Below, in pieces: positions 1 to 64,000 of a stretch of 64,000 nt of DNA. Position 1 is the stretch's first letter. Every line of letters begins with the position of its first letter. Under the pieces are notes generated by a model that was not told where the DNA came from, ran no database searches, and saw only the letters and a list, made by a program, of their open reading frames with translations. The translations under genes were made by a program, and so were the position numbers. Source of the DNA: Pelagihabitans pacificus (GTDB lineage Bacteria > Bacteroidota > Bacteroidia > Flavobacteriales > Flavobacteriaceae); NCBI RefSeq assembly GCF_009371985.2, contig NZ_VIKU02000002.1, positions 1 through 64,000 of the forward strand. Reading direction: 5' to 3'.

Positions 1-912
1 GTCACCTCGGCCGCGGCATTGCCCGCGGCATCGGTGGCGTTGTAATAAATCGTGTAGCTGCCGACCGCGTCCACGAACTCCGAGGCGTCGATAACGACCT
101 GGGAACCATCGTCGGTGGTGGCCCCCAGTTCGGTATAGCCCGCTCCCAGTTCGATCTCTTGCGGATTGGCCCCTATCAAGGTGATCACCTGTGCCGTGGT
201 GTCGGTCTCCACCACATTCACTGTCCGGGTCACCTCGGCCGCGGCATTGCCCGCGGCATCGGTGGCGTTGTAATAAATCGTGTAGCTGCCGACCGCGTCC
301 ACGAACTCCGTGGCGTCGATAACGACCTGCGAGCCGTCGTCGGTGGTCGCCCCCAGTTCGGTATAGCCCGCGCCCAGTTCGATCTCTTGCGGATTGGCCC
401 CTATCAAGGTGATCACCGGTGCCGTGGTGTCGGTCTCCACCACATTCACTGTCCGGGTCACCTCGACCGCGGCATTGCCCGCGGTATCGGTGGCATTGTA
501 GTAGATGGTGTAGCTTCCCACCGCATCCACGAACTCACTCGCATCGATGATGACCTCCGAGCCGTCGTCGGTGGTGGCCCCCAGTTCGGTATAGCCCGCG
601 CCCAGTTCGATCTCTTGCGGATTGGCCCCGATGAGCGTGATGAGCGGCGGGGTGGCGTCGGTCATTACCACGTTGACCGTCCTGGTCACCTCGGCCGCGG
701 CATTGCCCGCGGCATCGGTGGCGTTGTAATAAATCGTGTAGCTGCCGACCGCGTCCACGAACTCCGTGGCGTCGATAACGACCTGGGAACCATCGTCGGT
801 GGTGGCCCCCAGTTCGGTATAGCCCGCGCCCAGTTCGATCTCTTGGGGATTGTCGCCATTTAGAGTGATGATTGGCGGTGTAGTGTCATTACAGTCTACA
901 CTAAAGGTGGTC
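1..912 (-). repeat. Tandem 228-bp repeats encoding 76-aa Ig-like domains
   Basis: The same sequence phase (gtcacctcggccgcggcatt on the plus strand) recurs at 1, 229, 457 and 685, an exact 228-bp period. The copies at 1, 229 and 685 are almost identical at nucleotide level. The copy at 457 is more diverged (gtcacctcgaccgcggcatt). The array continues past the left edge. The period is a multiple of three, so copy-number change keeps the reading frame. The inner boundary of the copy next to the LRR modules, near 890-912, is approximate. Confidence 0.9.
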
Positions 913-3900
913 TGAGGGTCTACACCTGAGTCCAACGAAGTACTCGTAAAATGATTAACGTCGTCCACTTGAATACAGAACAGGTCAGGGTTGCCGTCGC
1001 TGTAAAATATAGTAATGGCATTGTTGTTTCCGTTCTGTATATTAAAAGAGGTCAATTGATTATCCGCCACGTCGATGTGTGTCAATGCATTGTTTTGGCT
1101 TAGGTCGAGCGTTGACATTTGGTTCACTTGAGCTTCTAGAATACTAAGCAGTGGATTCTGTGATAGGTTTAGCGCGCTTATTTCATTGAACTCACAAACC
1201 AATGAAGTAAGGTTGCCATTTTGGCTGACATCAAGTGCTGTCAGTTGGTTATCACGACAATTGATTACTTCCAAATTTACATTCTGGCTCAAATCCACAC
1301 TTGTCAACCTATTAAGACCGCAATTAAGCGTTAGAAGGGCTGAAAAATCCTCGATACCCGTGAGGTCCGATATATTTTGGTCAGAGACGTCCAGTTCAGT
1401 GATTTGGTCAATGTTCACGGTGGGCACATAATCATCCGGGGGCCCTGAGTCGTAGCCGAGGTCAATCAAAGCCTGTTCAAAATTATCGTCGGGAACGAAA
1501 GTTCGGGCCAAGGCTGTGTCACAGTCCTCACTGAAGATGGTCTGGGCATCGATGTTGGTCCAATTTGCGGTCGCAAAAACTACGTCGCTCACTGAAATGC
1601 ACAGGAGGTTCGGGTTGTCATCCGCGTCAAATAAAGTGATATTTGAATTATTACCATTACGTATGTCAAAGCTTTCCAATTGGTTATTCCCGGCATTTAC
1701 ATTTTCCAGCATGGGGTTTTGACTGGCGTCCATCTCGGTCAATAGGTTGCCTGCAAACCACAAGGTTCGCAACACTGAATTTGCATCCACTTCCAAAACG
1801 GAGAGTTGATTGTTATTGGCATAACATGATTCGAGGGCCGTATTTTGACCGAGGTCCAAGGCTGTCAACTCGTTGTCGTTGCAATTGAGAAAATTTAAAT
1901 CTGGATTTTGCGATATATCTAGGGCCGTCAATCGATTAGCGGAAATATTCAAAGTCTGTAGGATTGTATTTTGATCTAGATCTATGGTGGTCAACTGGTT
2001 TTGTCTACAGCTCAAACTGACCAACGCGGAGTTCTGCCCAATATCTAATGCTGAGAGTTGGTTAGCATCAAGCCACAGACTCTCAAGCACGGAATTAAAG
2101 CTAAGATCCATAGTACTGAGCTGATTGCCGTTTGCCTGTAATTCTATTAAGGCTGTATTGTTACTGACGTCTAAATCCGTGAGCTGGTTGCTATTGACAT
2201 TGAGCACCTCCAGAGCAATGTTTTGGCTAATGTCAATACTGGTCAACTGGTTGCTACTACAGGTCAAGAATCTTAAATTCTCATTTTCGGTCAAACTCAA
2301 GGTGGTCAATGAATTTCTGAAAAGGTTGAGCGTAACCAATGCGGTAAAATCCTCGATGCCCGCCAGGTCTGAAATACCTTTTGCGGGAATATCCAAAGTA
2401 CCTACATTTTCAATGTTAGCAGTGGTAACATAATCATTCAAGATATCATCTAAGCCGAGGTCGATCAATGCCTGCTCGAAGTTGTCGTCGGGGACAAAGG
2501 TTTGAGGGCCCAACGGTATACTGCAATCTTCACTGAAACGACTGGTCGTATCTATATCGGTGAAATTTTCAGAGGCATAGACCAAATCATCAATATTTAT
2601 ACACTCCAAATTAGGATTGTCAAATGTTCGAAAAACAGTCATGTTCGTATTGTTGCCATTGCGGACATCGAGTGTCGTCAATTGGTTTGAAGAGCAGTAA
2701 AGCTCGGTCAGCGCATCGTTGTTGCTCAAGTCAAGAGCCACCAGTTTGTTCTCTATACAGGCAAGCGTTTCAAGGGCCACATTCACCCGTACATCAAGCT
2801 CGGTCAACTGGTTGACACTACAATCGAGTGTTTCTAGATTTGTGTTTTGCGCCAAATCTAGCATTTGCAGTACGTTGGAGTGGCATACGAGGCTCGTCAG
2901 GGCAGTATTTGAACTTAAGTCCAGTTCGGTAAGGGCATTTATAGCGCAGTTCAGGGTTCGCAAGGCAACGAAATCCTCTATCCCGGTTAAGTCGGTAATT
3001 CCCTGATTGGAAATATCCAAAATGGTAATTCCAGTAATGTTGGTCGTAGGCACGTAGTCATCAGGGATACCCATGTCATAACCAAGATTGATCAAAGCCT
3101 GCTCAAAAACGTCGTCCGGCACAAAGGTGACAGCGGCACTACAATCGTTGCTGAAGCGCGTTACCGCATCAATTTCGGTAAAATTGGTCTGTGCATAAGA
3201 GACATCACTGACGGTTATACATTCCAAGCGTGGGTTACCGACCGTTTGAAATGAGGTGATATTTGAGTTGTTTCCGTTGTCGATGTTGAGTTTTTCCAGT
3301 TGATTATCACTAGCATCAAATGATGCCAAGTTACCATTAGAGCTTAAATCCAATTCGGTCAAAAGGTTTTGTGAACAGGCTAAACTGCTTAAGTTATCAT
3401 TTGAATCAACCGCTAAGCTTGTCAGTTGATTTTGGGAACATCTAAAAGTAGCTAAATCCGGATTTTGACTTACATCAATGCTTGTAAGTCTGTTGTTGGT
3501 AATGTTTAAAAGCCGTAAGGCCGGGTTTCGAGTAAAATCAACACTATTAAGGCGGTTGGCCGGGGCATTTACATGAGTCAGGTTTACATTGTTTCGTAAA
3601 TTTAAGGAAGTAAGAAGGTTGTTGGCACACTCGAGTCGCGTAAGTGCGGTAAATGCCTCTATGCCCGTAAAATCCGAAATTCCGTTGTTGGAAACATCCA
3701 AGATGTCAAGGTTATCGATGTTGGCAGTGGGTACGTAGTCATCCAATCCCGTGTTGTCGTAGCCCAAATCGATTAGGGCCTGTTCAAAATTATCATCGGG
3801 TATGTAGGTGACATTATCGTCGCAATTCGTTCTGTAATCCGTTGAAGCATCTTTCGCTGGCCAGTTAGCAAGGCTATAAGTGACATCATCAACTTCAATA

Positions 3901-4487
3901 CATGCCAGATTGGGGTTATCGGTACTATCAAAGCTTACTATTGAGGTGTTGTTGCCATTTCTAAGGTTGAGCTCGGTTAATTGATTGCCAAAGCAGAGTA
4001 TTTCTAAAAGATTGTTATTCTCGCTTAGGTCCAGTCTTGTCAAACGATTGTTGAAACAACTTAAAAACATTAATGAACTGTTTTGGCTTAGGTCTACACC
4101 CGTCAATTCATTTTGGGAACAGTCCAAACGTTCCAAGACACTGCTTGAGCGGGCTGCCAGGAAGCTCAACTGGTTGGAGCTGCAGTCCACTACCTGCAAA
4201 GCCACATTCTGGTTCAGATTCAAGGATCTTAACTGATTGTTGCTACAGTTCAGCGTTGTGAGATTTGTAAAAGCTTCAATACCCGTAAGGTCTTCGATGC
4301 CTCGACCGGAGATATCGAGGCCTGTAACACGAACGATGTTCGCAGTCGGTACGAGCCTGTCCAATGGCGCGCTATCGTAGCCAAGGTCTATTAGAGCCTG
4401 TTCAAAGTTTGCATCGGGTATGGCGGTGTTCTGTGCCCCTACATAAGTACTTAATGATACGCTTAATACAAGTAGTAGTTTTTTCAT
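1..4487 (-). CDS. Large exported leucine-rich-repeat / Ig-like repeat surface protein (5' part, C-terminus outside window)
   Basis: The frame is open from ATG 4487 to the left edge (1495 codons, no stop), so the C-terminus is missing. A signal peptide (MKKLLLVLSVSLSTYVGAQ) covers residues 1-19. Five LRR modules follow, starting near residues 20, 227, 454, 660 and 994. Each opens with a variant of IPDDNFEQALIDLGYD, carries 21-22-residue LRRs (L-x-x-L-x-C-x-x-N-x-L-x-x-L-D-L-x-x-N) and closes with NPxLxCIxVDDVxY...D....F..DC. From about residue 1198, 76-residue Ig-like units of the DUF5011/HYR type follow (ITLIGANPQEIELG, ...YNATDAAGNAAAEVTRTV). Known for the family: such flavobacterial proteins are secreted or surface-attached, often by type IX secretion, and mediate adhesion or binding. 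The sorting domain, if any, lies outside the window. Specific ligand unknown. Confidence 0.9.
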   Translation of the reverse strand, partial: MKKLLLVLSVSLSTYVGAQNTAIPDANFEQALIDLGYDSAPLDRLVPTANIVRVTGLDISGRGIEDLTGIEAFTNLTTLNCSNNQLRSLNLNQNVALQVVDCSSNQLSFLAARSSSVLERLDCSQNELTGVDLSQNSSLMFLSCFNNRLTRLDLSENNNLLEILCFGNQLTELNLRNGNNTSIVSFDSTDNPNLACIEVDDVTYSLANWPAKDASTDYRTNCDDNVTYIPDDNFEQALIDLGYDNTGLDDYVPTANIDNLDILDVSNNGISDFTGIEAFTALTRLECANNLLTSLNLRNNVNLTHVNAPANRLNSVDFTRNPALRLLNITNNRLTSIDVSQNPDLATFRCSQNQLTSLAVDSNDNLSSLACSQNLLTELDLSSNGNLASFDASDNQLEKLNIDNGNNSNITSFQTVGNPRLECITVSDVSYAQTNFTEIDAVTRFSNDCSAAVTFVPDDVFEQALINLGYDMGIPDDYVPTTNITGITILDISNQGITDLTGIEDFVALRTLNCAINALTELDLSSNTALTSLVCHSNVLQMLDLAQNTNLETLDCSVNQLTELDVRVNVALETLACIENKLVALDLSNNDALTELYCSSNQLTTLDVRNGNNTNMTVFRTFDNPNLECINIDDLVYASENFTDIDTTSRFSEDCSIPLGPQTFVPDDNFEQALIDLGLDDILNDYVTTANIENVGTLDIPAKGISDLAGIEDFTALVTLNLFRNSLTTLSLTENENLRFLTCSSNQLTSIDISQNIALEVLNVNSNQLTDLDVSNNTALIELQANGNQLSTMDLSFNSVLESLWLDANQLSALDIGQNSALVSLSCRQNQLTTIDLDQNTILQTLNISANRLTALDISQNPDLNFLNCNDNELTALDLGQNTALESCYANNNQLSVLEVDANSVLRTLWFAGNLLTEMDASQNPMLENVNAGNNQLESFDIRNGNNSNITLFDADDNPNLLCISVSDVVFATANWTNIDAQTIFSEDCDTALARTFVPDDNFEQALIDLGYDSGPPDDYVPTVNIDQITELDVSDQNISDLTGIEDFSALLTLNCGLNRLTSVDLSQNVNLEVINCRDNQLTALDVSQNGNLTSLVCEFNEISALNLSQNPLLSILEAQVNQMSTLDLSQNNALTHIDVADNQLTSFNIQNGNNNAITIFYSDGNPDLFCIQVDDVNHFTSTSLDSGVDPQTTFSVDCNDTTPPIITLNGDNPQEIELGAGYTELGATTDDGSQVVIDATEFVDAVGSYTIYYNATDAAGNAAAEVTRTVNVVMTDATPPLITLIGANPQEIELGAGYTELGATTDDGSEVIIDASEFVDAVGSYTIYYNATDTAGNAAVEVTRTVNVVETDTTAPVITLIGANPQEIELGAGYTELGATTDDGSQVVIDATEFVDAVGSYTIYYNATDAAGNAAAEVTRTVNVVETDTTAQVITLIGANPQEIELGAGYTELGATTDDGSQVVIDASEFVDAVGSYTIYYNATDAAGNAAAEV

Positions 4488-4846
4488 AAAGGCATTTTTT
4501 AGTGTTACTATTTGGTGGCCGTATGAAACAAAGCTATATCTGTGCGTTTTTGGGCAATGCCAAAATTGTCGCACATCCTAACAGATTTGTTCCTGATTGC
4601 ATTTTTTTGGGGGGAATGGCAAATCGTAATCCTTGGACTTTTCGTCCGGGCAGGCACCCGAAGTGGTTGGGAGCTCCTGGATTATCTTACCACAGCTAAC
4701 TTATAGCTTCCTTATCACACTACTATCTATGAAAACTACGAGGGTAAAAAAATCTATGAATTCCTGTAGGAAGGTGCATTTTATACCACGTGCCATGGAA
4801 AAGAAAAATCGGTTGGTCGCTAATTTTGAAAAAAGGGAGGTAAACG
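4488..4846. other. Intergenic leader of the LRR protein gene
   Basis: No gene is seen. It lies upstream of the LRR gene (minus) and just downstream of the response-regulator stop. It carries one copy of a 41-bp element (4724-4764, annotated separately). No convincing terminator was found. Confidence 0.6.
4724..4764 (-). promoter_or_regulatory. 41-bp shared upstream element, copy 1 (LRR gene side)
   Basis: It matches 8422-8462 at 32 of 41 positions without gaps. On the plus strand it contains two direct copies of atctatgaa with 27-bp spacing (4725 and 4752), the second inside aatctatgaattcc. It lies about 240 bp upstream of the LRR gene start. The paired half-sites suggest a regulator binding site; this is an inference. 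Confidence 0.4.
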
Positions 4847-5488
4847 CTATTGGTCCAACTGATATTCCAAGGCGATGCGCACGAGCCCAGCGGTATTTTT
4901 GGCCCCCAGCTTGCTCATCATATTCCGACGATGGGTTTCTACGGTGCCAAAACTTATGAAGAGCTTTTCGGCAATTTCCTGGGTGGTATATTCTTCTAAA
5001 ATTAGTTTCAAAACCTCTTTTTCCCTACGTGAGATGCTGGGAAAGGGACTGGTCTTTTTTTGGCCACCGCCACTGGCGATGCTTTTTACGACAATGTCAT
5101 TGACGGCCTTGTCCAAGTACATTTTACCTTGGTGTACCGTCTCGACCGCTTGTATCAATTCCTCCTGTCCCGCATTTTTGAGCACATAGCCTTTGGCTCC
5201 CCTGGACAGCATCATTTTAATCAAGCTACTTTCCTTGTGCATGGAAAGCGCGATAATTTTCAATTCGGGATTTTTGACCAACAGCTGTTTGCAGGTTTCC
5301 ATTCCGTTCAGGCCGGGCATATTGATGTCTAGCAATACGACCTGGGCACTTGTCTTTGGAATCATTTCCAAGGCTTCTTCCCCACCGGTGGCGCTTCCGA
5401 TTACGGAAATATGGTCGTGTTCCCGGAATAGCAATTCCAAACCCTCGATGACCATTTTGTGGTCGTCAACAATAAAAACCTGTATCAT
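4847..5488 (-). CDS. NarL/FixJ-type response regulator (REC + LuxR HTH)
   Basis: 213 aa from MIQVFIVDDHKMV. A longer frame to 5539 exists, but the ATG at 5488 overlaps the kinase stop as ATGA and begins exactly at the receiver domain. The receiver domain (1-120) has acidic VDDH, phospho-acceptor D54 (VLLDINMPG) and a conserved K in GYVLKNA. The C-terminal LuxR-type helix-turn-helix (about 150-205) reads SRREKEVL...TTQEIAEKLFISFGTVETHRRNMMSKLG. It is the DNA-binding output of the adjacent kinase and is translationally coupled to it. Its targets are not shown by the sequence; the 41-bp elements on either side of this pair are candidates. Confidence 0.93.
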   Translation of the reverse strand: MIQVFIVDDHKMVIEGLELLFREHDHISVIGSATGGEEALEMIPKTSAQVVLLDINMPGLNGMETCKQLLVKNPELKIIALSMHKESSLIKMMLSRGAKGYVLKNAGQEELIQAVETVHQGKMYLDKAVNDIVVKSIASGGGQKKTSPFPSISRREKEVLKLILEEYTTQEIAEKLFISFGTVETHRRNMMSKLGAKNTAGLVRIALEYQLDQ

Positions 5489-7461
5489 AGCGGTATGCTT
5501 ATGCTGATAGTGGTTCCTTTTCCCAATTCTGAATCCCAATCGATATCCCCATCCAGAAATTCGACCCTACTGTTGATGCTTTTGAGGCCCAAGCCTCCTT
5601 TTGTCAAGGCCTCTTCATATAAAAACCCTTGTCCATCATCTTCCACAATTAGTTTTAGCTCTTTTTGATGGTCGAGAATTTGGATGAGAATATTTTTTGC
5701 CTCGGCATGTTTTCGGATGTTGGAGATGATTTCCTGGACCAAACGAAAGATCATTACCTTTTTTGAATCCTCCAAGGTATCGAATTTTCCGGCAAATTCC
5801 ACGGTCGTCCCGTATCCTTCCCCGTTCAGTTGTTCGGCCAAATCCTCGATCGCCCCTTGCAGTCCCGAAATGGAAAGGGCATGGGGCACCATATTGTGTG
5901 AAATGCGCCGTACTTCCATACAGGCTTCATCGATCAGCGTATTCGTTTTTTGGGTGAGATCCAATTCCTCTATTTTTTGTATTTCTTTTTGAATCGTGGC
6001 AAAGTGGTTTTTCACGGTACTCAATAATCCGCCCAAACTATCGTGAAGGTCGTTGGCAATCCGAAGCCGTTCGGCCTCCTGCCCCTCGATCATGCTGTTC
6101 AGGGCCAATAACTTATTTCTTTGTTGCAACTCGATTATTTTTTGTTTTTGCAAGGCTTGTGCCTGTATGGCGATGGTACGTTGGTACTTGATGCGTTTTG
6201 TGAAGAAAATGACCGTTCCCAGCAACAATAGGGCAAGTGTTCCTATTGCCAATAGAATTTGATTTTTTTGTAATTCTTTTTGTTCAATAACCAATTGCTG
6301 TTCGGCAATTATTCGTTCTTTATTGGCGGTCTCGTATTTTTTTTCCAATTCAAGGATCTGCTTGTTCATTCCAATATCCAAAAGGGAGTCCTTGAGATCC
6401 ATTAACGACTTTTGATATTCAAACCCCTCTTTGAACGTTCCATTTTTTTCATTCACCTCGATAAGTCCCTCGTAGTTCATCTGTCTTAAAGGCTTGGAGC
6501 CTATTTGATTGGAAATGTCAAGACTCTCCAAAAGATATTTCTTTGCCATTTGTGCTTTACCTAGTTTGATGTAGGTCGTTCCAACTTTGTTCAGCGATAT
6601 GGCTATATTGTTTTTTGAGGGCATATCTTTTCGAATTTCCAAAGCTTCCATTTGATACCTCAATGCTTCTTCATAGTCTTCCTCCACATATGCCAAATGG
6701 CCAAGATTTTCCGTAACGGATGCGATGCCGTCAATGTTGTTCTCTTTCTTTTCAATGGCCAAGGATTTCAGAAGATAGTCCTTTGCCGAATCAAACTGTT
6801 TTAATTCGGCAAAGGTATTTCCCAGACTCTCATAAGTCATGGACAGACTGATTTCCCGACCGGCTATTTTTTCAAAGATTTCCACAGCCTCCTTGTAATT
6901 CTTGATTGCCTCCTCTTGTTTGCCCACTTTTCTCAAGATATGACCGATGGAATTCAACACCTCGGCTGCACTAAGTATGTTGCCCCTACTTTTGTGTATT
7001 TCCAGTATCTCATAAAAGATAGACAGGCTTTCAGCAAAATTTCCTAATTTTTGATGGATTACCGCGGTTTGGAAAAGACTGGAAGTGACGTCCAAAGAAT
7101 CGGGATTTGCTTTGGAATACGCAGCTGATTTTTCAAGAAATTCCAATCCCTGGTCATAATTACCTTCGAACCTACTGATAACCCCGTAGTAAAAATTCGA
7201 TTTGGCTACTCCTACCCCCACTCCGGCATTCCGAGAAAATTGTATTAGGGAGTCAGTATATAACCTGGCGGAATCAAGCTTTGTTCTTGTAGTTGCATAG
7301 GCCCATATCACTTCCCCATAATTATCGATTTTCTGAATCAGGGAATCCTTGTGGGTATTCGTTAAAACGAGCTTAAGGCTATCAAGTCTATGATCGTTTT
7401 GGGCATGTACATTGGATAAGGGTACAACAAGTAAAAAAAGAAATGATAAGAACCTTTTCAT
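5485..7461 (-). CDS. TPR-containing sensor histidine kinase (HisKA_3, NarX/DegS type)
   Basis: 658 aa from MKRFLSFLFLL; a frame 54 nt longer exists, but this start gives a clean signal peptide ending NVHAQ. About eight tetratricopeptide-like helical repeats fill residues 60-360. A coiled-coil stretch and a single membrane helix (about 402-421, ILLAIGTLALLLLGTVIFF) follow. Then come the HisKA_3 phospho-acceptor in ERLRIANDLHDSLGG (His473) and a HATPase_c domain with an N-box (VQEIISNIRKHA) and G-boxes (DDGQGF, GGLGL, GKGTT). The TPRs are therefore on the periplasmic side. Known for the family: autophosphorylation and transfer to the partner LuxR-type regulator. Its stop overlaps the regulator start. 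The signal is unknown. Confidence 0.93.
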   Translation of the reverse strand: MKRFLSFLFLLVVPLSNVHAQNDHRLDSLKLVLTNTHKDSLIQKIDNYGEVIWAYATTRTKLDSARLYTDSLIQFSRNAGVGVGVAKSNFYYGVISRFEGNYDQGLEFLEKSAAYSKANPDSLDVTSSLFQTAVIHQKLGNFAESLSIFYEILEIHKSRGNILSAAEVLNSIGHILRKVGKQEEAIKNYKEAVEIFEKIAGREISLSMTYESLGNTFAELKQFDSAKDYLLKSLAIEKKENNIDGIASVTENLGHLAYVEEDYEEALRYQMEALEIRKDMPSKNNIAISLNKVGTTYIKLGKAQMAKKYLLESLDISNQIGSKPLRQMNYEGLIEVNEKNGTFKEGFEYQKSLMDLKDSLLDIGMNKQILELEKKYETANKERIIAEQQLVIEQKELQKNQILLAIGTLALLLLGTVIFFTKRIKYQRTIAIQAQALQKQKIIELQQRNKLLALNSMIEGQEAERLRIANDLHDSLGGLLSTVKNHFATIQKEIQKIEELDLTQKTNTLIDEACMEVRRISHNMVPHALSISGLQGAIEDLAEQLNGEGYGTTVEFAGKFDTLEDSKKVMIFRLVQEIISNIRKHAEAKNILIQILDHQKELKLIVEDDGQGFLYEEALTKGGLGLKSINSRVEFLDGDIDWDSELGKGTTISISIPL

Positions 7462-7866
7462 ATGGAAAACAAAATAAACAAAATGACCGTATCGCTCGTT
7501 TAGGAATAGGGTCATTTTTTTGATAGCATGCTCATCGTATAAATCTTGCTGAACCCAATAAGTACCTATGACGGAAAAGTAATAAAACCAATAAACTTTT
7601 CTTGCCCATAGCGTTGTTTAGAGGACAGCTGTATTTCACTTTCAGCATCCTGTAATTTATCACTTTATTACCAAACTAGCCCAGTATTGGTGTAACAAGT
7701 GGGGGCTTCCTTGTTCATTTGGCTTTGACCCCCCATTTATTTTTGCACATTATTTAGCATAACCAAATTCATAATCGAAAATACGTCCGCTATTTCCATT
7801 AATTGTCATATCAAAACCTATTTTGGGTATTTTTCCATCAAAGAAGCGCAAAGCGGCCAATACCGC
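7462..7866. other. Intergenic region, no gene seen
   Basis: About 400 bp between two minus-strand genes. It should contain the kinase promoter. A short G5/C6 inverted repeat (tgggggcttcc ... gaccccccattt, near 7700-7738) could be a weak terminator, but the stem is only about six pairs. No coding pattern was seen. Confidence 0.5.
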
Positions 7867-8367
7867 TCATTGTATTCGCCGTACATCGCTTTGATTAAGT
7901 CGTAAGGACTTCATCAGGGAACCGAAGTCGCTCAAATCTATATTGGAAGTAAGTTCAAGGATTTCAGAAGGAAAGGCCACTATCCTGAATATCTGGTCGC
8001 GTAGCAAAAAATCGGATTCTTCCCAGATGGAAAAATCGAAGTTGTAAACCAGCATTCCTTGGTCGGTAAAATACGGTCTTGGCAGTTGCCGCCACACATC
8101 TAGGTCATCACTGGTAATGAACTCAAGCCGATACACCAATACCACATCGTCGTTTTCTATCGATTCATCGTTTGCAAACGTTTGGAAAGGTGTGGCGTAC
8201 CAATTTGCAGCTGGATTGAATAGAAGATCGGTTCCTATTTCGAAAATTTGAATCGGTGCCGCATCGACGCCGTCCATACCGTTTATTCCATCAACCCCAT
8301 CGGAGCAAGAACCGGCGACCAAAATAATCATTAAAAATGCTAGGATATTAAAGGCTTTTTTTTTCAT
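7867..8367 (-). CDS. Lipoprotein with short collagen-like G-x-x segment
   Basis: 166 aa. The N-terminus MKKKAFNILAFLMIILVAGSC is a lipoprotein signal with the lipid-attached Cys at 21. Immediately after the Cys come Gly-rich collagen-like triplets (SDGVDGINGMDGVDAAP), then a globular region of about 125 residues rich in aromatic and acidic residues. Many flavobacterial lipoproteins have the same design (lipobox, short GxDG stretch, small beta-rich domain) and unknown function. The upstream region carries copy 2 of the 41-bp element. I do not recognise a catalytic domain. Confidence 0.75.
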   Translation of the reverse strand: MKKKAFNILAFLMIILVAGSCSDGVDGINGMDGVDAAPIQIFEIGTDLLFNPAANWYATPFQTFANDESIENDDVVLVYRLEFITSDDLDVWRQLPRPYFTDQGMLVYNFDFSIWEESDFLLRDQIFRIVAFPSEILELTSNIDLSDFGSLMKSLRLNQSDVRRIQ

Positions 8368-8421
8368 GATATTGGTTTAATGGTGAATTGATCCTAATAT
8401 AATGGGTCTACCGAACAGAAA

Positions 8422-8462
8422 TATCCATGAAATCCGTGAAGCGTAAAAAATCTATGAATTCC
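8422..8462 (-). promoter_or_regulatory. 41-bp shared upstream element, copy 2 (lipoprotein side)
   Basis: This is the second copy of the element at 4724-4764 in the same orientation. The direct half-sites are atccatgaa (8423) and atctatgaa (8450), 27 bp apart, as in copy 1. It ends with an identical run into aatctatgaattcc. It lies about 55 bp upstream of the lipoprotein start at 8367, a plausible operator distance. Confidence 0.4.
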
Positions 8463-8713
8463 GTTACCGAGACCTATCCATTCAAAATTGATTCCACTAT
8501 TGGAAGAACGTTCTAAAGAACCTGCTTTTGAGTACGGCAATCACCAGGTCACCATACAGGTGCCGGCCTGGAAAGACGATCGTTCTTGTAGCGTTAGAAT
8601 GATATCGTTATCGAGGGAATGCTATTGGAAGATGTTTTTAATACCCGACAAAATGGTAAAACAAGCTTCTTTTCAGGGGTAGTAAAACTTCATATGGAAC
8701 AGGCCAAACACAA

Positions 8714-8739
8714 AACAGCCCGCTTGTAGGCGGACTGTT
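8714..8739 (-). terminator. Rho-independent-type terminator after DUF4382 lipoprotein gene
   Basis: On the minus strand the stem AACAGTCCGCC / GCGGGCTGTT closes a 5-nt loop and is followed by TTTTGTGTTT. It lies about 28 bp past the stop at 8768. One mismatch in the stem. Confidence 0.7.
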
Positions 8740-8767
8740 TCTTCGTTGCTGTTCTGTCTTTAAAGTC

Positions 8768-9691
8768 TTAGTTATCATCTACCGTTTCGGAGGTAGCCTC
8801 GGCTTCCAATACGAAATCCTGTACCGTCTTGTTAGCGGCTACAAGGGTTACCTCCAAAGTGTCGCTCGATACATAGCCGTTCAGTTCCGCCAAGACCTTG
8901 TAAACTCCGGCATCGAGCCCCATGATGGCATAGTTACCGTCTACGTCCGAAAAGGCGGTCGTATTCAGTGTATCACCAGCGATGACCGAAATTTGGGCAC
9001 CTTCCAAAGCCGTGGACATTTCTTCTATTACCTCACTAACGTTCCCGGTCAAGGTACCGGCCGTAGAGAGGTTACTCGCTTTGATAACCGGCTTGAAATT
9101 AAAGCCTTGAATACCCTCTACTTTGTCAATGCTTCCCTTGGCCACGAAAGAACGACTCACATCGAAATCAAGCAGCAGATCGGATGAAAGTCCGCCTGCC
9201 ACGATTAAGCCGGGTTTGATGAATACTTTGATGCCTGTTTGTTCCCCGCTAGGCACTTTTAGGTCAAATATTCTTCCATCGGTCAGGACAACGTTGATTC
9301 CTTTCACATAGACCCGCACTAAGTCATAGGTGCCGGCAGGCACTTCGAGGTCGGCCAGCATCGCAGTGGTGCCATTGGTGAGTTCCAACAGGTTTACGTT
9401 AACATCGGTTTCCATCAGAACTAGGAAGGGGGAACCTTCCTTTATATCGCTATTCATATTGACATCATCGTTGGTAGCCTCCGAGTCCATTTTTTCCGAG
9501 ACCATTCTGGCCTCTATCTTAAAAACGGTCACATTGGCCTCGGCGACCAGATCATAAGGAAAAGGTGCGTCGGTGAGTCGAACCGTCAATCTGCCCATTT
9601 CATCCGTTCCGGTTGCTTCACCATCATCTGAACAATTGATAAAAAGTAGTGTACATGACAAAAAAATTGCATAAACAAGCGTAGTCTTCAT
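8768..9691 (-). CDS. DUF4382-domain lipoprotein with carboxypeptidase-regulatory-like domain
   Basis: 307 aa from MKTTLVYAIFLSCTLLFINC (lipobox Cys20); a start 30 nt upstream is possible but would spoil the signal peptide. Residues about 30-210 match the DUF4382 pattern (GRLTVRLTDAPFPYDLV, then V-F-K-I-E, DLEVPAGTYDLVRVYV, IKVFIKPGLIV, LLLDFDVSRSFV). Residues about 220-300 form a carboxypeptidase-regulatory/CNA-B-like beta sandwich (AGTLTGNVSEV...SDVDGNYAIMGLDAGVYKV). Both domains are common in surface lipoproteins of Bacteroidota and have no known enzyme activity. The transcript ends at the 8714-8739 terminator. Confidence 0.85.
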   Translation of the reverse strand: MKTTLVYAIFLSCTLLFINCSDDGEATGTDEMGRLTVRLTDAPFPYDLVAEANVTVFKIEARMVSEKMDSEATNDDVNMNSDIKEGSPFLVLMETDVNVNLLELTNGTTAMLADLEVPAGTYDLVRVYVKGINVVLTDGRIFDLKVPSGEQTGIKVFIKPGLIVAGGLSSDLLLDFDVSRSFVAKGSIDKVEGIQGFNFKPVIKASNLSTAGTLTGNVSEVIEEMSTALEGAQISVIAGDTLNTTAFSDVDGNYAIMGLDAGVYKVLAELNGYVSSDTLEVTLVAANKTVQDFVLEAEATSETVDDN

Positions 9692-10057
9692 ATTTGGGAT
9701 CTTTAGTTTACGGCAGGGCACGATGTACCCTGCAATCGATTTTATCCTTTGTTAACAATACGGATTCGCGATACCCTACCCTAATTTTATGATTTTCGAT
9801 GAAATGCACTTTCTACTTGAAACAGCTGGCTTTTTTAGAAGATATAAGTGCCAAACCCCGGTGATTGCCAGTATCGGCATTCACCTGCACCGGATTAAGA
9901 GATGATTTAGGAAACTGGCCCATTTAGCGCTATGTCGATCGAACCGCTCACAAAATATCGCAATATCGCCTCTTACATCTTGCGAGATTTCAGGATGATG
10001 TGCCAACATTGTAGTTGTGGTCCTTACAGAGAGTAGTGTCTTCCCGTGATGTTTGTT
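9692..10057. other. Intergenic region, no gene seen
   Basis: 366 bp between two minus-strand genes. I see no ORF with coding character, no strong hairpin and no repeat. It presumably holds the promoter of the DUF4382 lipoprotein. Confidence 0.5.
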
Positions 10058-10906
10058 TTATTCCGAAGCGTTCTCTCCAAACGTATCATTCAATAGGCGT
10101 TTTAAGGCCTCCCATGATTTTTCATCGGCTTCCGCATTATACTCCAAGGGTAAATTAAATTTTTCCCCCAAAGCAGTGGCCTCCTTGCTGGTATAGGCAT
10201 GCTTGGCATTCTCGTAGGCGATGTACTTATAATCCGCTTGAATGCTATCCATTGCTCTGGTGAAGTTGGCAACGGATTCAGGGGAAACGAAGGGATCGGC
10301 CGCACCATTTGCCACCAAGACCTTGGCCTTTAATTTTTCATTCGGCATAATCGGCAATTGTACCCCACTGTGAAAGGCCGCTACCGCATCCAGGTCCTTT
10401 CCGGCATTTGCCATAGTTAAAACCACACTCCCACCGAAACAGTATCCGATAGCGGCGATTTGGTCCATAGCAACGGTAGGATTGTTTTTTAGCACTTCCA
10501 TGGCCGCGTCGAAACGCGCCTGGGCGGCCTCTATATTGCTCATCACCATACCGGAGAATTTTCCGGCATCCTCGGGATGGGCTGCTTGCTTGCCATTTCC
10601 GTACATGTCGACGGCAATGGCGGTATAGCCCAGTTCAGCTAACATATCCGCTCTTTCTCGAACATACTCGTTGTGACCCCACCACTCATGTACCACTAAA
10701 ATACCGGGGCGCTTCCCATCAACATTTTTATCATACACCACATAACCCTTCATTTCGGTAGAATCGGTGCTATAGGTAATTTCCTTTCCTTCCAATAGCG
10801 GCTCCCTTGAAATCGTCTCTTCAGCTGCTTTTTTTTCTTGGGTGTTCTGCTTACAGGCCAAAAATGCGACCAAAAAGATGGAACAAACAACTTTTAACTT
10901 TCCCAT
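10058..10906 (-). CDS. Dienelactone hydrolase family lipoprotein
   Basis: 282 aa. The signal sequence ends FLVAFLAC with the lipobox Cys at 18, so the enzyme is predicted to be anchored on the periplasmic face or outer membrane rather than cytosolic. The alpha/beta-hydrolase core shows the oxyanion region VVHEWWGHNEYV and a Cys nucleophile in GYCFGG (C156), as in true dienelactone hydrolases. The other triad residues are D204 (NGAADPFV) and H236 (ENAKHAYT). Known reaction class: hydrolysis of lactones or esters. The substrate cannot be told from context. It stands alone, with gaps over 300 bp on both sides. Confidence 0.9.
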   Translation of the reverse strand: MGKLKVVCSIFLVAFLACKQNTQEKKAAEETISREPLLEGKEITYSTDSTEMKGYVVYDKNVDGKRPGILVVHEWWGHNEYVRERADMLAELGYTAIAVDMYGNGKQAAHPEDAGKFSGMVMSNIEAAQARFDAAMEVLKNNPTVAMDQIAAIGYCFGGSVVLTMANAGKDLDAVAAFHSGVQLPIMPNEKLKAKVLVANGAADPFVSPESVANFTRAMDSIQADYKYIAYENAKHAYTSKEATALGEKFNLPLEYNAEADEKSWEALKRLLNDTFGENASE

Positions 10907-11219
10907 ACTGACTCTTTCTAATATTAAATTAAAACTAATTTGGATTCAAAAGCTATTGCCGGTGCCCAATGATTGACACCGGATGAACCGTACGTAATTC
11001 TTCACGATACATACGGTTTAACAACCAATGAGCACACAAAGCCGATTTGAAGGTACAAAAAGCAGCTCTAAACGGCAATTTCCCTTTGATCACAAAGACA
11101 TTTTTTTAAATGGCAAAAACGGTTTGCGGCCCGGATTTTCAATCAAGCACTCCCCTGGTCTTTTGAGAGACCAATATCAAACAGACACTCCCTTTAGTAC
11201 ATTCATCATACAGTCTGGA
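10907..11219. other. Intergenic region with a short hairpin
   Basis: 313 bp. The only structure seen is a 7-bp stem (aaccgta ... tacggtt, 10986-11018) without a T-run. No coding signal. Confidence 0.45.
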
Positions 11220-12323
11220 TTACATTTCCAGTATGGGTTTGATTACCTTACCCTCTTCCATATCGGCTACAGCCTCGTTGATGTTATCAAAGGGATAGTA
11301 TTGTACCAGTTCGTCGAACGGAAAACGACCTTGCTGGTACAGCGCTATCAGGCGGGGAATGAATATTTTGACAGTACTGTCTCCTTCCACCACCCCGACC
11401 ACTTTCTTTCCGGTATTGATCAGTTCGTTGGCATCAAACGCATATTCGGTACCCCCTTCCGGGGCCCCTACTACGGCCAGGATGCCTCGATTGGCCAACA
11501 CGTGAAAGGCGGATTCCGCCACTGCCTTGATGCCTGATGCCTCAACGGCATAATCCACTCCCACTCCTGTGAGTTCTTTTATGACCTTAGGAGCATCCTC
11601 CTTCTCGCTGTTCACTAAATGGGTGGCCCCTAGCTTTTCGGCAAGCTCCAAACGGGACGGATTAATATCAACGGCAACAATGGTGGAGCAACCTACATTT
11701 TTAGCCGCCATAATGGCCGAAAGACCCACCGAGCCGACCCCAAAGATGGCGATGCTGGTACCCGCCCGTGGATTTAGGGTGTTCATGACGGTACCAGCCC
11801 CGGTTTGAATACCGCATCCTAGGGGGCCCAATAGTCTTAAATCTACTTCTTTGGTCACCCGCACCGTATTTCGTTCGTGGGCCAACGCGTAGGTTCCAAA
11901 CGACGACTGCTGAAAAAAGGCGCCGTTCAGTTTCTCATCATTCCCTTTAAATATGGCATCGCCGGATGCTTGTCTTTTGTTCATAAAATTGAGCGGTTCC
12001 AATTGAACACAATACGAAGTGTCTCCTTCGCGACAAGGTCTACAGCCTCCGCAAGACCCGAAGGACAGAACGACATGATCTCCCACAGCCAAATCGGTTA
12101 CATGACTTCCCACTTTTTCAACCACCCCGGCTCCTTCGTGGCCCAAGACCACAGGATAGTTGGAGGGCAACTTTCCTGCCTTCACCGAAAGGTCGGTATG
12201 GCACAATCCCGTAGCTACTACCTTAATCAATACTTCGTGGGCCTTGGGATCGTCGATTTCCACTTCTTTAAAAGTAAATTCCTTTTCTTTTGATGCCACC
12301 ACGGCAACTTTTGTTTTTGTCAT
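11220..12323 (-). CDS. Zinc-dependent NAD(P) alcohol dehydrogenase (MDR family)
   Basis: 367 aa from MTKTKVAVVASKEKEF; a longer frame to 12404 would overlap the upstream gene. The catalytic zinc region is GLCHTDLSVKAGK...VLGHEGAGVVEKVG. The structural-zinc loop has four cysteines in CGGCRPCREGDTSYC. The Rossmann motif is GVGSVGLSAIMAAKNVG, with VAVDINPSRLELAEKLGA behind it, which favours NAD(H). The overall pattern resembles aryl-alcohol dehydrogenases of the class-III-like medium-chain family. It oxidises alcohols or reduces aldehydes in the cytosol; the substrate is unknown. It is 40 bp downstream of the peroxiredoxin-like gene, so probably co-transcribed. An AraC-type regulator is divergent to the pair. 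Confidence 0.92.
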   Translation of the reverse strand: MTKTKVAVVASKEKEFTFKEVEIDDPKAHEVLIKVVATGLCHTDLSVKAGKLPSNYPVVLGHEGAGVVEKVGSHVTDLAVGDHVVLSFGSCGGCRPCREGDTSYCVQLEPLNFMNKRQASGDAIFKGNDEKLNGAFFQQSSFGTYALAHERNTVRVTKEVDLRLLGPLGCGIQTGAGTVMNTLNPRAGTSIAIFGVGSVGLSAIMAAKNVGCSTIVAVDINPSRLELAEKLGATHLVNSEKEDAPKVIKELTGVGVDYAVEASGIKAVAESAFHVLANRGILAVVGAPEGGTEYAFDANELINTGKKVVGVVEGDSTVKIFIPRLIALYQQGRFPFDELVQYYPFDNINEAVADMEEGKVIKPILEM

Positions 12324-12363
12324 CGTTCCTAGTTTTATAAATCCGTTAATTTTTTCCGCTTTT

Positions 12364-12876
12364 TTAAGCTTCGCCCCTTGCGGGGTAATCGTGCTCAAGG
12401 ACATAATCGATACCCTTCAAAAGGTTTTCAAATTCGGGTCGTGCAAAGGGCATACTTTGGATGGAAGCGCTGTACAGGGTTTCATCTGGACGTATTAAGA
12501 ACAATCCCGGTTCGATGAAGATTTCAGGCTCCTCCTCCTTTATACCCTTGGAAATATACAAACCCCATTTTCGGGCCTCTTCAATGGGATATTCGTATCC
12601 GATGGGAAGATCCTTCACCTCCCACTCCCTATAAGCGGTTTTTGCCTTCTTCTCCGAATCGGAGCTGATGGCGATAAGATTGATGCCACGTGCGGTAAAC
12701 GCTTCTATTCTATCCTGAAGCTTTTGTAAGTACCTTTTACATACCGGGCAATGTAACCCTCTGTAGAATACCAAGAGCGTGAAATTTTTCGGTGTTTGTT
12801 CCTGGAGCGACCATCGGGTGTCGTTAACCAAATCTAATTCGAGGGTTGGTACGTTTTGTTGCGTTTTTAGTTTCAT
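12364..12876 (-). CDS. Peroxiredoxin-like protein (AhpC/TSA_2 type)
   Basis: 170 aa from MKLKTQQNVPTLELDLV; in-frame ATGs at 12906 and 12921 would add only a non-conserved tail. The thioredoxin fold shows FYRGLHCPVCKRYLQKL, a CPVC active site about 48 residues in, followed by INLIAISSDSEKKAKTAYREW. Peroxiredoxin-like proteins of this family have the resolving Cys beside the first Cys. Role: thiol-dependent reduction of peroxides or disulfides, inferred from the fold. It is the first gene of a two-gene unit with the alcohol dehydrogenase. Confidence 0.88.
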   Translation of the reverse strand: MKLKTQQNVPTLELDLVNDTRWSLQEQTPKNFTLLVFYRGLHCPVCKRYLQKLQDRIEAFTARGINLIAISSDSEKKAKTAYREWEVKDLPIGYEYPIEEARKWGLYISKGIKEEEPEIFIEPGLFLIRPDETLYSASIQSMPFARPEFENLLKGIDYVLEHDYPARGEA

Positions 12877-13277
12877 AGCGTGATTTTTTATCAGTTTTAT
12901 TTGCATGACCGACGAGCTCACAAGTACGCCTAACAGCCCGGCAGAGAGGTCGCGGTCGGCTAAGATGGCTCTGGCTTCTATTTGTCAATATGTGAGGTGG
13001 GAGCCAGCAAAACCCGAACGCTTTTAAAGATTTTGGGCTGGCCAAGGGCAGCCTAGAAATAACCTTAAGTTATTCCCAAAAATAAACTGATGGAGCCCAT
13101 TTCATGTGCTGTATCGCTACAATTAATGCTGTTTACGCTTTTGGTACCGCCGTCCGTGTTGTGGTTTGAATGGGTGAGAAGGTGATTGAAAACCCCGATT
13201 CCATAAAGAGTACCCCTTTTCCGTTTTTACGTAACGAATGAAATCTTACCTTGTCTATTCTAACAGAACCAAAAAAA
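12877..13277. other. Divergent control region between peroxiredoxin/ADH operon and AraC regulator
   Basis: About 400 bp with no gene. It must hold both promoters. A possible -7 motif for the regulator is ttaccttgtc near 13247-13256, a weak fit to TAnnTTTG. No operator repeats were clearly readable. Confidence 0.45.
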
Positions 13278-14252
13278 ATGCTGGAAGTAGCCTATAAAAT
13301 CGATCACACCGATGTTTTGGCCAAGGACATTGCCAATGCCATTGGGCAAGAGTTTAACGCACCAAGATTTGAGACTAAAAATGACCAAATTGAAGCAAGT
13401 GTAGAATTTTATAGACTACACGAGAATCTTTCGATTCAATTAAGTCAATTTCATCAAAATCGACCCGTAGTGGTTAGGCGACTAGGTACGGATAACGATG
13501 ACCTCTTGATTCTGGATTTCCATTTATCCGGTACCGCAAAACTTAATGTCACGGACCATAGAATTGACGATACGGCAAATGGCCTAACCCACGGCGCCTA
13601 TTTTGCAAATGCCAGTGTGGAGTCTTATGCAGAGTTTCCAGCAGGATTTTACAATCAACAATTTCATATTGTATTGGACAAGCACTGGATGGCCAGCTTC
13701 TTTTCCGAAGAAATAAAATCGCTACTGGAAAAGATTGAAAAGGCTACGCCGTTTTTTATGTATGAACGATTGAACAGTAGCATCACCGTTATTTTACTAT
13801 CCATATTCAAATCTAATCGTCAAAGCAGTTTCCGTAAATCATTTCTTCATGGAAAGACATTGCAAATTTTGTCATTATTTTTTGATAAAATTCAGAACCG
13901 TGGGAAACACTTGCAACTTGGGGTTTCAAGTTATAACGATGTTTCGCGTTTGTTTGAACTTATGATTTATGTGGATAAAAATTTGGGTGAAGAGTTGAAA
14001 GTTTCCTTTCTTACTAAAAAAATCGGGTTCAGCGAAAGCAAACTGCAGAATCTATGTAAAGCGGTATACGGCAAAAGCCTGTTAAAAGAAATAACAGAAC
14101 GCAGGATGATAAGGGCATTGGATTTATTCGCCGAGAATGGGGATTCCGTTTCCACTGTGGGGTATAAATTGGGTTATACCAACATGAGCCACTTTTCAAA
14201 AGCATTCAAAAAAATACATGGGTTTTTACCCTCCGAGTATCTCAACAGATAG
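13278..14252 (+). CDS. AraC/XylS family transcriptional regulator
   Basis: 324 aa from ATG 13278 (MLEVAYKIDHTDV); an in-frame TTG at 13251 is possible but less likely. The N-terminal ~220 residues form the sensing half without a recognisable cupin motif. The C-terminal ~100 residues carry two helix-turn-helices: SFLTKKIGFSESKLQNLCKAVYG and the conserved second one SVSTVGYKLGYTNMSHFSKAFKKIHGFLPSEY. It is divergent from the peroxiredoxin/dehydrogenase pair and about 100 bp upstream of the serine-hydrolase operon, so it could control either. Family role: ligand-responsive activator. Confidence 0.92.
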   Translation: MLEVAYKIDHTDVLAKDIANAIGQEFNAPRFETKNDQIEASVEFYRLHENLSIQLSQFHQNRPVVVRRLGTDNDDLLILDFHLSGTAKLNVTDHRIDDTANGLTHGAYFANASVESYAEFPAGFYNQQFHIVLDKHWMASFFSEEIKSLLEKIEKATPFFMYERLNSSITVILLSIFKSNRQSSFRKSFLHGKTLQILSLFFDKIQNRGKHLQLGVSSYNDVSRLFELMIYVDKNLGEELKVSFLTKKIGFSESKLQNLCKAVYGKSLLKEITERRMIRALDLFAENGDSVSTVGYKLGYTNMSHFSKAFKKIHGFLPSEYLNR

Positions 14253-14353
14253 TCGATCCAAAACTTTACATTTTATGGTTTTGGGGCATCGGCTTACGCT
14301 TTTTTAGCGGTGAATTAGTAAGTGAAATTTTATAATTGCAACGAAATTTTGTC

Positions 14354-15853
14354 ATGGACAACAAAAAGATTAAAACGCTAGTAGTAATAGTCGTATCGGT
14401 TCTTGTAAGCTGTTCTATCGAAGCGCAACTAGGTATCGAACATCCAATATATAAACAAGTTTCGAAATTGGATAGCCTTTTGTTCCAAGAGGCCTTTAAT
14501 AAATGTAATACCGATATACTTCATGGTTTAGTTGACCCTGATTTTGAGTTCTATCACGACCAATCAGGTTTTAGCGAGGGAAAAGAGCAGTTCATTAAGG
14601 GCATTCGAAACAATATTTGCGCTCTTGATTACAAACCTCAGAGAAGATTGACCAGTCAAGGTTTTCAGGTCCATCCTTTACTATCTGGAGGAGAAATCTA
14701 CGGTCTTCTGCAAAAGGGTGTTCACGAATTCTATGCCATAGAAGAAAACAAAGAACCTTATCTGACCAACATAGCTGATTTCGCACATTTATGGATTAAA
14801 AAAGATAATGATTGGCTTTTGAAAAGGGTATTGAGCTACAACCACAAGACCCCCGGGCAAATGAAAAATGACATAGATGGAATTATTGAAGAAGCGTCTT
14901 TTTCATTTGAGGTCCTGAGAAAAGAACACCATATTCCAGCAATGGGAGTTGCCATCTTAAAAAACAACAAATTGCAACGTATTGGCGTATACGGGGAATT
15001 GGAGCGCGGAGTAACGGCGCCCTATGATGCCATTTTCAATGTAGCTTCCCTTACCAAGCCCATCGTAACTATGCTCACGTTAAAATTGGTTGAAAATGGT
15101 AACTGGGATTTGGACCAACCTTTATATAACTATTGGACAGACCCAGATGTTGTAGATAACCCAAATAGCAAAAAACTTACTACACGCCACATCCTTTCCC
15201 ATCAATCGGGATTTAAGAATTGGCGGCGTCAAAATAAGTCCGGTCGATTGGAATTCGATTTCGAACCAGGACACGGTTTTCAATACTCTGGAGAAGGGTT
15301 TGAATATTTAAAAAATGCGTTGGAAGCAAAGTTTGACAAGAAACTGAAAGAACTTGCCGATTCTCTTTTGTTTCGACCACTAAAAATGGACGATACGTAT
15401 TTCTACTGGAACGAAACCACTGATGAAAGTCGTTTTGCAAAATGGCACGATAAAGATGGGAAAGTTTATGAAACCTATAAAAACAAGTCAACAAGTGCTG
15501 CAGACGATGTATTGACAACTTTGGAGGACTACGGTCGTTTTGCGGAATACGTTTTGAATGGCGGTGGCCTTTCAAAAGAACTGTTCAATGAGATGGTCGC
15601 GCAACAGAATGGAAAAGAGCACAACATTAAAATGGGTCTGGGCTGGGAAATCCTTCCCAATCTGGAAGATGACCAGTACGCACTATTGCATACCGGTGGG
15701 GATAAGGGCGTAAATACCCTGATTATGCTCTTGCCAAAAACAGGGGAAGGTGTGGTTGTTTTTACTAATTCCGATAATGGTAAAAATGTGTATTTCCCCA
15801 TCATCGAAGAGACGCTGAGCCTTGGAAAGCAAATAACAGGTAAAGCTGAATGA
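14354..15853 (+). CDS. Exported serine hydrolase: SnoaL/DUF4440-like domain fused to beta-lactamase-fold domain
   Basis: 499 aa from ATG 14354 (MDNKKIKTLVV); an in-frame TTG at 14336 also exists. The signal peptide VVIVVSVLVSCSIEAQ could be read as lipoprotein or SPI. Residues about 30-165 look like an NTF2/DUF4440 fold (KLDSLLFQEAFNKCNTDIL...DFEFYHDQSGF...ADFAHLWIKKDNDWLLKRVLSYNH). The beta-lactamase/PBP-like half has all three motifs: SLTK (S232, K235), YSG (about 311) and HTGG (about 446). It is the first gene of a five-gene operon. Family chemistry is acyl-enzyme hydrolysis of peptides or esters; the substrate is unknown. Confidence 0.9.
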   Translation: MDNKKIKTLVVIVVSVLVSCSIEAQLGIEHPIYKQVSKLDSLLFQEAFNKCNTDILHGLVDPDFEFYHDQSGFSEGKEQFIKGIRNNICALDYKPQRRLTSQGFQVHPLLSGGEIYGLLQKGVHEFYAIEENKEPYLTNIADFAHLWIKKDNDWLLKRVLSYNHKTPGQMKNDIDGIIEEASFSFEVLRKEHHIPAMGVAILKNNKLQRIGVYGELERGVTAPYDAIFNVASLTKPIVTMLTLKLVENGNWDLDQPLYNYWTDPDVVDNPNSKKLTTRHILSHQSGFKNWRRQNKSGRLEFDFEPGHGFQYSGEGFEYLKNALEAKFDKKLKELADSLLFRPLKMDDTYFYWNETTDESRFAKWHDKDGKVYETYKNKSTSAADDVLTTLEDYGRFAEYVLNGGGLSKELFNEMVAQQNGKEHNIKMGLGWEILPNLEDDQYALLHTGGDKGVNTLIMLLPKTGEGVVVFTNSDNGKNVYFPIIEETLSLGKQITGKAE

Positions 15854-15860
15854 TAGTTAA

Positions 15861-16460
15861 ATGAAAAATGACCAACGACCTTTATTTGAGGATATAAAAT
15901 CGGGAACCGAGTTCAAACGATGGTATTGGTTGAAAGAAGAGTTGGTAGACATTTGTAAACATTCCAACCTTCCATATTCAGGAGGCAAGTTTGAGCTGCA
16001 AGATAGAATTGCCTACGCTCTTGACAATAATGGTGAATTGCTTCAAAAAACCACGTTAAAAAAGGACTCAAAGTTTGATTGGGCGAAGGCAAACCTAACT
16101 CTAGAGACCATCATAACAGATAATGTCACCTTTGGCCCCAACTTCAGACGGTTTATGAAAGATCATATTGGCAGGAGGTTTTCCTGCCACAGTGATTTTA
16201 TGGATTGGGTAAAGTCTAATTCGGGAAAAACCTTAAAGGATGCTATAGAGCAATGGAAAGTACTTGAGGACCGAAAAAAAAACCCAAATTTTAAGCGTGA
16301 AATCGCCGACCATAATATGTACAACCAATATACCCGGGATTTTTTGAAGGATAACCCTGGGACGACGATAAGGGATGCCAAAAAATATTGGCTGTTAAAA
16401 CGACAGCTTCCCACAGATACTGGATTTATACGCTATGAGCCGAGTGACCTTAAACTATAA
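15861..16460 (+). CDS. SAP-domain / DUF6434-like protein
   Basis: 199 aa, starting 7 bp after the previous stop. Residues about 18-55 resemble a SAP-type helical motif (WYWLKEELVDICKHSNLPYSGGKFELQDRIAYAL). The rest matches the DUF6434 pattern: FDWAKANLTLETIITDNVTFGPNFRRFMKDHIGRRF, then DFMDWVKSNSGKTLKDAIEQW and a repeated NPGTTIRDAKKYW. There is no signal peptide, so it is cytosolic. SAP motifs usually bind DNA. A cytosolic protein embedded among exported hydrolases is unexpected, and its role there is not known. Confidence 0.8.
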   Translation: MKNDQRPLFEDIKSGTEFKRWYWLKEELVDICKHSNLPYSGGKFELQDRIAYALDNNGELLQKTTLKKDSKFDWAKANLTLETIITDNVTFGPNFRRFMKDHIGRRFSCHSDFMDWVKSNSGKTLKDAIEQWKVLEDRKKNPNFKREIADHNMYNQYTRDFLKDNPGTTIRDAKKYWLLKRQLPTDTGFIRYEPSDLKL

Positions 16461-16491
16461 ACATTGATAATCATTAACAGACTGAACCAAT

Positions 16492-17361
16492 ATGACTAAA
16501 CTAACCCAACAGATGCTTTTTTTAGTAGGAGTTTTGCTGGCTCAAACTGCTTTTGCCCAAGATGATGAAAAGATTGAAATCTCCATACTAGGAACCTTTC
16601 ATTTCGACCAATTTCATGATGGTGAAAGTGAAACTAACAACTTTTTTGGCGTCAAAAGACAACGAGAAATAGATACGGTGCTTGAGAAATTGAAAGCCTT
16701 CAACCCGAACCAAATCTATATTGAACGCGAACCGCGATACCAACCCCAAATAGACAGCCTTTATGGGCTTTACAAAACTGACAAACTCAAATTAAATGAA
16801 CTTAAAAATGGTGCAGGCGAGGTGTATCAATTGGCGTTTCGACTGGCAAAAATGCTCGATTTGGAGGCCCCAAAATGTGTGAATCATTACGAAAGCACCT
16901 CGCAAAGCCTGATAAGTTCAGGCAGCAATATTGAAAAGTATCAAAGTGCATTAATCGAGTTTCAGAACCTGGGCAGAAGTGTTGTGGGCAATTTTCTAAA
17001 GGGTGAAGCCGCATTATCGGAAACCCTTTTAAAGATGAACCTGCCTGAGAATATTGCGCTATCCCATCAATTATTGTTCAACATCCCAGCTTATGTACAA
17101 GAGGGTGAATTCGCTTCATATGATACAATTGACGAAGAAACTATCGACAAAAGATATATTGGCGCTGAGTTCATATCCCTTTTTTATGAGCGTAACCTAA
17201 AAATATATTCCAATATCCTTAACACTCCACTTCAGCGTAACGGCCAACGTATTTTGTTTATCACCGGGCAAGTGCACGTAGGTGTGCTTCAAGAATTATT
17301 GGGGAAGAACGATCACTTTGCGGTTATTGAATCTGCTGACCTATTAAAAGACCACCCATAA
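16492..17361 (+). CDS. Exported DUF5694-family protein (TraB/EreA-like fold)
   Basis: 289 aa. The signal peptide ends AQTAFAQ (residue 23). The N-terminal ILGTFHFDQFHDG and C-terminal ILFITGQVHVGVLQELL motifs, plus INxxQIYIERE, are the hallmarks of the DUF5694 group, which is distantly related to the TraB/Tiki and EreA-like hydrolases that use His/Glu residues. Predicted periplasmic. It lies third in the operon: 31 bp from the SAP gene and 2 bp from the next start, so it is almost certainly co-transcribed and coupled. Activity unproven; the hydrolase assignment is inference from the fold. Confidence 0.82.
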   Translation: MTKLTQQMLFLVGVLLAQTAFAQDDEKIEISILGTFHFDQFHDGESETNNFFGVKRQREIDTVLEKLKAFNPNQIYIEREPRYQPQIDSLYGLYKTDKLKLNELKNGAGEVYQLAFRLAKMLDLEAPKCVNHYESTSQSLISSGSNIEKYQSALIEFQNLGRSVVGNFLKGEAALSETLLKMNLPENIALSHQLLFNIPAYVQEGEFASYDTIDEETIDKRYIGAEFISLFYERNLKIYSNILNTPLQRNGQRILFITGQVHVGVLQELLGKNDHFAVIESADLLKDHP

Positions 17362-17363
17362 AA

Positions 17364-18857
17364 ATGAAGAAAATTAGCGTTTGCCTATCGATAGTAGCAC
17401 TGCTTTTGATTTCCTGTTCGGAAACCAAAAAAGAAACCAATCAGGATAATGGACTGTCCACCTTCAAGAAAGAAATGACCGATTTGAAGGCCTATTTCCA
17501 AATACCTGGAATGGCCGTTATCGTAAAGAAAGATGATGAAATTATTTACGAAGACTACTTAGGCTACAGTGACATTGAGGCCCAAATAAAAGTAGATAGC
17601 ACAACGCTGTTTCCAATTGCATCCCTGACCAAAGTGTTTTCTGGGATTACAATGATGTCATTGGTTGAAGAAGGAAAGCTTTCATTGAACTCGCCGGCCA
17701 ACGAGTTCTTTGAAAACGACCCTTTTGAAAAGACCATTCAGGTAAAACATATCCTTTCGCACACTTCACAGGGAATACCACCTGGTGAGAACTTTTATTA
17801 CAGCAGTCGGTTTGGAGCTTTGACCAATATCATTGAGAAGGCATTGGGCGATACATTTGAAGCCGGAATGCAAAGAAAGGTTCTCAGTCCCTTAAAACTT
17901 CAGCATACATTTTTTCTAAAGGATTCTAATTCTTTGAATACTAGAAAAGCGCCATTTGCCAAGCCTTATATTCTTGATGACGGTATTCAAGAGGGTTTTG
18001 TCGATTTTGGCTTTTCCACTGCTGCAGGTCTGGTTTCCACGGCCCGTGATTTAACGAAAGTGGACAATGCTCTGGATAATAATAGGTTGATTCCCGAATC
18101 ATCCAAAATCCAAATGTTCTCAGCTTTTAAAAATGGATTGCCTTACGGCTATGGTATTTTTACCGAAAGCTTTGAAGGGAAAAAAATAGTTTGGGCGTAT
18201 GGGCAATATGATTGTTATTCCAGCCTTTGGTTGAAAGTACCGTCTGAAGATATCACCTTAATAGTAATGGCAAACAACAATTTGATGAGCGACCCTGCTC
18301 GCTTGATTTATGGGAATGGGACTTCCTCCCTGTTCGTACTCAGTTTACTGAAAAATTTAGTCTTTGAACAGGAAGAAATGCCACTCTTTGAAGAAAGTAA
18401 TAGTGGAATTACCCTTAAGTCTGCATTATATCGTGAAAAATTAAAAGCACAGGCATTGGCCGCTTCTTTTATGGCGCGGTACGATGTCAATGAATTTAAG
18501 GTGAGTAAAAAGTTATTGAATCACCTCTTCACAAAATATCCGGACTATCTAAAGTATGCAGACCTGGCATTACTACACAATCTGTCCTTTTTAAAAGAGG
18601 TGGCTTTTCACAGAGGCTTGGGCGAGTTCAATGACTTCGACACACAGTTGGTTGCGATAGGTGAAAAACTCTTGCAGCAAGATGCAAATAATCCTTATGC
18701 TAATTATTATCTGGGCAGCTTTTATGATAAAGCCGGTGAGCCAGAAAAAGCCACGATCTATTTTCAACGCATCGTAGGTGCCAAGAACTTTTCAGAAAAC
18801 TGGTACACTGTTGAAGCGCAACAAGGGTTGAACAATCAATCTAAAAATCAGGACTAA
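17364..18857 (+). CDS. Beta-lactamase-fold serine hydrolase lipoprotein with C-terminal TPR-like tail
   Basis: 497 aa. The lipoprotein signal is MKKISVCLSIVALLLISC (Cys18). The serine hydrolase domain (about 35-320) has SLTK (S87, K90), HTSQG and YSS (about 146). The third motif usually seen as H-x-G is not clear: the expected place reads WAYGQYDCYSS. The last ~130 residues are helical with a TPR-like pair (NNPYANYYLGSFYDKAGEPEKATIYFQ). It starts 2 bp after the DUF5694 stop, and its stop abuts the next ATG. Unusual: a probable departure at the third catalytic motif. Confidence 0.88.
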   Translation: MKKISVCLSIVALLLISCSETKKETNQDNGLSTFKKEMTDLKAYFQIPGMAVIVKKDDEIIYEDYLGYSDIEAQIKVDSTTLFPIASLTKVFSGITMMSLVEEGKLSLNSPANEFFENDPFEKTIQVKHILSHTSQGIPPGENFYYSSRFGALTNIIEKALGDTFEAGMQRKVLSPLKLQHTFFLKDSNSLNTRKAPFAKPYILDDGIQEGFVDFGFSTAAGLVSTARDLTKVDNALDNNRLIPESSKIQMFSAFKNGLPYGYGIFTESFEGKKIVWAYGQYDCYSSLWLKVPSEDITLIVMANNNLMSDPARLIYGNGTSSLFVLSLLKNLVFEQEEMPLFEESNSGITLKSALYREKLKAQALAASFMARYDVNEFKVSKKLLNHLFTKYPDYLKYADLALLHNLSFLKEVAFHRGLGEFNDFDTQLVAIGEKLLQQDANNPYANYYLGSFYDKAGEPEKATIYFQRIVGAKNFSENWYTVEAQQGLNNQSKNQD

Positions 18858-20582
18858 ATGAAACGTGTTTTAAATATTCTCGGTATTCTCATTCTAGCGT
18901 TACCTGCTTTTGGTCAGTATTCTATCTCAAAAGAGAAGCGGAAAAAGATTGATTCATTACTAAGGCAATATGATGGTAATCGACCAGGCTATGCCCTGGG
19001 GATTGTTCAAAATGGAGCATTGGTGCATTCCAAAGGGTATGGAAAAGCCAATCTCGATTATAACATACCAATAACCGATAGTACTGCTTTCTATATCGGT
19101 AGTATGGCCAAGCAGTTTACGGCAGCTGCATTGCTCATTTTAGAATCGGAAGGTAAGCTAGATTTCAAAAAATCGATTAAAGAGTACCTACCCGACTTCA
19201 CAACATATAATTACGAAGTCACCATCGAACATCTTATCCACCACACAAGCGGAGTGCGGGAAACCAACTCTTTGCAGCTTTTTCAAGGTATTGACGGGAA
19301 TTTTGAAGAAGTTTTTTCAACGGATGATTTATACGGACTCATTAAAGCGCAAAAGGAGCTCAACTTCAAACCAGGCTCAGAACACCGATACAGTAGCGGG
19401 GGTTATGCTGTTCTGGCCAAAATCATTGAAAAAATCAGCGGCCAATCCTTGCGTGCATTTTTGGAAGAACGCGTCTTTGAACCCCTAGGAATGAAGGATA
19501 CTTTCGTCTGTGATAACCATAATGAGGTCGTACCGAACCGTGCGGTAAGTTACTGGCCTGTTGACAATGGCAGATTCGAACGACGAGTGCAAGTATTCGA
19601 TGCTTATGGGGATGGCGGCATCATCACAACCGTTGAGGATTTGTTAAAATGGGACGAAGCATTCTATAAAGATGTATTGGGGGTAAAAAACTTTGCTGCA
19701 AAAATGTACCAAAAAGGAATACTGAACAACGGTAGTGAAATCGATTATGCGCGTGCGCTCAATGTCTGGGAACACAAGGGGCAAAAGGTGGTACAGCACA
19801 ATGGGGGTATGCTGGGTTTTCGGGTGGATATGGTACGTTTTCCCAAACAGGGGACCACCATAATCCTTTTGGGAAATTCCGCCTTTCTCAATCCTACGGG
19901 GGATGCCCTTAAAATTGCCGAGATAATCCTTGAAGGTGTTTTTGAAAATGAAACCTTGGATGACAATGTTGTTCAAGAAAACACACAAAATATCAATATA
20001 CCGGAATCCATTTCCAAAGAACGGGCAGGCTATTATTGGACCGACCAAATGAACTATTACCGAAGGATTTCCTTTCAAAACGACAGCCTTTTTTTGGATA
20101 GTGGAAACTATGCGCAAAAACAATACTTGCGACCTATTTCGCAAAATGAATACCTATTGCATTGTTCCCATGGACAAACGCGACTACTATTCGGAACAAA
20201 TGATGACCAAGCACCCTTGGCCATCTATTTTGGGAGCACACGGCGGACCTTTAGAAAATTTGATGCCGCAGCTCCTAAAAACATACAGGAATTAGCCAAA
20301 TATGTAGGTGTCTATAAAAGTGAGGAATTACAGACCACCTATACTTTTTTTAAACAGCAAAACAAATTATTCCTAGGAGTCAACAATAAACGGCCGATGC
20401 AGGTGTACCCTGCCGAACCCAATAGCACAGTGGTCTGGAACGGCAATGAAATGCTTTGGATTGGGTTTGGTGAAATCAAATTTGACATTGATGAGCGAAG
20501 AATCGTAAAAGGATTTGCTATTGGAGACCAACGCGTAAGTGGCGTGTCTTTTGAAAGAGAAAAAAACAATCAGTTAAATTAA
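18858..20582 (+). CDS. Exported beta-lactamase-fold serine hydrolase with C-terminal beta domain
   Basis: 574 aa. The signal peptide ends LALPAFGQ (residue 20). The catalytic domain (about 30-370) contains SMAK (S82, K85), HHTSG, YSSGGY (Y178) and HNGGMLGF (H314), the full class-C/PBP-like set. Residues about 400-570 are beta-rich (YYWTDQMNYYRRISF..., YVGVYKSEELQTTYTFF), like the C-terminal DUF3471-type domain of related Bacteroidota hydrolases. The ATG follows the preceding TAA directly (TAAATG), so translation is coupled. It is the last gene of the operon. Role: hydrolysis of peptide, ester or beta-lactam bonds in the periplasm, by family. Confidence 0.9.
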   Translation: MKRVLNILGILILALPAFGQYSISKEKRKKIDSLLRQYDGNRPGYALGIVQNGALVHSKGYGKANLDYNIPITDSTAFYIGSMAKQFTAAALLILESEGKLDFKKSIKEYLPDFTTYNYEVTIEHLIHHTSGVRETNSLQLFQGIDGNFEEVFSTDDLYGLIKAQKELNFKPGSEHRYSSGGYAVLAKIIEKISGQSLRAFLEERVFEPLGMKDTFVCDNHNEVVPNRAVSYWPVDNGRFERRVQVFDAYGDGGIITTVEDLLKWDEAFYKDVLGVKNFAAKMYQKGILNNGSEIDYARALNVWEHKGQKVVQHNGGMLGFRVDMVRFPKQGTTIILLGNSAFLNPTGDALKIAEIILEGVFENETLDDNVVQENTQNINIPESISKERAGYYWTDQMNYYRRISFQNDSLFLDSGNYAQKQYLRPISQNEYLLHCSHGQTRLLFGTNDDQAPLAIYFGSTRRTFRKFDAAAPKNIQELAKYVGVYKSEELQTTYTFFKQQNKLFLGVNNKRPMQVYPAEPNSTVVWNGNEMLWIGFGEIKFDIDERRIVKGFAIGDQRVSGVSFEREKNNQLN

Positions 20583-20779
20583 TAACATTTCCCTATTTCA
20601 AGTTGCACTAAAATTGCGCTGTATTGAGGAGAAAAAGGGTTTACCTTGCATTCGCCGGTACATCCCGATAGGGAATCCCAAGGAAGCATTCAAATCTTCA
20701 CCGCGCGAAAAAGAGTGGCCGACTTTTTGTTATACTTGCGACCGTTCAACCATTTGGTTGAAGGCTCCAAGAAAAACAA
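20583..20779. other. Chromosomal flank between serine-hydrolase operon and integrated element
   Basis: There is an open frame but no recognisable protein family. The stretch is part of a 458-bp gene-free interval (20583-21040) that also holds the displaced tRNA terminator, attL and an arm-type site, annotated below. Confidence 0.4.
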
Positions 20780-20805
20780 AAACCCACAACCGATGTTGCG
20801 GGTTT
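20780..20805 (-). terminator. Displaced terminator of tRNA-Ser (chromosomal side of element)
   Basis: The arms aaacccacaac / gttgcgggttt (one mismatch) enclose cgat. On the minus strand they are followed by TTTTTGTTTTTC. It lies 6 bp beyond the att repeat, in the orientation expected for the original tRNA transcript, consistent with the terminator having been separated from the tRNA by integration. Confidence 0.65.
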
Positions 20806-20811
20806 CCATTT

Positions 20812-20834
20812 GCGGAGGAAGAGGGACAAGAACC
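20812..20834 (-). repeat. attL: copy of tRNA-Ser 3' end
   Basis: The first 15 bp (gcggaggaagaggga) are identical to 26885-26899 at the tRNA 3' end. The next 8 bp match at 5 of 8 (caagaacc versus ttcgaacc). It is in direct orientation to the intact copy about 6.07 kb away. This is the expected footprint of tyrosine-recombinase integration. Confidence 0.8.
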
Positions 20835-20886
20835 AAAGATTTAAATAATTGAATATCAGTTATATAAATTCTACTATTTTAAAGAC

Positions 20887-20909
20887 ACTCACCGATTTAC
20901 TCACCTATA
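20887..20909 (+). repeat. Arm-type integrase site candidate, left end
   Basis: actcaccga + 3 nt + actcaccta: a doublet of ACTCACC with 12-bp period. It matches 26765-26787 at 20 of 23 positions. About 30 bp further out on both ends there is also gaatatcagt (20850 region and 26711 region). Confidence 0.55.
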
Positions 20910-21040
20910 TTTAACCACTATTCTAATTAGGAGATATTCAAAATTTTCTTAAGGACTTTTGGCACATTCGATTTGGTCTTTTACCAAAGTTGTAATTTTA
21001 TGTCAAATTGAAATCAGAACTAGAAATACGTGCCCTGTAA

Positions 21041-21427
21041 ATGGACGAATCCACATTACTTCTGGAGTTTTATGAATCACTTGAAGGCATAGAATCTTTA
21101 AATATTTGGAATATTCAAAATGGTTTAAAAACTGTAGATAAATTTAGAGAATCAAATTGTCTATATCAGATTATTTCAGAGAGAAAAGCGTTAAGTTTTA
21201 ATATTAATATGGGCATATTGGAAAGTAATGCCCAATTTGTTGACAAAAAAGGGAAGATTCAAAAAACAAGACTTACTGAGGATGATATTGATTACTTCAA
21301 AGGTCGACTCAGCGAAACTTCAAATGTAATATTGAAGTCAAGATATGCACATCTTATTTGGCAAGAATGCCACCATAAAAAATACTCCAAAATTGCAATA
21401 GAAAATACATCCAATCAATCAATTTGA
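21041..21427 (+). CDS. N-terminal part of a split DUF4209-type protein
   Basis: 128 aa from ATG 21041, very A+T-rich. It has no signal peptide and is rich in Asn, Ile and Lys. Its end (LKSRYAHLIWQECHHKKYSKIAIE) resembles the segment that in full-length DUF4209 proteins precedes the helical core. It stops at 21425-21427, directly after a (CAAT)3 run (21412-21423), and the next frame continues from 21424. One additional CAAT (or any +1 shift) would join the two frames into about 592 residues, the usual size of DUF4209 proteins. Either the gene is frameshifted or two subunits are made by overlap. Confidence 0.6.
   Translation: MDESTLLLEFYESLEGIESLNIWNIQNGLKTVDKFRESNCLYQIISERKALSFNINMGILESNAQFVDKKGKIQKTRLTEDDIDYFKGRLSETSNVILKSRYAHLIWQECHHKKYSKIAIENTSNQSI
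21412..21423 (+). repeat. CAAT tetranucleotide repeat (x3) at the frame junction
   Basis: Three perfect CAAT units sit exactly where the N-terminal frame ends. With four units the sequence reads ...AAT CAA TCA ATC AAT TTG ATA AAG without a stop. With two units it meets a TAG soon after. Confidence 0.6.
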
Positions 21428-22812
21428 TAAAGGCAAAAGAAATTAGGGAATTGTCTATCATTCTTTCTGAAATTGCATACTTGTCTCATAAAACAAAAGA
21501 ACTTCAGAATGAAGCAAGGGAGATTATTTTAGAACTGGCAAATGAACTTCCTATATGGGTCAAATTAAATATTCTGAGTTTAATTCTTGAGAGTAAATTG
21601 TTTCGAAAATCAGAGTTAAAAAAGGTAGCCAGAAGTATACCTGGCTGGCTTGAGGAAAAAAATCCGACATCATATTTTGCGAACAAGAATATTTTAGAAT
21701 TGAGCCTAAAGCTCTATGAAAAAGTCAATATTTCAACCGAAAGCATCTACGAAAAGCTCGCAATTAACGAAGACATTATTTTACAAGAACATCCAAAAGA
21801 TGAAGATTTTATAAAATTTACAACGATTGGTAATAAAGCCAGATTTTATAAAAAACCTGGCAAAATTAAAGAATCAAATAAATTATTTAAAAAGTATAAT
21901 CGTCTAAAGCAAAAAGTTAAACTTAGGCACATTCAATATACACTGGATGAAGAGCATACGGAAATGTTCAATAAATTCCTCAAATGGAAATCTAAAATTA
22001 TTCTAGATTGGCCTACTGAATCCATTCTTGCCTATTTTTCGGTTGATGAGGACTTACTCATTGACCCTGAAAAAAATGAAAAGATTGCCAGAGAGAGAAT
22101 GAAAGACTCCATTCACAGTTTGTTTAAAACCAGTGTATTTGATATTAATAGTAATTACAGAGAACTAACTGATGATGAGAAAATCGATAAAGAAATAGTT
22201 CAATCTTATACTATATCACTTGGCATTGGTGTTGAAAGTCTATTTAAAAAAGTATTCACAGAGGGTATTATTTCAGGTAAATTAAACTACTACAAGATTT
22301 ACCAATATTTAGAAAAACATACATGGTTTAATTTGAAGTTTAAGCGCAGTATGGGACTTCGAGACTCTGATGAGGATACCTCATGGCTGACACTATTGGC
22401 GCCCGGAATTCAGAATTTATTCTCACAGTATGAGCATTATATTTTAATGAACACAAATAGGGTCAACAATCTAATATTAGCACTAGATTCTTTAACCCTG
22501 AAATTTGAAGGATTGCTACGAGATTTCATAAGACTATGTGGAGGCCATACAACTACTGAGAAAAGAGGGGTGTTGAGAGAACAATTGCTGGAGGAACTGT
22601 TGGAGAACGATATTGTGAGAAAACATTTTTCAATTAAAGACATTACTCTGTTTAAACACTGTTTTACAAAAAAAGGTAAGGATATTAGAAATAATGTAGC
22701 TCATTCGTTTATGGAGTTCTCAGATTATACCTTACAAGCAACATTGCTCGTCTTTTTCTGTATATTGAGAATAAGCAAGTATACTTTTGAGGAGAAAGCC
22801 CATAGTAAATAG
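21424..22812 (+). CDS. DUF4209-type protein with HEPN-like C-terminal motif (C-terminal part)
   Basis: 462 aa if it begins at TTG 21424. The first in-frame ATG is about 180 codons in, which argues that this frame is normally entered from the upstream ORF. It is largely alpha-helical and A+T-rich. The C-terminal ~110 residues match the DUF4209 pattern: RVNNLILALDSLTLKFEGLLRDF..., then GKDIRNNVAHSF, an R-N-x2-A-H arrangement typical of HEPN ribonucleases (Rx4H). HEPN proteins often act in toxin-antitoxin or phage-defence systems, so an RNase-like defence role for this element cargo is possible, but is inference from motif and location. See the CAAT repeat entry for the frame problem. Confidence 0.65.
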   Translation: MIKAKEIRELSIILSEIAYLSHKTKELQNEAREIILELANELPIWVKLNILSLILESKLFRKSELKKVARSIPGWLEEKNPTSYFANKNILELSLKLYEKVNISTESIYEKLAINEDIILQEHPKDEDFIKFTTIGNKARFYKKPGKIKESNKLFKKYNRLKQKVKLRHIQYTLDEEHTEMFNKFLKWKSKIILDWPTESILAYFSVDEDLLIDPEKNEKIARERMKDSIHSLFKTSVFDINSNYRELTDDEKIDKEIVQSYTISLGIGVESLFKKVFTEGIISGKLNYYKIYQYLEKHTWFNLKFKRSMGLRDSDEDTSWLTLLAPGIQNLFSQYEHYILMNTNRVNNLILALDSLTLKFEGLLRDFIRLCGGHTTTEKRGVLREQLLEELLENDIVRKHFSIKDITLFKHCFTKKGKDIRNNVAHSFMEFSDYTLQATLLVFFCILRISKYTFEEKAHSK

Positions 22813-22886
22813 TCCTTCTGGAGATTTATTAGTAACGGTGCTCATAAAAGGCGTTAGTAATGAAATAGTAAATTATAATGCGCCTT

Positions 22887-22983
22887 CCCCCAAATCTAAC
22901 CATAACTTACCCTGCGCCGGATCCTATTTCGATTTTATAGCGTCCAGATAGGTAAGCGTGAATTAAAATCGAAATAGGGCGCA
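22887..22983 (+). repeat. Palindromic REP/MITE-like element, copy A
   Basis: It begins cccccaaatc and contains gcgcc/gggcgc ends around a perfect 15-bp inverted repeat (22923-22937 and 22964-22978, cctatttcgatttta). The 26-nt loop includes gataggtaagcg. Similar in layout and key words to copy B. Confidence 0.6.
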
Positions 22984-23352
22984 AGTGCTAAGATTCTTTT
23001 TTTAATCCAGGAAACAACACACCTCTTATATAGTTTTTTGAATTCTCGGGATTACCTTTTTACCTGAGAATCTTCTAAAACAACCTTCTTTTCAACGTTA
23101 AAATTTTCTCATTTTTCTTAGTAGAGGATAGTAGCTACTAATTTAAAATTCATGAGTAAGTCAAGATGTGTCTTTTTGTTGCCACAAAGACATCTGGCTT
23201 TTCTCCCTATAGGCGCAAAAAAAATGCCCTTTTTGGTCAAAACTAGCATTCATTGATTTGCAAAAGCGAGCGAAACGAAGTTTCGTGCTGCAAGTCCCAA
23301 TCCCGATAGCTATCGGGAACCAAACTAATCTGCTGGCGAGGCCAATTAATAT

Positions 23353-23429
23353 TTTTCCGTGATTTTTTCATAAAAAATTTCCCATAAATAGGGGCTTCCC
23401 AGCGTTTTTTCGTAAAAAATCACGGAAAA
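23353..23429. repeat. Long imperfect hairpin, 16-bp perfect outer arms
   Basis: Arms ttttccgtgatttttt (23353-23368) and aaaaaatcacggaaaa (23414-23429), with further partial pairing inside (cataaaaaa versus ttttttcgt). The centre contains aaataggggcttccc. No coding content. Confidence 0.65.
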
Positions 23430-23583
23430 GCAATTTTGCCCAGCAATGTATTTAATTGATAATCAATTGTATATGAATTATAACACCGCTTTAGCGTGTT
23501 ATCCTCTTGCTATACAAAATTGGTCTACTTCGTATCCCTAATTTCGAATACCGGTAAACCGGCTTTCAAATACAAAAGTAGGA

Positions 23584-23699
23584 TGCGCCCTATCCTGTTT
23601 TTGTCAACCCTGCCTTGGGCGAGGCAGGCGCTTATCTATCGGAACTCTACAAAAACAGGACAGGATCCGCGCGCAGAAGTTAGGGGTATGATTTGGGGG
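23584..23699 (-). repeat. Palindromic REP/MITE-like element, copy B (inverted)
   Basis: Read on the minus strand it starts cccccaaatcata, then aactt, tgcgcg, cggatcct, and closes with gggcgca, the same word order as copy A. Its stem is tcctgtttttgt (12 bp), and the loop has gatagataagcg plus an extra gcctgcctcg/cccaaggcagg hairpin. The stem sequence differs from copy A but pairing is kept, suggesting that structure is what is conserved. Confidence 0.6.
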
Positions 23700-23762
23700 T
23701 AGATCATAATTTCAATGTTATCCAAATTGCAGAAATGGAAATACCAGGAATAACGGTAACTA

Positions 23763-25169
23763 CTAATCACAATTTAAACCACCATCGGATATTGTCCAAC
23801 CGTAGTTAGTCATAATGTTTTGTCTTGCGGATTCCGAGCTGCAATATTGACTGTTACCCCCATCAAAGGACACATTAACTTGTAAACTAGTCAGACTATT
23901 CCAACCTTCCAATAAAGCATCATAATTTAAAGTCGACAATTGCGTACCATCAAAAATATTGGTCATATCCTTAACTTCAGAAACATTCCAAGAACCTAAA
24001 TCTTGGTCAAAAGATGTAGCAAAAAGGAACATATAGCTCATATCGATTACATTGGACACGTCCCATGCACCAATATTTTGGTTAAATATTGTGTTGGATG
24101 CAAACATCCACTGCATAGTGGTCACTTGCCCAGTAGTCCAATTCCCAATATCCTGATTGAATGCCGAGGTCTCACTGAACATACTGCCCATATCTTTCAC
24201 TGAGCTAACATCCCATCCTCCAATATTCTGATTGAAAATGTCGCAGCCTAAAAACATACCTGACATATCTTCTACCTTGCCCACATCCCATGAGCTAATA
24301 TCCATATTAAAAGCGTCACATTGAGCAAATAGAGCTCCCATATCTGTAATTGTAGATACATCCCAAGAATTTATACTGAGGTTACCTTCCAGTTTACGAC
24401 ATAAAGAAAACATCTCATTCATACTTGATACCATACTAAGGTTCGGTAGATCTGTAGCGAGGACATCCAGATTATCACAACCAGCAAACGCTAGCTCCAT
24501 AGATGTCCATTCACCAGAACCCCATTGATCTACGGATATTAAATTCTTACGTACACCCGTCGATGTAAATTGATAGTTAAAATAGATTCTTGGAAATTGA
24601 CCTGTTATTTTTACCTGATAGGTTCCTTGTTCTTGATATACATGAGTGGCGTCACCGGTCAAATTACTCTCTGTTTCTCCATCTCCCCAATCTATACTAT
24701 AATCATAAATCTCACCTGAAAAGGTAGGAATTACAACTGTAGGTTCAGATGGAGTTCCCAGTTCTGTGTTCCATGTAGTTATAAATGCGCTAGCAGATGG
24801 CTCCTCCAATACTTCCACGGTCACCTGAGCCTTTATTTGCGCATTTTCATTGGATGTCACAGATATTATAGATGTACCGGGGCCAATAGCAGTTACTTTA
24901 CCTGAATTGTCCACACTGGCAATAGCTTGCTCACTACTTTCCCAATCTATGGACTTGTTGGTTGCATTTGCAGGCTGCAAAGCAGCCGATAATTGCTGGA
25001 ATTCACCCACGTGAAGGGTAAAATCAGATTGAACAATATCTATTCCGGTAACGGCAACGGTAGGATCTTCTTTGGGAATCGGGGTATTGGTAGGGCTATC
25101 CTTGCTACAGGCACTATTCAATAGGAGTATCAGAAATAATAGGAAAGGGACAACAATTTTATTATTCAT
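23763..25169 (-). CDS. BspA-like (DUF285) surface lipoprotein with BIG2 and PKD-like domains
   Basis: 468 aa from MNNKIVVPFLLFLILLLNSAC (lipobox Cys21); a start 54 nt upstream would give a poorer signal. Residues about 35-122 are a BIG2-type Ig domain (VTGIDIVQSDFTLHVGEFQQL...). A PKD-like segment follows (YDYSIDWGDGETESNLTGDATHVYQEQGTYQVKITG). Six ~25-residue DUF285 repeats lie at about 265-430 (NQNIGxWDVSxVxDMxxMFxxxxxF). The C-terminal ~40 residues end SDGGLNCD. Such repeats form curved surface-exposed solenoids used for binding and adhesion. It sits within the tRNA-Ser element as cargo, so it may alter the host cell surface. Confidence 0.88.
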   Translation of the reverse strand: MNNKIVVPFLLFLILLLNSACSKDSPTNTPIPKEDPTVAVTGIDIVQSDFTLHVGEFQQLSAALQPANATNKSIDWESSEQAIASVDNSGKVTAIGPGTSIISVTSNENAQIKAQVTVEVLEEPSASAFITTWNTELGTPSEPTVVIPTFSGEIYDYSIDWGDGETESNLTGDATHVYQEQGTYQVKITGQFPRIYFNYQFTSTGVRKNLISVDQWGSGEWTSMELAFAGCDNLDVLATDLPNLSMVSSMNEMFSLCRKLEGNLSINSWDVSTITDMGALFAQCDAFNMDISSWDVGKVEDMSGMFLGCDIFNQNIGGWDVSSVKDMGSMFSETSAFNQDIGNWTTGQVTTMQWMFASNTIFNQNIGAWDVSNVIDMSYMFLFATSFDQDLGSWNVSEVKDMTNIFDGTQLSTLNYDALLEGWNSLTSLQVNVSFDGGNSQYCSSESARQNIMTNYGWTISDGGLNCD

Positions 25170-25397
25170 AATTCGCGAATTATGAGCTGGACTTAGAAAC
25201 TGTTTCGATTTTAGTTTATACAATTGGCCAGCTTCAAATGGTAAATGTTCTACAAGAACGATAAAAAAACATAAAAATTCTTTGTTCTAGCCCTATTTTT
25301 TATTGAGATAATAGAAGATTGGATAAATGAGATAAAATTAACTAAAGAAATGTGAATCAAATATGATAGGTAATAAATTAATAGATTACACTACTTT

Positions 25398-26633
25398 TTA
25401 TTTTGTGCTCTGAAGCACATCCTTGGTTTTCAATTTATCTCTGAGCATCTGCATATCCTGGCTCACCCTTTTATTCAAAATCTTGGCATAGTGCTGAGTA
25501 GTTCTGAGATTTTTATGCCCCAACATTTTGCTTACCGATTCGATTGAAACTCCATTTGAGAGCGTTACCGTTGTGGCGAATGTATGTCTGGCTAAGTGCG
25601 TAGTAAGATTCTTTTTAATACCACTGATATGGGCAATTTCCTTTAAGTAAGCATTCATTTTTTGATTCGTTAGTACTGGAAGTACTCTATCATTTTTTAA
25701 ATCTGGACTATATGCATGTTTGTTTAGGATTGCCTGGGCTGTTGGAAGAATAGGGATGTTTGCCTTTGATTTAGTTTTGGTCCGCGAGGTATTAATCCAT
25801 AATTCGCCATCAATTCCCTTATTGATATCCTCTTTTGATAATTTCTTGACATCGGCATAGGCCAAACCCGTGAAGCAGCAGAAAACGAAGATATCTCGTA
25901 CCTGTTCCAGCCGGAGGGTATGGAAATTCGTTTCTAGGAGATGGTCAATTTCTTCTCGGGAAAGATATTCCCGTTCCACATTTTTTAAGCGCACCTTCCA
26001 TCGGACAAAGGGGTCTTTGGTAATCCAATCATTGGCATAAGCAATGCGAATGATCTTCTTGAAGTTGACCACATATTTGATTGCTGTGTTATGACTACAC
26101 TTTCTGACAGCCTTTAAATAATATTCAAATCCTGTGATAAACTTGTGATTGACATCCTGGATTGGAATGTCATCCTTTTTATAATCGTGCTTAATATACT
26201 CTGCCAGATGTTTCTTTGCCGTTCGGTAACGCTCTGCAGTACCAGCTGCAAAATCCTGCCCTACGAGTTGCTCTACTTGGTTGTTGTGTTCCTGAAAAAC
26301 CTCCAACAACATTTTTTCCGGCTTCTTTTTCCCTAAATAGGTGTCCTTAAGCATTACGGCCGTTACATGCCTGTCTTCATCAATGAGCTTGTCATAGAGT
26401 TTTAAGATCCTCATTCGGATGTTGCTCATATGCGAATTTACTTCCCTAAGTTCGGGAGTATTACCTCTCATCTTCTCTTTGGAGGTGTCCCATTTGGCTA
26501 TATCTACCTTCCTTCGTATGCTCAGTTCGGTACGCCTTCCATCCACCGTAATCCTCATATACAACGGGGCTTGGCCGCGTTTATTGGCATCATTTCGCTT
26601 CGGATAAAAAAGGATGGAAAAGGAGTCATTCAT
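25398..26633 (-). CDS. Tyrosine recombinase / integrase (phage_int_SAM_5 type)
   Basis: 411 aa from MNDSFSILFYPKRND, or 418 aa from ATG 26654. An N-terminal arm-binding domain (about 5-90) and SAM-like core-binding domain (about 105-200) precede the catalytic domain. Visible catalytic residues are HLARH (H and R), GHKNLRTTQHY (H and the Tyr nucleophile). The usual first Arg in TGLR is replaced: the motif reads TGLAYADVKKL, as in several Bacteroidota integrases. It catalyses site-specific integration and excision at tRNA-Ser, 253 bp from the tRNA 3' end. ACTCACC-type repeats just upstream and at the far end are likely its arm sites and may also autoregulate the gene. Confidence 0.93.
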   Translation of the reverse strand: MNDSFSILFYPKRNDANKRGQAPLYMRITVDGRRTELSIRRKVDIAKWDTSKEKMRGNTPELREVNSHMSNIRMRILKLYDKLIDEDRHVTAVMLKDTYLGKKKPEKMLLEVFQEHNNQVEQLVGQDFAAGTAERYRTAKKHLAEYIKHDYKKDDIPIQDVNHKFITGFEYYLKAVRKCSHNTAIKYVVNFKKIIRIAYANDWITKDPFVRWKVRLKNVEREYLSREEIDHLLETNFHTLRLEQVRDIFVFCCFTGLAYADVKKLSKEDINKGIDGELWINTSRTKTKSKANIPILPTAQAILNKHAYSPDLKNDRVLPVLTNQKMNAYLKEIAHISGIKKNLTTHLARHTFATTVTLSNGVSIESVSKMLGHKNLRTTQHYAKILNKRVSQDMQMLRDKLKTKDVLQSTK

Positions 26634-26737
26634 AGGTGAGTGGTTTTTATTCACCTAAAAGGTACAAAAAAAGGCTTTAAAATGACTAATTCTTTAACAT
26701 TTTAAGTATCAGAATATCAGTGATTTAACCCTCTAAT

Positions 26738-26787
26738 CGGTGAGTACTTTTTAACAATGGAACTACTCACCGAATCACTCACCTATT
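26738..26787. repeat. Arm-type integrase site cluster, right end
   Basis: An inverted cggtgagt (26738-26745) faces actcaccga + 3 nt + actcaccta (26765-26786), the latter matching the left-end site in the same orientation. A further aggtgagtgg lies at 26634-26643 at the integrase start. Several sites in mixed orientation near the core are typical for integrase and excisionase binding. Confidence 0.55.
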
Positions 26788-26828
26788 TGTTGCAATTAAA
26801 TGATATTATTTGAAATCAATAAAAATGA

Positions 26829-26860
26829 AAAACCCTGTAAATCATCGATTTACAGGGTTT
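26829..26860 (-). terminator. Terminator after tRNA-Ser, supplied by the element
   Basis: Near-perfect hairpin aaaccctgtaaatc / gatttacagggttt. On the minus strand it is followed by TTTCATTTTT. It lies about 26 bp beyond the tRNA 3' end and inside the element, replacing the chromosomal terminator now found at 20780-20805. Confidence 0.75.
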
Positions 26861-26884
26861 ATGGTAGTCTTTGATTGCTACCCA

Positions 26885-26907
26885 GCGGAGGAAGAGGGAT
26901 TCGAACC
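26885..26907 (-). repeat. attR: tRNA-Ser 3' end at element junction
   Basis: The intact partner of 20812-20834. It includes the acceptor-stem strand TTCCTCC, discriminator G and part of the T arm, so recombination reconstitutes a complete tRNA gene. Confidence 0.8.
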
Positions 26908-26970
26908 CCCGGAGGTGTGACCCTCAACAGTTTTCAAGACTGCCGCATTCGACCACTCTGCCATTCCTCC
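26886..26970 (-). tRNA. tRNA-Ser (UGA)
   Basis: 85 nt. The acceptor stem GGAGGAA pairs with TTCCTCC, discriminator G, and CCA is not encoded. The anticodon loop CTTGAAA on stem GCAGT/ACTGT gives anticodon TGA, reading UCA. A long variable arm (GTTGAGGGTCACACCTCC) and T-loop GGTTCGAATCC are typical of tRNA-Ser. It is the integration target of the neighbouring element. Confidence 0.97.
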
Positions 26971-27148
26971 AAAAAAACTACCACTAAAATCGAGGGACTT
27001 GCCCGTCCGAGCTTCAGCGTTGGAGCGGCAAATATAGAAAGGATTTTCTTTTCGTTAAAGTGTTTCGTCAGAATTATTCCATAACAAAAAGTTTCAATTA
27101 TGAGCTACATTCTTCCGGCGACTTTCAAGCTTTTCATAACTTGACACC

Positions 27149-28156
27149 ATGAAAAAGCCTTTGGTCAGTATCTTGATTCCTTTCAAAAACACGGAAACCT
27201 ACCTTCCGGAATGCCTTCAGTCGATACTGGACCAAACCTATGACCACTGGGAAGTATGGGCGGTCAACGACCATTCTACGGACGGTAGTCTCAAAATACT
27301 AAAAGCATTTTCCCAAAAGGATGACCGGATTCACCTGCTACTCAATGAAGGCAATGGCATTATTGAGGCCTTACGTACCGCATATAATAAAAGTCAGGGC
27401 ACGTTGGTGACAAGAATGGATTCCGATGATATTATGACGTCGAACAAGCTACTGGTGATGGTAGCGGCATTATTGGAATACGGACCGGGCCATCTTGCGG
27501 TCGGACAAGTGAAATATTTCTCCCATCGGGGTATCAGTAATGGGTACGAACGTTATGAGACTTGGTTAAACGGACTCATAGAACGAGGGATTAATTACAG
27601 TGAAATCTATAAAGAGTGCGTTATCCCCTCCCCTTGCTGGATGGTGTATCACGAGGATTTAGATGACTCTGGAGCCTTCGAATCCGACCGATATCCCGAA
27701 GACTATGATTTGACCTTTCGCTTTTATGAAAAAGGATTGAAATGTATCCCCTGCAACCAATTACTACATTATTGGAGGGATTACGATACCCGCACCTCCC
27801 GTACAAGTGAGCATTATGCCCAAAACTATTTTTTGGATATCAAACTGCACTATTTCCTCAAGCTGGAACATGACCGACTACGTCCGTTGACCGTGTGGGG
27901 CGCGGGAAACAAAGGAAAAGAAATCGCTAAAGGACTTCTGGAACGTGGGGTCGATTTTTATTGGCTCTGTGACAACCCCAATAAAATCGGTAAGGAGATA
28001 TACGGTAAAAAAATGCTGCACTTCGAATATCTGAAGAAGCTGAAATCACCCCAAAGCATTATCACTGTTGCCAACGAGGAAGCACAGTGCATGATTCGGG
28101 CTTATTTTTCCGATTTGGGTCAAGAACCGATGAAGGATTATTTCTTTTTTTGCTAA
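27149..28156 (+). CDS. Family 2 glycosyltransferase with C-terminal nucleotide-binding-like domain
   Basis: 335 aa. The N-terminal GT-A fold reads VSILIPFKNTETYLPECLQSILDQTY, VNDHSTDGS and the metal-binding TRMDSDDIM (about residue 94). The acceptor region is YPEDYDLTFRFYEKG. Residues about 245-335 are an additional domain beginning LTVWGAGNKGKEIAKGLLERG with a glycine-rich turn, similar to the Rossmann-like N-terminal domain of PglD-type sugar acyltransferases. Family role: transfer of a sugar to envelope polysaccharide or glycoprotein. Cytosolic, monocistronic, and located just outside the tRNA-Ser element. Confidence 0.9.
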   Translation: MKKPLVSILIPFKNTETYLPECLQSILDQTYDHWEVWAVNDHSTDGSLKILKAFSQKDDRIHLLLNEGNGIIEALRTAYNKSQGTLVTRMDSDDIMTSNKLLVMVAALLEYGPGHLAVGQVKYFSHRGISNGYERYETWLNGLIERGINYSEIYKECVIPSPCWMVYHEDLDDSGAFESDRYPEDYDLTFRFYEKGLKCIPCNQLLHYWRDYDTRTSRTSEHYAQNYFLDIKLHYFLKLEHDRLRPLTVWGAGNKGKEIAKGLLERGVDFYWLCDNPNKIGKEIYGKKMLHFEYLKKLKSPQSIITVANEEAQCMIRAYFSDLGQEPMKDYFFFC

Positions 28157-28224
28157 CGGCCTGGGCAGTGGGAAAGAACCAACCTTTAAGTTTTCCTAAA
28201 TATCAAAACTTTTGGCCCTGAACC

Positions 28225-28256
28225 TTGAACTTTAACCCTTGAATTCCCTACATTTG
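28225..28256 (+). promoter_or_regulatory. Bacteroidota-type promoter for the BatA-domain gene
   Basis: TTG at 28225-28227, 21-bp spacer, TACATTTG at 28249-28256 (consensus TTTG-N19-21-TAnnTTTG), 18 bp before the ATG. Confidence 0.6.
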
Positions 28257-28273
28257 CGCAATCAACATAGGAA

Positions 28274-30196
28274 ATGCAGTTTAAATATCCGGAACTCCTT
28301 TGGGCCTTACTTCTACTCCTGATTCCTATTTTTATTCATCTTTTTCAACTTCGAAAATTTCAGAAAACACCCTTTACCAACGTCAAGTTCCTCAAAAAGG
28401 TAGTTGCCGAATCGCGCCGTAGCAATACCTTGAAAAAATGGTTGTTGTTATTGACACGACTGTTGTTGCTTACCGGTCTCGTACTAGCCTTTGCACAACC
28501 TTTTTTTGCGGAAAAGTCGGCTTTAAGGGAAAAAGAAATTATTGTCTACCTAGATGATTCGTTTAGTATGCAGGCCAAAAAAGAAGGCACCCCCTTGCTA
28601 GATGATGCCATACAAACCTTGATTCGATCGGTTCCCAAAGACCAACGCTTTACCCTTTTCACCAACGAACAGGTTTTTAGGGATGTAACCATTGAGGGTA
28701 TACAAAATCAGCTCTTAGCAGTATCCTACAGCTCAAAACAACTAAATCTGGAAGAGATTTTTCTAAAGGGAAGTACCTTTTTCAGCCAAGATGCGGCCAC
28801 CGAAAAGAACTTGATCGTGCTTTCCGATTTCCAGACTAGGATAGCTTCTTCAAAGACCGATTCCCTCATCGGAACCATCACCCATTTGGTCAAAATGACA
28901 CCCGATAAAAGGGATAATGTTTCATTGGATTCGGCGTTTATCGCAACCACTACTGCAGGAAACAAAGAACTCACGGCACTTCTTTCTGCGAACGGGGCCA
29001 TTGAAAGCACGCCTGTTTCCCTATTTAATAACGACACCTTAATCGCTAAGACTTCCGCTGGCTTCAACGATGAAGGAAAGGCAACCGTCAATTTTACGCT
29101 TCCCGAAAATGAACGTGTAAACGGAAAGCTTACCATCTCTGACAACGGTCTGAGCTATGACAACCAATTGTATTTTAATCTCGACAGAAAAGAAAAAATT
29201 AATGCGCTTTCAATAGGTAGTGCAGACGCTACTTACCTCAGGCGGATTTTTACCGATGATGAATTCCAATTCGATAATTTCCCCCTATCAAACTTGAATT
29301 ACAGCGATTTAGCGCTTCAAAACCTGATTGTTCTGAACGAATTGGAACGGATTCCAACCTCCTTGATTACCAATTTAAAGTCGTTTACCGAAAGCGGAGG
29401 GCACTTGGTCGTGATTCCTGCGGATAATTGCGACCTACCTACCTACAACGCCTTGCTTTCAGGCTACTTTTCGACTAATTTGGTCCAAAAGATAAGTGCC
29501 GAACAAGACATTACCAACATCAGTTTCTCGCACCCCTTATACCGAGACGTGTTCGAAAAACAAGTGTCGAACTTTCAATACCCAAAAGTATCCCAATATT
29601 ACGGTATTCGGACCAATGCTCCCAAACTACTCGCTTTTCAAGATAAAAGCCCATTCTTGGTGGGGAATGATGGCGTATACATTTTCACCGGGTCTATTGC
29701 CCCGAAGAACTCAAATTTCATCAACTCCCCTTTGATTGTTCCGACCTTTTACAATATGGGAATCAATAGCCTTAAACTACCTGTAATCTATAGTGTGCTG
29801 GGCGAACAAGTCAATCTGGATATAAGCACTGTACTAGCGAAAGATCATATTCTTAAAGTGACTAAAGAGGGCTATGAATTTATACCCCGGCAACAGTCGA
29901 TGCCCAACAAGGTTACCCTCACTTTTGACGGCAGTCTTAACGAAGATGGTATTTACAATATCAAGGACGATGATCGTATCTTAAGAAATCTAAGTTTCAA
30001 CCATCAAAGGAAGGAAAGCGTATTGACCTATTTGGCTACCGATCAATTGCAGGGAAGCTCAAATTCCCCATCGATAACTGCCCTTTTTGAAGAGATGGAA
30101 AAAGACAACCGTATCACCGAGCTTTGGAAATGGTTTGTTATTTTAGCGTTGTCAATGTTGTTTGTCGAAATCCTAATCCAAAAATTAATTCGATGA
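28274..30196 (+). CDS. BatA-domain (vWA-like) membrane protein
   Basis: 640 aa. The N-terminal BatA domain (1-80) has two membrane helices (WALLLLLIPIFIHLFQL and LLLLTGLVLAFAQPFF) around a basic loop with QLRKFQKTPFTNVKFLKKV. A von Willebrand-A-like region starts at IIVYLDDSFSMQAK, containing the D-x-S-x-S metal site. The middle part is beta-rich and periplasmic. One C-terminal helix (about 617-636) anchors it. In Bacteroidota such proteins belong to the Bat aerotolerance-related group, but the biochemical role is not settled. Its stop overlaps a 30-codon ORF that in turn overlaps the next gene. Confidence 0.9.
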   Translation: MQFKYPELLWALLLLLIPIFIHLFQLRKFQKTPFTNVKFLKKVVAESRRSNTLKKWLLLLTRLLLLTGLVLAFAQPFFAEKSALREKEIIVYLDDSFSMQAKKEGTPLLDDAIQTLIRSVPKDQRFTLFTNEQVFRDVTIEGIQNQLLAVSYSSKQLNLEEIFLKGSTFFSQDAATEKNLIVLSDFQTRIASSKTDSLIGTITHLVKMTPDKRDNVSLDSAFIATTTAGNKELTALLSANGAIESTPVSLFNNDTLIAKTSAGFNDEGKATVNFTLPENERVNGKLTISDNGLSYDNQLYFNLDRKEKINALSIGSADATYLRRIFTDDEFQFDNFPLSNLNYSDLALQNLIVLNELERIPTSLITNLKSFTESGGHLVVIPADNCDLPTYNALLSGYFSTNLVQKISAEQDITNISFSHPLYRDVFEKQVSNFQYPKVSQYYGIRTNAPKLLAFQDKSPFLVGNDGVYIFTGSIAPKNSNFINSPLIVPTFYNMGINSLKLPVIYSVLGEQVNLDISTVLAKDHILKVTKEGYEFIPRQQSMPNKVTLTFDGSLNEDGIYNIKDDDRILRNLSFNHQRKESVLTYLATDQLQGSSNSPSITALFEEMEKDNRITELWKWFVILALSMLFVEILIQKLIR

Positions 30197-30285
30197 ACGC
30201 CGACCAATTTCGGGAACCGGAAGGCAAAATCATCGAAGTACTATCAATGATTCTCAAGTACCATAGACTTATCCAGCCAATATGA
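30193..30285 (+). CDS. Possible 30-aa coupling ORF between BatA gene and dihydroorotase-like gene
   Basis: ATG 30193 overlaps the BatA stop (CGATGA), and its own TGA (30283-30285) overlaps the ATG of the next gene (ATATGA). It encodes 30 residues: MNADQFREPE... ending ...RLIQPI. No known family. The double ATGA-type overlap fills the gap exactly, which fits a translational relay. Codon quality cannot be judged at this length. Confidence 0.35.
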   Translation: MNADQFREPEGKIIEVLSMILKYHRLIQPI

Positions 30286-31535
30286 ACATACTTCTTAAAT
30301 CGGCCAAAATCGTTGACTCCGACAACAAGGCGCTTCATCTAAAAAAAAGGGATATTCTTATCAAAAATGGCTTTATCGAAAGAATCGCCGCCAACATAGC
30401 ACCGGAGGGTAAATCCAAGATTATCGATATAAAGAATCTACATGTATCAAAAGGGTGGTTCGATAGTAGTGTCAGTTTCGGGGAACCCGGCTACGAAGAA
30501 CGGGAAACAATCGCCAACGGACTCTACACTGCAGCTAAAAGCGGATTCACCGATATTGTACTAAACCCAAATAGCTCCCCCGTTCCCGATAGCAGCTCCG
30601 ATATCGTTTTTTTAAAAAATGCAGCTAAGAAGCACCTCACCGGACTGTACCCCTTGGGTACTTTGACCAGTCTGGCAGGGGGCGAGCATCTTGCGGAGCT
30701 CTACGATATGAAAAATGCAGGGGCCGTTGGTTTTTACGATTATAAAAGTCCCATCGCCAACTCAAACCTTTTGAAAATCGCCTTACAGTACAGTCAAAAT
30801 TTCAGGGGATTGATTTATTCGTTTCCGTTGGATAGCAAAATAGCGGGCAAAGGCGTCGTGAATGAAGGCCATACCTCGACGAAGTTAGGCCTTAAGGGAA
30901 TTCCCGCCCTATCCGAAGAACTACAGATTGCCAGGGATCTTTCCATCTTGGAATACGCGGGAGGCTCCTTACATATCCCGACTATATCCACGATCGGTTC
31001 GGTAAAACTGATAGCGCAGGCTAAAAAAAAGGGAATGGATGTGACGTGTAGCGTCGCCATACACAACCTTTGGTTTACAGATGAGGTTTTGGAGGAATTT
31101 GACGCCAACTTCAAGGTAATGCCGCCATTGCGCACCAAAAGTGACAACAGGGCCTTGATAAAGGGGTTAAAAGACGGAACTATCGATTTTGTAACCACTG
31201 ATCATACTCCTGTAGACATCGAGGAAAAACGGGTCGAGTTTGATAATGCATCGTATGGGACCGTGGGGCTTGAGAGTGCGTTTGGCATATTGAACAAGCT
31301 ATTCGATATGGAGACGACCATCGCTTTGCTTACAAGGGGAAGGAAGCGTTTCAAGGTGCCTTCGCCACTCCTTGGTCAAGGAGCATTGGCCAATTTGACC
31401 TTGTTCGAACCAGATACGGAAAAAATGTTTCAGCCAACCGATTTACTCAGCACTTCAAAAAACTGTGTGTTTGTTGGAAGCAAGGTTAAAGGCGTTGTTT
31501 ATGGAAGTATCAAGGGAGAAAAAGTAATAATCTGA
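30282..31535 (+). CDS. Dihydroorotase-like amidohydrolase lacking the metal-binding HxH motif
   Basis: 417 aa, typical length for type I dihydroorotase. The fold is clear: ending sheet INLHVSKGWFD, EPGYEERE (66-75), GFTDIVLNPNSSP, YSFPLDS, HIPTIST, CSVAIHNLWFTDE and TDHTP. The active-site motif normally D-x-H-x-H-x-R-E-P-G reads D61-S-S-V-S-F-G-E-P-G, so both metal-ligand histidines and the substrate arginine are Ser, Ser and Gly. The protein is therefore unlikely to catalyse the pyrimidine step alone. It may be a structural partner of aspartate carbamoyltransferase, as known non-catalytic dihydroorotases are, or have a new role. It is translationally linked to the BatA gene. Confidence 0.88.
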   Translation: MNILLKSAKIVDSDNKALHLKKRDILIKNGFIERIAANIAPEGKSKIIDIKNLHVSKGWFDSSVSFGEPGYEERETIANGLYTAAKSGFTDIVLNPNSSPVPDSSSDIVFLKNAAKKHLTGLYPLGTLTSLAGGEHLAELYDMKNAGAVGFYDYKSPIANSNLLKIALQYSQNFRGLIYSFPLDSKIAGKGVVNEGHTSTKLGLKGIPALSEELQIARDLSILEYAGGSLHIPTISTIGSVKLIAQAKKKGMDVTCSVAIHNLWFTDEVLEEFDANFKVMPPLRTKSDNRALIKGLKDGTIDFVTTDHTPVDIEEKRVEFDNASYGTVGLESAFGILNKLFDMETTIALLTRGRKRFKVPSPLLGQGALANLTLFEPDTEKMFQPTDLLSTSKNCVFVGSKVKGVVYGSIKGEKVII

Positions 31536-31579
31536 CTATTTTTATGTTTTAACTGGAAATCAAACTTAAATTTAACATT

Positions 31580-31894
31580 ATGGATCAACAAACAAAAGAA
31601 GCAGGTAAGACAATGGCCATTATTGCGTACATCACTTGGATTGGCCTGTTAATCGCTTTTATCATGAATAACGATAAAAAGAACGAATTTGCCGCTTTTC
31701 ATATCGGACAGTCCGTACGAGTGGCCATACTTGGTTTCGCTAATGTAATACTAGGCCAGTTTCTTCCATCCGGATTGGGAATCATTTCTACGGTCATCTC
31801 CTTGGGCGTTCTCGTACTATGGATTTTAGGCCTGGTCAACGCTATTAATTTAAAGGAAGAGCCACTACCTATTATCGGAACTATAGGGGCGTAA
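31580..31894 (+). CDS. Small membrane protein, DUF4870-like, copy 1
   Basis: 104 aa with about three hydrophobic helices (MAIIAYITWIGLLIAFIM, VAILGFANVILGQF, IISTVISLGVLVLWILGLV). The motif KNEFAAFHIGQSVR is characteristic of DUF4870/Tic20-like small membrane proteins. Inner membrane; function unknown. It lies 45 bp after the dihydroorotase-like gene, so probably at the end of the same operon. It is followed by a terminator and a paralogue. Confidence 0.82.
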   Translation: MDQQTKEAGKTMAIIAYITWIGLLIAFIMNNDKKNEFAAFHIGQSVRVAILGFANVILGQFLPSGLGIISTVISLGVLVLWILGLVNAINLKEEPLPIIGTIGA

Positions 31895-31917
31895 TTCCAA
31901 TAATTGGATATTATTTG

Positions 31918-31946
31918 AAAAGAGGTTCAACGGGCCTCTTTTTTTT
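31918..31946 (+). terminator. Rho-independent terminator
   Basis: The stem AAAAGAGG / CCTCTTTT with loop ttcaacggg is followed by a T-run. It ends the BatA to DUF4870 transcript. Confidence 0.75.
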
Positions 31947-31975
31947 GTCAAGTATGCCTGGTTGGCCTAACTTTG
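31944..31975 (+). promoter_or_regulatory. Promoter giving a near-leaderless mRNA
   Basis: TTTG (31944-31947), 20-bp spacer, TAACTTTG (31968-31975). The ATG is at 31980, close to the expected transcription start about 7 nt past the motif. The -33 box overlaps the T-run of the preceding terminator. Confidence 0.6.
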
Positions 31976-31979
31976 AAGT

Positions 31980-32303
31980 ATGAATGCTAAAGTAGAAGGA
32001 AAAACCACCGCCATCGTTGCCTATTTGACCATTGTTGGTGCATTGATCGCCATGAGCATGAATTCGGAACCTAGACATGCCTTTGCACGTTTCCACACCC
32101 GTCAGGCATTCGGACTTCACCTCTTTTTTCTAGGCTTTGCCATCTTTTTAAGTCAGTGGTTCAATGTGTATGCTTGGTACGGACTGTATATCTGCTACAT
32201 TGTGCTATGGGGCTATGGCTTTATCGGGGCCATCTCCGAAAAAACGAACTCGGTCCCTGTACTCGGTCCTTATTTTCAAAAATGGTTTACCTTTATCCCG
32301 TAG
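31980..32303 (+). CDS. Small membrane protein, DUF4870-like, copy 2
   Basis: 107 aa. It has the same layout as the gene before it: TTAIVAYLTIVGALIAMSM, then RHAFARFHTRQAFG (aligned with the KNEFAAFHIGQSVR segment), LHLFFLGFAIFLSQWF and YGLYICYIVLWGYGFIG, ending with a VPVLGPYFQKWF segment. Inner membrane, function unknown. The carboxylesterase gene starts 1 bp after its stop, so the two are co-transcribed from the promoter at 31944-31975. Confidence 0.82.
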   Translation: MNAKVEGKTTAIVAYLTIVGALIAMSMNSEPRHAFARFHTRQAFGLHLFFLGFAIFLSQWFNVYAWYGLYICYIVLWGYGFIGAISEKTNSVPVLGPYFQKWFTFIP

Positions 32304-32304
32304 C

Positions 32305-32964
32305 ATGACCACCGCACCCCTTTCGCTCGAACATCTGATAAAACCCTCGACCCTGGAACAGGGGAAACCACCGGTTATCTTTCTTTTCCACGGATACGGC
32401 AGCAATGAGGAAGACCTCTTTTCGTTTGCCCCGGAACTACCGCCTGAGTATGCCGTCATTTCAGTTCGCGCCCCCTACCCACTCGAACCTTTTGGATATG
32501 CCTGGTATGCTATCCATTTCGATGCACCACAGGGTAAATGGAGCGATGATGAACAGGCCAAGGATTCACGAGAAAAAATAGTGACTTTCATAGAGGAAGC
32601 CTGTAGCACCTATCAGTTGGATTCAGATGCGATTACTTTGCTAGGTTTCAGCCAAGGAACAATTTTGAGTTATGCGGTTGCCTTATCCTATCCCGATAAA
32701 ATCAAAAACGTTATTGGTTTGAGTGGTTATGTCAACCAACGTATACTGGTCGATGACTATCGGGAAAAAGACCATTCGAATTTGAATATTTATGCCTCGC
32801 ACGGGCAAGTAGACCAAGTAATCCCCCCTGCTTGGGCACAACAAATACCCGAATTTCTAGACCGGCTTGGTGTCTCACATGTATACGAAGAGTTTCCCGT
32901 AGGCCATGGTGTATCACCGCAGAACTTTTATGCCTTTAAAAGCTGGTTGGAACGCAACACTTAA
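32305..32964 (+). CDS. Phospholipase/carboxylesterase family alpha/beta hydrolase
   Basis: 219 aa from MTTAPLSLEHL; the open frame extends upstream to 32164 but would overlap the membrane protein. The oxyanion motif is LFHGYGSNEEDLF, the nucleophile is in GFSQG (S116), with D170 (HGQVDQVIPP) and H201 (PVGHGVSP) completing the triad. Family activity: hydrolysis of short-chain esters or lysophospholipids. There is no signal peptide, so it is cytosolic. It ends tail-to-tail with the next minus-strand gene, overlapping by 4 bp. Confidence 0.92.
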   Translation: MTTAPLSLEHLIKPSTLEQGKPPVIFLFHGYGSNEEDLFSFAPELPPEYAVISVRAPYPLEPFGYAWYAIHFDAPQGKWSDDEQAKDSREKIVTFIEEACSTYQLDSDAITLLGFSQGTILSYAVALSYPDKIKNVIGLSGYVNQRILVDDYREKDHSNLNIYASHGQVDQVIPPAWAQQIPEFLDRLGVSHVYEEFPVGHGVSPQNFYAFKSWLERNT

Positions 32965-33506
32965 TTGCTCCTGGTGTATAAGAGATGGTCTATCAAGGTG
33001 AAGTCGACCCCCAAATCGTCGTTCAGCTCATACTTTATCAAGAGCTCGCCCCAGTACTTCCCATCCGAAAAATCGGTAATGATCCATTTGTGATTGAGAA
33101 GTTTGATTTTATTGATTTTGAAGTCGCTCTCCATTCCTTCATAAGGAATTAGGGGGTTGTCGCCCTTTCGCTCGTTCGTTTCCAGCAGTTTGTCCGCGAT
33201 ATAACGGGAAGGATCCTCCAAGTTTAGATGGTCATAATAGGCAAGGGCATCATCGTTGTTCTGCAACGAAAAATATTGCATATCGAGCACTTGTAGTTGC
33301 GCTTTCTGGACCGAATCCTTGAGCTCGACTATATCTGTTTCCAATTTCTCGATAGTAGCATCCTTGGCTTCTGCCATCTTACCGCTACTCACAAAGAGGT
33401 ACAGGCCGATCAAAGCGGCAAAAATAAATAAGTAAAGGAATATTTTATTTTTCAAAACGCGTGTTTTTTGTGAATCAAACGAATTGAAAGCTACTGTGGA
33501 GTTCAT
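32961..33506 (-). CDS. Membrane-anchored coiled-coil protein of unknown function
   Basis: 181 aa. A short basic cytosolic N-terminus is followed by one membrane helix (about 22-40, IFLYLFIFAALIGLYLFV) and a coiled coil (about 50-80, ATIEKLETDIVELKDSVQKAQLQVLDMQ). A soluble domain has alternating acidic and aromatic residues (NNDDALAYYDHLNLEDPSRYIADKLLE, GKYWGELLIKYELND). It resembles uncharacterised flavobacterial proteins of this architecture. Convergent with the carboxylesterase gene and 59 bp from the MBL gene upstream. No function assigned. Confidence 0.8.
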   Translation of the reverse strand: MNSTVAFNSFDSQKTRVLKNKIFLYLFIFAALIGLYLFVSSGKMAEAKDATIEKLETDIVELKDSVQKAQLQVLDMQYFSLQNNDDALAYYDHLNLEDPSRYIADKLLETNERKGDNPLIPYEGMESDFKINKIKLLNHKWIITDFSDGKYWGELLIKYELNDDLGVDFTLIDHLLYTRSN

Positions 33507-33564
33507 GACCCCAACCTGTTTTCAACGCTATTTACATTCGATTTTTTGTTGGACTTTTCCGTCG

Positions 33565-34341
33565 CTATAATTCTACTACCAAATTATCATAGGCCAAATG
33601 TACGCCTTTCGGTAATTTTTTTTCCACCTCGTCATGAAATCCGAGTAAATGGCTTATGTGAGTAAAATAGGCTATTTCTGGCCGCACTTTTTCAACGAAG
33701 GCCAAGGCTTCTTCCAAATTAAAATGCGAGTGGTGCGGTTCTTCCCTAAGTGCATTGATTACTAGAATTTTCGATTCCATAATCTTTTCCAGCTCTTTCT
33801 CCTCTATGGTCTTCACATCGGTAAGATAGGTAAAACCGCCGATGCGAAAACCGAATACCTGAAGACGGTTATGGTAGGCCTCGACAGGTATTGCTACGGT
33901 GTCACCAATCTTAAAAGGCGTATCTTTTTCAATGGTATTAATCGCTACGGCCGGTGCCCCTGGATACCGATTCTCATCTGCAAAAATGTAATCGAACCGT
34001 TTTTTCAAAGCGGCCACCACCCGTTCATGGGCATAAATCGGAATGTCGCCCTGGCGAAAGAAAAATGGGCGTATGTCATCGATTCCCGCCGTATGGTCGG
34101 CATGTTCGTGCGTGAAAAGAATGCCGTCTAACCGAGACACTTTATGGGTCAGCATTTGTTGTCTAAAATCGGGGCCGCAGTCGATCACATAGTTGTAGTT
34201 TTCCCAGGAAACCATGACCGATACCCGAAGCCTCTTGTCCTTGGGGTTTTTACTTAGACATACTGGGTGGGTACTACCGATAACAGGCACCCCCTGCGAG
34301 GTGCCGGTGCCTAAAAAAGTGATTTTCAAACCAGACTTCAT
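33565..34341 (-). CDS. MBL-fold metallo-hydrolase (PhnP-like)
   Basis: 258 aa. The first strand MKITFLGTGTSQGVPVIG and the following CLSKNPKDKRLRVSV are typical of the PhnP-like group of metallo-beta-lactamase proteins. The metal site THEHADH (H78, H80, D82, H83) is intact. Further ligands are in VEAYHNRLQVFGF, YLTDVKT, EEPHHSHFNLEEA and THISHLLGFHDEV. The family includes cyclic phosphodiesterases; the substrate here is unknown. Cytosolic. Divergent from the 34489 gene, with a TAAATTTG motif (34349-34356, minus) just before the start. Confidence 0.9.
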   Translation of the reverse strand: MKSGLKITFLGTGTSQGVPVIGSTHPVCLSKNPKDKRLRVSVMVSWENYNYVIDCGPDFRQQMLTHKVSRLDGILFTHEHADHTAGIDDIRPFFFRQGDIPIYAHERVVAALKKRFDYIFADENRYPGAPAVAINTIEKDTPFKIGDTVAIPVEAYHNRLQVFGFRIGGFTYLTDVKTIEEKELEKIMESKILVINALREEPHHSHFNLEEALAFVEKVRPEIAYFTHISHLLGFHDEVEKKLPKGVHLAYDNLVVEL

Positions 34342-34348
34342 CCAACGT

Positions 34349-34398
34349 CAAATTTATAACATAATTAGTTAAAAGATGCCTCGAACTTCTTAACTTTG
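34349..34398. promoter_or_regulatory. Divergent promoter region with two -7 motifs
   Basis: TAAATTTG on the minus strand (34349-34356) for the MBL gene and TAACTTTG on the plus strand (34391-34398) for the 34489 gene. Neither has a clear -33 TTTG. A 20-codon ORF (34413-34475) lies in the plus-strand leader but is too short to judge. Confidence 0.4.
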
Positions 34399-34488
34399 TT
34401 GCCATAATACGAATGGAACAGTACCCGGAAAACGAATCGGAACGTACGATGTCCTATCTAGATTGGTACGAATAGCAAAATCCACAAA

Positions 34489-35955
34489 ATGGCTTCAGTT
34501 CTAAAAAGGGACACCTCTTTTGAAAATATTCCCTCGATTAAGGCAAAAACACTTCGCATTAACCTAAATCCCGATATTTATGGAACTTTTGCCGAGATTG
34601 GAGCCGGGCAAGAGACAGCACGACACTTCTTTCGGTCTGGAGGAGCTTCCGGAACCATTGCCAAGGCAATGAGTGCCTACGACAAGGACTTTAGCGATGC
34701 CATTTACGGATCGGAAGCGGATGGGAGGTATGTTACCCAAGCGAGGTTAAAGCGAATGCTGGCCTATGAAATGGAATTAATGGAAGAACGTATCTCTAGG
34801 GAGAGACATCCCGAAAGACTCTTTTTCTCCTATGCCAACACCGTGGCAACCATCGACTTCTCCAAACGCTACAAGGGCCACGGATGGGTGGGTATTCGTT
34901 TTCAGTTAGACCCTGCCCAAAAAGAGTTCGATGAGATCATTCTGCACATCCGTTTCAAGCAAAACGAAGCCCGACTTCAGCAGGAAACCCTGGGAACGGT
35001 CGGGGTAAACCTTATTTACGGCGCCTTCTACAAATACGACAAGCCGCGAAAACTGTTGAGATATTTGTACGATCACATCGACAAGGATACCATCGAAATC
35101 GATATGATAAACTTTTCCGGACCAAATTTCAAGGATGTCGACAATCGATTGATGAGTCTTCAGCTCATACGAAACAACATGACCGATGCGGTAATGTTTG
35201 GCCCCGATGGTAATAATCTATTGCCAGCAGCCGAACTCTACAAAAAAAACATATTGGCTTTAAGGGGTAGTTTTAGGCCAGTGACCAAAGTGAATACCGA
35301 TATGTTTCACAAGTCCTATGAAATTTTCATACGAGATCCATCGGTAGATCAGGAAAAAACAATTATCATTTTTGAAATCACGCTTAGCAATCTAAAGGCA
35401 TCAGGGGAAATCGATGAGCAAGATTTTTTGGACCGGGCCGAACTATTATGCTCGTTGGGACAGACAGTGATGATTTCGAAATTTCAGGAATATTACAAGC
35501 TGGTCGAATATTTCAATAACTATACCAAGGCCAAGATCGGGTTGACCATGGGCGTAAACAATCTGGTCGATATTTTTGATGAAAAATACTACCGTCATCT
35601 TAGCGGTGGCATTTTGGAAGCCTTTGGAAAACTATTTTTCAAGGACCTACAGGTATACCTCTACCCCATGAAGAATACGGAAACCGGGCAAATTATGACC
35701 AGTAACAATGTGAAGGTACACCCGAGAATGAAGGAGCTCTACAAGTTCTTTAAGTACAATGGGAAAGTGATGGACATTATCGATTATGACCCCGAGATCA
35801 TGCACATTTTTTCGCGTGATGTACTTAAGAAACTCATGAATGGTGAAGACGGTTGGGAAGAAATGTTGCCCGAAGGAATTGCCGAGATGATCAAAGAAAA
35901 AAAGTTGTTTACCAGAAAACAACTTCCGGAGAAGGTGGAAGAAGTAAAAAAATAA
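34489..35955 (+). CDS. Conserved flavobacterial protein of unknown function
   Basis: 488 aa. Distinct sequence features are KAKTLRINLNPDIYGTFAEIGAGQETARHFFRSGGASGTIAKAMSAYDKDFSDAIYG near the N-terminus and RHLSGGILEAFGKLF near residue 370. It has no signal peptide and no membrane helix, and the C-terminus is Lys/Glu-rich. I recognise it as a widely conserved Bacteroidota protein whose propagated names (for example nucleotide adenylyltransferase) I see no motif to support: no HxGH nucleotidyl-transferase signature is present. Cytosolic. Function unassigned. Confidence 0.85.
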   Translation: MASVLKRDTSFENIPSIKAKTLRINLNPDIYGTFAEIGAGQETARHFFRSGGASGTIAKAMSAYDKDFSDAIYGSEADGRYVTQARLKRMLAYEMELMEERISRERHPERLFFSYANTVATIDFSKRYKGHGWVGIRFQLDPAQKEFDEIILHIRFKQNEARLQQETLGTVGVNLIYGAFYKYDKPRKLLRYLYDHIDKDTIEIDMINFSGPNFKDVDNRLMSLQLIRNNMTDAVMFGPDGNNLLPAAELYKKNILALRGSFRPVTKVNTDMFHKSYEIFIRDPSVDQEKTIIIFEITLSNLKASGEIDEQDFLDRAELLCSLGQTVMISKFQEYYKLVEYFNNYTKAKIGLTMGVNNLVDIFDEKYYRHLSGGILEAFGKLFFKDLQVYLYPMKNTETGQIMTSNNVKVHPRMKELYKFFKYNGKVMDIIDYDPEIMHIFSRDVLKKLMNGEDGWEEMLPEGIAEMIKEKKLFTRKQLPEKVEEVKK

Positions 35956-36012
35956 AGGGTCTGCCTATTTATTATCATAAGCAAGACCCCATTTGACAAG
36001 AAATAAAAGCTC

Positions 36013-36465
36013 TTAATCAAGCAGTTGTGCTGCGTGGTCTTTGGTCTTTACCTTCTCGATAACCTTGGAAACCGTTCCCGTTTCATCGATAACGAAAGTC
36101 ATTCTATGAATGCCATCGTACTCCCTACCCATAAACTTTTTGGGACCCCATACGCCAAAAGTATTGATTACGGTGTGATCCTCATCTGCCAATAGAGGGA
36201 ACTGAAAGTCGTATTTCTTTTTAAAGTTCGATTGTTTTTTCTGGGAATCGGCACTCACCCCCAATAAATGGTAGCCTTGGGCCTGAAGTTCGGCATAATT
36301 ATCCCTCAAATTACAAGCCTCTGCGGTACAACCCGGGGTGTTAGCGGCCGGATAAAAGAAAACGATGACCTTTTTTCCTTTGTAATCCGATAGATTAATG
36401 GTATTTCCATCTTGATCTTTAGCCGAAAAATCCGGAACTTTGTCCCCTACTTTTAAAGTATTCAT
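36013..36465 (-). CDS. bcp: Thioredoxin-dependent thiol peroxidase (Bcp/PrxQ)
   Basis: 150 aa. The peroxidatic Cys lies in FFYPAANTPGCTAEACNLRD, with the resolving Cys five residues later in the same helix (CTAEAC), as in two-Cys PrxQ enzymes. Other family features: KVPDFSAKDQDG, LLGVSADSQKKQSNFKKKYDFQFPLLADE and GIHRMTFVIDETG. Reaction: reduction of H2O2 and organic hydroperoxides with thioredoxin. Cytosolic. Divergent from the endonuclease III gene (58 bp). Confidence 0.95.
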   Translation of the reverse strand: MNTLKVGDKVPDFSAKDQDGNTINLSDYKGKKVIVFFYPAANTPGCTAEACNLRDNYAELQAQGYHLLGVSADSQKKQSNFKKKYDFQFPLLADEDHTVINTFGVWGPKKFMGREYDGIHRMTFVIDETGTVSKVIEKVKTKDHAAQLLD

Positions 36466-36522
36466 GGTGCAGTCTTATTAAATGTGTTATGTTTATTATT
36501 TTAAATACAAAGTTAAACAAAA

Positions 36523-37188
36523 ATGACCAAAGCAGAAAAGGTTCAATTCGCTATACAAACACTTCAGGAGTTATATCCCGTAATACCCGTTCCCCTGGAA
36601 CACAAAGATCCGTATACCCTATTGGTAGCCGTACTTATGTCGGCCCAAAGCACCGATATTCGGGTAAATCAAATAACGCCTCTCCTATTCGCCAGGGCCG
36701 ATAATCCCTATGATATGGTGACGCTATCGGTTGAAGAAATTCGAGAAATCATCAAACCAGTAGGACTTTCGCCCATGAAATCCAAAGGCATACATGGACT
36801 ATCAAGAATACTAATAGAGAAGTATGACGGTCAGGTACCCAAAGACATTGCCCTTTTGGAGGAACTGCCGGGCGTAGGTCATAAAACTGCCAGTGTGGTG
36901 GTTTCCCAAGCATTTGGTATTCCAGCATTCCCGGTTGATACGCACATACATCGCCTACTGTACCGCTGGGGATTTTCTAGTGGAAAAAATGTGATACAGA
37001 CTGAAAAGGATGCGAAAAGACTGTTCCCAAAAGAGTTATGGAACGACCTTCACCTCCAAATCATTTGGTACGGCCGTGAATACAGTCCGGCACGCGGTTG
37101 GGACCTGAACAAGGATATTATTACCCGGACTATCGGAAGAAAAGAGGTGTTGAATACATACTACAAAACAAAAAAGGCCCGTAAATAA
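36523..37188 (+). CDS. nth: Endonuclease III-like DNA glycosylase without cysteines
   Basis: 221 aa. The HhH motif LPGVGHKTASVV contains catalytic K121, and VDTH carries D139, both standard for endonuclease III. VLMSAQSTDIRVNQ and IKPVGLSPMKSKGI complete the fold. The C-terminus, which in most Nth proteins holds a C-x6-C-x2-C-x5-C [4Fe-4S] cluster, reads IWYGREYSPARGWDLNKDIITRTIGR, and there is no Cys in the whole protein. Expected function is removal of oxidised pyrimidines plus AP lyase in base excision repair. It ends in a bidirectional terminator. Confidence 0.93.
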   Translation: MTKAEKVQFAIQTLQELYPVIPVPLEHKDPYTLLVAVLMSAQSTDIRVNQITPLLFARADNPYDMVTLSVEEIREIIKPVGLSPMKSKGIHGLSRILIEKYDGQVPKDIALLEELPGVGHKTASVVVSQAFGIPAFPVDTHIHRLLYRWGFSSGKNVIQTEKDAKRLFPKELWNDLHLQIIWYGREYSPARGWDLNKDIITRTIGRKEVLNTYYKTKKARK

Positions 37189-37194
37189 CGGGCC
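37176..37194. terminator. Bidirectional terminator between nth and the 47-aa ORF
   Basis: GGCCCGT/ACGGGCC stem with 5-nt loop, overlapping the nth stop. It is flanked by an A-run to the left and AATTTT to the right, so it can act on both converging transcripts. Confidence 0.75.
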
Positions 37195-37216
37195 AATTTT
37201 GCTTGTTGGAATGTTT

Positions 37217-37360
37217 TTAATTCAAGTTGTTCTCGAAACTTAGACTGCCGTATTCAACAATGTGAAGTGATTTGGAAAAATCCAATAAAAACCTCACCGT
37301 TTCAGGTCGAGCCTTTGTTAGTTCACAGTCATTTTGATGTTTAGCGTAGATTTTTTCCAT
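37217..37360 (-). CDS. 47-aa small protein, unit 1
   Basis: From ATG 37360 (MEKIYAKHQNDCELTKARPE...); an in-frame extension to 37399 is not conserved in the paralogue. It aligns without gaps to the 47-aa ORF at 38377-38520 (22 of 47 identical; M-E-x-I-Y-A, C12, K-A-x-P-x-T, F-L-L-x-x-S-x-S-L-H-I, F-E). It lies 73 bp after sigma factor 1. Cytosolic and helical in the middle; unknown function. Conservation of the duplicate, including length, argues that it is translated. Confidence 0.7.
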   Translation of the reverse strand: MEKIYAKHQNDCELTKARPETVRFLLDFSKSLHIVEYGSLSFENNLN

Positions 37361-37433
37361 ATTGATGATCGTATAGTTATACTTAAATAACGCCACCAAT
37401 ATATAATTATTGTTCTACCCTGAACAAGTTCTC

Positions 37434-38015
37434 TTAGCTGGTCAGAACAATGTTGTGTTTGTCGATTATTTTTCGCAGGTTGATCAATGCATAACGCATG
37501 CGCCCCAATGCCGTATTTATGCTTACTCCGGTGTTCTCGGAAATCTCCTTAAAACTCATATCCTTGTAAATGCGCATTAGCAAAACCTCTTTTTGATCAT
37601 CTGGAAGTTCCTCGATGAGTAATCTTAAGTCAGTATCGATTTGGTCTTTGATCAATTGTTTTTCGGCATTTAGCTTATCATCACCGATAACCGAAAAGAT
37701 GTTGAAATCTTCGTTGCCTTCGAACATCGGCATACGTTTATTTCTTCTGAAGTGGTCGATGATCAAATTGTGTGCAATACGCATCACCCATGGCAGAAAC
37801 TTTCCCTCTTCACTGTAGGTACCTTTTTTCAAGGTCTTTATCACCTTTATAAAGGTGTCTTGAAAAATATCTTCGGTCACATCCCTATCCAACACTTTGG
37901 AATAGATAAAACTGGAGATTCGTTGGTTGTGTCTGTTGATCAATATTTCCAACGCTTTCTCGTCTCCACTTATAAAATTATTCACTAATACTGAGTCTTC
38001 AACTTGAAATTCCAT
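37434..38015 (-). CDS. RNA polymerase sigma factor (ECF/sigma-70 family), unit 1
   Basis: 193 aa. Region 2 (FIYSKVLDRDVTEDIFQDTFIKVIKTLKKG...GKFLPWVMRIAHNLIIDHFRRNKR) and region 4 (LIEELPDDQKEVLLMRIYKDMSFKEISENTGVSINTALGRMRYALINLRKI) are complete. By my alignment about 34 of 193 residues differ from the paralogue at 38596-39177, mostly at the N-terminus, after region 2 and in the linker. No anti-sigma gene of known type is adjacent, but a 47-aa ORF follows it directly. Directs RNA polymerase to a specific promoter set, not identifiable here. Confidence 0.93.
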   Translation of the reverse strand: MEFQVEDSVLVNNFISGDEKALEILINRHNQRISSFIYSKVLDRDVTEDIFQDTFIKVIKTLKKGTYSEEGKFLPWVMRIAHNLIIDHFRRNKRMPMFEGNEDFNIFSVIGDDKLNAEKQLIKDQIDTDLRLLIEELPDDQKEVLLMRIYKDMSFKEISENTGVSINTALGRMRYALINLRKIIDKHNIVLTS

Positions 38016-38376
38016 ACAAACAAGGTTTTGGTTAAGTTAGGGGCCTTCTCGACTGGGAAAGCTTTTGATAGTTTTTAGTTTTTCATGTTAAAACATGCCT
38101 TTGTGAAAGACTGTTTCGATTTTTAATTATGACCTAAAACTAGACAATACCCCATCTTTGGGAAAAACAATGTTGTAAAACCACTTGTTTTTGATGTGAA
38201 ATCGCACTTTCTCTAATCCCAATACAATTTATCCAACTATTGGGCGTTCCGCTCGAAAGCAAAATCATCGATAAACGGTCTAGTCTTATCACTGGGGAAC
38301 CCCTTTTCTTTTCAAAAAGGTCATAAAAAAAACCCCGACCAAATGTCAGGGTTCATTACAAAAGTGGGCCAATAAT
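38016..38376. other. Spacer between the two sigma units
   Basis: About 360 bp. It holds the terminator of unit 2 (38331-38353) and must hold the promoter of unit 1. No other gene seen. Confidence 0.5.
38331..38353 (-). terminator. Terminator after sigma/47-aa unit 2
   Basis: On the minus strand AACCCTGAC / GTCGGGGTT (one mismatch) is followed by T7. About 25 bp past the small ORF stop. Confidence 0.7.
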
Positions 38377-38520
38377 TTAATTCTTATGACTTTCGAACAC
38401 TATTCCTTTTACTTTCGAGATGTGAAGCGATCTGGAATACTCCAATAAAAAATGTATCGTATCCGGTTTCGCTTTCACGAGCCTACATATTGTTTTATCA
38501 TTCGCGTAAATGTCTTCCAT
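38377..38520 (-). CDS. 47-aa small protein, unit 2
   Basis: ATG 38520 to TAA 38377; sequence begins MEDIYANDKTICRLVKAKPD. It has the same length and pattern as the ORF at 37217-37360: ME-x-IYA, C12, KA-x-P-x-T, FLL-x-x-S-x-SLHI, FE, and final N. It starts 75 bp after the stop of sigma factor 2, mirroring the 73-bp gap in unit 1. Unknown function; no signal peptide. Confidence 0.7.
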   Translation of the reverse strand: MEDIYANDKTICRLVKAKPDTIHFLLEYSRSLHISKVKGIVFESHKN

Positions 38521-38595
38521 AATATCTTAGCATTGTTTCTGATAAGGATAACGGTACTAAGATACTTATAGTGGTCCTGTTCGACCTTTTGCAAA

Positions 38596-39177
38596 TTAAT
38601 TCGTTAAAACAATGTTGTTCTTATCTATGATTTTCCTGAGATTGATCAATGCATAGCGCATTCGCCCCAGGGCAGTATTGATACTAACCCCAGTTATCTC
38701 GGAGATTTCCTTAAAACTCATATCCTTATAGATACGCATGAGCAATACTTGCTTCTGATCTTCGGGCAGTTCCTCGATCAGTAGATTCAAATCACAATCG
38801 ATTTGATCTTTTATAAGCTGTTTTTCGATATTGAGGCGGTCATCGCTTACGAACGAAAATATGTTAAAGCTATCACTTCCCTCGAACATGGGCATCCTAC
38901 TGGTCTTTCTAAAGTGATCAATAATGAGGTTATGCGCTATACGCATCACCCATGGCAAAAACTTGCCCTCTTCGCTGTAGGTACCCCTTTTGAGGGTTCG
39001 GATTACCTTTATAAAGGTGTCCTGAAAAATGTCTTCGGTGATATCGCGGTCGTTGACTTTGGAATATATAAAACCGCTGATGCGTTGGTTGTGTCTGTTG
39101 ATGAGTGTTTCGAGCGCCTTTTCGTCTCCGTTGATGTATCTTTTGATCAGTAGGGAATCGTCGATAAGTACTTCCAT
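38596..39177 (-). CDS. RNA polymerase sigma factor (ECF/sigma-70 family), unit 2
   Basis: 193 aa, a tandem paralogue of the gene at 37434-38015. Regions 2 and 4 are nearly identical, including the -10-binding helix (EDIFQDTFIKVIRTLKRG) and the -35-binding helix (SVSINTALGRMRY-type GVSINTALGRMRYAL). Because the DNA-reading helices are the same, both should recognise very similar promoters; differences lie mainly in the first 15 residues and the linker after region 2 (TSRMPMFEGSDSFNIFSFVSDD). Divergent from uvrA with 246 bp between. Followed by its own 47-aa ORF and terminator. Confidence 0.93.
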   Translation of the reverse strand: MEVLIDDSLLIKRYINGDEKALETLINRHNQRISGFIYSKVNDRDITEDIFQDTFIKVIRTLKRGTYSEEGKFLPWVMRIAHNLIIDHFRKTSRMPMFEGSDSFNIFSFVSDDRLNIEKQLIKDQIDCDLNLLIEELPEDQKQVLLMRIYKDMSFKEISEITGVSINTALGRMRYALINLRKIIDKNNIVLTN

Positions 39178-39398
39178 AACAATTACTTTTTTGGTTACAA
39201 CTACAGACCTTTCTGGGGAAAAAAGTCTTTAAGGTTATTCCTTGAATTCTAAAAAAGTAATTGTTGATCTATAGGCTTTTAACGTTTTGTTATGTTCAAA
39301 TATAGAAAAAATTAAGTGGAACAAACAAATTTGTGCTGTAAGAAATATAAAATTACATAAGGTGCCGAGCACTGCTAGCTAAAAATTAGCGCTTGTCG

Positions 39399-39406
39399 TA
39401 TCTTTG
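39399..39406 (+). promoter_or_regulatory. -7 motif upstream of uvrA
   Basis: TATCTTTG, 17 bp before ATG 39424; no clear -33 element. Just upstream lies a small palindrome gctagctaaaaattagc. Confidence 0.4.
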
Positions 39407-39423
39407 CCAATATTCAAAAAAAC

Positions 39424-42213
39424 ATGCCCGCAATTACAGAAGTAAACCCCAAGGAAAACATTATTATCAAGGGTGCCAAACTCCACAATTTAAAAAATAT
39501 CGATGTTGTCATCCCTAGGAATAAACTCGTGGTAATTACAGGTTTGTCGGGTTCAGGCAAATCCAGTCTTGCCTTCGATACTTTATATGCCGAGGGGCAA
39601 AGAAGGTATGTAGAAAGTCTTTCATCATACGCCAGACAGTTTTTGGGCAAACTCGACAAACCAAAGGTGGATTATATAAAAGGTATCGCACCCGCTATCG
39701 CCATCGAACAAAAAGTAAATTCGACCAACCCCCGTTCTACGGTGGGCACCACCACTGAAATCTATGATTATCTAAAACTGTTGTACGCCCGTATCGGGAA
39801 GACCATCTCACCCATTTCCGGTAAGGAAGTTAAGAAACATTCGGTGACCGACGTCATCGAACATATAAAGGAATACGAGGCCGGAACCAAGCTGTTGCTA
39901 TTGGCTCCCATTACGATAGATGAAAAACGAGACTCCCTGAAATCACTTCAGTTACTATCGAAACAAGGGTATGCGAGAATCAAATATCAGGGAGAAGTAA
40001 TGCGGATAGATGCTGCGCCCCGGGATATCGGAAAGCAATTCTATCTGGTGGTCGATAGGATTATCACACAAGATGATGAGGATTTTTACAATCGCCTGGC
40101 CAACGCCGTCGACAGTGCCTTTTTTGAGGGCAAGGGTGAATGTATCATAGAGGAACTCTCCAACGAAAAACAGACATTTTTTAGTAACAGGTTCGAATTG
40201 GACGGCATGTCGTTCCCAGAGGCCAATGTTCACCTTTTTAGCTTCAACAACCCCTACGGCGCCTGTCCCAAATGCGAAGGTTATGGGGACGTCATTGGCA
40301 TCGACGAAGATTTGGTGGTTCCGAATACCGCCTTATCCGTTTTTGAAAATGCCATTTTCCCATGGCGTGGCGAGAGCATGGGATGGTACCGTGACCAACT
40401 GGTTAACGCCGCCTACAAATTTGATTTCCCAATTCATAAACCGTGGTTTCAATTGACGGAAGAACAAAAGGAACTCGTTTGGAAAGGTAATGACCATTTC
40501 ATCGGACTGGATAAATTTTTCTCCATGTTAGAGGAAAAAAGCTATAAAATCCAGAACCGGGTAATGCTGTCCAGATATCGCGGGAAGACCCGATGCAATC
40601 TTTGCAAAGGCAAGCGCTTGAGAAAAGAGGTCGGTTATGTTCAGGTCCATGGCAAATCGATTTCGGATTTGGTCGAATTATCCATCGAAAAACTGATTCA
40701 TTTCTTTGGTGGGCTTACATTAAGTGCCCACGATGCAAAGATTGCGTCTCGTTTACTGAAAGAAATCAATACCCGACTCGGTTTTTTGAGCAAGGTAGGA
40801 TTGGGATACTTGACCCTTAACCGAAAATCGAATACACTCTCCGGTGGGGAAAGTCAACGTATCAATCTGGCCACCTCTTTGGGCAGTAGTTTGGTAGGGA
40901 GTATGTACATCCTTGACGAACCCAGTATCGGACTTCATCCAAAGGATACCGAGAATTTAATCGAGGTACTCAAGTCTTTGAGGGATCTTGGCAATACCGT
41001 CATTGTGGTGGAACATGACGAAGATGTCATGAAAGCGGCCGACCAAGTTATCGATATTGGTCCAGAAGCCGGTACGCACGGTGGGGAAGTTGTTGCCACC
41101 GGAAGCTACGACGAGATACTCGCTTCCTCCTCACTTACGGCGAACTATTTGAATGGTTCTGAAGAAATCCCCGTTCCCAATACAAGAAGAACGTCTAAAA
41201 GTTTTATCGAGATCAAAGGTGCCCGGGAAAACAATCTGAAAAACATTGATGTCACCTTTCCTTTAAACATGCTCACCGTTATTACCGGGGTTTCCGGAAG
41301 TGGTAAAAGCACCCTAGTCAAAAAACTGCTATACCCTATCATCCTAAAGGAAGTCGGAGGATATGGGGAAAAGGCTGGGCAGTATACCGCTGTGGAAGGT
41401 AAATATCAGTCTATCAAGCACGTGGAATTTGTAGACCAAAATCCCATTGGGCGGTCCTCACGATCAAATCCTGTCACCTATATCAAGGCGTATGACGATA
41501 TTAGAACCTTATTCGCTAACCAGAAGTTGAGTAAGATCAGGGCGTACCAAGCCAAACACTTCTCCTTTAATGTAGACGGGGGGCGTTGCGAAAAGTGTAA
41601 GGGGGAAGGCGAAATCACCGTGGAGATGCAGTTTATGGCCGATGTACATCTCGAATGTGACACTTGTGACGGTAAGCGCTTCAAAAAGGAGGTATTGGAA
41701 GTAACCTTCGAAGGGGCATCTATCGATGATGTATTAAATATGACTATTGATGACGCCATTTCGTTCTTTGAACAACATAAACAGACAAAAATTACCTCCA
41801 AACTAAAACCATTGCAAGATGTAGGGCTTGGATACGTTACCCTGGGACAATCGTCCTCGACCCTCTCCGGTGGGGAGGCGCAACGCATCAAATTGGCTTC
41901 CTTTCTGGTAAAGGGTACTACCAAGGACAAAGCACTGTTTATTTTTGATGAACCGACCACGGGACTTCATTTTCACGACATCAAAAAATTACTCAAGTCC
42001 TTCGATGCCCTCATTTCTAGTGGGCATTCCGTCATCGTAATCGAACATAACATAGAACTCATCAAGTGCGCCGACTATATTGTCGACCTGGGACTTGAGG
42101 GTGGTGAAAATGGCGGCCAACTGCTTGTACAAGGCACTCCAGAGGAACTGGCAAAGGACACTATTTCGCACACGGCCAAGTATTTAAGGGAAAAGCTGTC
42201 CCGATCGAATTAA
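39424..42213 (+). CDS. uvrA: Excinuclease ABC subunit A
   Basis: 929 aa. Two ABC ATPase halves: Walker A GLSGSGKSS (about 38) and GVSGSGKST (about 624), with signatures LSGGESQRI and LSGGEAQRI, and Walker B YILDEPSIGLHP and FIFDEPTTGLHF. Zinc fingers are intact: CPKC...CNLC region and CEKC...CDTC. UvrA recognises damaged DNA with UvrB in nucleotide excision repair. Cytosolic. Many flavobacteria have two UvrA proteins and this could be either. Probably monocistronic. Confidence 0.95.
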   Translation: MPAITEVNPKENIIIKGAKLHNLKNIDVVIPRNKLVVITGLSGSGKSSLAFDTLYAEGQRRYVESLSSYARQFLGKLDKPKVDYIKGIAPAIAIEQKVNSTNPRSTVGTTTEIYDYLKLLYARIGKTISPISGKEVKKHSVTDVIEHIKEYEAGTKLLLLAPITIDEKRDSLKSLQLLSKQGYARIKYQGEVMRIDAAPRDIGKQFYLVVDRIITQDDEDFYNRLANAVDSAFFEGKGECIIEELSNEKQTFFSNRFELDGMSFPEANVHLFSFNNPYGACPKCEGYGDVIGIDEDLVVPNTALSVFENAIFPWRGESMGWYRDQLVNAAYKFDFPIHKPWFQLTEEQKELVWKGNDHFIGLDKFFSMLEEKSYKIQNRVMLSRYRGKTRCNLCKGKRLRKEVGYVQVHGKSISDLVELSIEKLIHFFGGLTLSAHDAKIASRLLKEINTRLGFLSKVGLGYLTLNRKSNTLSGGESQRINLATSLGSSLVGSMYILDEPSIGLHPKDTENLIEVLKSLRDLGNTVIVVEHDEDVMKAADQVIDIGPEAGTHGGEVVATGSYDEILASSSLTANYLNGSEEIPVPNTRRTSKSFIEIKGARENNLKNIDVTFPLNMLTVITGVSGSGKSTLVKKLLYPIILKEVGGYGEKAGQYTAVEGKYQSIKHVEFVDQNPIGRSSRSNPVTYIKAYDDIRTLFANQKLSKIRAYQAKHFSFNVDGGRCEKCKGEGEITVEMQFMADVHLECDTCDGKRFKKEVLEVTFEGASIDDVLNMTIDDAISFFEQHKQTKITSKLKPLQDVGLGYVTLGQSSSTLSGGEAQRIKLASFLVKGTTKDKALFIFDEPTTGLHFHDIKKLLKSFDALISSGHSVIVIEHNIELIKCADYIVDLGLEGGENGGQLLVQGTPEELAKDTISHTAKYLREKLSRSN

Positions 42214-42554
42214 ATTCCCTGGTCAACAAATTAATGAAAAGGGAATCTCCCTCAAAGGTCGTTTTCGATTTTTTACGAATCTGTTAGGGTATTTTTTGCC
42301 CCACTAAGTCCATTTTTTACTACTGCAATATATAAAGTACAACACCTCCAAAAAAGCAGTATGTACTCTAAAACACCTATTGTTTATTTTTCATTGAACT
42401 ATATGAGCTACCAGTTTTAATTTTATATTTATTTGATAATGAGATACTTATAATAAAAATAAATTTCTGGCACGCTGTTTGGTATATACTAATCGAATGC
42501 GAATAATTCCATTCAGAACCGCCCTGTCAAGTGGCAGGCTTAAAACCTTATATC
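42214..42554. other. Intergenic region before the Arg/Ser-rich exported protein gene
   Basis: 341 bp, A+T-rich, no gene. A 6-bp inverted repeat TACTGC/GCAGTA (around 42320-42360) was seen without a clear purpose. Confidence 0.45.
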
Positions 42555-43787
42555 ATGAAAAAATTCGTACTCTTTTTTTCGGCCCTTATTTTAGGTACCA
42601 GTGGTATCATGGCCTCCAGTACAGTAGAAAATAAGGTTGCCGAACGCAATGCTTATCGATACAACAACTCTTTCATCTTTGTGGAAGAAGGCATTACGTT
42701 TTCAGTTTATCCAGATGGTGAGTTTGATTTCTATATCGATAATTATATTAGTGGTCGTAGAAACGGTGTTACGTTTAACTCCGGATTTGATTATAGTCCC
42801 TATGCCCAGTACGATGATTATGGTGCTGTAATTCAGGTAGAGAACGTACCTATCTTTTACGACTATTACGGCCGTGTCACCCAAATAGGAGGTGTGGATA
42901 TTAACTATCGTAACGGTCGGGTTCGAAGACTGGGTGGTATGTATGTGTATTACAACAATCGTGGTTTCTACGATTACCACACCGGGTTCATCAACGTGTA
43001 CAACAGGTTTTATGTGTACAGGCCGTTTCACGCCTTCTTTGCCAGACCTACTTTGGGATTCTGTTTAGTGTATAACAGACCATACAGAAGGTTTTACCGA
43101 CCCTTCAGGTACACCTATTACAGGCCCTATCGATTTAATCATAGAAGGGCGTATGCCAAAATCGGAAGAGAACATCGATATAACAACGTACGACGTGAAA
43201 GAGCTTCGGTTTATAGAAATGACAAACGAGTTGCTTTACGGGACAATACCAGAAGGTCTTCCAACATAGGCCGTAGCAACAGAACCGTAGCCAGTAGCCG
43301 AAACGATAGAAAGGTTCGAAGTAGCAATTCGGTACGAAGGGACAATGCCATTCGGAGCAGAGGTGCAGCCAGAACGAACGATGCCGTACGCTCCAATCGT
43401 TCCTCGAACAACCGTATTGCCGGAAGAACCGCCGTGGATCGCAGCAAGCGAATCGAGAGCAGGAATATCGAAAAAGGAACCGTGCGTTCGAACAACGGAA
43501 ATAGAACAGTTACCAAAAGGTCGTCTACGGTACGTTCGCCCAGACAGAATACCGTTTCCAAAAGAACGGTTACGCGAACCCCGAAGAAAACCACGGTAAC
43601 CCGAAGCACAACCAAGTACAAAGCGCCTCAGCGCAGTACGAAACAACGTACGGTACGTTCTTCGGCCCCGAAGCAAAGTAGAAAGACGGTTTCTAGAAGT
43701 ACTTCTAGCAGAAGGGTAAGCAAAGCCCCGGCAAGAAGCAGTAACAACACTAGGGCTACGAGATCAAGAAGTACTAGAAGACAGTAA
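42555..43787 (+). CDS. Exported protein with Tyr-rich domain and very basic Arg/Ser-rich tail
   Basis: 410 aa from MKKFVLFFSALILGTSGIMAS (signal peptide). Residues about 30-150 form a repetitive, Tyr/Gly/Asn-rich segment (FYIDNYISGRRNGVTFNSGFDYSPYAQYDDYG, VDINYRNGRVRRLGGMYVYYNNRG). A short FRYTYYRPYRF-type Arg/Tyr region follows. The last ~215 residues are almost only R, S, N, T, K, A and V, with many RSS, RTV and SSR runs and no acidic clusters. Predicted pI is extremely high. I do not recognise the C-terminal part. It could bind nucleic acid or anionic polysaccharide outside the cell, but this is speculation. A strong terminator follows. Confidence 0.85.
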   Translation: MKKFVLFFSALILGTSGIMASSTVENKVAERNAYRYNNSFIFVEEGITFSVYPDGEFDFYIDNYISGRRNGVTFNSGFDYSPYAQYDDYGAVIQVENVPIFYDYYGRVTQIGGVDINYRNGRVRRLGGMYVYYNNRGFYDYHTGFINVYNRFYVYRPFHAFFARPTLGFCLVYNRPYRRFYRPFRYTYYRPYRFNHRRAYAKIGREHRYNNVRRERASVYRNDKRVALRDNTRRSSNIGRSNRTVASSRNDRKVRSSNSVRRDNAIRSRGAARTNDAVRSNRSSNNRIAGRTAVDRSKRIESRNIEKGTVRSNNGNRTVTKRSSTVRSPRQNTVSKRTVTRTPKKTTVTRSTTKYKAPQRSTKQRTVRSSAPKQSRKTVSRSTSSRRVSKAPARSSNNTRATRSRSTRRQ

Positions 43788-43827
43788 TAAAGAAATAAAG
43801 ATAGTTTTTAGGTTGGTTAGTTGTTTA

Positions 43828-43857
43828 CCTCCGTAGTGGATTCGTCCGCTGCGGAGG
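43828..43857 (+). terminator. Strong rho-independent terminator
   Basis: CCTCCGTAGT / GCTGCGGAGG stem (one mismatch) with 10-nt loop, followed by T8. Confidence 0.85.
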
Positions 43858-44060
43858 TTTTTTTTAATCATTCGTATATCCTCCCTGAAATGGGCCGAAG
43901 AGACTTTTCCCCTGCCCCGACGAAGTATTTGAGTATCGAGATTATTTAGGTAATTCTTATTCCAATATACCTACACTGATAATCAAATGGTCGATTGAAC
44001 CACGACCGTCGTTTCGTAATCTACTCCATTCACGAGTGGCGCCCGGATTGGTTTGTCTAT

Positions 44061-46370
44061 TTACTTCCCTACCGCCTTGACAACTTTGACTTTGACGGAT
44101 TTACTGATGGGTGTCTTGCTCTTATCCGCATAGTGGTTAAAGGGAACGAGCACATTGGTTTCGGGGAAATAGGCTGCCAAATTAGTTCGAGGAATGTTGT
44201 ATGGCACCACCAAAAAACGATTCGCAACACGCGGGGTACCGTCATAAGTGCTGATAATGTCTACGAGATCAAGCTTTTTCAAGTTATGTGCCCGAATATC
44301 CTCTTGGTTCATAAACAACACCCTTCTTTCATTATATACACCCCGATACCGATCATCAAGACCGTAAACAGTGGTATTGAACTGGTCGTGTGAGCGAATC
44401 GTCATCAGAATAAACTCATCTTTTTCAAGCCGATGGTCGGGTAATGGGTTGATCGTCAATTGTGCCCGTCCCTTCGGCAACATACTGAAATCAAGTTCCC
44501 GCACATTGTTCGGCAAATAGTAACCCACCCCTTTTGAACGTTCGTTGGTATTATCAAACCCTTTGGCCACCTTATCAATACTATTTCTAATAAGCTCATA
44601 GTTTTCACCCATAGCCTTCCAATCGACGGGATGCTTCCCTTCAAAATACGTGTGTGCCAATTCGGCAATCAATTCCGGTTCGCTCTTGATATTGTCGGAG
44701 GCGGGCTTTAAAAGTCCACGGGATTGCCGTACGCGGCCCATGCTGTCTTCCATGGTAAGGTACCTTAACGTCCCGTTTTTCGTGTCTTTTTCGGAACGTC
44801 CAAATGTGGGCAATATCAAGGCGGTTTCCCCTGTGACCAAATGAGTGCGGTTCAATTTAGTGCTGATCTGTACCGTCAAATTACAGTTTTGAAGCCCTTT
44901 GGCGGTATATTCCGTATCCGAAGCGGCCATCAGAAAGTTCCCCCCTAGACAGATAAACACCTTTGCCCTACCCTCGTACATGGCCTCCATTGCCCCTACG
45001 GTATCTACCCCTTCCTTGGAGGGGGGCACAAAACCTAAATGCTTCTCTATTTTTTTATTGAGGGTTTTGTTTACGTAATGCATGATACCCACACTCCGGT
45101 CGCCTTGTACGTTGCTATGACCCCGCACCGGACAGGTACCCGCATTCGGTTTCCCGATGGCACCTTTGAGCAATAAAAGGTTCACGAATTCCTGAATGTT
45201 CCGCACGCCATTTTTGTGTTGGGTAAGGCCCATGGCCCAACAGACCACGATGTTGGAGTTATTGGCCAAAAGTTCGACGGTTTCATCGATTTTGCTTTCG
45301 GCAACACCACAAGCGTCTAAAAGATATGCCTCCCGATAGTTATCGAGATCCGCAAGCAACGACTCGTAACCCGCTACATATTTTTCAATAAACGAATGAT
45401 CAAAAACATTTCCTTTCTTGGCATCCAATGTAGCCAGCTTTTTTAGCAGTAGCTTTACCAACGGAATGTCCTGATTGATTTTTACCTGAAGATGAATATC
45501 GGCCATATCTTCCCCCGGCCCTATCATCCCTTTTAATTTCTGCGGATTTTTGAAGTTGACCAATCCGGTTTCTTCCAGTGGATTGATGCTGACAACCTTG
45601 CCGCCATTTTGTTTGCATTTTTCAAGGGCGGATAACATGCGGGGATGGTTTGTCCCGGGATTCTGTCCCGCCACTATGACGACCTCCGCTTCGTAGAGAT
45701 CTTCCAACTTTATGGATCCCTTTCCAATACCCAGGGTTTCGGAAAGCGCTACCCCGCTCGATTCGTGGCACATGTTGGAACAGTCGGGCATATTGTTTGT
45801 GCCAAAGGCGCGGGCGAACATGCCGTAGAGGTAAGCGGCCTCGTTGCTCGAACGGCCCGAGGTATAGAAAATGGCCTCATCCGGGGAATTCAAGCCTTTC
45901 AAATGATCGGCGATCAATCGATAGGAGTCCTCCCAGGAGATGGCTTCATAATGCACTTGCCCCGGTCGTAACACCAAGGGTTCCGTAATGCGGCCAAACT
46001 TGTTTAACTGATAGTCGGTGAGTTGGGACAATTGCTCCACCGAATACTTTTTGAAGAAATCGCTGTCGATATGCTTGGTTGTGGCCTCATCGGCCAATGC
46101 TTTCGCCCCGTTTTCGCAATACTCGGCAATTTTGGAAGGATTTTCAGGATTGGGCCAAGCGCAGGAGGGGCAGTCGAAACCATCTTCCTGGTTCATTTCA
46201 AGTAAGGCCCTCATCGATCGTAGGACCCCCATTTCCTTAAAGCTATGCCTGAGGGCTTCCTTAACGCCTAAAGGCCCCGCAGAATGTGTCATTGGTTCCT
46301 CAATCCTGATTTTTGAAAATTCCTCGGAACCCCGAATAGAGACCTTTCTATAAAACACCTTGTCTTTCAT
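44061..46370 (-). CDS. FdhF/YdeP-family molybdopterin oxidoreductase
   Basis: 769 aa. An N-terminal CPSCAWPNPENPSKI segment provides a C-x2-C motif, and the molybdopterin-guanine-dinucleotide-binding domains follow (YTSGRSSNEAAYLYGMFARAFGTNNMPDCSNMCHESSG, VIVAGQNPGTNHPRML, CWAMGLTQHKNGVRNI, GTCPVRGHSNVQGDRSVGI, FICLGGNFLMAASDT). The C-terminal domain is LTIRSHDQFNTTVYG...RRVLFMNQEDI, typical of YdeP-like proteins. No signal peptide, so cytosolic. The family relates to formate dehydrogenases and has been linked to acid resistance in other bacteria, but the physiological substrate is unknown. 16 bp from the FecR-like gene. Confidence 0.92.
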   Translation of the reverse strand: MKDKVFYRKVSIRGSEEFSKIRIEEPMTHSAGPLGVKEALRHSFKEMGVLRSMRALLEMNQEDGFDCPSCAWPNPENPSKIAEYCENGAKALADEATTKHIDSDFFKKYSVEQLSQLTDYQLNKFGRITEPLVLRPGQVHYEAISWEDSYRLIADHLKGLNSPDEAIFYTSGRSSNEAAYLYGMFARAFGTNNMPDCSNMCHESSGVALSETLGIGKGSIKLEDLYEAEVVIVAGQNPGTNHPRMLSALEKCKQNGGKVVSINPLEETGLVNFKNPQKLKGMIGPGEDMADIHLQVKINQDIPLVKLLLKKLATLDAKKGNVFDHSFIEKYVAGYESLLADLDNYREAYLLDACGVAESKIDETVELLANNSNIVVCWAMGLTQHKNGVRNIQEFVNLLLLKGAIGKPNAGTCPVRGHSNVQGDRSVGIMHYVNKTLNKKIEKHLGFVPPSKEGVDTVGAMEAMYEGRAKVFICLGGNFLMAASDTEYTAKGLQNCNLTVQISTKLNRTHLVTGETALILPTFGRSEKDTKNGTLRYLTMEDSMGRVRQSRGLLKPASDNIKSEPELIAELAHTYFEGKHPVDWKAMGENYELIRNSIDKVAKGFDNTNERSKGVGYYLPNNVRELDFSMLPKGRAQLTINPLPDHRLEKDEFILMTIRSHDQFNTTVYGLDDRYRGVYNERRVLFMNQEDIRAHNLKKLDLVDIISTYDGTPRVANRFLVVPYNIPRTNLAAYFPETNVLVPFNHYADKSKTPISKSVKVKVVKAVGK

Positions 46371-46386
46371 CCTTTACATTGCCGTC

Positions 46387-46974
46387 CTAGTCTTTCAACT
46401 TCCTTAATTCTTTCCCGACCGTCTTGCCGGCTTTTTTAAATTCCTTTCCTATTTGCTTGGCAACCGGTTGTATCTCCTTGCCTATTTTCTTGAATTCCTT
46501 TTTTAGGGCCCTTGTCCATTTCCTATACTCTTGGTCCGATTTTACTGTACGTACCGCGTTCTCCCCTTCCTTATACACTGCTTTCATTCCATTTTTGACC
46601 TCGTTTTCATCAAATTCCGTCTTCAATTTCACCCAACCACTTTTCACATCCACTTCTAACTGGTCCGCAGCGGTTTTCACATTGAATTCGGTGCCCTTTA
46701 CCCATACCGTTCCATTTTTGGTACTCACCACAAAATCCGATTCCCCTTTGGCCACTTCAAAAAAGGCCTCCCCTTCCAAGGTAACTTTCCTTGGTGTAAA
46801 GTTTTCATCATAGGAAAGTAAGGTATAGTGATTTACTAAAATCAAGGAGCCATCGGGCAGCGTGGTCGCTTCAAAATTATCCTGGGTCTGCACCTCGACT
46901 CCATCATCACTGCAGGAAGAGGCGAAAAGCAGCATTCCCCATAAAAAACCAATCGAGAGGTTCCTAAGATTCAT
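46387..46974 (-). CDS. FecR-domain lipoprotein with Lys-rich amphipathic tail
   Basis: 195 aa from MNLRNLSIGFLWGMLLFASSC (lipobox Cys about 21); the frame extends 30 nt upstream, but this start gives the signal peptide. Residues about 37-135 match the C-terminal FecR fold: LPDGSLILVNHYTLLSYDENFTPRKVTLEGEAFFEVAKGESDFVVSTKNGTVWVKGTEFNV. The last ~60 residues are Lys-rich with repeating KKEFKKIGKEI/GKEFKKAGKTVGKELRKL units, an amphipathic helix. FecR normally is an inner-membrane anti-sigma factor beside an ECF sigma gene. Here there is no sigma gene and the protein is lipid-anchored, so it is likely a separate use of the fold. Confidence 0.82.
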   Translation of the reverse strand: MNLRNLSIGFLWGMLLFASSCSDDGVEVQTQDNFEATTLPDGSLILVNHYTLLSYDENFTPRKVTLEGEAFFEVAKGESDFVVSTKNGTVWVKGTEFNVKTAADQLEVDVKSGWVKLKTEFDENEVKNGMKAVYKEGENAVRTVKSDQEYRKWTRALKKEFKKIGKEIQPVAKQIGKEFKKAGKTVGKELRKLKD

Positions 46975-47021
46975 ATCAATACGATTCGAGCGTTCATAAA
47001 GCAATCTGGACGTTTATTGCG

Positions 47022-48110
47022 TCATATTTTTACGGTACAATTCTGGGCAGCCGATTTATAGATCGCCTCGACCACCCGAATGTCCCTTAGCCCTTCTTCT
47101 CCGGGAACCAGCAATGGGGTTTTGTTCATAATCGCGGCAGCGTCCTCATCCATCTGCTTGGCCTGCTGGCTTTTCAACGGAAAATTGATGATGGTCCCAT
47201 CGGACATACTTCCCTTGTTCCCTCCATAGGAAGAGTGGGGTTCCATCTTAAGCCATCCCCTGTCATAATTCACTTGCAGATAGTTCATACGAATTCCAAA
47301 ACTGGTATGGCAAGCGGCGAGGGCACCGCTTGGGAATTCCAATTGGAACAACATCGTTTCCTCAACCTCATGATAAATTTCGGGTCTTGTAGTCGATGCC
47401 TGGGCTGAAACCGAAATGGGCTCCTCCCCGGTCGCCAATCGGGCCCCTTGCAGGGCATAGACCCCCATATCGCCCATGACCCCACCGCCCATATTTTTCT
47501 TCTGTTTCCAGTGGTCGGACCTACCATCAAAATAGCCCGCTGCAGAGGCAATCATTTTTACCGGACCAAAGGGCTTTTCCCTGGCGACTTTCATATAGGC
47601 CTGGATGTTGGGATCGTGTTGACAGCGGTAGCCGATGGCCAACTTTACCTTATTATTCGCGCACTCCTTGATCATCGCCTCACAATCGGCCACCGAGGGT
47701 GCCATGGGTTTTTCGCACCATACGTGTTTTCCTGCCCTGGCGGCCCTTATGGTATACTCGGCATGCATAGAGGGCGGAAGTACCACGTAGACTACGTCGA
47801 TATCCGGATTATTGGCGATCGTTCCAAAATTTTGATAGTCATACACGTTACCATCCTTGATGCCATACTTCTGCTGCCATACCGGAATTTTATCCGGGCT
47901 ACCTGTAACAATACCCCGAAGTTCACAGTTTTGGGTCAATTGCAACGCCGGGGCCAACACATCGGTGCTATAATAGCCCAGGCCCACCAAGGCGACACCT
48001 AACTTTTTATTTAGGTGTCTTTTAGACGAGAGTAGTATACCGGGGGCTATAGCGGCAGTGGCAGCCAACATGCCTGTTCTTATCATGAATTTTCTTCTCT
48101 GTGTTCCCAT
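47022..48110 (-). CDS. Gfo/Idh/MocA family oxidoreductase, exported (glucose-fructose oxidoreductase-like)
   Basis: 362 aa. The N-terminus QRRKFMIRTGMLAATAAIAPG resembles a Tat signal with R-R. The Rossmann fold (LGVALVGLGYYSTDVLAPALQ), DVVYVVLPPSMHAEYTIRAARAGKHVWCEKPMAP and the C-terminal dimerisation domain with MGGGVMGDMGVYALQGARLATG are complete. EKP and the following GYRCQHDPN are consistent with NAD(P)-dependent sugar oxidoreductase. Predicted periplasmic if Tat-exported with cofactor bound. First gene of a three-gene minus-strand operon with the FecR lipoprotein (47-bp gap) and YdeP-like protein. Confidence 0.9.
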   Translation of the reverse strand: MGTQRRKFMIRTGMLAATAAIAPGILLSSKRHLNKKLGVALVGLGYYSTDVLAPALQLTQNCELRGIVTGSPDKIPVWQQKYGIKDGNVYDYQNFGTIANNPDIDVVYVVLPPSMHAEYTIRAARAGKHVWCEKPMAPSVADCEAMIKECANNKVKLAIGYRCQHDPNIQAYMKVAREKPFGPVKMIASAAGYFDGRSDHWKQKKNMGGGVMGDMGVYALQGARLATGEEPISVSAQASTTRPEIYHEVEETMLFQLEFPSGALAACHTSFGIRMNYLQVNYDRGWLKMEPHSSYGGNKGSMSDGTIINFPLKSQQAKQMDEDAAAIMNKTPLLVPGEEGLRDIRVVEAIYKSAAQNCTVKI

Positions 48111-48263
48111 CCTTTACTGTTGAGGTTTTAAATTACGACAAGAAGGGGAATAAATCAATTATCCGTTATGAAAACGTTCATAACAGGTCGTCATCCCCTT
48201 GTTTAAAATGGATTGCTTTGCATTTCACGATTTATTGTCTTTCTTCGCTTAAATTTAATCGCT

Positions 48264-48785
48264 ATGACCTTATTTATCGACATGGATGAAGTGATTGCCG
48301 ACACTTATATGGCCCACATTGAAATTTACAACAAAGACTTCGATGGCTCTTTGACCGTTGAGGAGTGTATGGGCAAGGAAGTTTGGCAATGCGTACCGGA
48401 AGAACATCAAAAAAGTGTTCGTGACCATGCCAAGCAGGAGGGTTTTTTCATCAATCTAAAACCCATAAAGGATAGTAAGGAAGTTCTACAGGCTCTACAT
48501 GAAAAATACGCGCTTTTCATCGCGTCGGCCGCCATGCAATTCCCCAATTCCCTTAGGGAAAAATCACAGTGGTTAGACGAGCATTTTCCCTTTATCCATT
48601 GGAAAAACCGGATACTTTGTGGTAATAAACATATCTTGAAAGGTGACCTTTTGATAGATGATAGAAGTTATAATTTGGATAGCTTCGATGGAGACACCCT
48701 TTTATTCACCTCTCCCCACAACATTCATAGTAATGGCCACCCAAGGGCCAAAAACTGGTTGGAGGTTGCAGATAAGCTGCTATGA
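48264..48785 (+). CDS. 5'(3')-deoxyribonucleotidase (NT5C type, HAD superfamily)
   Basis: 173 aa from ATG 48264 (MTLFIDMDEVIADTYM); the frame could start at 48213, but that would cut into non-conserved sequence. The D-x-D-x-V motif (FIDMDEVIADT) is the HAD nucleophile. Later motifs are LFIASAAMQFPNSLREKSQWLDEHFPF, ILCGNKHILKGDLLIDDRSYNLDSFDG (Lys and the DD acid pair). Reaction: dephosphorylation of deoxyribonucleoside monophosphates, by family. Cytosolic. Divergent from the Gfo/Idh gene. Confidence 0.88.
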   Translation: MTLFIDMDEVIADTYMAHIEIYNKDFDGSLTVEECMGKEVWQCVPEEHQKSVRDHAKQEGFFINLKPIKDSKEVLQALHEKYALFIASAAMQFPNSLREKSQWLDEHFPFIHWKNRILCGNKHILKGDLLIDDRSYNLDSFDGDTLLFTSPHNIHSNGHPRAKNWLEVADKLL

Positions 48786-48844
48786 GGAAGTACGCCGAGA
48801 TAGAACCGAAGTAGGGATTCGAGGAAACAAAACCGGATGCCCCA

Positions 48845-50302
48845 TTAGTTTTTCTTGAAAAACTTGGAAATAACCCCAAACACGTCCTCGGAAATGCGTA
48901 GGCGATACAAAACCCCTGTATACAACAAGATCATCAAAATAGCCTTGAGGCCAATATTAATGATTGCATGAAAAGGAAACCGCACGTAATAAAAAATCGC
49001 AGCGGTCACCAGTAAAAGGGCAAAAACTTTCAAGGTATCGTTGGAGAAAGGCAGAAGGCCGTATTTCCATCTCACGAAAAGAAGTTTTATGAGGTTGTAA
49101 ATCAAAAATGCGGAAAAACTGGCAATCGCGGCTCCTTTAAGCCCGTAGGCAGGAATCAGCCATAGGTTGAAAAGCACCGTCAACACCGCGAGCCCGACAC
49201 CCATGAAAAGCACTGCTTGAAAGTAATCCGAATTGTATAGAATAGAATTATTGTTTCCCATTATGGCATCGGAGACCTTTGCCATTCCAATCCAAAATAC
49301 AATTACCAGTCCGCCCCGATAGCTTTCCGGTAACAAGGTATACAAATCGTTCAGGTTTAGTAGAAGCAGTACAAACAAAAAACCGCAGATAAGGAACAGG
49401 GTGAGGGAGCTTTTCCGATACAATTGTTTCAAGGCACCCATGTCGTTTTCATTCAACAGTTTGGCCGTCAAAGGATACGTGATTTGATGCATGGCCCGAG
49501 TAGGGACTCCTACGGCCGACGCCATAAAGCCGGCAACACTATAATACGCTACGTTCTCTATCCGGATGTACTGGTTGAGCATCACCTTATCAACTTCCAG
49601 CAGCACGATTGCAGTAGACCCTCCTAAAATGATGAGGGCGCTGTAGGTCAAAATCTTACCCATATTTGTGGGGAAATTGAAAGATAGCTTCGGCATTCGC
49701 AAACGAAAGGCAGATAGTTTCATAAAAATCGTTCGTGCCAAATAGAGCCCGACCAGTGACTTGATAAAGAAATCGACTGTGATGAGATCAAAATAGAGCA
49801 GTACCAACAGAAGGGTCTGACCAAGACGACAAAAGAGCTCTTTCATAAAATTCCCAAAAACCGATTTCATGTGAATACGGGCCCAGGCGTAGAATACCTC
49901 AAAATAAGCCATGGCCATTCCAATGAGAAAAATATACCAGACATAATCCTTTACCACCGGATTTTCACGGGCCAAAAAATTGCCTATGGCCTCGTTGGCC
50001 AAAAATGAAACCAAGGCCATCGGTACGATCAGGACCAATGGTAAGAGCAGCATCAGGGTAAGGAACCCCTCTTGTTTTTTAGGGTCGTTAAAACCACTGT
50101 AAAACTTAACCAAGGTGTTGGGAACACCGAAAGCCAAGAGTGGCATTAGGATAGTAGAGGCCGATAAAATAACCTGTATAAGGCCATAATATTCATCCGC
50201 CATGAAATTAGTATACAGGAATAAGACATTGATGGCACCGATACCAAAACCCAGATAGGTAACGATCGTATTGTTCATCGATTGTCGAAATACGATTCCC
50301 AT
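48845..50302 (-). CDS. Polysaccharide flippase (Wzx/MATE-like)
   Basis: 485 aa, almost entirely hydrophobic with about 12-14 membrane helices from the N-terminal MNNTIVTYLGFGIGAINVLFLYTNFMADEYYGL onward. The pattern (LPLLAFGVPNTLVKFYSGF, YFEVFYAWARIHMKSVFGNF, GNNNSILYNSDYF) is that of polysaccharide biosynthesis proteins of the MOP superfamily. Inner membrane. It translocates lipid-linked glycans across the membrane. Its ATG overlaps the upstream glycosyltransferase stop by one base (TAATG), indicating coupling. It is the last gene of the envelope operon. Confidence 0.9.
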   Translation of the reverse strand: MGIVFRQSMNNTIVTYLGFGIGAINVLFLYTNFMADEYYGLIQVILSASTILMPLLAFGVPNTLVKFYSGFNDPKKQEGFLTLMLLLPLVLIVPMALVSFLANEAIGNFLARENPVVKDYVWYIFLIGMAMAYFEVFYAWARIHMKSVFGNFMKELFCRLGQTLLLVLLYFDLITVDFFIKSLVGLYLARTIFMKLSAFRLRMPKLSFNFPTNMGKILTYSALIILGGSTAIVLLEVDKVMLNQYIRIENVAYYSVAGFMASAVGVPTRAMHQITYPLTAKLLNENDMGALKQLYRKSSLTLFLICGFLFVLLLLNLNDLYTLLPESYRGGLVIVFWIGMAKVSDAIMGNNNSILYNSDYFQAVLFMGVGLAVLTVLFNLWLIPAYGLKGAAIASFSAFLIYNLIKLLFVRWKYGLLPFSNDTLKVFALLLVTAAIFYYVRFPFHAIINIGLKAILMILLYTGVLYRLRISEDVFGVISKFFKKN

Positions 50303-51573
50303 TATAACAGTTTGGTGAGTTCTTCGGTCAATGCCTTTCGACTATAGCGCTCAATATGCTTCCCCTCAACATACAGGCTTCCCTTTTTATAGGCCTTGTA
50401 CCATTCCAATACCAAGGCTTTAAGTCCTGATCGCTCTTGATAATCGAATGCCTGACCTGTTTGGGTTTCCTCAATAAGCCTACTCGCTTCCCATCCTTCG
50501 GGGCCCAAGGCCAAAATAGGCCTTCTGGCCGCCATATATTCAAATAGCTTTCCTGGAACGATACCTTTGGTCTCAATGGAGTCGATTTCAACTAAGAGCA
50601 ATACCTGTGACCGTTGCTGTCGGCGAAGTGCTTCGGCGTGGGACAGATAGCCCCTCATTTTGATATACGGCGCCAATTCATAGCGATATAGGGTATCCAG
50701 CACATCTTTACTGACTACTCCTATAAAATCCAATTGTAGGTCTGCCCTGAAAAGTTCATTCTCGGCACATATGTCGGAAAGTACTTTCCAAAGGTTTTTA
50801 GGATTTCTTCCTGTAAGCAATGAACCGATATGCGATATCGTGAATCGTTCATCCAAATTAGCGCCCCCTATATAATCCGAATCGTAGCCATTGGTGATCA
50901 CGGTAATTGGTTGTTTGGTAATTCCCTCGAATTCCTTTTTGGTGGTGCGACTCGTAACTATGAGCTGATTCGCGTGGTTCAGCACTAAACGCTCTAGTTC
51001 TTCGTGTTTTTGTTGTGACGATTTCGTAAGTCGAAGTTTCTTGTGGTATCCTATGGATGTCCATGGGTCACGAAAATCCGCCAGCCATTTGATGTTATGA
51101 AGCTGCTTCAGCTGATATCCTATCAAATGAACGCTATGGGGCGGACCGGTGGTGATGAGGGTATCTATGGATTCTTTCCCCAACAATTCCGATAAAAAAC
51201 CAACCGACGGTTTTATCCAATATTTTCGTGCGTCGGGGATAAAGAGATTACCACGTACCCATAGCATGATTTTTTCCAGTGTTGACTGGTTCTTGACCTG
51301 AATAATGCCAGAACTAATTCGTTTGGTTTTTTTCGAGGACAAAAAACCAGCGGCGCGGTAGGGTTCAAAGATCGGTTGTTTATAAATGGTTAAACCTTGG
51401 GGGACTTGATCGACTAGGGAAGCGTCTTGGATGGGATAATGGGCGTTCTCGGGAATGTACACAAACGGTTCTACCCCAAAGTCACTTAAATACTTTACAA
51501 ATTTCAACCACCGCTGTACCCCCGGACCACCAGCAGGGGGCCAGTAATACGTGATGATGAGTACCTTTTTCAT
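50302..51573 (-). CDS. Glycosyltransferase (GT4-like)
   Basis: 423 aa from MKKVLIITYYWPPAGGPGVQRWLKFVKYLSDFGV; a further-upstream ATG at 51612 would overlap YfhO by 40 bp. The N-terminal GT-B half has GGPGVQRWLKFVKYL, TTGPPHSVHLIGYQLKQ and KWLADFRDPWT. The C-terminal half contains ISHIGSLLTGRNPKNLWKVL and GIVPGKLFEYMAARRPILALGPEG, the E-x7-E-like donor site. Predicted cytosolic. It adds a sugar during envelope polysaccharide assembly. Start codon overlaps the YfhO stop (TGATG), and its stop overlaps the flippase start. Confidence 0.9.
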   Translation of the reverse strand: MKKVLIITYYWPPAGGPGVQRWLKFVKYLSDFGVEPFVYIPENAHYPIQDASLVDQVPQGLTIYKQPIFEPYRAAGFLSSKKTKRISSGIIQVKNQSTLEKIMLWVRGNLFIPDARKYWIKPSVGFLSELLGKESIDTLITTGPPHSVHLIGYQLKQLHNIKWLADFRDPWTSIGYHKKLRLTKSSQQKHEELERLVLNHANQLIVTSRTTKKEFEGITKQPITVITNGYDSDYIGGANLDERFTISHIGSLLTGRNPKNLWKVLSDICAENELFRADLQLDFIGVVSKDVLDTLYRYELAPYIKMRGYLSHAEALRRQQRSQVLLLVEIDSIETKGIVPGKLFEYMAARRPILALGPEGWEASRLIEETQTGQAFDYQERSGLKALVLEWYKAYKKGSLYVEGKHIERYSRKALTEELTKLL

Positions 51574-54017
51574 CAAGCTTGGGGTTTTCCCCCTTTTTCC
51601 TTTGACCTCCAAAATGAATATCCTATGCCGGCCAAAGCTATTAGTCCCAACAATATGGAGCTGGCCAAGGTAATTTTGCTTCCCGTCTCAACTACTTCAG
51701 GCTCGAATTTAAACTCAATGGTATGGGTTCCTTCAGGAACTTCTAAGGCCCGAAGTACATAATTGACTTTAAAATGCTCCTGCCGCCTACCATCGATGTA
51801 CGCGTTCCAACCATTGGCATAGTACATTTCGGAGAAAACCGCAATGCCTGCATTTGCATTCTTGGACGTATAGGTAAGATGATTGGGCTGGTAGTCGGTC
51901 AAGTTTATTGTTGCCGTACTGTCTACCTGAAAGTTAAACCGATTAATGTTGGTGAACTTTTGAGTATTTACTACCGCTTCCCTCTTAGTGTCCAAATTCG
52001 CGAGTTCCTTGATTTCCCCGTCGGCGCTGTTCACTTCAATTAATTTATCTACAAACCATGCATTCCCGTTCGCTTCCGGATTAACGGCAGGGTAGTTCCT
52101 ACCCTCTTCATCCTGTTGTACCACATACTTTACGTTCAACATATTCAAAACGCCCATGTTTCCCTTAAAGATATAAAAGTAGAATAGGTCTTGCATCCCT
52201 GCGGGCTTCGCGGCGTGATATCCGGTAATCGACTGGTGAAAATAAGAGGTGCCTGCCGAATCCCACCCTTCGGCAGGATTGTATACCCGGAAAACGCCGT
52301 CGTCCTGCAGGATTCGCTTATGTAAGGCAGTCTCCGTAAACGGTTGGGACATCTGCCTTTTATTTACAAAACTGTCTTTGTTCACATAGCGTAGGTTAAC
52401 CCCGACCAAATCGAACACAATGAGTGCCCCTAGGGCAATAATGACCACATTCTGCTTTAGTTTTTCTTTGAGATACAACCATAGCAGTCCGGCGGTTAGC
52501 AACACATAAAGGAACGATCGGAAAAGATCGGCATTGTAGACAGCCTTGCGATCCAAAACAATCAAGGAGTACAACTCATTTCCATAGTTGTCGGCAAACA
52601 TTCGATCTCTCGGACCTTCAAAAGAAAACATCCCCTTGACAAGAAACAAGGCAGCTACGAGTCCCAAAACAGCATAGGAGGCGATTTTGACCGCTTTCAT
52701 TTTGTCTTTTTTTGGGATGGAGGCATTGAAAATCGACCCCAATGCCAGAACTCCCAGTATCGGCGCGCATAGTTCCAGGATGACCTGAATCGAAGATACT
52801 GCCCTAAACTTGTCGTACAACGGGAAATAGTCGATCATAAAATCGGTCAAAAGACTGAAATTTTTTCCCCACGAAAGCATTAACGACATCAACACGCCCC
52901 CAAGCAACCACCACTTTGCCCGACCTTTGACCAAAATCAAGCCCAAAATGAACAAGAAAAAGACGATGGCCCCGATATAGGCCGGGCCGGAAGTTCCGGG
53001 TTGGTCTCCCCAATAGGTCGGCACCTGACCGGCGAACTCAAGTGCCCGGTTGCGCGGCAATCCCTGATCGATTAAAAAATCATACGCTTTGGAGTCCTCC
53101 CCTAAGTCCTCAAAGGTAGCTCCGCCGAATAGTCGGGGTACAAATAGATTTAAGGACTCTGCAATACCATAGCTCCATTGCGTGATATATTCTCGGTCGA
53201 GACCTTCGGTGTTTTGCTTTGGTGATCCGTCCGGGTTGATGGTTAACTCCGACTTGCCCCTTGTGCTCCAATCCGCGTACTCTTTGGTCGCCATTAAGCC
53301 TGTTGCGTTTGCGGAAATACCGAGGGTAACCGCTAATAGAAGGATTCCAACAGAAATGCCGAAATGTTTCAGTTGTTTATTTCGAATAGCGTCTACCAAA
53401 TAGGCTACACCGAGAATAAGGACCAGCAACATGAAATAATAGGTCATCTGATAATGATTTGCCCTGATTTCCAAAGCCATTGCAATAGCTGTCAAAACAA
53501 ATCCCCAGAGGTATTTTTTTCTAAAAGTCAATACAATACCCCCCAAAAGCAAAGGTAAGTAGCCAATGGCGTGGGCTTTTGCGTTATGGCCGGCTCCAAA
53601 AATAATGATCAAATACGTTGAAAAACCAAACGCCAAAGCACCGAGTATTGCCAGACGATAATCTACCTTTAGGCAACACAAGAGAATATAAAAGCCAATA
53701 AAATATAAAAAGAGATAATCGGCCGGCCTCGGAAGAAAACGGATCAGGTTATCCAGTTTCTTAATGTAGTCATGGGGATAGTAGGCCCCCAGTTGATAGG
53801 TCGGCATGCCCCCGAAGGCACTATTGGTCCAGTAGGGTTCCTCCCCAGTTCTTTTTCTAAAATCGTTTTGTTCCTTTGCCATGCCCGTATACTGGACGAT
53901 ATCGGGTTGATTCAGAACCTTTCCGCCTAGCACTGGATGAAAGTAGGCCAAGGCGACAATGACAAAAAAAACGGCTGCAAAAAAATGAACAAAGAACGCT
54001 TTTAAACCGGTTTTCAT
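51573..54017 (-). CDS. YfhO-family membrane protein
   Basis: 814 aa with about 12 membrane helices in the first 550 residues (FFVHFFAAVFFVIVALAYF, YLFLYFIGFYILLCC, and so on), a periplasmic loop region with PTYQLGAYYP and a beta-rich C-terminal domain (WDSAGTSYFHQSITGYHAAKPAGMQD...VPEGTHTIEFKFEPEVVETG). A terminal helix is at about 785-805. YfhO proteins relate to GT-C type glycosyltransferases and are involved in lipoteichoic or polysaccharide glycosylation in other bacteria. Here the partner genes are a GT4 enzyme and a flippase, so a role in modifying an envelope glycan is likely. Confidence 0.9.
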   Translation of the reverse strand: MKTGLKAFFVHFFAAVFFVIVALAYFHPVLGGKVLNQPDIVQYTGMAKEQNDFRKRTGEEPYWTNSAFGGMPTYQLGAYYPHDYIKKLDNLIRFLPRPADYLFLYFIGFYILLCCLKVDYRLAILGALAFGFSTYLIIIFGAGHNAKAHAIGYLPLLLGGIVLTFRKKYLWGFVLTAIAMALEIRANHYQMTYYFMLLVLILGVAYLVDAIRNKQLKHFGISVGILLLAVTLGISANATGLMATKEYADWSTRGKSELTINPDGSPKQNTEGLDREYITQWSYGIAESLNLFVPRLFGGATFEDLGEDSKAYDFLIDQGLPRNRALEFAGQVPTYWGDQPGTSGPAYIGAIVFFLFILGLILVKGRAKWWLLGGVLMSLMLSWGKNFSLLTDFMIDYFPLYDKFRAVSSIQVILELCAPILGVLALGSIFNASIPKKDKMKAVKIASYAVLGLVAALFLVKGMFSFEGPRDRMFADNYGNELYSLIVLDRKAVYNADLFRSFLYVLLTAGLLWLYLKEKLKQNVVIIALGALIVFDLVGVNLRYVNKDSFVNKRQMSQPFTETALHKRILQDDGVFRVYNPAEGWDSAGTSYFHQSITGYHAAKPAGMQDLFYFYIFKGNMGVLNMLNVKYVVQQDEEGRNYPAVNPEANGNAWFVDKLIEVNSADGEIKELANLDTKREAVVNTQKFTNINRFNFQVDSTATINLTDYQPNHLTYTSKNANAGIAVFSEMYYANGWNAYIDGRRQEHFKVNYVLRALEVPEGTHTIEFKFEPEVVETGSKITLASSILLGLIALAGIGYSFWRSKEKGGKPQA

Positions 54018-54061
54018 AGGTTTTTTTAAGGTAGTTGGTTAGGTGAGTTCTACAAAAGCAA

Positions 54062-54325
54062 TCAATCGATTTCCTCGAAGTCGATATATTCCCCAACGTC
54101 TTGGGAGGAATCCTTTTTCCTTGTTTTCTTCTTTTCTATGATAATGTCACCTTGCTGTTCCCCGTTTGCGGAATTAAAATCGGCAAACTCCCCAAAACGC
54201 TCCCGAAAATGCTCTTCGGTCTTTTTGGCGGCATACCCGAATATTTTTGGTGCAAACATGCGTACCAAAATCTTGAAAAGGTAATAAACCAGCAAGATGA
54301 TCAGTAGTGTCTTTAAAAAAGCCAT
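54062..54325 (-). CDS. DUF4834 small membrane protein
   Basis: 87 aa. One membrane helix at about 4-20 (LKTLLIILLVYYLFKILV), then RMFAPKIFGYAAKKTEEHFRERFGEF and an acidic end with KKKTRKKDSSQDVGEYIDFEEID. This is the DUF4834 pattern of Bacteroidota. It sits 44 bp upstream of YfhO and is the first gene of the DUF4834-YfhO-GT-flippase operon. Function unknown. Confidence 0.85.
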   Translation of the reverse strand: MAFLKTLLIILLVYYLFKILVRMFAPKIFGYAAKKTEEHFRERFGEFADFNSANGEQQGDIIIEKKKTRKKDSSQDVGEYIDFEEID

Positions 54326-54488
54326 AATATTTTCCCTTTAATATATCAAAAGTACGATTCTCACGTTTTAAACATAAGGCAAAAGTCTTAAAAATATAAT
54401 AAAACCAGGTATAGCGGGCCGTCAGCAGATTCCCCGCATACATTTTCGATAGTTTTCGAACCGGTTGCCAAACAATAGTCTCAAAGTA

Positions 54489-55571
54489 ATGAAGAAAGTA
54501 ATTCGTCTATTTCTTGTTGTTCTTCCCTTTATAGGATTTGCACAATATACCGATGTCATCAACTCGAACCGACCAGGGCTTTCAGTAAGTGCCTACGCAG
54601 TAGGCAAGAACGTGATACAGTTAGAGGCGGGAGTTTTATTCGAACAACGGGATCATTCACTTTTGAATACCCAGAGCAACATATTCGGCGGAGATATCTC
54701 ATTGCGGTACGGACTGCTATTCGAGCAATTGGAGATTAACTGGGAGGGTACCTTTCAAAATCAAAATATCACCTACGGAAACCTAGGTTTCAGCGATAAC
54801 CTTACGGATTTTTCGAGAAATAGGCTTGGTCTTAAATATTTAATCTATGACCATTACAAGAATCCGGAACGGAACAAACCCAATTTATATAGCTGGAAGG
54901 CCAATTACGGTTTCAAGTGGAAAAACTTGATTCCCTCCATATCCATTTATGGAGGTACTACCCTTAATTTAGGGGATAATCCATTTTATGTCGGGGATCC
55001 CACTGTAACCTATAGGGCTATGGTCGCCACCCAGAGTAGACTCACGCCACGATTCGTTTTAATATCGAACATCGCCTATGACCGGATAAGTAGTGATTTC
55101 CCCGAGCTTAGCTATTTGATTTCCCTTTCCCATGGTTTTCGGAACCCAAAGTGGAGCATCTTCGTAGAACATCAAGGTATTGACAGCGATCGATATTCGG
55201 ACCTACTTTTACGGGGAGGGGTGGCACACCTGTTCACCGACCATTTTCAGGCAGACATTCATCTGGGTGCCAGTTTCAAAAATACCCCGTCCAGAATATT
55301 TGTATCGGCGGGAGGGTCCTACCGTTTGGATTTTCATAAGGACAAGGTTATTTCCATCGATGAGCAAAAGGCTGGTGAAAATGGTGGTTCCATCAAGAGG
55401 AACTCCATGAAGAAAAAGACAAAGAACGAAAGGAAAAAAGCAAAAAAAGATGGTTCCGGTGCGGAGGATATTGATTTGGGACCATCCAAAAAACAACTTC
55501 GGAAATTGAGGAAAGAAGAGCGAAAGAAACTAAAGAATCAAAAGAAAGACAACGGGGCCATCGATTTTTAA
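54489..55571 (+). CDS. Outer-membrane beta-barrel-type protein (MetA-transporter-like) with Lys-rich tail
   Basis: 360 aa from ATG 54489 (MKKVIRLFLVVLPFIGFAQ signal peptide); an upstream in-frame TTG at 54465 exists. Residues about 25-280 have alternating hydrophobic/aromatic strands (INSNRPGLSVSAYAVGKNVIQLEAGVLFE, SLRYGLLFEQLEINWEG, NRLGLKYLIYD) matching the putative transporter of the phenol-degradation MetA-like group. Residues about 300-360 are an extra Lys/Glu-rich, highly charged tail (KKKTKNERKKAKKDGSG...KKQLRKLRKEERKKLKNQKKD), which is unusual for an outer-membrane barrel and may be periplasmic or cytosol-like disordered. Substrate unknown. Confidence 0.82.
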   Translation: MKKVIRLFLVVLPFIGFAQYTDVINSNRPGLSVSAYAVGKNVIQLEAGVLFEQRDHSLLNTQSNIFGGDISLRYGLLFEQLEINWEGTFQNQNITYGNLGFSDNLTDFSRNRLGLKYLIYDHYKNPERNKPNLYSWKANYGFKWKNLIPSISIYGGTTLNLGDNPFYVGDPTVTYRAMVATQSRLTPRFVLISNIAYDRISSDFPELSYLISLSHGFRNPKWSIFVEHQGIDSDRYSDLLLRGGVAHLFTDHFQADIHLGASFKNTPSRIFVSAGGSYRLDFHKDKVISIDEQKAGENGGSIKRNSMKKKTKNERKKAKKDGSGAEDIDLGPSKKQLRKLRKEERKKLKNQKKDNGAIDF

Positions 55572-55672
55572 TAGTACCCTTTCAAAAATATCATAAACTT
55601 CCCCAAAATTGGCAAAGCTAATTTCATGCTCTTGCCAAATATCGCTAATATTGACCAGAGAAATTCTATTCA

Positions 55673-56794
55673 ATGGTCACCCTAAAAGAAGCTATTACCA
55701 AATCGGATTTAAAGACGTTTGTAAAGTTTCCGTTTTCCTTATATAAAGATTCCCCTTATTGGGTACCGCCGATTATCTCGGACGAGGTACAAACATTCGA
55801 CAAGACTGTAAATCCCGCATTCAAGAATGCGGATGCGTGGTTTTTTCTGGCTTATAAAGACGGGGTATTGGCAGGACGTATCGTGGCCATCATCAACTGG
55901 GTCGAAGTAAAGGAACAACAAGTCGCAAAAATGCGTTTTGGTTGGTTTGATTTTATCGATGACACCGAAGTGTCCGAAGCGTTATTGAACAAAGTGATCG
56001 AGCTTGGAAAACGGCATCGGCTCGCTTTTGTGGAAGGTCCGGTAGGATTCACAAATTTAGACAAAGCCGGAGTACTTACGGAAGGATTCAACCATATCGG
56101 AAGCATGGTAACTTGGTACAACCACGCCTATTATGTAAAGCATTATGAACGCCTGGGATTTAAAAAGGAAAAAGGATATGTCGAAAATAAATTCCCCAAA
56201 AGCAACGCGGATCCGGCCCTTTTTACAAAAATGAACAATTTGATTAAAAAGCGATATAAGCTTAGGGAAATCAATTTTACAAAGACCAAAGAGGTATTGT
56301 CGATGGCAGATCAAATGTTCGACCTTTTTAATGAGACCTATGCCAAATTGCCTACCTTCATTCCCATTTCCGATATACAGAAAGAATATTTTAAGAAGAA
56401 ATACCTAAGTCTAATCAATCCGGAGTACATCAAGTTCATAGCCGATGAGCAGAACAAGCTCATCGCCTTCGCCATAGTGATGCCATCGTTCTCAAAAGCA
56501 CTGCAAAAGGCAAAGGGAAAATTGTTTCCATTCGGTTTCTATCATCTCTTAAAGGCCAAAAAATACAATAAAGACGTCTATTTTTATCTGATCGGTATTC
56601 ATCCCAATTATCAGCACAAAGGCGTTACCGCCATTATCTTCAACGAGTACTACAAAACCTTTTCGGAAAAAAATATCGAAATTTGCTACCGAACCCCTGA
56701 GTTAGAGGAAAATTTGGCCATCCGCCAGATGTGGAAACATTTTAATCCCGTCATTTATAAGCGACGGGCCACCTACAGGAAGGATTTGGGATAA
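55673..56794 (+). CDS. GNAT-fold acyltransferase-like protein, function unknown
   Basis: 373 aa. Two GNAT-like halves: first FKNADAWFFLAYKDGVLAGRIVAIINW...VEGPVGFTNLDKAGVLTEGF; second EYIKFIADEQNKLIAFAIVMPSF...VYFYLIGIHPNYQHKGVTAIIFNEYYKTF, which has the Q/R-x-x-G acetyl-CoA loop (QHKGVT). The ending ICYRTPELEENLAIRQMWKHFNPVIYKRRATYRK is conserved. No signal peptide, so cytosolic. Neighbours the PLP acyltransferase gene. Some annotations name such proteins as GTP cyclohydrolase; I see no support for that. Confidence 0.8.
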   Translation: MVTLKEAITKSDLKTFVKFPFSLYKDSPYWVPPIISDEVQTFDKTVNPAFKNADAWFFLAYKDGVLAGRIVAIINWVEVKEQQVAKMRFGWFDFIDDTEVSEALLNKVIELGKRHRLAFVEGPVGFTNLDKAGVLTEGFNHIGSMVTWYNHAYYVKHYERLGFKKEKGYVENKFPKSNADPALFTKMNNLIKKRYKLREINFTKTKEVLSMADQMFDLFNETYAKLPTFIPISDIQKEYFKKKYLSLINPEYIKFIADEQNKLIAFAIVMPSFSKALQKAKGKLFPFGFYHLLKAKKYNKDVYFYLIGIHPNYQHKGVTAIIFNEYYKTFSEKNIEICYRTPELEENLAIRQMWKHFNPVIYKRRATYRKDLG

Positions 56795-56906
56795 TTTTTT
56801 TCATCCTGACAAACATGCAGAAATTTCAAATTCCACCACAACGAAAGTCGTGATGGAATCTGTAATTATCCCTTTCTAAAAAAACATAACTTTCGTTGGC
56901 CTTCGT

Positions 56907-58166
56907 TTATTCTCCCATTGCGGCTGCAACTGCGGCTGAAAGTCTTTTGTAGGTACCATTGACCAATCGTTCCCGAATAGCGGAGAACGCATCAAGCGTC
57001 TCTTTGATATCTTCCATGGTATGGGTTGCGGTCGGAATCATCCTTAGTAGAATCAATCCTTTAGGTATCACTGGGTAAACCACTATAGAACAAAATATTC
57101 CAAAATTTTCCCGAAGATCCTTTACGAGCGCCATCGCTTCGGGTATACTTCCGTTCAAATAAACAGGAGTCACGCAGCTTGACGTAGTACCGATATCAAA
57201 TCCCCGGTCTTTCAGTCCGTTCTGCAAGGCATTGACATTTTCCCAAAGCTTTGCCTTCAGCTCGGGTTGGTTGCGCAACATGTCCAACCGTTTCAACGCG
57301 CCCTTTACGTAAATCATCGGTAGTGATTTTGCAAACATCTGCGAACGAAGGTTGTATTTTAAGTAATCGATGATTTCTTTATCCGCGGCCAAAAAGGCAC
57401 CGATACTGGCCATTGACTTGGCAAAGGTCGCAAAGTACACGTCGATATCGTCCTGAATACCCTGCTCCTCACCTGCTCCGGCACCTGTTTTGCCAAGGGT
57501 CCCAAAACCGTGGGCGTCATCGACCAAAAGTCTAAAATTGTATTTTTTCTTTAGGGCCACGATTTCTTTTAGCTTGCCTTGCTCCCCGCGCATGCCAAAA
57601 ACCCCTTCTGAAATGACAAGAATACCACCTCCGGTCGTTTCCGCCATTTTTGTGGCACGTTCCAAGTTTTTCTCAAGGCTTTCAATATCGTTGTGCTTAA
57701 ACGTAAAACGTTTTCCCATATGAAGTCGTACCCCATCAATGATACAGGCGTGCGAGTCAACGTCGTAGACGATAATATCATCTTTTGAGACCAAGGCATC
57801 GATAGCCGACATGATTCCTTGGTAACCGAAATTGAGTAAATAGGCGGATTCCTTTTGTACAAAATCGGCCAATTCCTGCTCTAGTTGCTCATGATACTTG
57901 GTATGGCCACTCATCATTCTTGCGCCCATGGGATAGGCAGCTCCGTACTCCGCGGCAGCTTCACTATCCACTTTCTTGATTTCCGGTAGGTTGGCCATTC
58001 CCAGATAATCATTGATGCTCCATGTAATCACATCCTTGCCCTGAAATTTCATCCTATTGGAGATGGGACCTTCCAACTTCGGGAAAACGAAATAGCCTTC
58101 CGCCTGGGAAGCCCATTTTCCCAAAGGGCCTTTATTTTCAATGATTCTGTCGAATAAATCTCTCAT
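56907..58166 (-). CDS. PLP-dependent alpha-oxoamine synthase; candidate cysteate acyltransferase
   Basis: 419 aa, AONS/KBL/serine-palmitoyltransferase family. The PLP lysine is K250 in FATFAKSMASIGAF. The cofactor Asp/His motif is VDDAHGFGTLGKTG (about 215-228). The N-terminal stretch LGKWASQAEGYFVFPKLEGPISNRMKFQGKDVITWSINDYLGMANLP is characteristic of a flavobacterial group. Members condense an amino acid with an acyl thioester and release CO2. Next to a cysteine-synthase-like gene, the fitting reaction is cysteate + acyl-ACP to 3-ketocapnine in sulfonolipid synthesis; serine palmitoyltransferase is the main alternative. Cytosolic. Confidence 0.82.
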   Translation of the reverse strand: MRDLFDRIIENKGPLGKWASQAEGYFVFPKLEGPISNRMKFQGKDVITWSINDYLGMANLPEIKKVDSEAAAEYGAAYPMGARMMSGHTKYHEQLEQELADFVQKESAYLLNFGYQGIMSAIDALVSKDDIIVYDVDSHACIIDGVRLHMGKRFTFKHNDIESLEKNLERATKMAETTGGGILVISEGVFGMRGEQGKLKEIVALKKKYNFRLLVDDAHGFGTLGKTGAGAGEEQGIQDDIDVYFATFAKSMASIGAFLAADKEIIDYLKYNLRSQMFAKSLPMIYVKGALKRLDMLRNQPELKAKLWENVNALQNGLKDRGFDIGTTSSCVTPVYLNGSIPEAMALVKDLRENFGIFCSIVVYPVIPKGLILLRMIPTATHTMEDIKETLDAFSAIRERLVNGTYKRLSAAVAAAMGE

Positions 58167-58306
58167 CCGTTGGTTTTATTTTGTGCAAAAATAGCTAATT
58201 TTCAGATAGTTTTAACAGGCGGTCGCCCGAGTTTTTGAACAGCACGTTGTGAACAACAACATAGCAATGACAGATTGCCACTGCTTTTGAAGTAATTTCT
58301 TGTTGG

Positions 58307-59347
58307 TTATCGAACGACCTGGACTTTGGGGGTCTCTTCTACAGTGCTGTCATTTAAAAACCCTTGGGCTTCCATCCATTCATCACTGTATATTTTGCTC
58401 ATATAGCGTGATCCGTGATCCGGAAAAATGGCCACTACATTACTTTTGTCGTCAAAAACACCTTGTTCGTGCAATTGTTTAACAGCCTGCATTACGGCAC
58501 CACAGGTATATCCTGCAAATATGCCTTCCGTTTTGGATATTTCCCTAGCCCTATGGGCACTTTCCTCATCGGATACCTTAATAAACTCGTCGATGACCTC
58601 GAAATCCGTGGCGGAAGGGATTAAATTCTTTCCAAGACCCTCGATGCGATAGGGATAAATTTCATTGGAATCGAATTCCCCGGTCTCATGATATTTTTTC
58701 AAAACGCTTCCAAAGGCGTCTACTCCGATAATCTTGATTTCCGGATTCTGCTCCTTTAGATAGCGTGCCGTACCGGAAATAGTACCTCCGGTGCCACTAC
58801 AGGCTACCAAATGGGTGATTTCCCCATTGGTCTGTTCCCATATCTCAGGGCCCGTAGATTTGTAGTGTGCATCGGTATTCAGCTCGTTAAAATATTGGTT
58901 GATGTAAATACTGCCCTTGGTCTCTTCATGAAGCCTTTTCGCAACTTGGTAGTATGACCTTGGGTCATCAGCGCTTACGTGGGCGGGGCACACATAGACC
59001 TTTGCACCCATAGCTCGCAGCATATCTATCTTATCCTGGCTCGATTTCGAGCTTACCGCCAAGATACATTCATACCCTTTGATGATACTCACCATGGCGA
59101 TACTGAAACCCGTATTGCCGGAGGTGGTTTCGATTATCGTGTCTCCTTTGGAAAGGATTCCCTGGCGTTCGGCCTCCTCTATAATGTGGAGGGCAATGCG
59201 GTCTTTTGAGGAATGACCGGGATTTAAGGCTTCTACTTTGGCGTAAAACGTCCCTTTAAAACCGTTGACAATATTTTTCAGTCGAACTAGTGGCGTGTTA
59301 CCGATCAGTGCTAAAATATTGTCGTGCGCCTTATTTTTATTCTGCAT
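58307..59347 (-). CDS. Cysteine-synthase/CBS-like PLP enzyme; candidate cysteate synthase
   Basis: 346 aa from [25 protein letters not shown]; a start 33 nt upstream is possible. Fold-type II PLP enzyme: K48 in NPGHSSKDR, substrate loop [12 protein letters not shown] (about 73-82) and phosphate loop GTGGTISG (185-192). The sequence is closer to cystathionine-beta-synthase-like catalytic domains ([11 protein letters not shown]) than to classical CysK. It is 140 bp upstream of the alpha-oxoamine synthase. If cysteate is made from an O-activated serine or cysteine with sulfite, this enzyme is the natural candidate; cysteine synthesis is the simpler alternative. Cytosolic. Confidence 0.85.
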
Positions 59348-59413
59348 GTAGGTTGTTTTCGTTAATCTTGAAATTAACAAAATTGACAGGGCAAAATTAC
59401 TATTTTTTTTGAA

Positions 59414-61552
59414 TTAGTCGGTTTTTCCTTCCAAATCAAGTAGAAAGGCGTATTCCTTGGCCACTTCCTTGAGCGATTCGAAACGACCGGAGGCCCCACC
59501 ATGACCCGCCTCCATATTAATATCAAACAGCAATAGGTTATCGTCGGTTTTAAGTTCCCGCAGTTTGGCTACCCATTTTGCAGGTTCGAAATACTGCACC
59601 TGGGAGTCATGCAAACCGGTGGTCACCAACATATTCGGATAGGCCTTGGCGGCCACATTGTCATAGGGCGAGTACGATTTCATATAATCGTAGTACTCCT
59701 TTTCGTTCGGATTGCCCCATTCATCATATTCTCCGGTTGTCAAAGGAATGGAATCGTCCAACATGGTCGTCACCACATCCACAAAAGGCACTTGGGCCAC
59801 TATCCCATTGTACAATTCAGGCGCCATATTCACGACCGCGCCCATCAAAAGCCCACCCGCAGAACCACCCATGGCATATAGATGCTCCGGGCTGGTATAT
59901 TCCTCGGAAATCAAAAACTTTGAGCAATCGACAAAATCGGTAAAGGTATTTTTCTTTTTTAACAATTTTCCGTCTTCGTACCACGGTCTGCCGAGATACT
60001 GCCCTCCGCGAATATGGGCCAACGCGTATACAAATCCACGGTCTAGCAGGCTCAATCGTACGGATGAAAAATAAGGATCGATCGTAGCCCCATAGGAGCC
60101 ATAGGCATATTGTAATATCGGGGTGTTTTTATCAAGGGGGGTGTCTTTATGGTATACTAGGGAGATGGGCACCTTTACCCCATCACGGGCCGTCGCCCAA
60201 ACCCTTTTTTCACGGTAATTATCTTTATGAAACTTTCCGCCCAACACCTCCTGCTCTTTTTTCACCTCTTTCTCCATGGTCTTCATATTGAAATCAATAG
60301 TAGAACTCGGGGTTGTCATCGAATTATAGGCATATCGCAAAATTTCGGTGTCGAAATCGGGGTTGGTGCTTACATAAGCCGTGTAGGTTTCGCTTTCAAA
60401 GGGCAGGTAGTAACTATCGTTGTCGTCCCACCGAACTATTTTCAACTTATTCAGTCCGTTTTCGCGTTCCGAAAGGACATAAAATTCCTTAAAAATCGTT
60501 AGGTCCTCTAGTAAAACATCCTCTCTGTGGGGTATAAACTCCTCCCAGTTTTCAGCATTTGTGTTGTCCAAGTGCACTTTCATTAATTTGAAGTTGGTTG
60601 CACCGTCTTTGTTGGTCAATACATAAAAATGGTCATCGTAATGGGAAATCGAGTATTCGAGCCCTCTTTCCCTTGGCGAAAAAACCTGAAAAGTACCGTT
60701 TGGGTCGCTGGCCTTTAAAATCTGGAATTCGGAAGTCAATGTACTGTACGAACCAATAACGATGTATTTTTTTGATTTGGTCTTGTAGACATAGGTACCG
60801 AAGGTTTCATCCTCTTCATTAAATACCAATTCGTCGGCACTCTCCGGAGTACCAAGAACATGTTTGTAGATCTTATCGGCGCGGAGCGTTACCGGGTCTT
60901 TTTTGGTGTAAAAAAGTGTCTTGTTATCGTCTGCCCAGACAGCGCCGCCAGTGGTGTTGTCGATTTTATCGTCGTATACTTCCCCCGTTGACAAATTTTT
61001 GATTTGGAGTGTGTACTGTCTTCTAGAAACGGTATCGACCCCAAAAGCAGCCAATTCGTTGTTAGGGCTTATCGAGAGTCCCCCGAGGTTAAAGAATTCA
61101 TGACCCACGGACATTTCATTTCCGTTGAACATGATTTCTTCTTCCGCATCCAACGTTTCTTTTTTTCGGGAGTATATAGGGTATTGTTGACCTGTTTCAA
61201 AGCGGGTAATGTACCAATAGCCGTTATTCTTGTAGGGTACCGAAGTATCGTCCTCCTTGATTCTGGACTTCATTTCCTCGAACAGGGCGGTCTGGAAATC
61301 ATTTGTATGTTCGGTCATCTTTTGATAGTAGGCATTTTCTGCCTCCAGATGGGAGATAACTTCGGGATTTTCGCGATCGTTCATCCAATAATAGTCATCC
61401 GTCCGGACATCACCGTGTTTTTCCAATTCTTTCGGTTGCTTTTTGGCAACAGGTGCTGGAATCTGGGTCATTTCGTTTTCATGGTTTTTACAGGAAGCCG
61501 CAAAAGTAAGGCATCCTAAAATAACGGCTACAATTTTTTGGCTACGGTTCAT
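59414..61552 (-). CDS. S9-family oligopeptidase B-like prolyl peptidase, lipoprotein
   Basis: 712 aa. The signal MNRSQKIVAVILGCLTFAASC has a lipobox Cys about residue 21, unlike cytosolic oligopeptidase B. The beta-propeller (about 60-430) begins KHGDVRTDDYYWMNDRENPEV. The alpha/beta-hydrolase part contains RGGQYLGRPWYEDGKLLKKKNTF and the triad S564 (GGSAGG), D649 (GLHDSQV) and H684 (EAGHGG). Cleaves short peptides after basic residues or proline. Predicted periplasmic or outer-membrane-bound. 66 bp upstream of the cysteine-synthase-like gene, so possibly one transcript. Confidence 0.92.
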   Translation of the reverse strand: MNRSQKIVAVILGCLTFAASCKNHENEMTQIPAPVAKKQPKELEKHGDVRTDDYYWMNDRENPEVISHLEAENAYYQKMTEHTNDFQTALFEEMKSRIKEDDTSVPYKNNGYWYITRFETGQQYPIYSRKKETLDAEEEIMFNGNEMSVGHEFFNLGGLSISPNNELAAFGVDTVSRRQYTLQIKNLSTGEVYDDKIDNTTGGAVWADDNKTLFYTKKDPVTLRADKIYKHVLGTPESADELVFNEEDETFGTYVYKTKSKKYIVIGSYSTLTSEFQILKASDPNGTFQVFSPRERGLEYSISHYDDHFYVLTNKDGATNFKLMKVHLDNTNAENWEEFIPHREDVLLEDLTIFKEFYVLSERENGLNKLKIVRWDDNDSYYLPFESETYTAYVSTNPDFDTEILRYAYNSMTTPSSTIDFNMKTMEKEVKKEQEVLGGKFHKDNYREKRVWATARDGVKVPISLVYHKDTPLDKNTPILQYAYGSYGATIDPYFSSVRLSLLDRGFVYALAHIRGGQYLGRPWYEDGKLLKKKNTFTDFVDCSKFLISEEYTSPEHLYAMGGSAGGLLMGAVVNMAPELYNGIVAQVPFVDVVTTMLDDSIPLTTGEYDEWGNPNEKEYYDYMKSYSPYDNVAAKAYPNMLVTTGLHDSQVQYFEPAKWVAKLRELKTDDNLLLFDINMEAGHGGASGRFESLKEVAKEYAFLLDLEGKTD

Positions 61553-61612
61553 AGAAAGGAATTTATGCGCAATTTACTAATTTAGCTACCGTAATAATTA
61601 AAAATAACGAGT

Positions 61613-61939
61613 ATGTTCGGAGATATGATGGGCATGATGGGAAAGCTTAAAGAAACGCAGGCCAAAGTGGAAGCTACCAAAAAACGATTGGAAACGGTGA
61701 CTCTAAATGAAAAGTCGTCTGATGGATTGGTGGAGGTTACTATTACAGCCAGTAGGGTACTAAAGGAAATCAAGATCGACGACAGCCTCCTTGCCGACAA
61801 GGAACAGTTGGAAGATTATCTTATTCTTACTATTAACAAGGCCATCGATGCGGCTACTAGGGTTAATGAGGCCGAGCTTGCGGGAGTCGCCAAGGAAGGG
61901 ATGCCGAACATACCGGGAATGGATTCATTTTTTAAATAA
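61613..61939 (+). CDS. ybaB: YbaB/EbfC nucleoid-associated protein
   Basis: 108 aa. It begins [60 protein letters not shown], the complete YbaB pattern of helix, beta sheet and helix, ending [17 protein letters not shown]. Dimeric DNA-binding protein associated with the nucleoid. It is divergent from the S9 peptidase and followed by a strong terminator. Confidence 0.92.
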
Positions 61940-62271
61940 CTAGTTTACCAATACCCCGTTCGACCCTATTCAGGATATATGGCTTGAAGCCAAATAAAAA
62001 GGGCCTTCCGATGGAAGGCCCTTTTTTTGGTTGGTTAGTTACTCTTAAATCTCAAGGGATAAACACGTATCGTATCATTCCCGCAGATAGGCGAATATAA
62101 GAAACTCCTTTAAATTAACATATTTTTAAGAACAAAAAATGAGTATTTCAAAAGGGAAGTAGAAAAAAAAGACCGGTATCCCATTCGATACCCCTTTCTA
62201 CAAAACCTTAACATCAATTAGTTGATTAAAAAGTAGAAAGTGGATAGCTTTATGAAAAGTACTAAAACGCT
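61940..62271. other. Intergenic region with two hairpins
   Basis: 332 bp. Beyond the ybaB terminator (61996-62027), a second small hairpin ggtatc-ccattc-gatacc (62172-62189) lies next to an A8 run. On the minus strand it could terminate read-through from the threonine aldolase gene. No gene seen. Confidence 0.5.
61996..62027 (+). terminator. Strong rho-independent terminator after ybaB
   Basis: AAAAAGGGCCTTCC / GGAAGGCCCTTTTT with 3-nt loop gat and T7. Confidence 0.92.
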
Positions 62272-62598
62272 ATGATAGAAATAATAAAAGAAACGGACCG
62301 TAGTTATCGGTTTCAACTAAAAAATACGCACGGTGCTACGATTCTTAGTAGTGTTCCTTTTTCCAATAAAAAGGAAATAAAAAAAACCGTTTCGGAACTG
62401 ACCCCGTTAGTTCATAAACCAGCCGTATTCGAACGAAAAACGAATTATAAGGGCAAATTTCTTTTCAATCTAAAAAACGGGAATGGAAAAATTATCGGCA
62501 ACAGTCCATTATTCGACTCGGAGGCCGGGATGGAAAATGGTATAAAATATGTTAAAAAGCGTATTGTCGACTTGGATATAGGTTCGAAGACAAAATAA
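62272..62598 (+). CDS. YegP/DUF1508-family protein
   Basis: 108 aa with two DUF1508 repeats: SYRFQLKNTHGATILSSVPFSNKKEIKKTVSEL and GKFLFNLKNGNGKIIGNSPLFDSEAGMENGIKYV. Family members are small cytosolic dimers of unknown role, often stress-related. Isolated between the ybaB terminator and the threonine aldolase gene; no partner gene suggested. Confidence 0.88.
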   Translation: MIEIIKETDRSYRFQLKNTHGATILSSVPFSNKKEIKKTVSELTPLVHKPAVFERKTNYKGKFLFNLKNGNGKIIGNSPLFDSEAGMENGIKYVKKRIVDLDIGSKTK

Positions 62599-62742
62599 AT
62601 CATGAATACCCCACTAGGCCGAAAATTACTTTTTTGATAAGGGCATTGTTAGCTGAAAACCGAAGTTTTTGAGGATTTCTCCCTTTTTGGGATCGGAAAA
62701 AAAGTGATTTCCCACCACCGACATATACTTGGCATTACATAA

Positions 62743-63765
62743 TCACAGACTGGTCAAAATCGATAAAAAAGCATCGTGATGTGCATCGGTATAATCCAAA
62801 TGGGTAACGATCCGCAATTTTCCTTGTCCCATTCCGATGAGGTGTACATTTCGTTCTTTTAACTTTTGAATAAAGTCATCTGCCTGCATTTTTTCTTCGT
62901 CGACTTCAAAAATTATAATATTGGTCTCTATGGGTTCAACTTTTTTGATAAAGGAGATCGTTTGCAATACCTCCCCGATTTCCGCTGCTTTTAGATGGTC
63001 CTCTTCCAATCGTTCCAAGTGGTTGTCAAGCGCGTAGCTACCAGCTGCCGCCAGATACCCAGCCTGTCGCATGCCACCCCCAAGCACTTTACGTACTCGT
63101 AGTGCCCTGTCTAATAAGTCTTTCCCCCCTACCAAAATTGAACCCACGGGACAGCCCAACCCCTTACTTAGGCAAACACTGATCGTGTCGAAAAGGGCAC
63201 CGTACTGTTTCGCATCCTCTCCCTTTCTTACCAGGGCGTTCCACAAACGAGCTCCATCCAAATGATAGGCAAGTCTATGTTTTTCACAAACCGCTTTGAT
63301 ACGCCTTAATTCCTCAAAATTCCAGCAGGCTCCTCCACCCTTATTAGTGGTGTTCTCTATACAGACCAGGGACGTTAATGGGCTGTGATAGAAATCCGGT
63401 GGATTAATGGCAGCTTCTACCTGTTCCGCAGTCATCATACCTCGATGGCCGTCGACCAACTTACACGAAACGCCACTATTAAAACTTACCCCTCCCCCTT
63501 CATAATTATAGACGTGGGCATATTTGTCACATATGAGCTGATCACCTGGTTGCGTATGCACTTTTATCGCCGTTTGATTGGTCATGGTTCCCGACGGAAA
63601 AAACAAGGCCGCTTCCATTCCGAATATGTTGGCCACTTTCGTTTCAAGTGCATTGATAGAGGGATCTGCCTTAAAGACATCGTCCCCTACTTCGGCCGTC
63701 ATCATAGCATCGAGCATGCCCGGTGTTGGTTGGGTGACCGTATCGCTTATTAGGTTAATTTGCAT
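62743..63765 (-). CDS. ltaE: Low-specificity L-threonine aldolase
   Basis: 340 aa. The N-terminus MQINLISDTVTQPTPGMLDAMMTAEVGDDVFKADPSINALE, aldehyde/His motif GGVSFN, HLDGARLWNA (D170, R173) and the PLP lysine in SVCLSKGLGCPVGSIL (K201) are all conserved, as is RKVLGGGMRQAGYLAAAG. PLP-dependent cleavage of threonine or allo-threonine to glycine and acetaldehyde. Cytosolic. Runs toward YegP. Confidence 0.95.
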   Translation of the reverse strand: MQINLISDTVTQPTPGMLDAMMTAEVGDDVFKADPSINALETKVANIFGMEAALFFPSGTMTNQTAIKVHTQPGDQLICDKYAHVYNYEGGGVSFNSGVSCKLVDGHRGMMTAEQVEAAINPPDFYHSPLTSLVCIENTTNKGGGACWNFEELRRIKAVCEKHRLAYHLDGARLWNALVRKGEDAKQYGALFDTISVCLSKGLGCPVGSILVGGKDLLDRALRVRKVLGGGMRQAGYLAAAGSYALDNHLERLEEDHLKAAEIGEVLQTISFIKKVEPIETNIIIFEVDEEKMQADDFIQKLKERNVHLIGMGQGKLRIVTHLDYTDAHHDAFLSILTSL

Positions 63766-63888
63766 TAGAAAATTTATTAATTACCAAGATTTGCTTTGGT
63801 AGTGGCGCCCCTTTTGAAATGGTATGTATCACTTTCAAAATCGTTGTTTAGGGAATAACAACAACATCATCATCATCAAATCACAGCT

Positions 63889-64000
63889 TTAGTGAAAACA
63901 ATCCATTCCGATAGGGGAACCATCCGGAATTTTAGGGGTCGCTATCACTTTGAACTGCTCTGGGTGCTCATAAAAATTATCGATTCTTCTAGCCATTTCC
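63889..64000 (-). CDS. C-terminal end of a gene cut by the right edge
   Basis: An open minus-strand frame enters at the edge and stops at 63889-63891, giving about 37 residues that end ...KIPDGSPIGMDCFH. There is an in-frame ATG at 63996, but the frame continues upstream to the edge, so it is more likely the tail of a larger gene. Product not recognised. Confidence 0.45.
   Translation of the reverse strand, partial: EMARRIDNFYEHPEQFKVIATPKIPDGSPIGMDCFH

Follow-up and report, generated by a model that had tools for sequence, protein, structure and literature searches.

A widespread ECF sigma factor probably turns on an adjoining, previously unnamed 47-residue protein and the main pore of type IX secretion

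What does a protein of 47 residues do behind an ECF sigma factor gene, and how are its controls arranged when the pair occurs twice in tandem? The question is raised by the window analyzed here, a stretch of 64,000 nucleotides from Pelagihabitans pacificus. The two tandem pairs of a 193-aa sigma factor and a 47-codon ORF that the original prediction described are present where it placed them, all four genes on the minus strand. Copy B is transcribed first: its sigma gene (38596..39177, 193 aa) adjoins a divergent ORF that we take to be uvrA (39424..42213, plus strand) and is followed after 75 nt by small ORF B (38377..38520, 47 aa). Copy A comes second, with its sigma gene (37434..38015, 193 aa), a gap of 73 nt, and small ORF A (37217..37360, 47 aa), which starts at an internal ATG inside a 60-aa frame; the convergent ORF beyond it is presumably nth, for endonuclease III (36523..37188, plus strand). 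By eye, a terminator-like hairpin closes both cassettes: one with a T run lies 3' of small ORF B (38331..38353, minus strand), and the other (GGCCCGTTATTTACGGGCC, 37176..37194, minus strand) is common to cassette A and nth. The small genes were called from reading frame, homology search, and alignment. For the sigma genes, we used reading frame, the tree described below, and domain models; both proteins exceed the cut-offs of Pfam Sigma70_r2 and r4_2 and of TIGR02937, and on these matches they qualify as ECF sigma factors, with sigma-70 regions 2 and 4 in about 190 aa. They are 82.4% identical, which agrees with the roughly 34 differences that had been counted, and their region-4 recognition helix (SINTALGRMRYALINLRK) is identical, as the original prediction had said of the DNA-reading helices. 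In genome searches, P. pacificus yielded no copies of the small protein beyond these two.

A family member on the same strand followed 132 of 133 sigma copies at 97 loci (the window, with its two copies, L003-L018, and L031-L110; a few genomes are present twice), so the small gene is indeed tied to this sigma family; the lone exception, L108, has a small ORF 635 nt downstream. In the Flavobacteriaceae, a 30-row profile of the small protein matched 268 of 299 genomes, from 215 of 236 genera, and in the Bacteroidia 131 of 395 genomes, and several of the genomes that it missed carry a diverged small ORF at the equivalent place, judged by eye. In other Bacteroidia families, the sigma gene was not adjacent in 10 of 20 fetched loci, some of which had been retrieved on account of a previous, shorter locus without a sigma gene. 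Four of these 10 unlinked small genes adjoin nth, and L162 holds a further unlinked one. The expectation that the small gene always lies downstream of the sigma gene therefore stands for the 132 copies but fails in several Bacteroidia. Even there, the sigma factor is encoded elsewhere in the genome in all 12 queried genomes with an unlinked small gene (11 inspected), with matches at E 1.6e-73 or better and the second-best match within a genome at 5.4e-29 or weaker. Each of the 23 genomes in which the small protein was matched had the sigma factor, and among 40 genomes picked precisely for lacking such a match, it was found in 31 (two of them with weaker matches, E 2.4e-46 and 8.8e-39) and was absent from nine.

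Both 47-aa ORFs encode conserved proteins under selection, because homologues lie beside sigma genes in other genomes and because dN/dS between the window's two copies is 0.31 (0.477/1.516) rather than near 1. The two proteins could be aligned as anticipated, over residues 1-46 (46% identity, E=1.8e-9); Cys12, which had been read as fixed, is common to both copies but not conserved in the family. What is fixed is a PxxTIxFLLNYSKAL-V core and a C-terminal Asn. Beyond the Flavobacteriaceae, it is the C-terminal half that is conserved, as TIxxILNYSKAL-V-x(n)-LN, and the final Asn is invariant in 33 sequences aligned class-wide. The aligned relatives range from 44 to 89 aa. Pooled over 28 pairs, pN was 0.139 and pS 0.425 for the small ORF, a set that includes six pairs with a sigma pN >0.1, two of those about 0.7 through misalignment. 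Synonymous change was slow in the small ORF as well, in 16 of the 22 close pairs (sigma pN <0.1), which points to constraint on RNA or DNA besides the protein, and its Tyr codons 4-6 are TAC in 181/183 cases, compared with 448/1275 in the sigma genes. Database searches gave little: the 47-aa forms match nothing in Pfam and NCBIfam, no small protein exceeded a Pfam cut-off, the best E against PDB sequences with the small-protein profile was 1.9, and the 33 class-wide members hit two PHROGs families, with one member each (E 0.007-0.008). By eye, the small protein has no membrane segment, and three alignments show no zinc-binding HxxxCxxC (ZAS subtype).

ECF promoters combine a -35-like hexamer, a spacer of 15 nt, and a CGTT tetramer as the -10-like element. 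Judged by sequence, the small gene has its own promoter-like element of this kind, RCAATA-N15-CGTT. Among 211 unique gaps between sigma and small gene, CGTT stood 20-70 nt before the small-gene ATG in 205 (23.6 when shuffled), and the full ACAATA-N15-CGTT was present in 109 (0.0 when shuffled). A motif search located this family-wide motif before small ORF A as ACAATA-N15-CGTTA (37388..37413, minus strand). A promoter matrix found 157/211 within the gap, a circular count since the matrix was trained there. In the regions where it is not circular, neither the sigma gene nor the stretch 3' of the cassette held anything above threshold, and matches upstream of the sigma gene were limited to 6/211 loci, 111-150 nt away and all in out-group taxa. 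A promoter of the same type before the sigma gene was thus not found in Flavobacteriaceae; in the six out-group loci, the element lies as autoregulation would need.

The element usually accompanies the small gene when the latter is away from the sigma gene. For 11 unlinked small genes, the best upstream site beat all 200 shuffles in seven; in the remainder, L162 gave p 0.005, and L178 (p 0.045) and L179 (p 0.025) were weak. At L182, also unlinked, the element needs a 16-nt spacer. Across the P. pacificus genome, the exact ACAATA-N15-CGTTA occurred at three sites and its reversed control at one, so that the regulon cannot be read from a single genome. The three sites are at small gene A, inside ruvA ahead of sprA, and 125 nt before an ORF of 291 aa.

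The sigma gene carries a different kind of element, an inverted repeat in its leader that abuts the ATG. Perfect stems of at least 9 bp were found in 125/211 leaders, as against 13/633 shuffles. For sigma B, the 3' arm of 15 bp (AAAAAAGTAATTGTT, 39178..39192, minus strand) abuts the start codon, the 5' arm (AACAATTACTTTTTT) lies at 39251..39265 (minus strand), and farther upstream stands TATATTTG (39297..39304, minus strand), similar in relatives, which we take to resemble the Bacteroidetes housekeeping -7 element. In 140 of the 211 leaders, selected for TACT...AGTA with the best stem kept, a choice that favors pairing, paired changes beat all 500 permutations at positions -3, -2, -1, +1, +3, +4, and +5; covariation was not above permutations at -6, -5, -4, +2, and +6. 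Pairing between the small mRNA and the sigma leader reached 5 bp at best, by eye.

Hairpin and promoter are divided between tandem copies. In 38 tandem pairs, the stem was present in 36/38 first copies and 2/38 second copies, and the RCAATA-N15-CGTT promoter in 0/38 first copies and 38/38 second copies, an unusually clean sharing-out of controls by duplicates. Single-copy loci had the stem in 45/64 and the promoter in 54/64; the comparison omits 83 loci whose short flanks leave single and tandem arrangements undecidable. The original prediction that the two pairs differ in regulation and not in the recognition helix is borne out by this division. First copies keep CGTT in 38/38 and have GGTCGA in 30/38, in 29 of these 27-28 nt upstream of CGTT. 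Small ORF B has an altered promoter of this form (38550..38586, minus strand), with GGTCGA (38581-38586), 27 nt, and CGTT (38550-38553) but without RCAATA. In the tree, window copy B belongs to a clade of first copies (16 rows, support 100/97), copy A sits among the remaining rows without resolution, and certain first copies (Arenibacter, Eudoraea, Muriicola) are placed outside the clade, so there may have been more than one duplication. We propose that most single-copy relatives make a sigma mRNA with the hairpin over its start codon, and that upon tandem duplication the first copy would have retained hairpin control as its small gene lost the -35 element, and the second copy would have lost the hairpin and retained the promoter.

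The genomic site ahead of sprA is 154 nt from that gene's listed start, within the 3'-terminal part of ruvA, and it recurs. Among 70 ruvA loci from 70 genomes, RCAATA-N15-CGTTA was present in 67, always 146 nt upstream of the ruvA stop codon. Within the element, Ala is encoded by GCG in 69/70 (elsewhere in ruvA, 123/904, or 14%) and Leu by TTA in 68/70 (elsewhere, 561/1457), and the spacer's codons for Thr and Asn are variable. Twenty more ruvA loci, 18 of them new genomes, added 17 with the element, including all five sigma-bearing genomes among those tested for sigma, so that 84/88 genomes have it in total. The four without it are G061, which has an ATAATA variant; G125, in which the small protein is present; and G031 and G095, neither of which has the sigma factor. 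The order ruvA then sprA holds in 49/50 loci; in the exception, G031, sprA lies elsewhere in the genome and is without the element. At 21 sprA loci from outside the order Flavobacteriales, the exact element was present in eight (G576, G544, G680, G445, G611, G586, G332, and G342) and did not occur within 450 nt upstream in the other 13. SprA, the Sov counterpart, forms the conduit of the type IX secretion system (T9SS) according to the accessible literature. It was found in 59/63 genomes, and all four SprA-negative genomes are among the nine sigma-negative ones, a co-absence that incomplete genomes confound.

Relaxing the motif to RCAATA-N15-CGTTW gave 106 matches in nine genomes against 108 for the reversed control; since it is no commoner than the control, we put weight only on sites that recur at the same gene. 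Three such sites lie at the end of pgk before a transglycosylase-like gene (8/9 genomes), at the end of a GAPDH-like gene before a TPR gene (9/9 by matched sequence, three inspected), and at the end of rnpA before an S41-type protease gene (4/9); these gene names, those of the hosts included, are presumptive readings of the sequences.

Such sites could also be read to mean that the small protein is simply a product of the regulon, serving the secretion system, the envelope, or RNA polymerase and not acting on sigma. The small gene and sprA have a common promoter type, possibly shared with the transglycosylase-like, TPR, and S41-type protease genes, and in other families the small gene is unlinked from sigma, near unrelated genes. 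We consider this unlikely, because almost every Flavobacteriaceae locus examined has the small gene linked to sigma, because the two were duplicated together, and because five sigma-less genomes that have sprA (G031, G095, G180, G201, and G348, picked among the profile-missed genomes) gave no small-protein match. It is also rather improbable that RCAATA-N15-CGTT is a regulator site or is read by another sigma factor, which would place the small gene and sprA outside this regulon. The link between sigma and element is correlative, the P. pacificus genome gives 27 matches with an ECF model at E<=1e-10, and G201, a sigma-less assembly that is 77% complete, retains the element at sprA/ruvA. The element nevertheless tracks the sigma/small-gene pair class-wide, stands upstream of sigma itself in the six out-group loci, and is missing from ruvA in two sigma-less genomes, and RCAATA-N15-CGTTA is probably read by this sigma factor.

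We hypothesize that a cassette found across the Bacteroidia is present twice in tandem in the window, and that it encodes an ECF sigma factor, which most likely regulates type IX secretion in the manner of SigP, together with a small protein of the cytosol. Free sigma would transcribe the small gene from RCAATA-N15-CGTTA and also sprA, via the like promoter hidden in ruvA. The likeliest role of the small protein is to bind sigma and inactivate it, which would close a negative-feedback loop, and the protein may be either a reduced soluble anti-sigma factor or an adaptor that removes sigma. Contact with sigma and the negative sign of its effect are what we infer from a sigma-type promoter and co-retention, which a feedback partner fits best. 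An anti-sigma factor was among the roles first put forward, and an anti-sigma-type feedback protein is now the best inference, with about an even chance of being correct.

Profile matches hint in the same direction. The N-terminal part of 89-aa homologues from one family matches the NCBIfam anti-sigma model NF052375 (best E 4.7e-4; three of five members at E<=1; 20 bits, where the cut-off is 100), one of these homologues matches the ChrR anti-sigma at E 0.11, and the best PDB match of the 89-aa form is the anti-sigma DdvA (E 0.29). This N-terminal part is absent from the 47-aa forms, and scanning across the class returned weak matches to unrelated families too, such as TmaR (E 0.0072). A tethered AlphaFold model of sigma and small protein had a pTM of 0.50 and no readable interface; its small part forms a helix and a beta hairpin (block pLDDT 71-90), a fold that disagrees with the two helices of a single-sequence model of 46/47 residues (mean pLDDT 64.6). 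Foldseek matched the tethered fold best to ECF sigma chains, several of them from sigma/anti-sigma complexes, with no aligned ranges given.

A positive cofactor, which stabilizes sigma or couples it to a PorX-like response regulator, would leave the same gene pairing, and a helper is conceivable in that the SigP protein of Porphyromonas gingivalis is missing in a porX mutant, according to the accessible text (PMC4800418). We give it a small chance, because a sigma-dependent promoter for sigma's own activator would be expected to produce runaway feedback and because the domains indicated by the weak profile matches are of anti-sigma type. That the transcript of ~200 nt is mainly a regulatory RNA with the peptide secondary is very unlikely: its own promoter and terminator-like hairpin, the slow synonymous change, and the TAC codons would suit this, but the dN/dS between copies, a low pN/pS between relatives, the class-wide retention of core and C-terminal Asn, and the lack of any Rfam family at gathering score speak against it.

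The feedback loop thus remains our best explanation as a whole, namely a SigP-like T9SS sigma factor with a sigma-induced small partner of anti-sigma type and with controls split between duplicates, and we judge the chances for and against it to be equal. Held a shade more tentatively is the wider claim that these are undescribed, class-wide mini anti-sigmas, induced by and controlling a T9SS sigma factor, with promoters hidden in upstream genes (ruvA, perhaps rnpA, gap, and pgk) and with hairpin and feedback promoter split by duplication. The finding gives a testable promoter motif, a target (sprA, from within ruvA), and a 47-aa regulator, with relevance to gliding, polymer-degrading bacteria and their relatives. 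Control of the T9SS outside P. gingivalis looks largely open in the accessible literature, for example in an account which says that Flavobacterium johnsoniae has one SigP homologue (PMC10951265).

Among known systems, EcfO-Reo of Bacteroides fragilis/Phocaeicola likewise pairs a Bacteroidales ECF sigma factor with an anti-sigma. We rejected Reo as a precedent, since by the accessible description it spans the cell envelope, reaching from the cytoplasm to the cell surface. The genes of class I anti-sigmas (RsiW, ChrR, MucA, RseA, and DdvA) lie just downstream of that of the ECF sigma factor, as the small gene does in 132/133 copies, with unlinked cases in some other families, and theirs is the domain weakly matched by the 89-aa homologues. 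Unlike them, the small protein has 47 aa, is without a membrane segment (by eye) or zinc ligands, has its own promoter, and ends in a conserved C-terminal ILNYSKAL...LN tail. CnrY, in its cytosolic part, and NepR capture sigma with a few dozen residues. The small protein showed no sequence similarity to either in the PDB profile search. Structures that the tethered model matched in fold include the sigma chains of complexes 4cxf and 5uxx.

The closest comparison is with SigP (PGN_0274) of P. gingivalis, a 193-aa ECF sigma factor that binds PorX and whose loss lowers T9SS genes, by the accessible text (PMC4800418). The accessible P. gingivalis literature mentions no small partner of SigP, whereas the window's sigma factors have the small ORF, and the open-licence PMC texts, as far as accessible, name neither an anti-sigma nor a small partner for it. 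Four genes put forward by one group as possible anti-sigmas, PGN_0320, 0451, 0969, and 1107, are by number not neighbors of sigP, which is itself reported to be autoregulated (PMC7712824, accessible part). In the accessible accounts, PorXY raises the por genes, among them sov, which corresponds to sprA. The PorX footprint on porT contains ACAATA (PMC8050853), and from this footprint it is 29 nt to a sigma-P start site (PMC8265659); a hand count on the published footprint, in the parts accessible, places ACAATA ~34 nt upstream of the start site. The window's sigma factors have the same length of 193 aa and may be orthologous to SigP; we regard their being its counterparts as a strong lead.

We observed that a hairpin lies at the sigma start codon, with arms at 39178-39192 and 39251-39265 on the minus strand of the window, and that it is kept, with covariation, in the leaders of related sigma genes. 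Among the copy classes it was found at 45 of 64 single-copy loci, in 36 of 38 first copies of the tandem pairs, and in 2 of 38 second copies; it is possibly a translational switch. In the small ORF, tyrosine at codons 4-6 is encoded by TAC in 181 of 183 cases among the unique pairs, while elsewhere it is mostly TAT, and this TAC sits in a TTTACTCT context similar to the hairpin's 5' arm in the sigma leader.

Upstream of the first-copy small gene, GGTCGA is present at 38581-38586 (minus strand) and also in the first copies of relatives, where it precedes CGTT by 27-28 nt (29/38 first copies). RCAATA is missing from the first copies, and GGTCGA is perhaps an activator site.

The promoter-like element of the small gene, RCAATA-N15-CGTT, also recurs before other genes (named from their sequence) over nine genomes. 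GCAATA-N15-CGTTA overlaps the pgk stop in eight (loci L389, L404-L410), 57-167 nt upstream of a transglycosylase-like frame. ACAATA-N15-CGTTT lies within the 3' end of rnpA in four (L411-L414), 114-191 nt upstream of an S41-type protease gene. In L397, another ACAATA-N15-CGTTT site falls within a GAPDH-like gene, at its 3' end; the sequence of this site was matched in 9/9 genomes, with conservation that is in part coding, and in the three inspected (L397, L373, L376) it precedes a TPR-containing gene by 148-151 nt. The third exact motif of the P. pacificus genome (L252:1501-1526, minus strand) stands 125 nt upstream of a 291-aa ORF.

Finally, nth adjoins unlinked small genes at L172, L174, L177, and L181, as if the small gene had been left at its old locus and the sigma gene had relocated.
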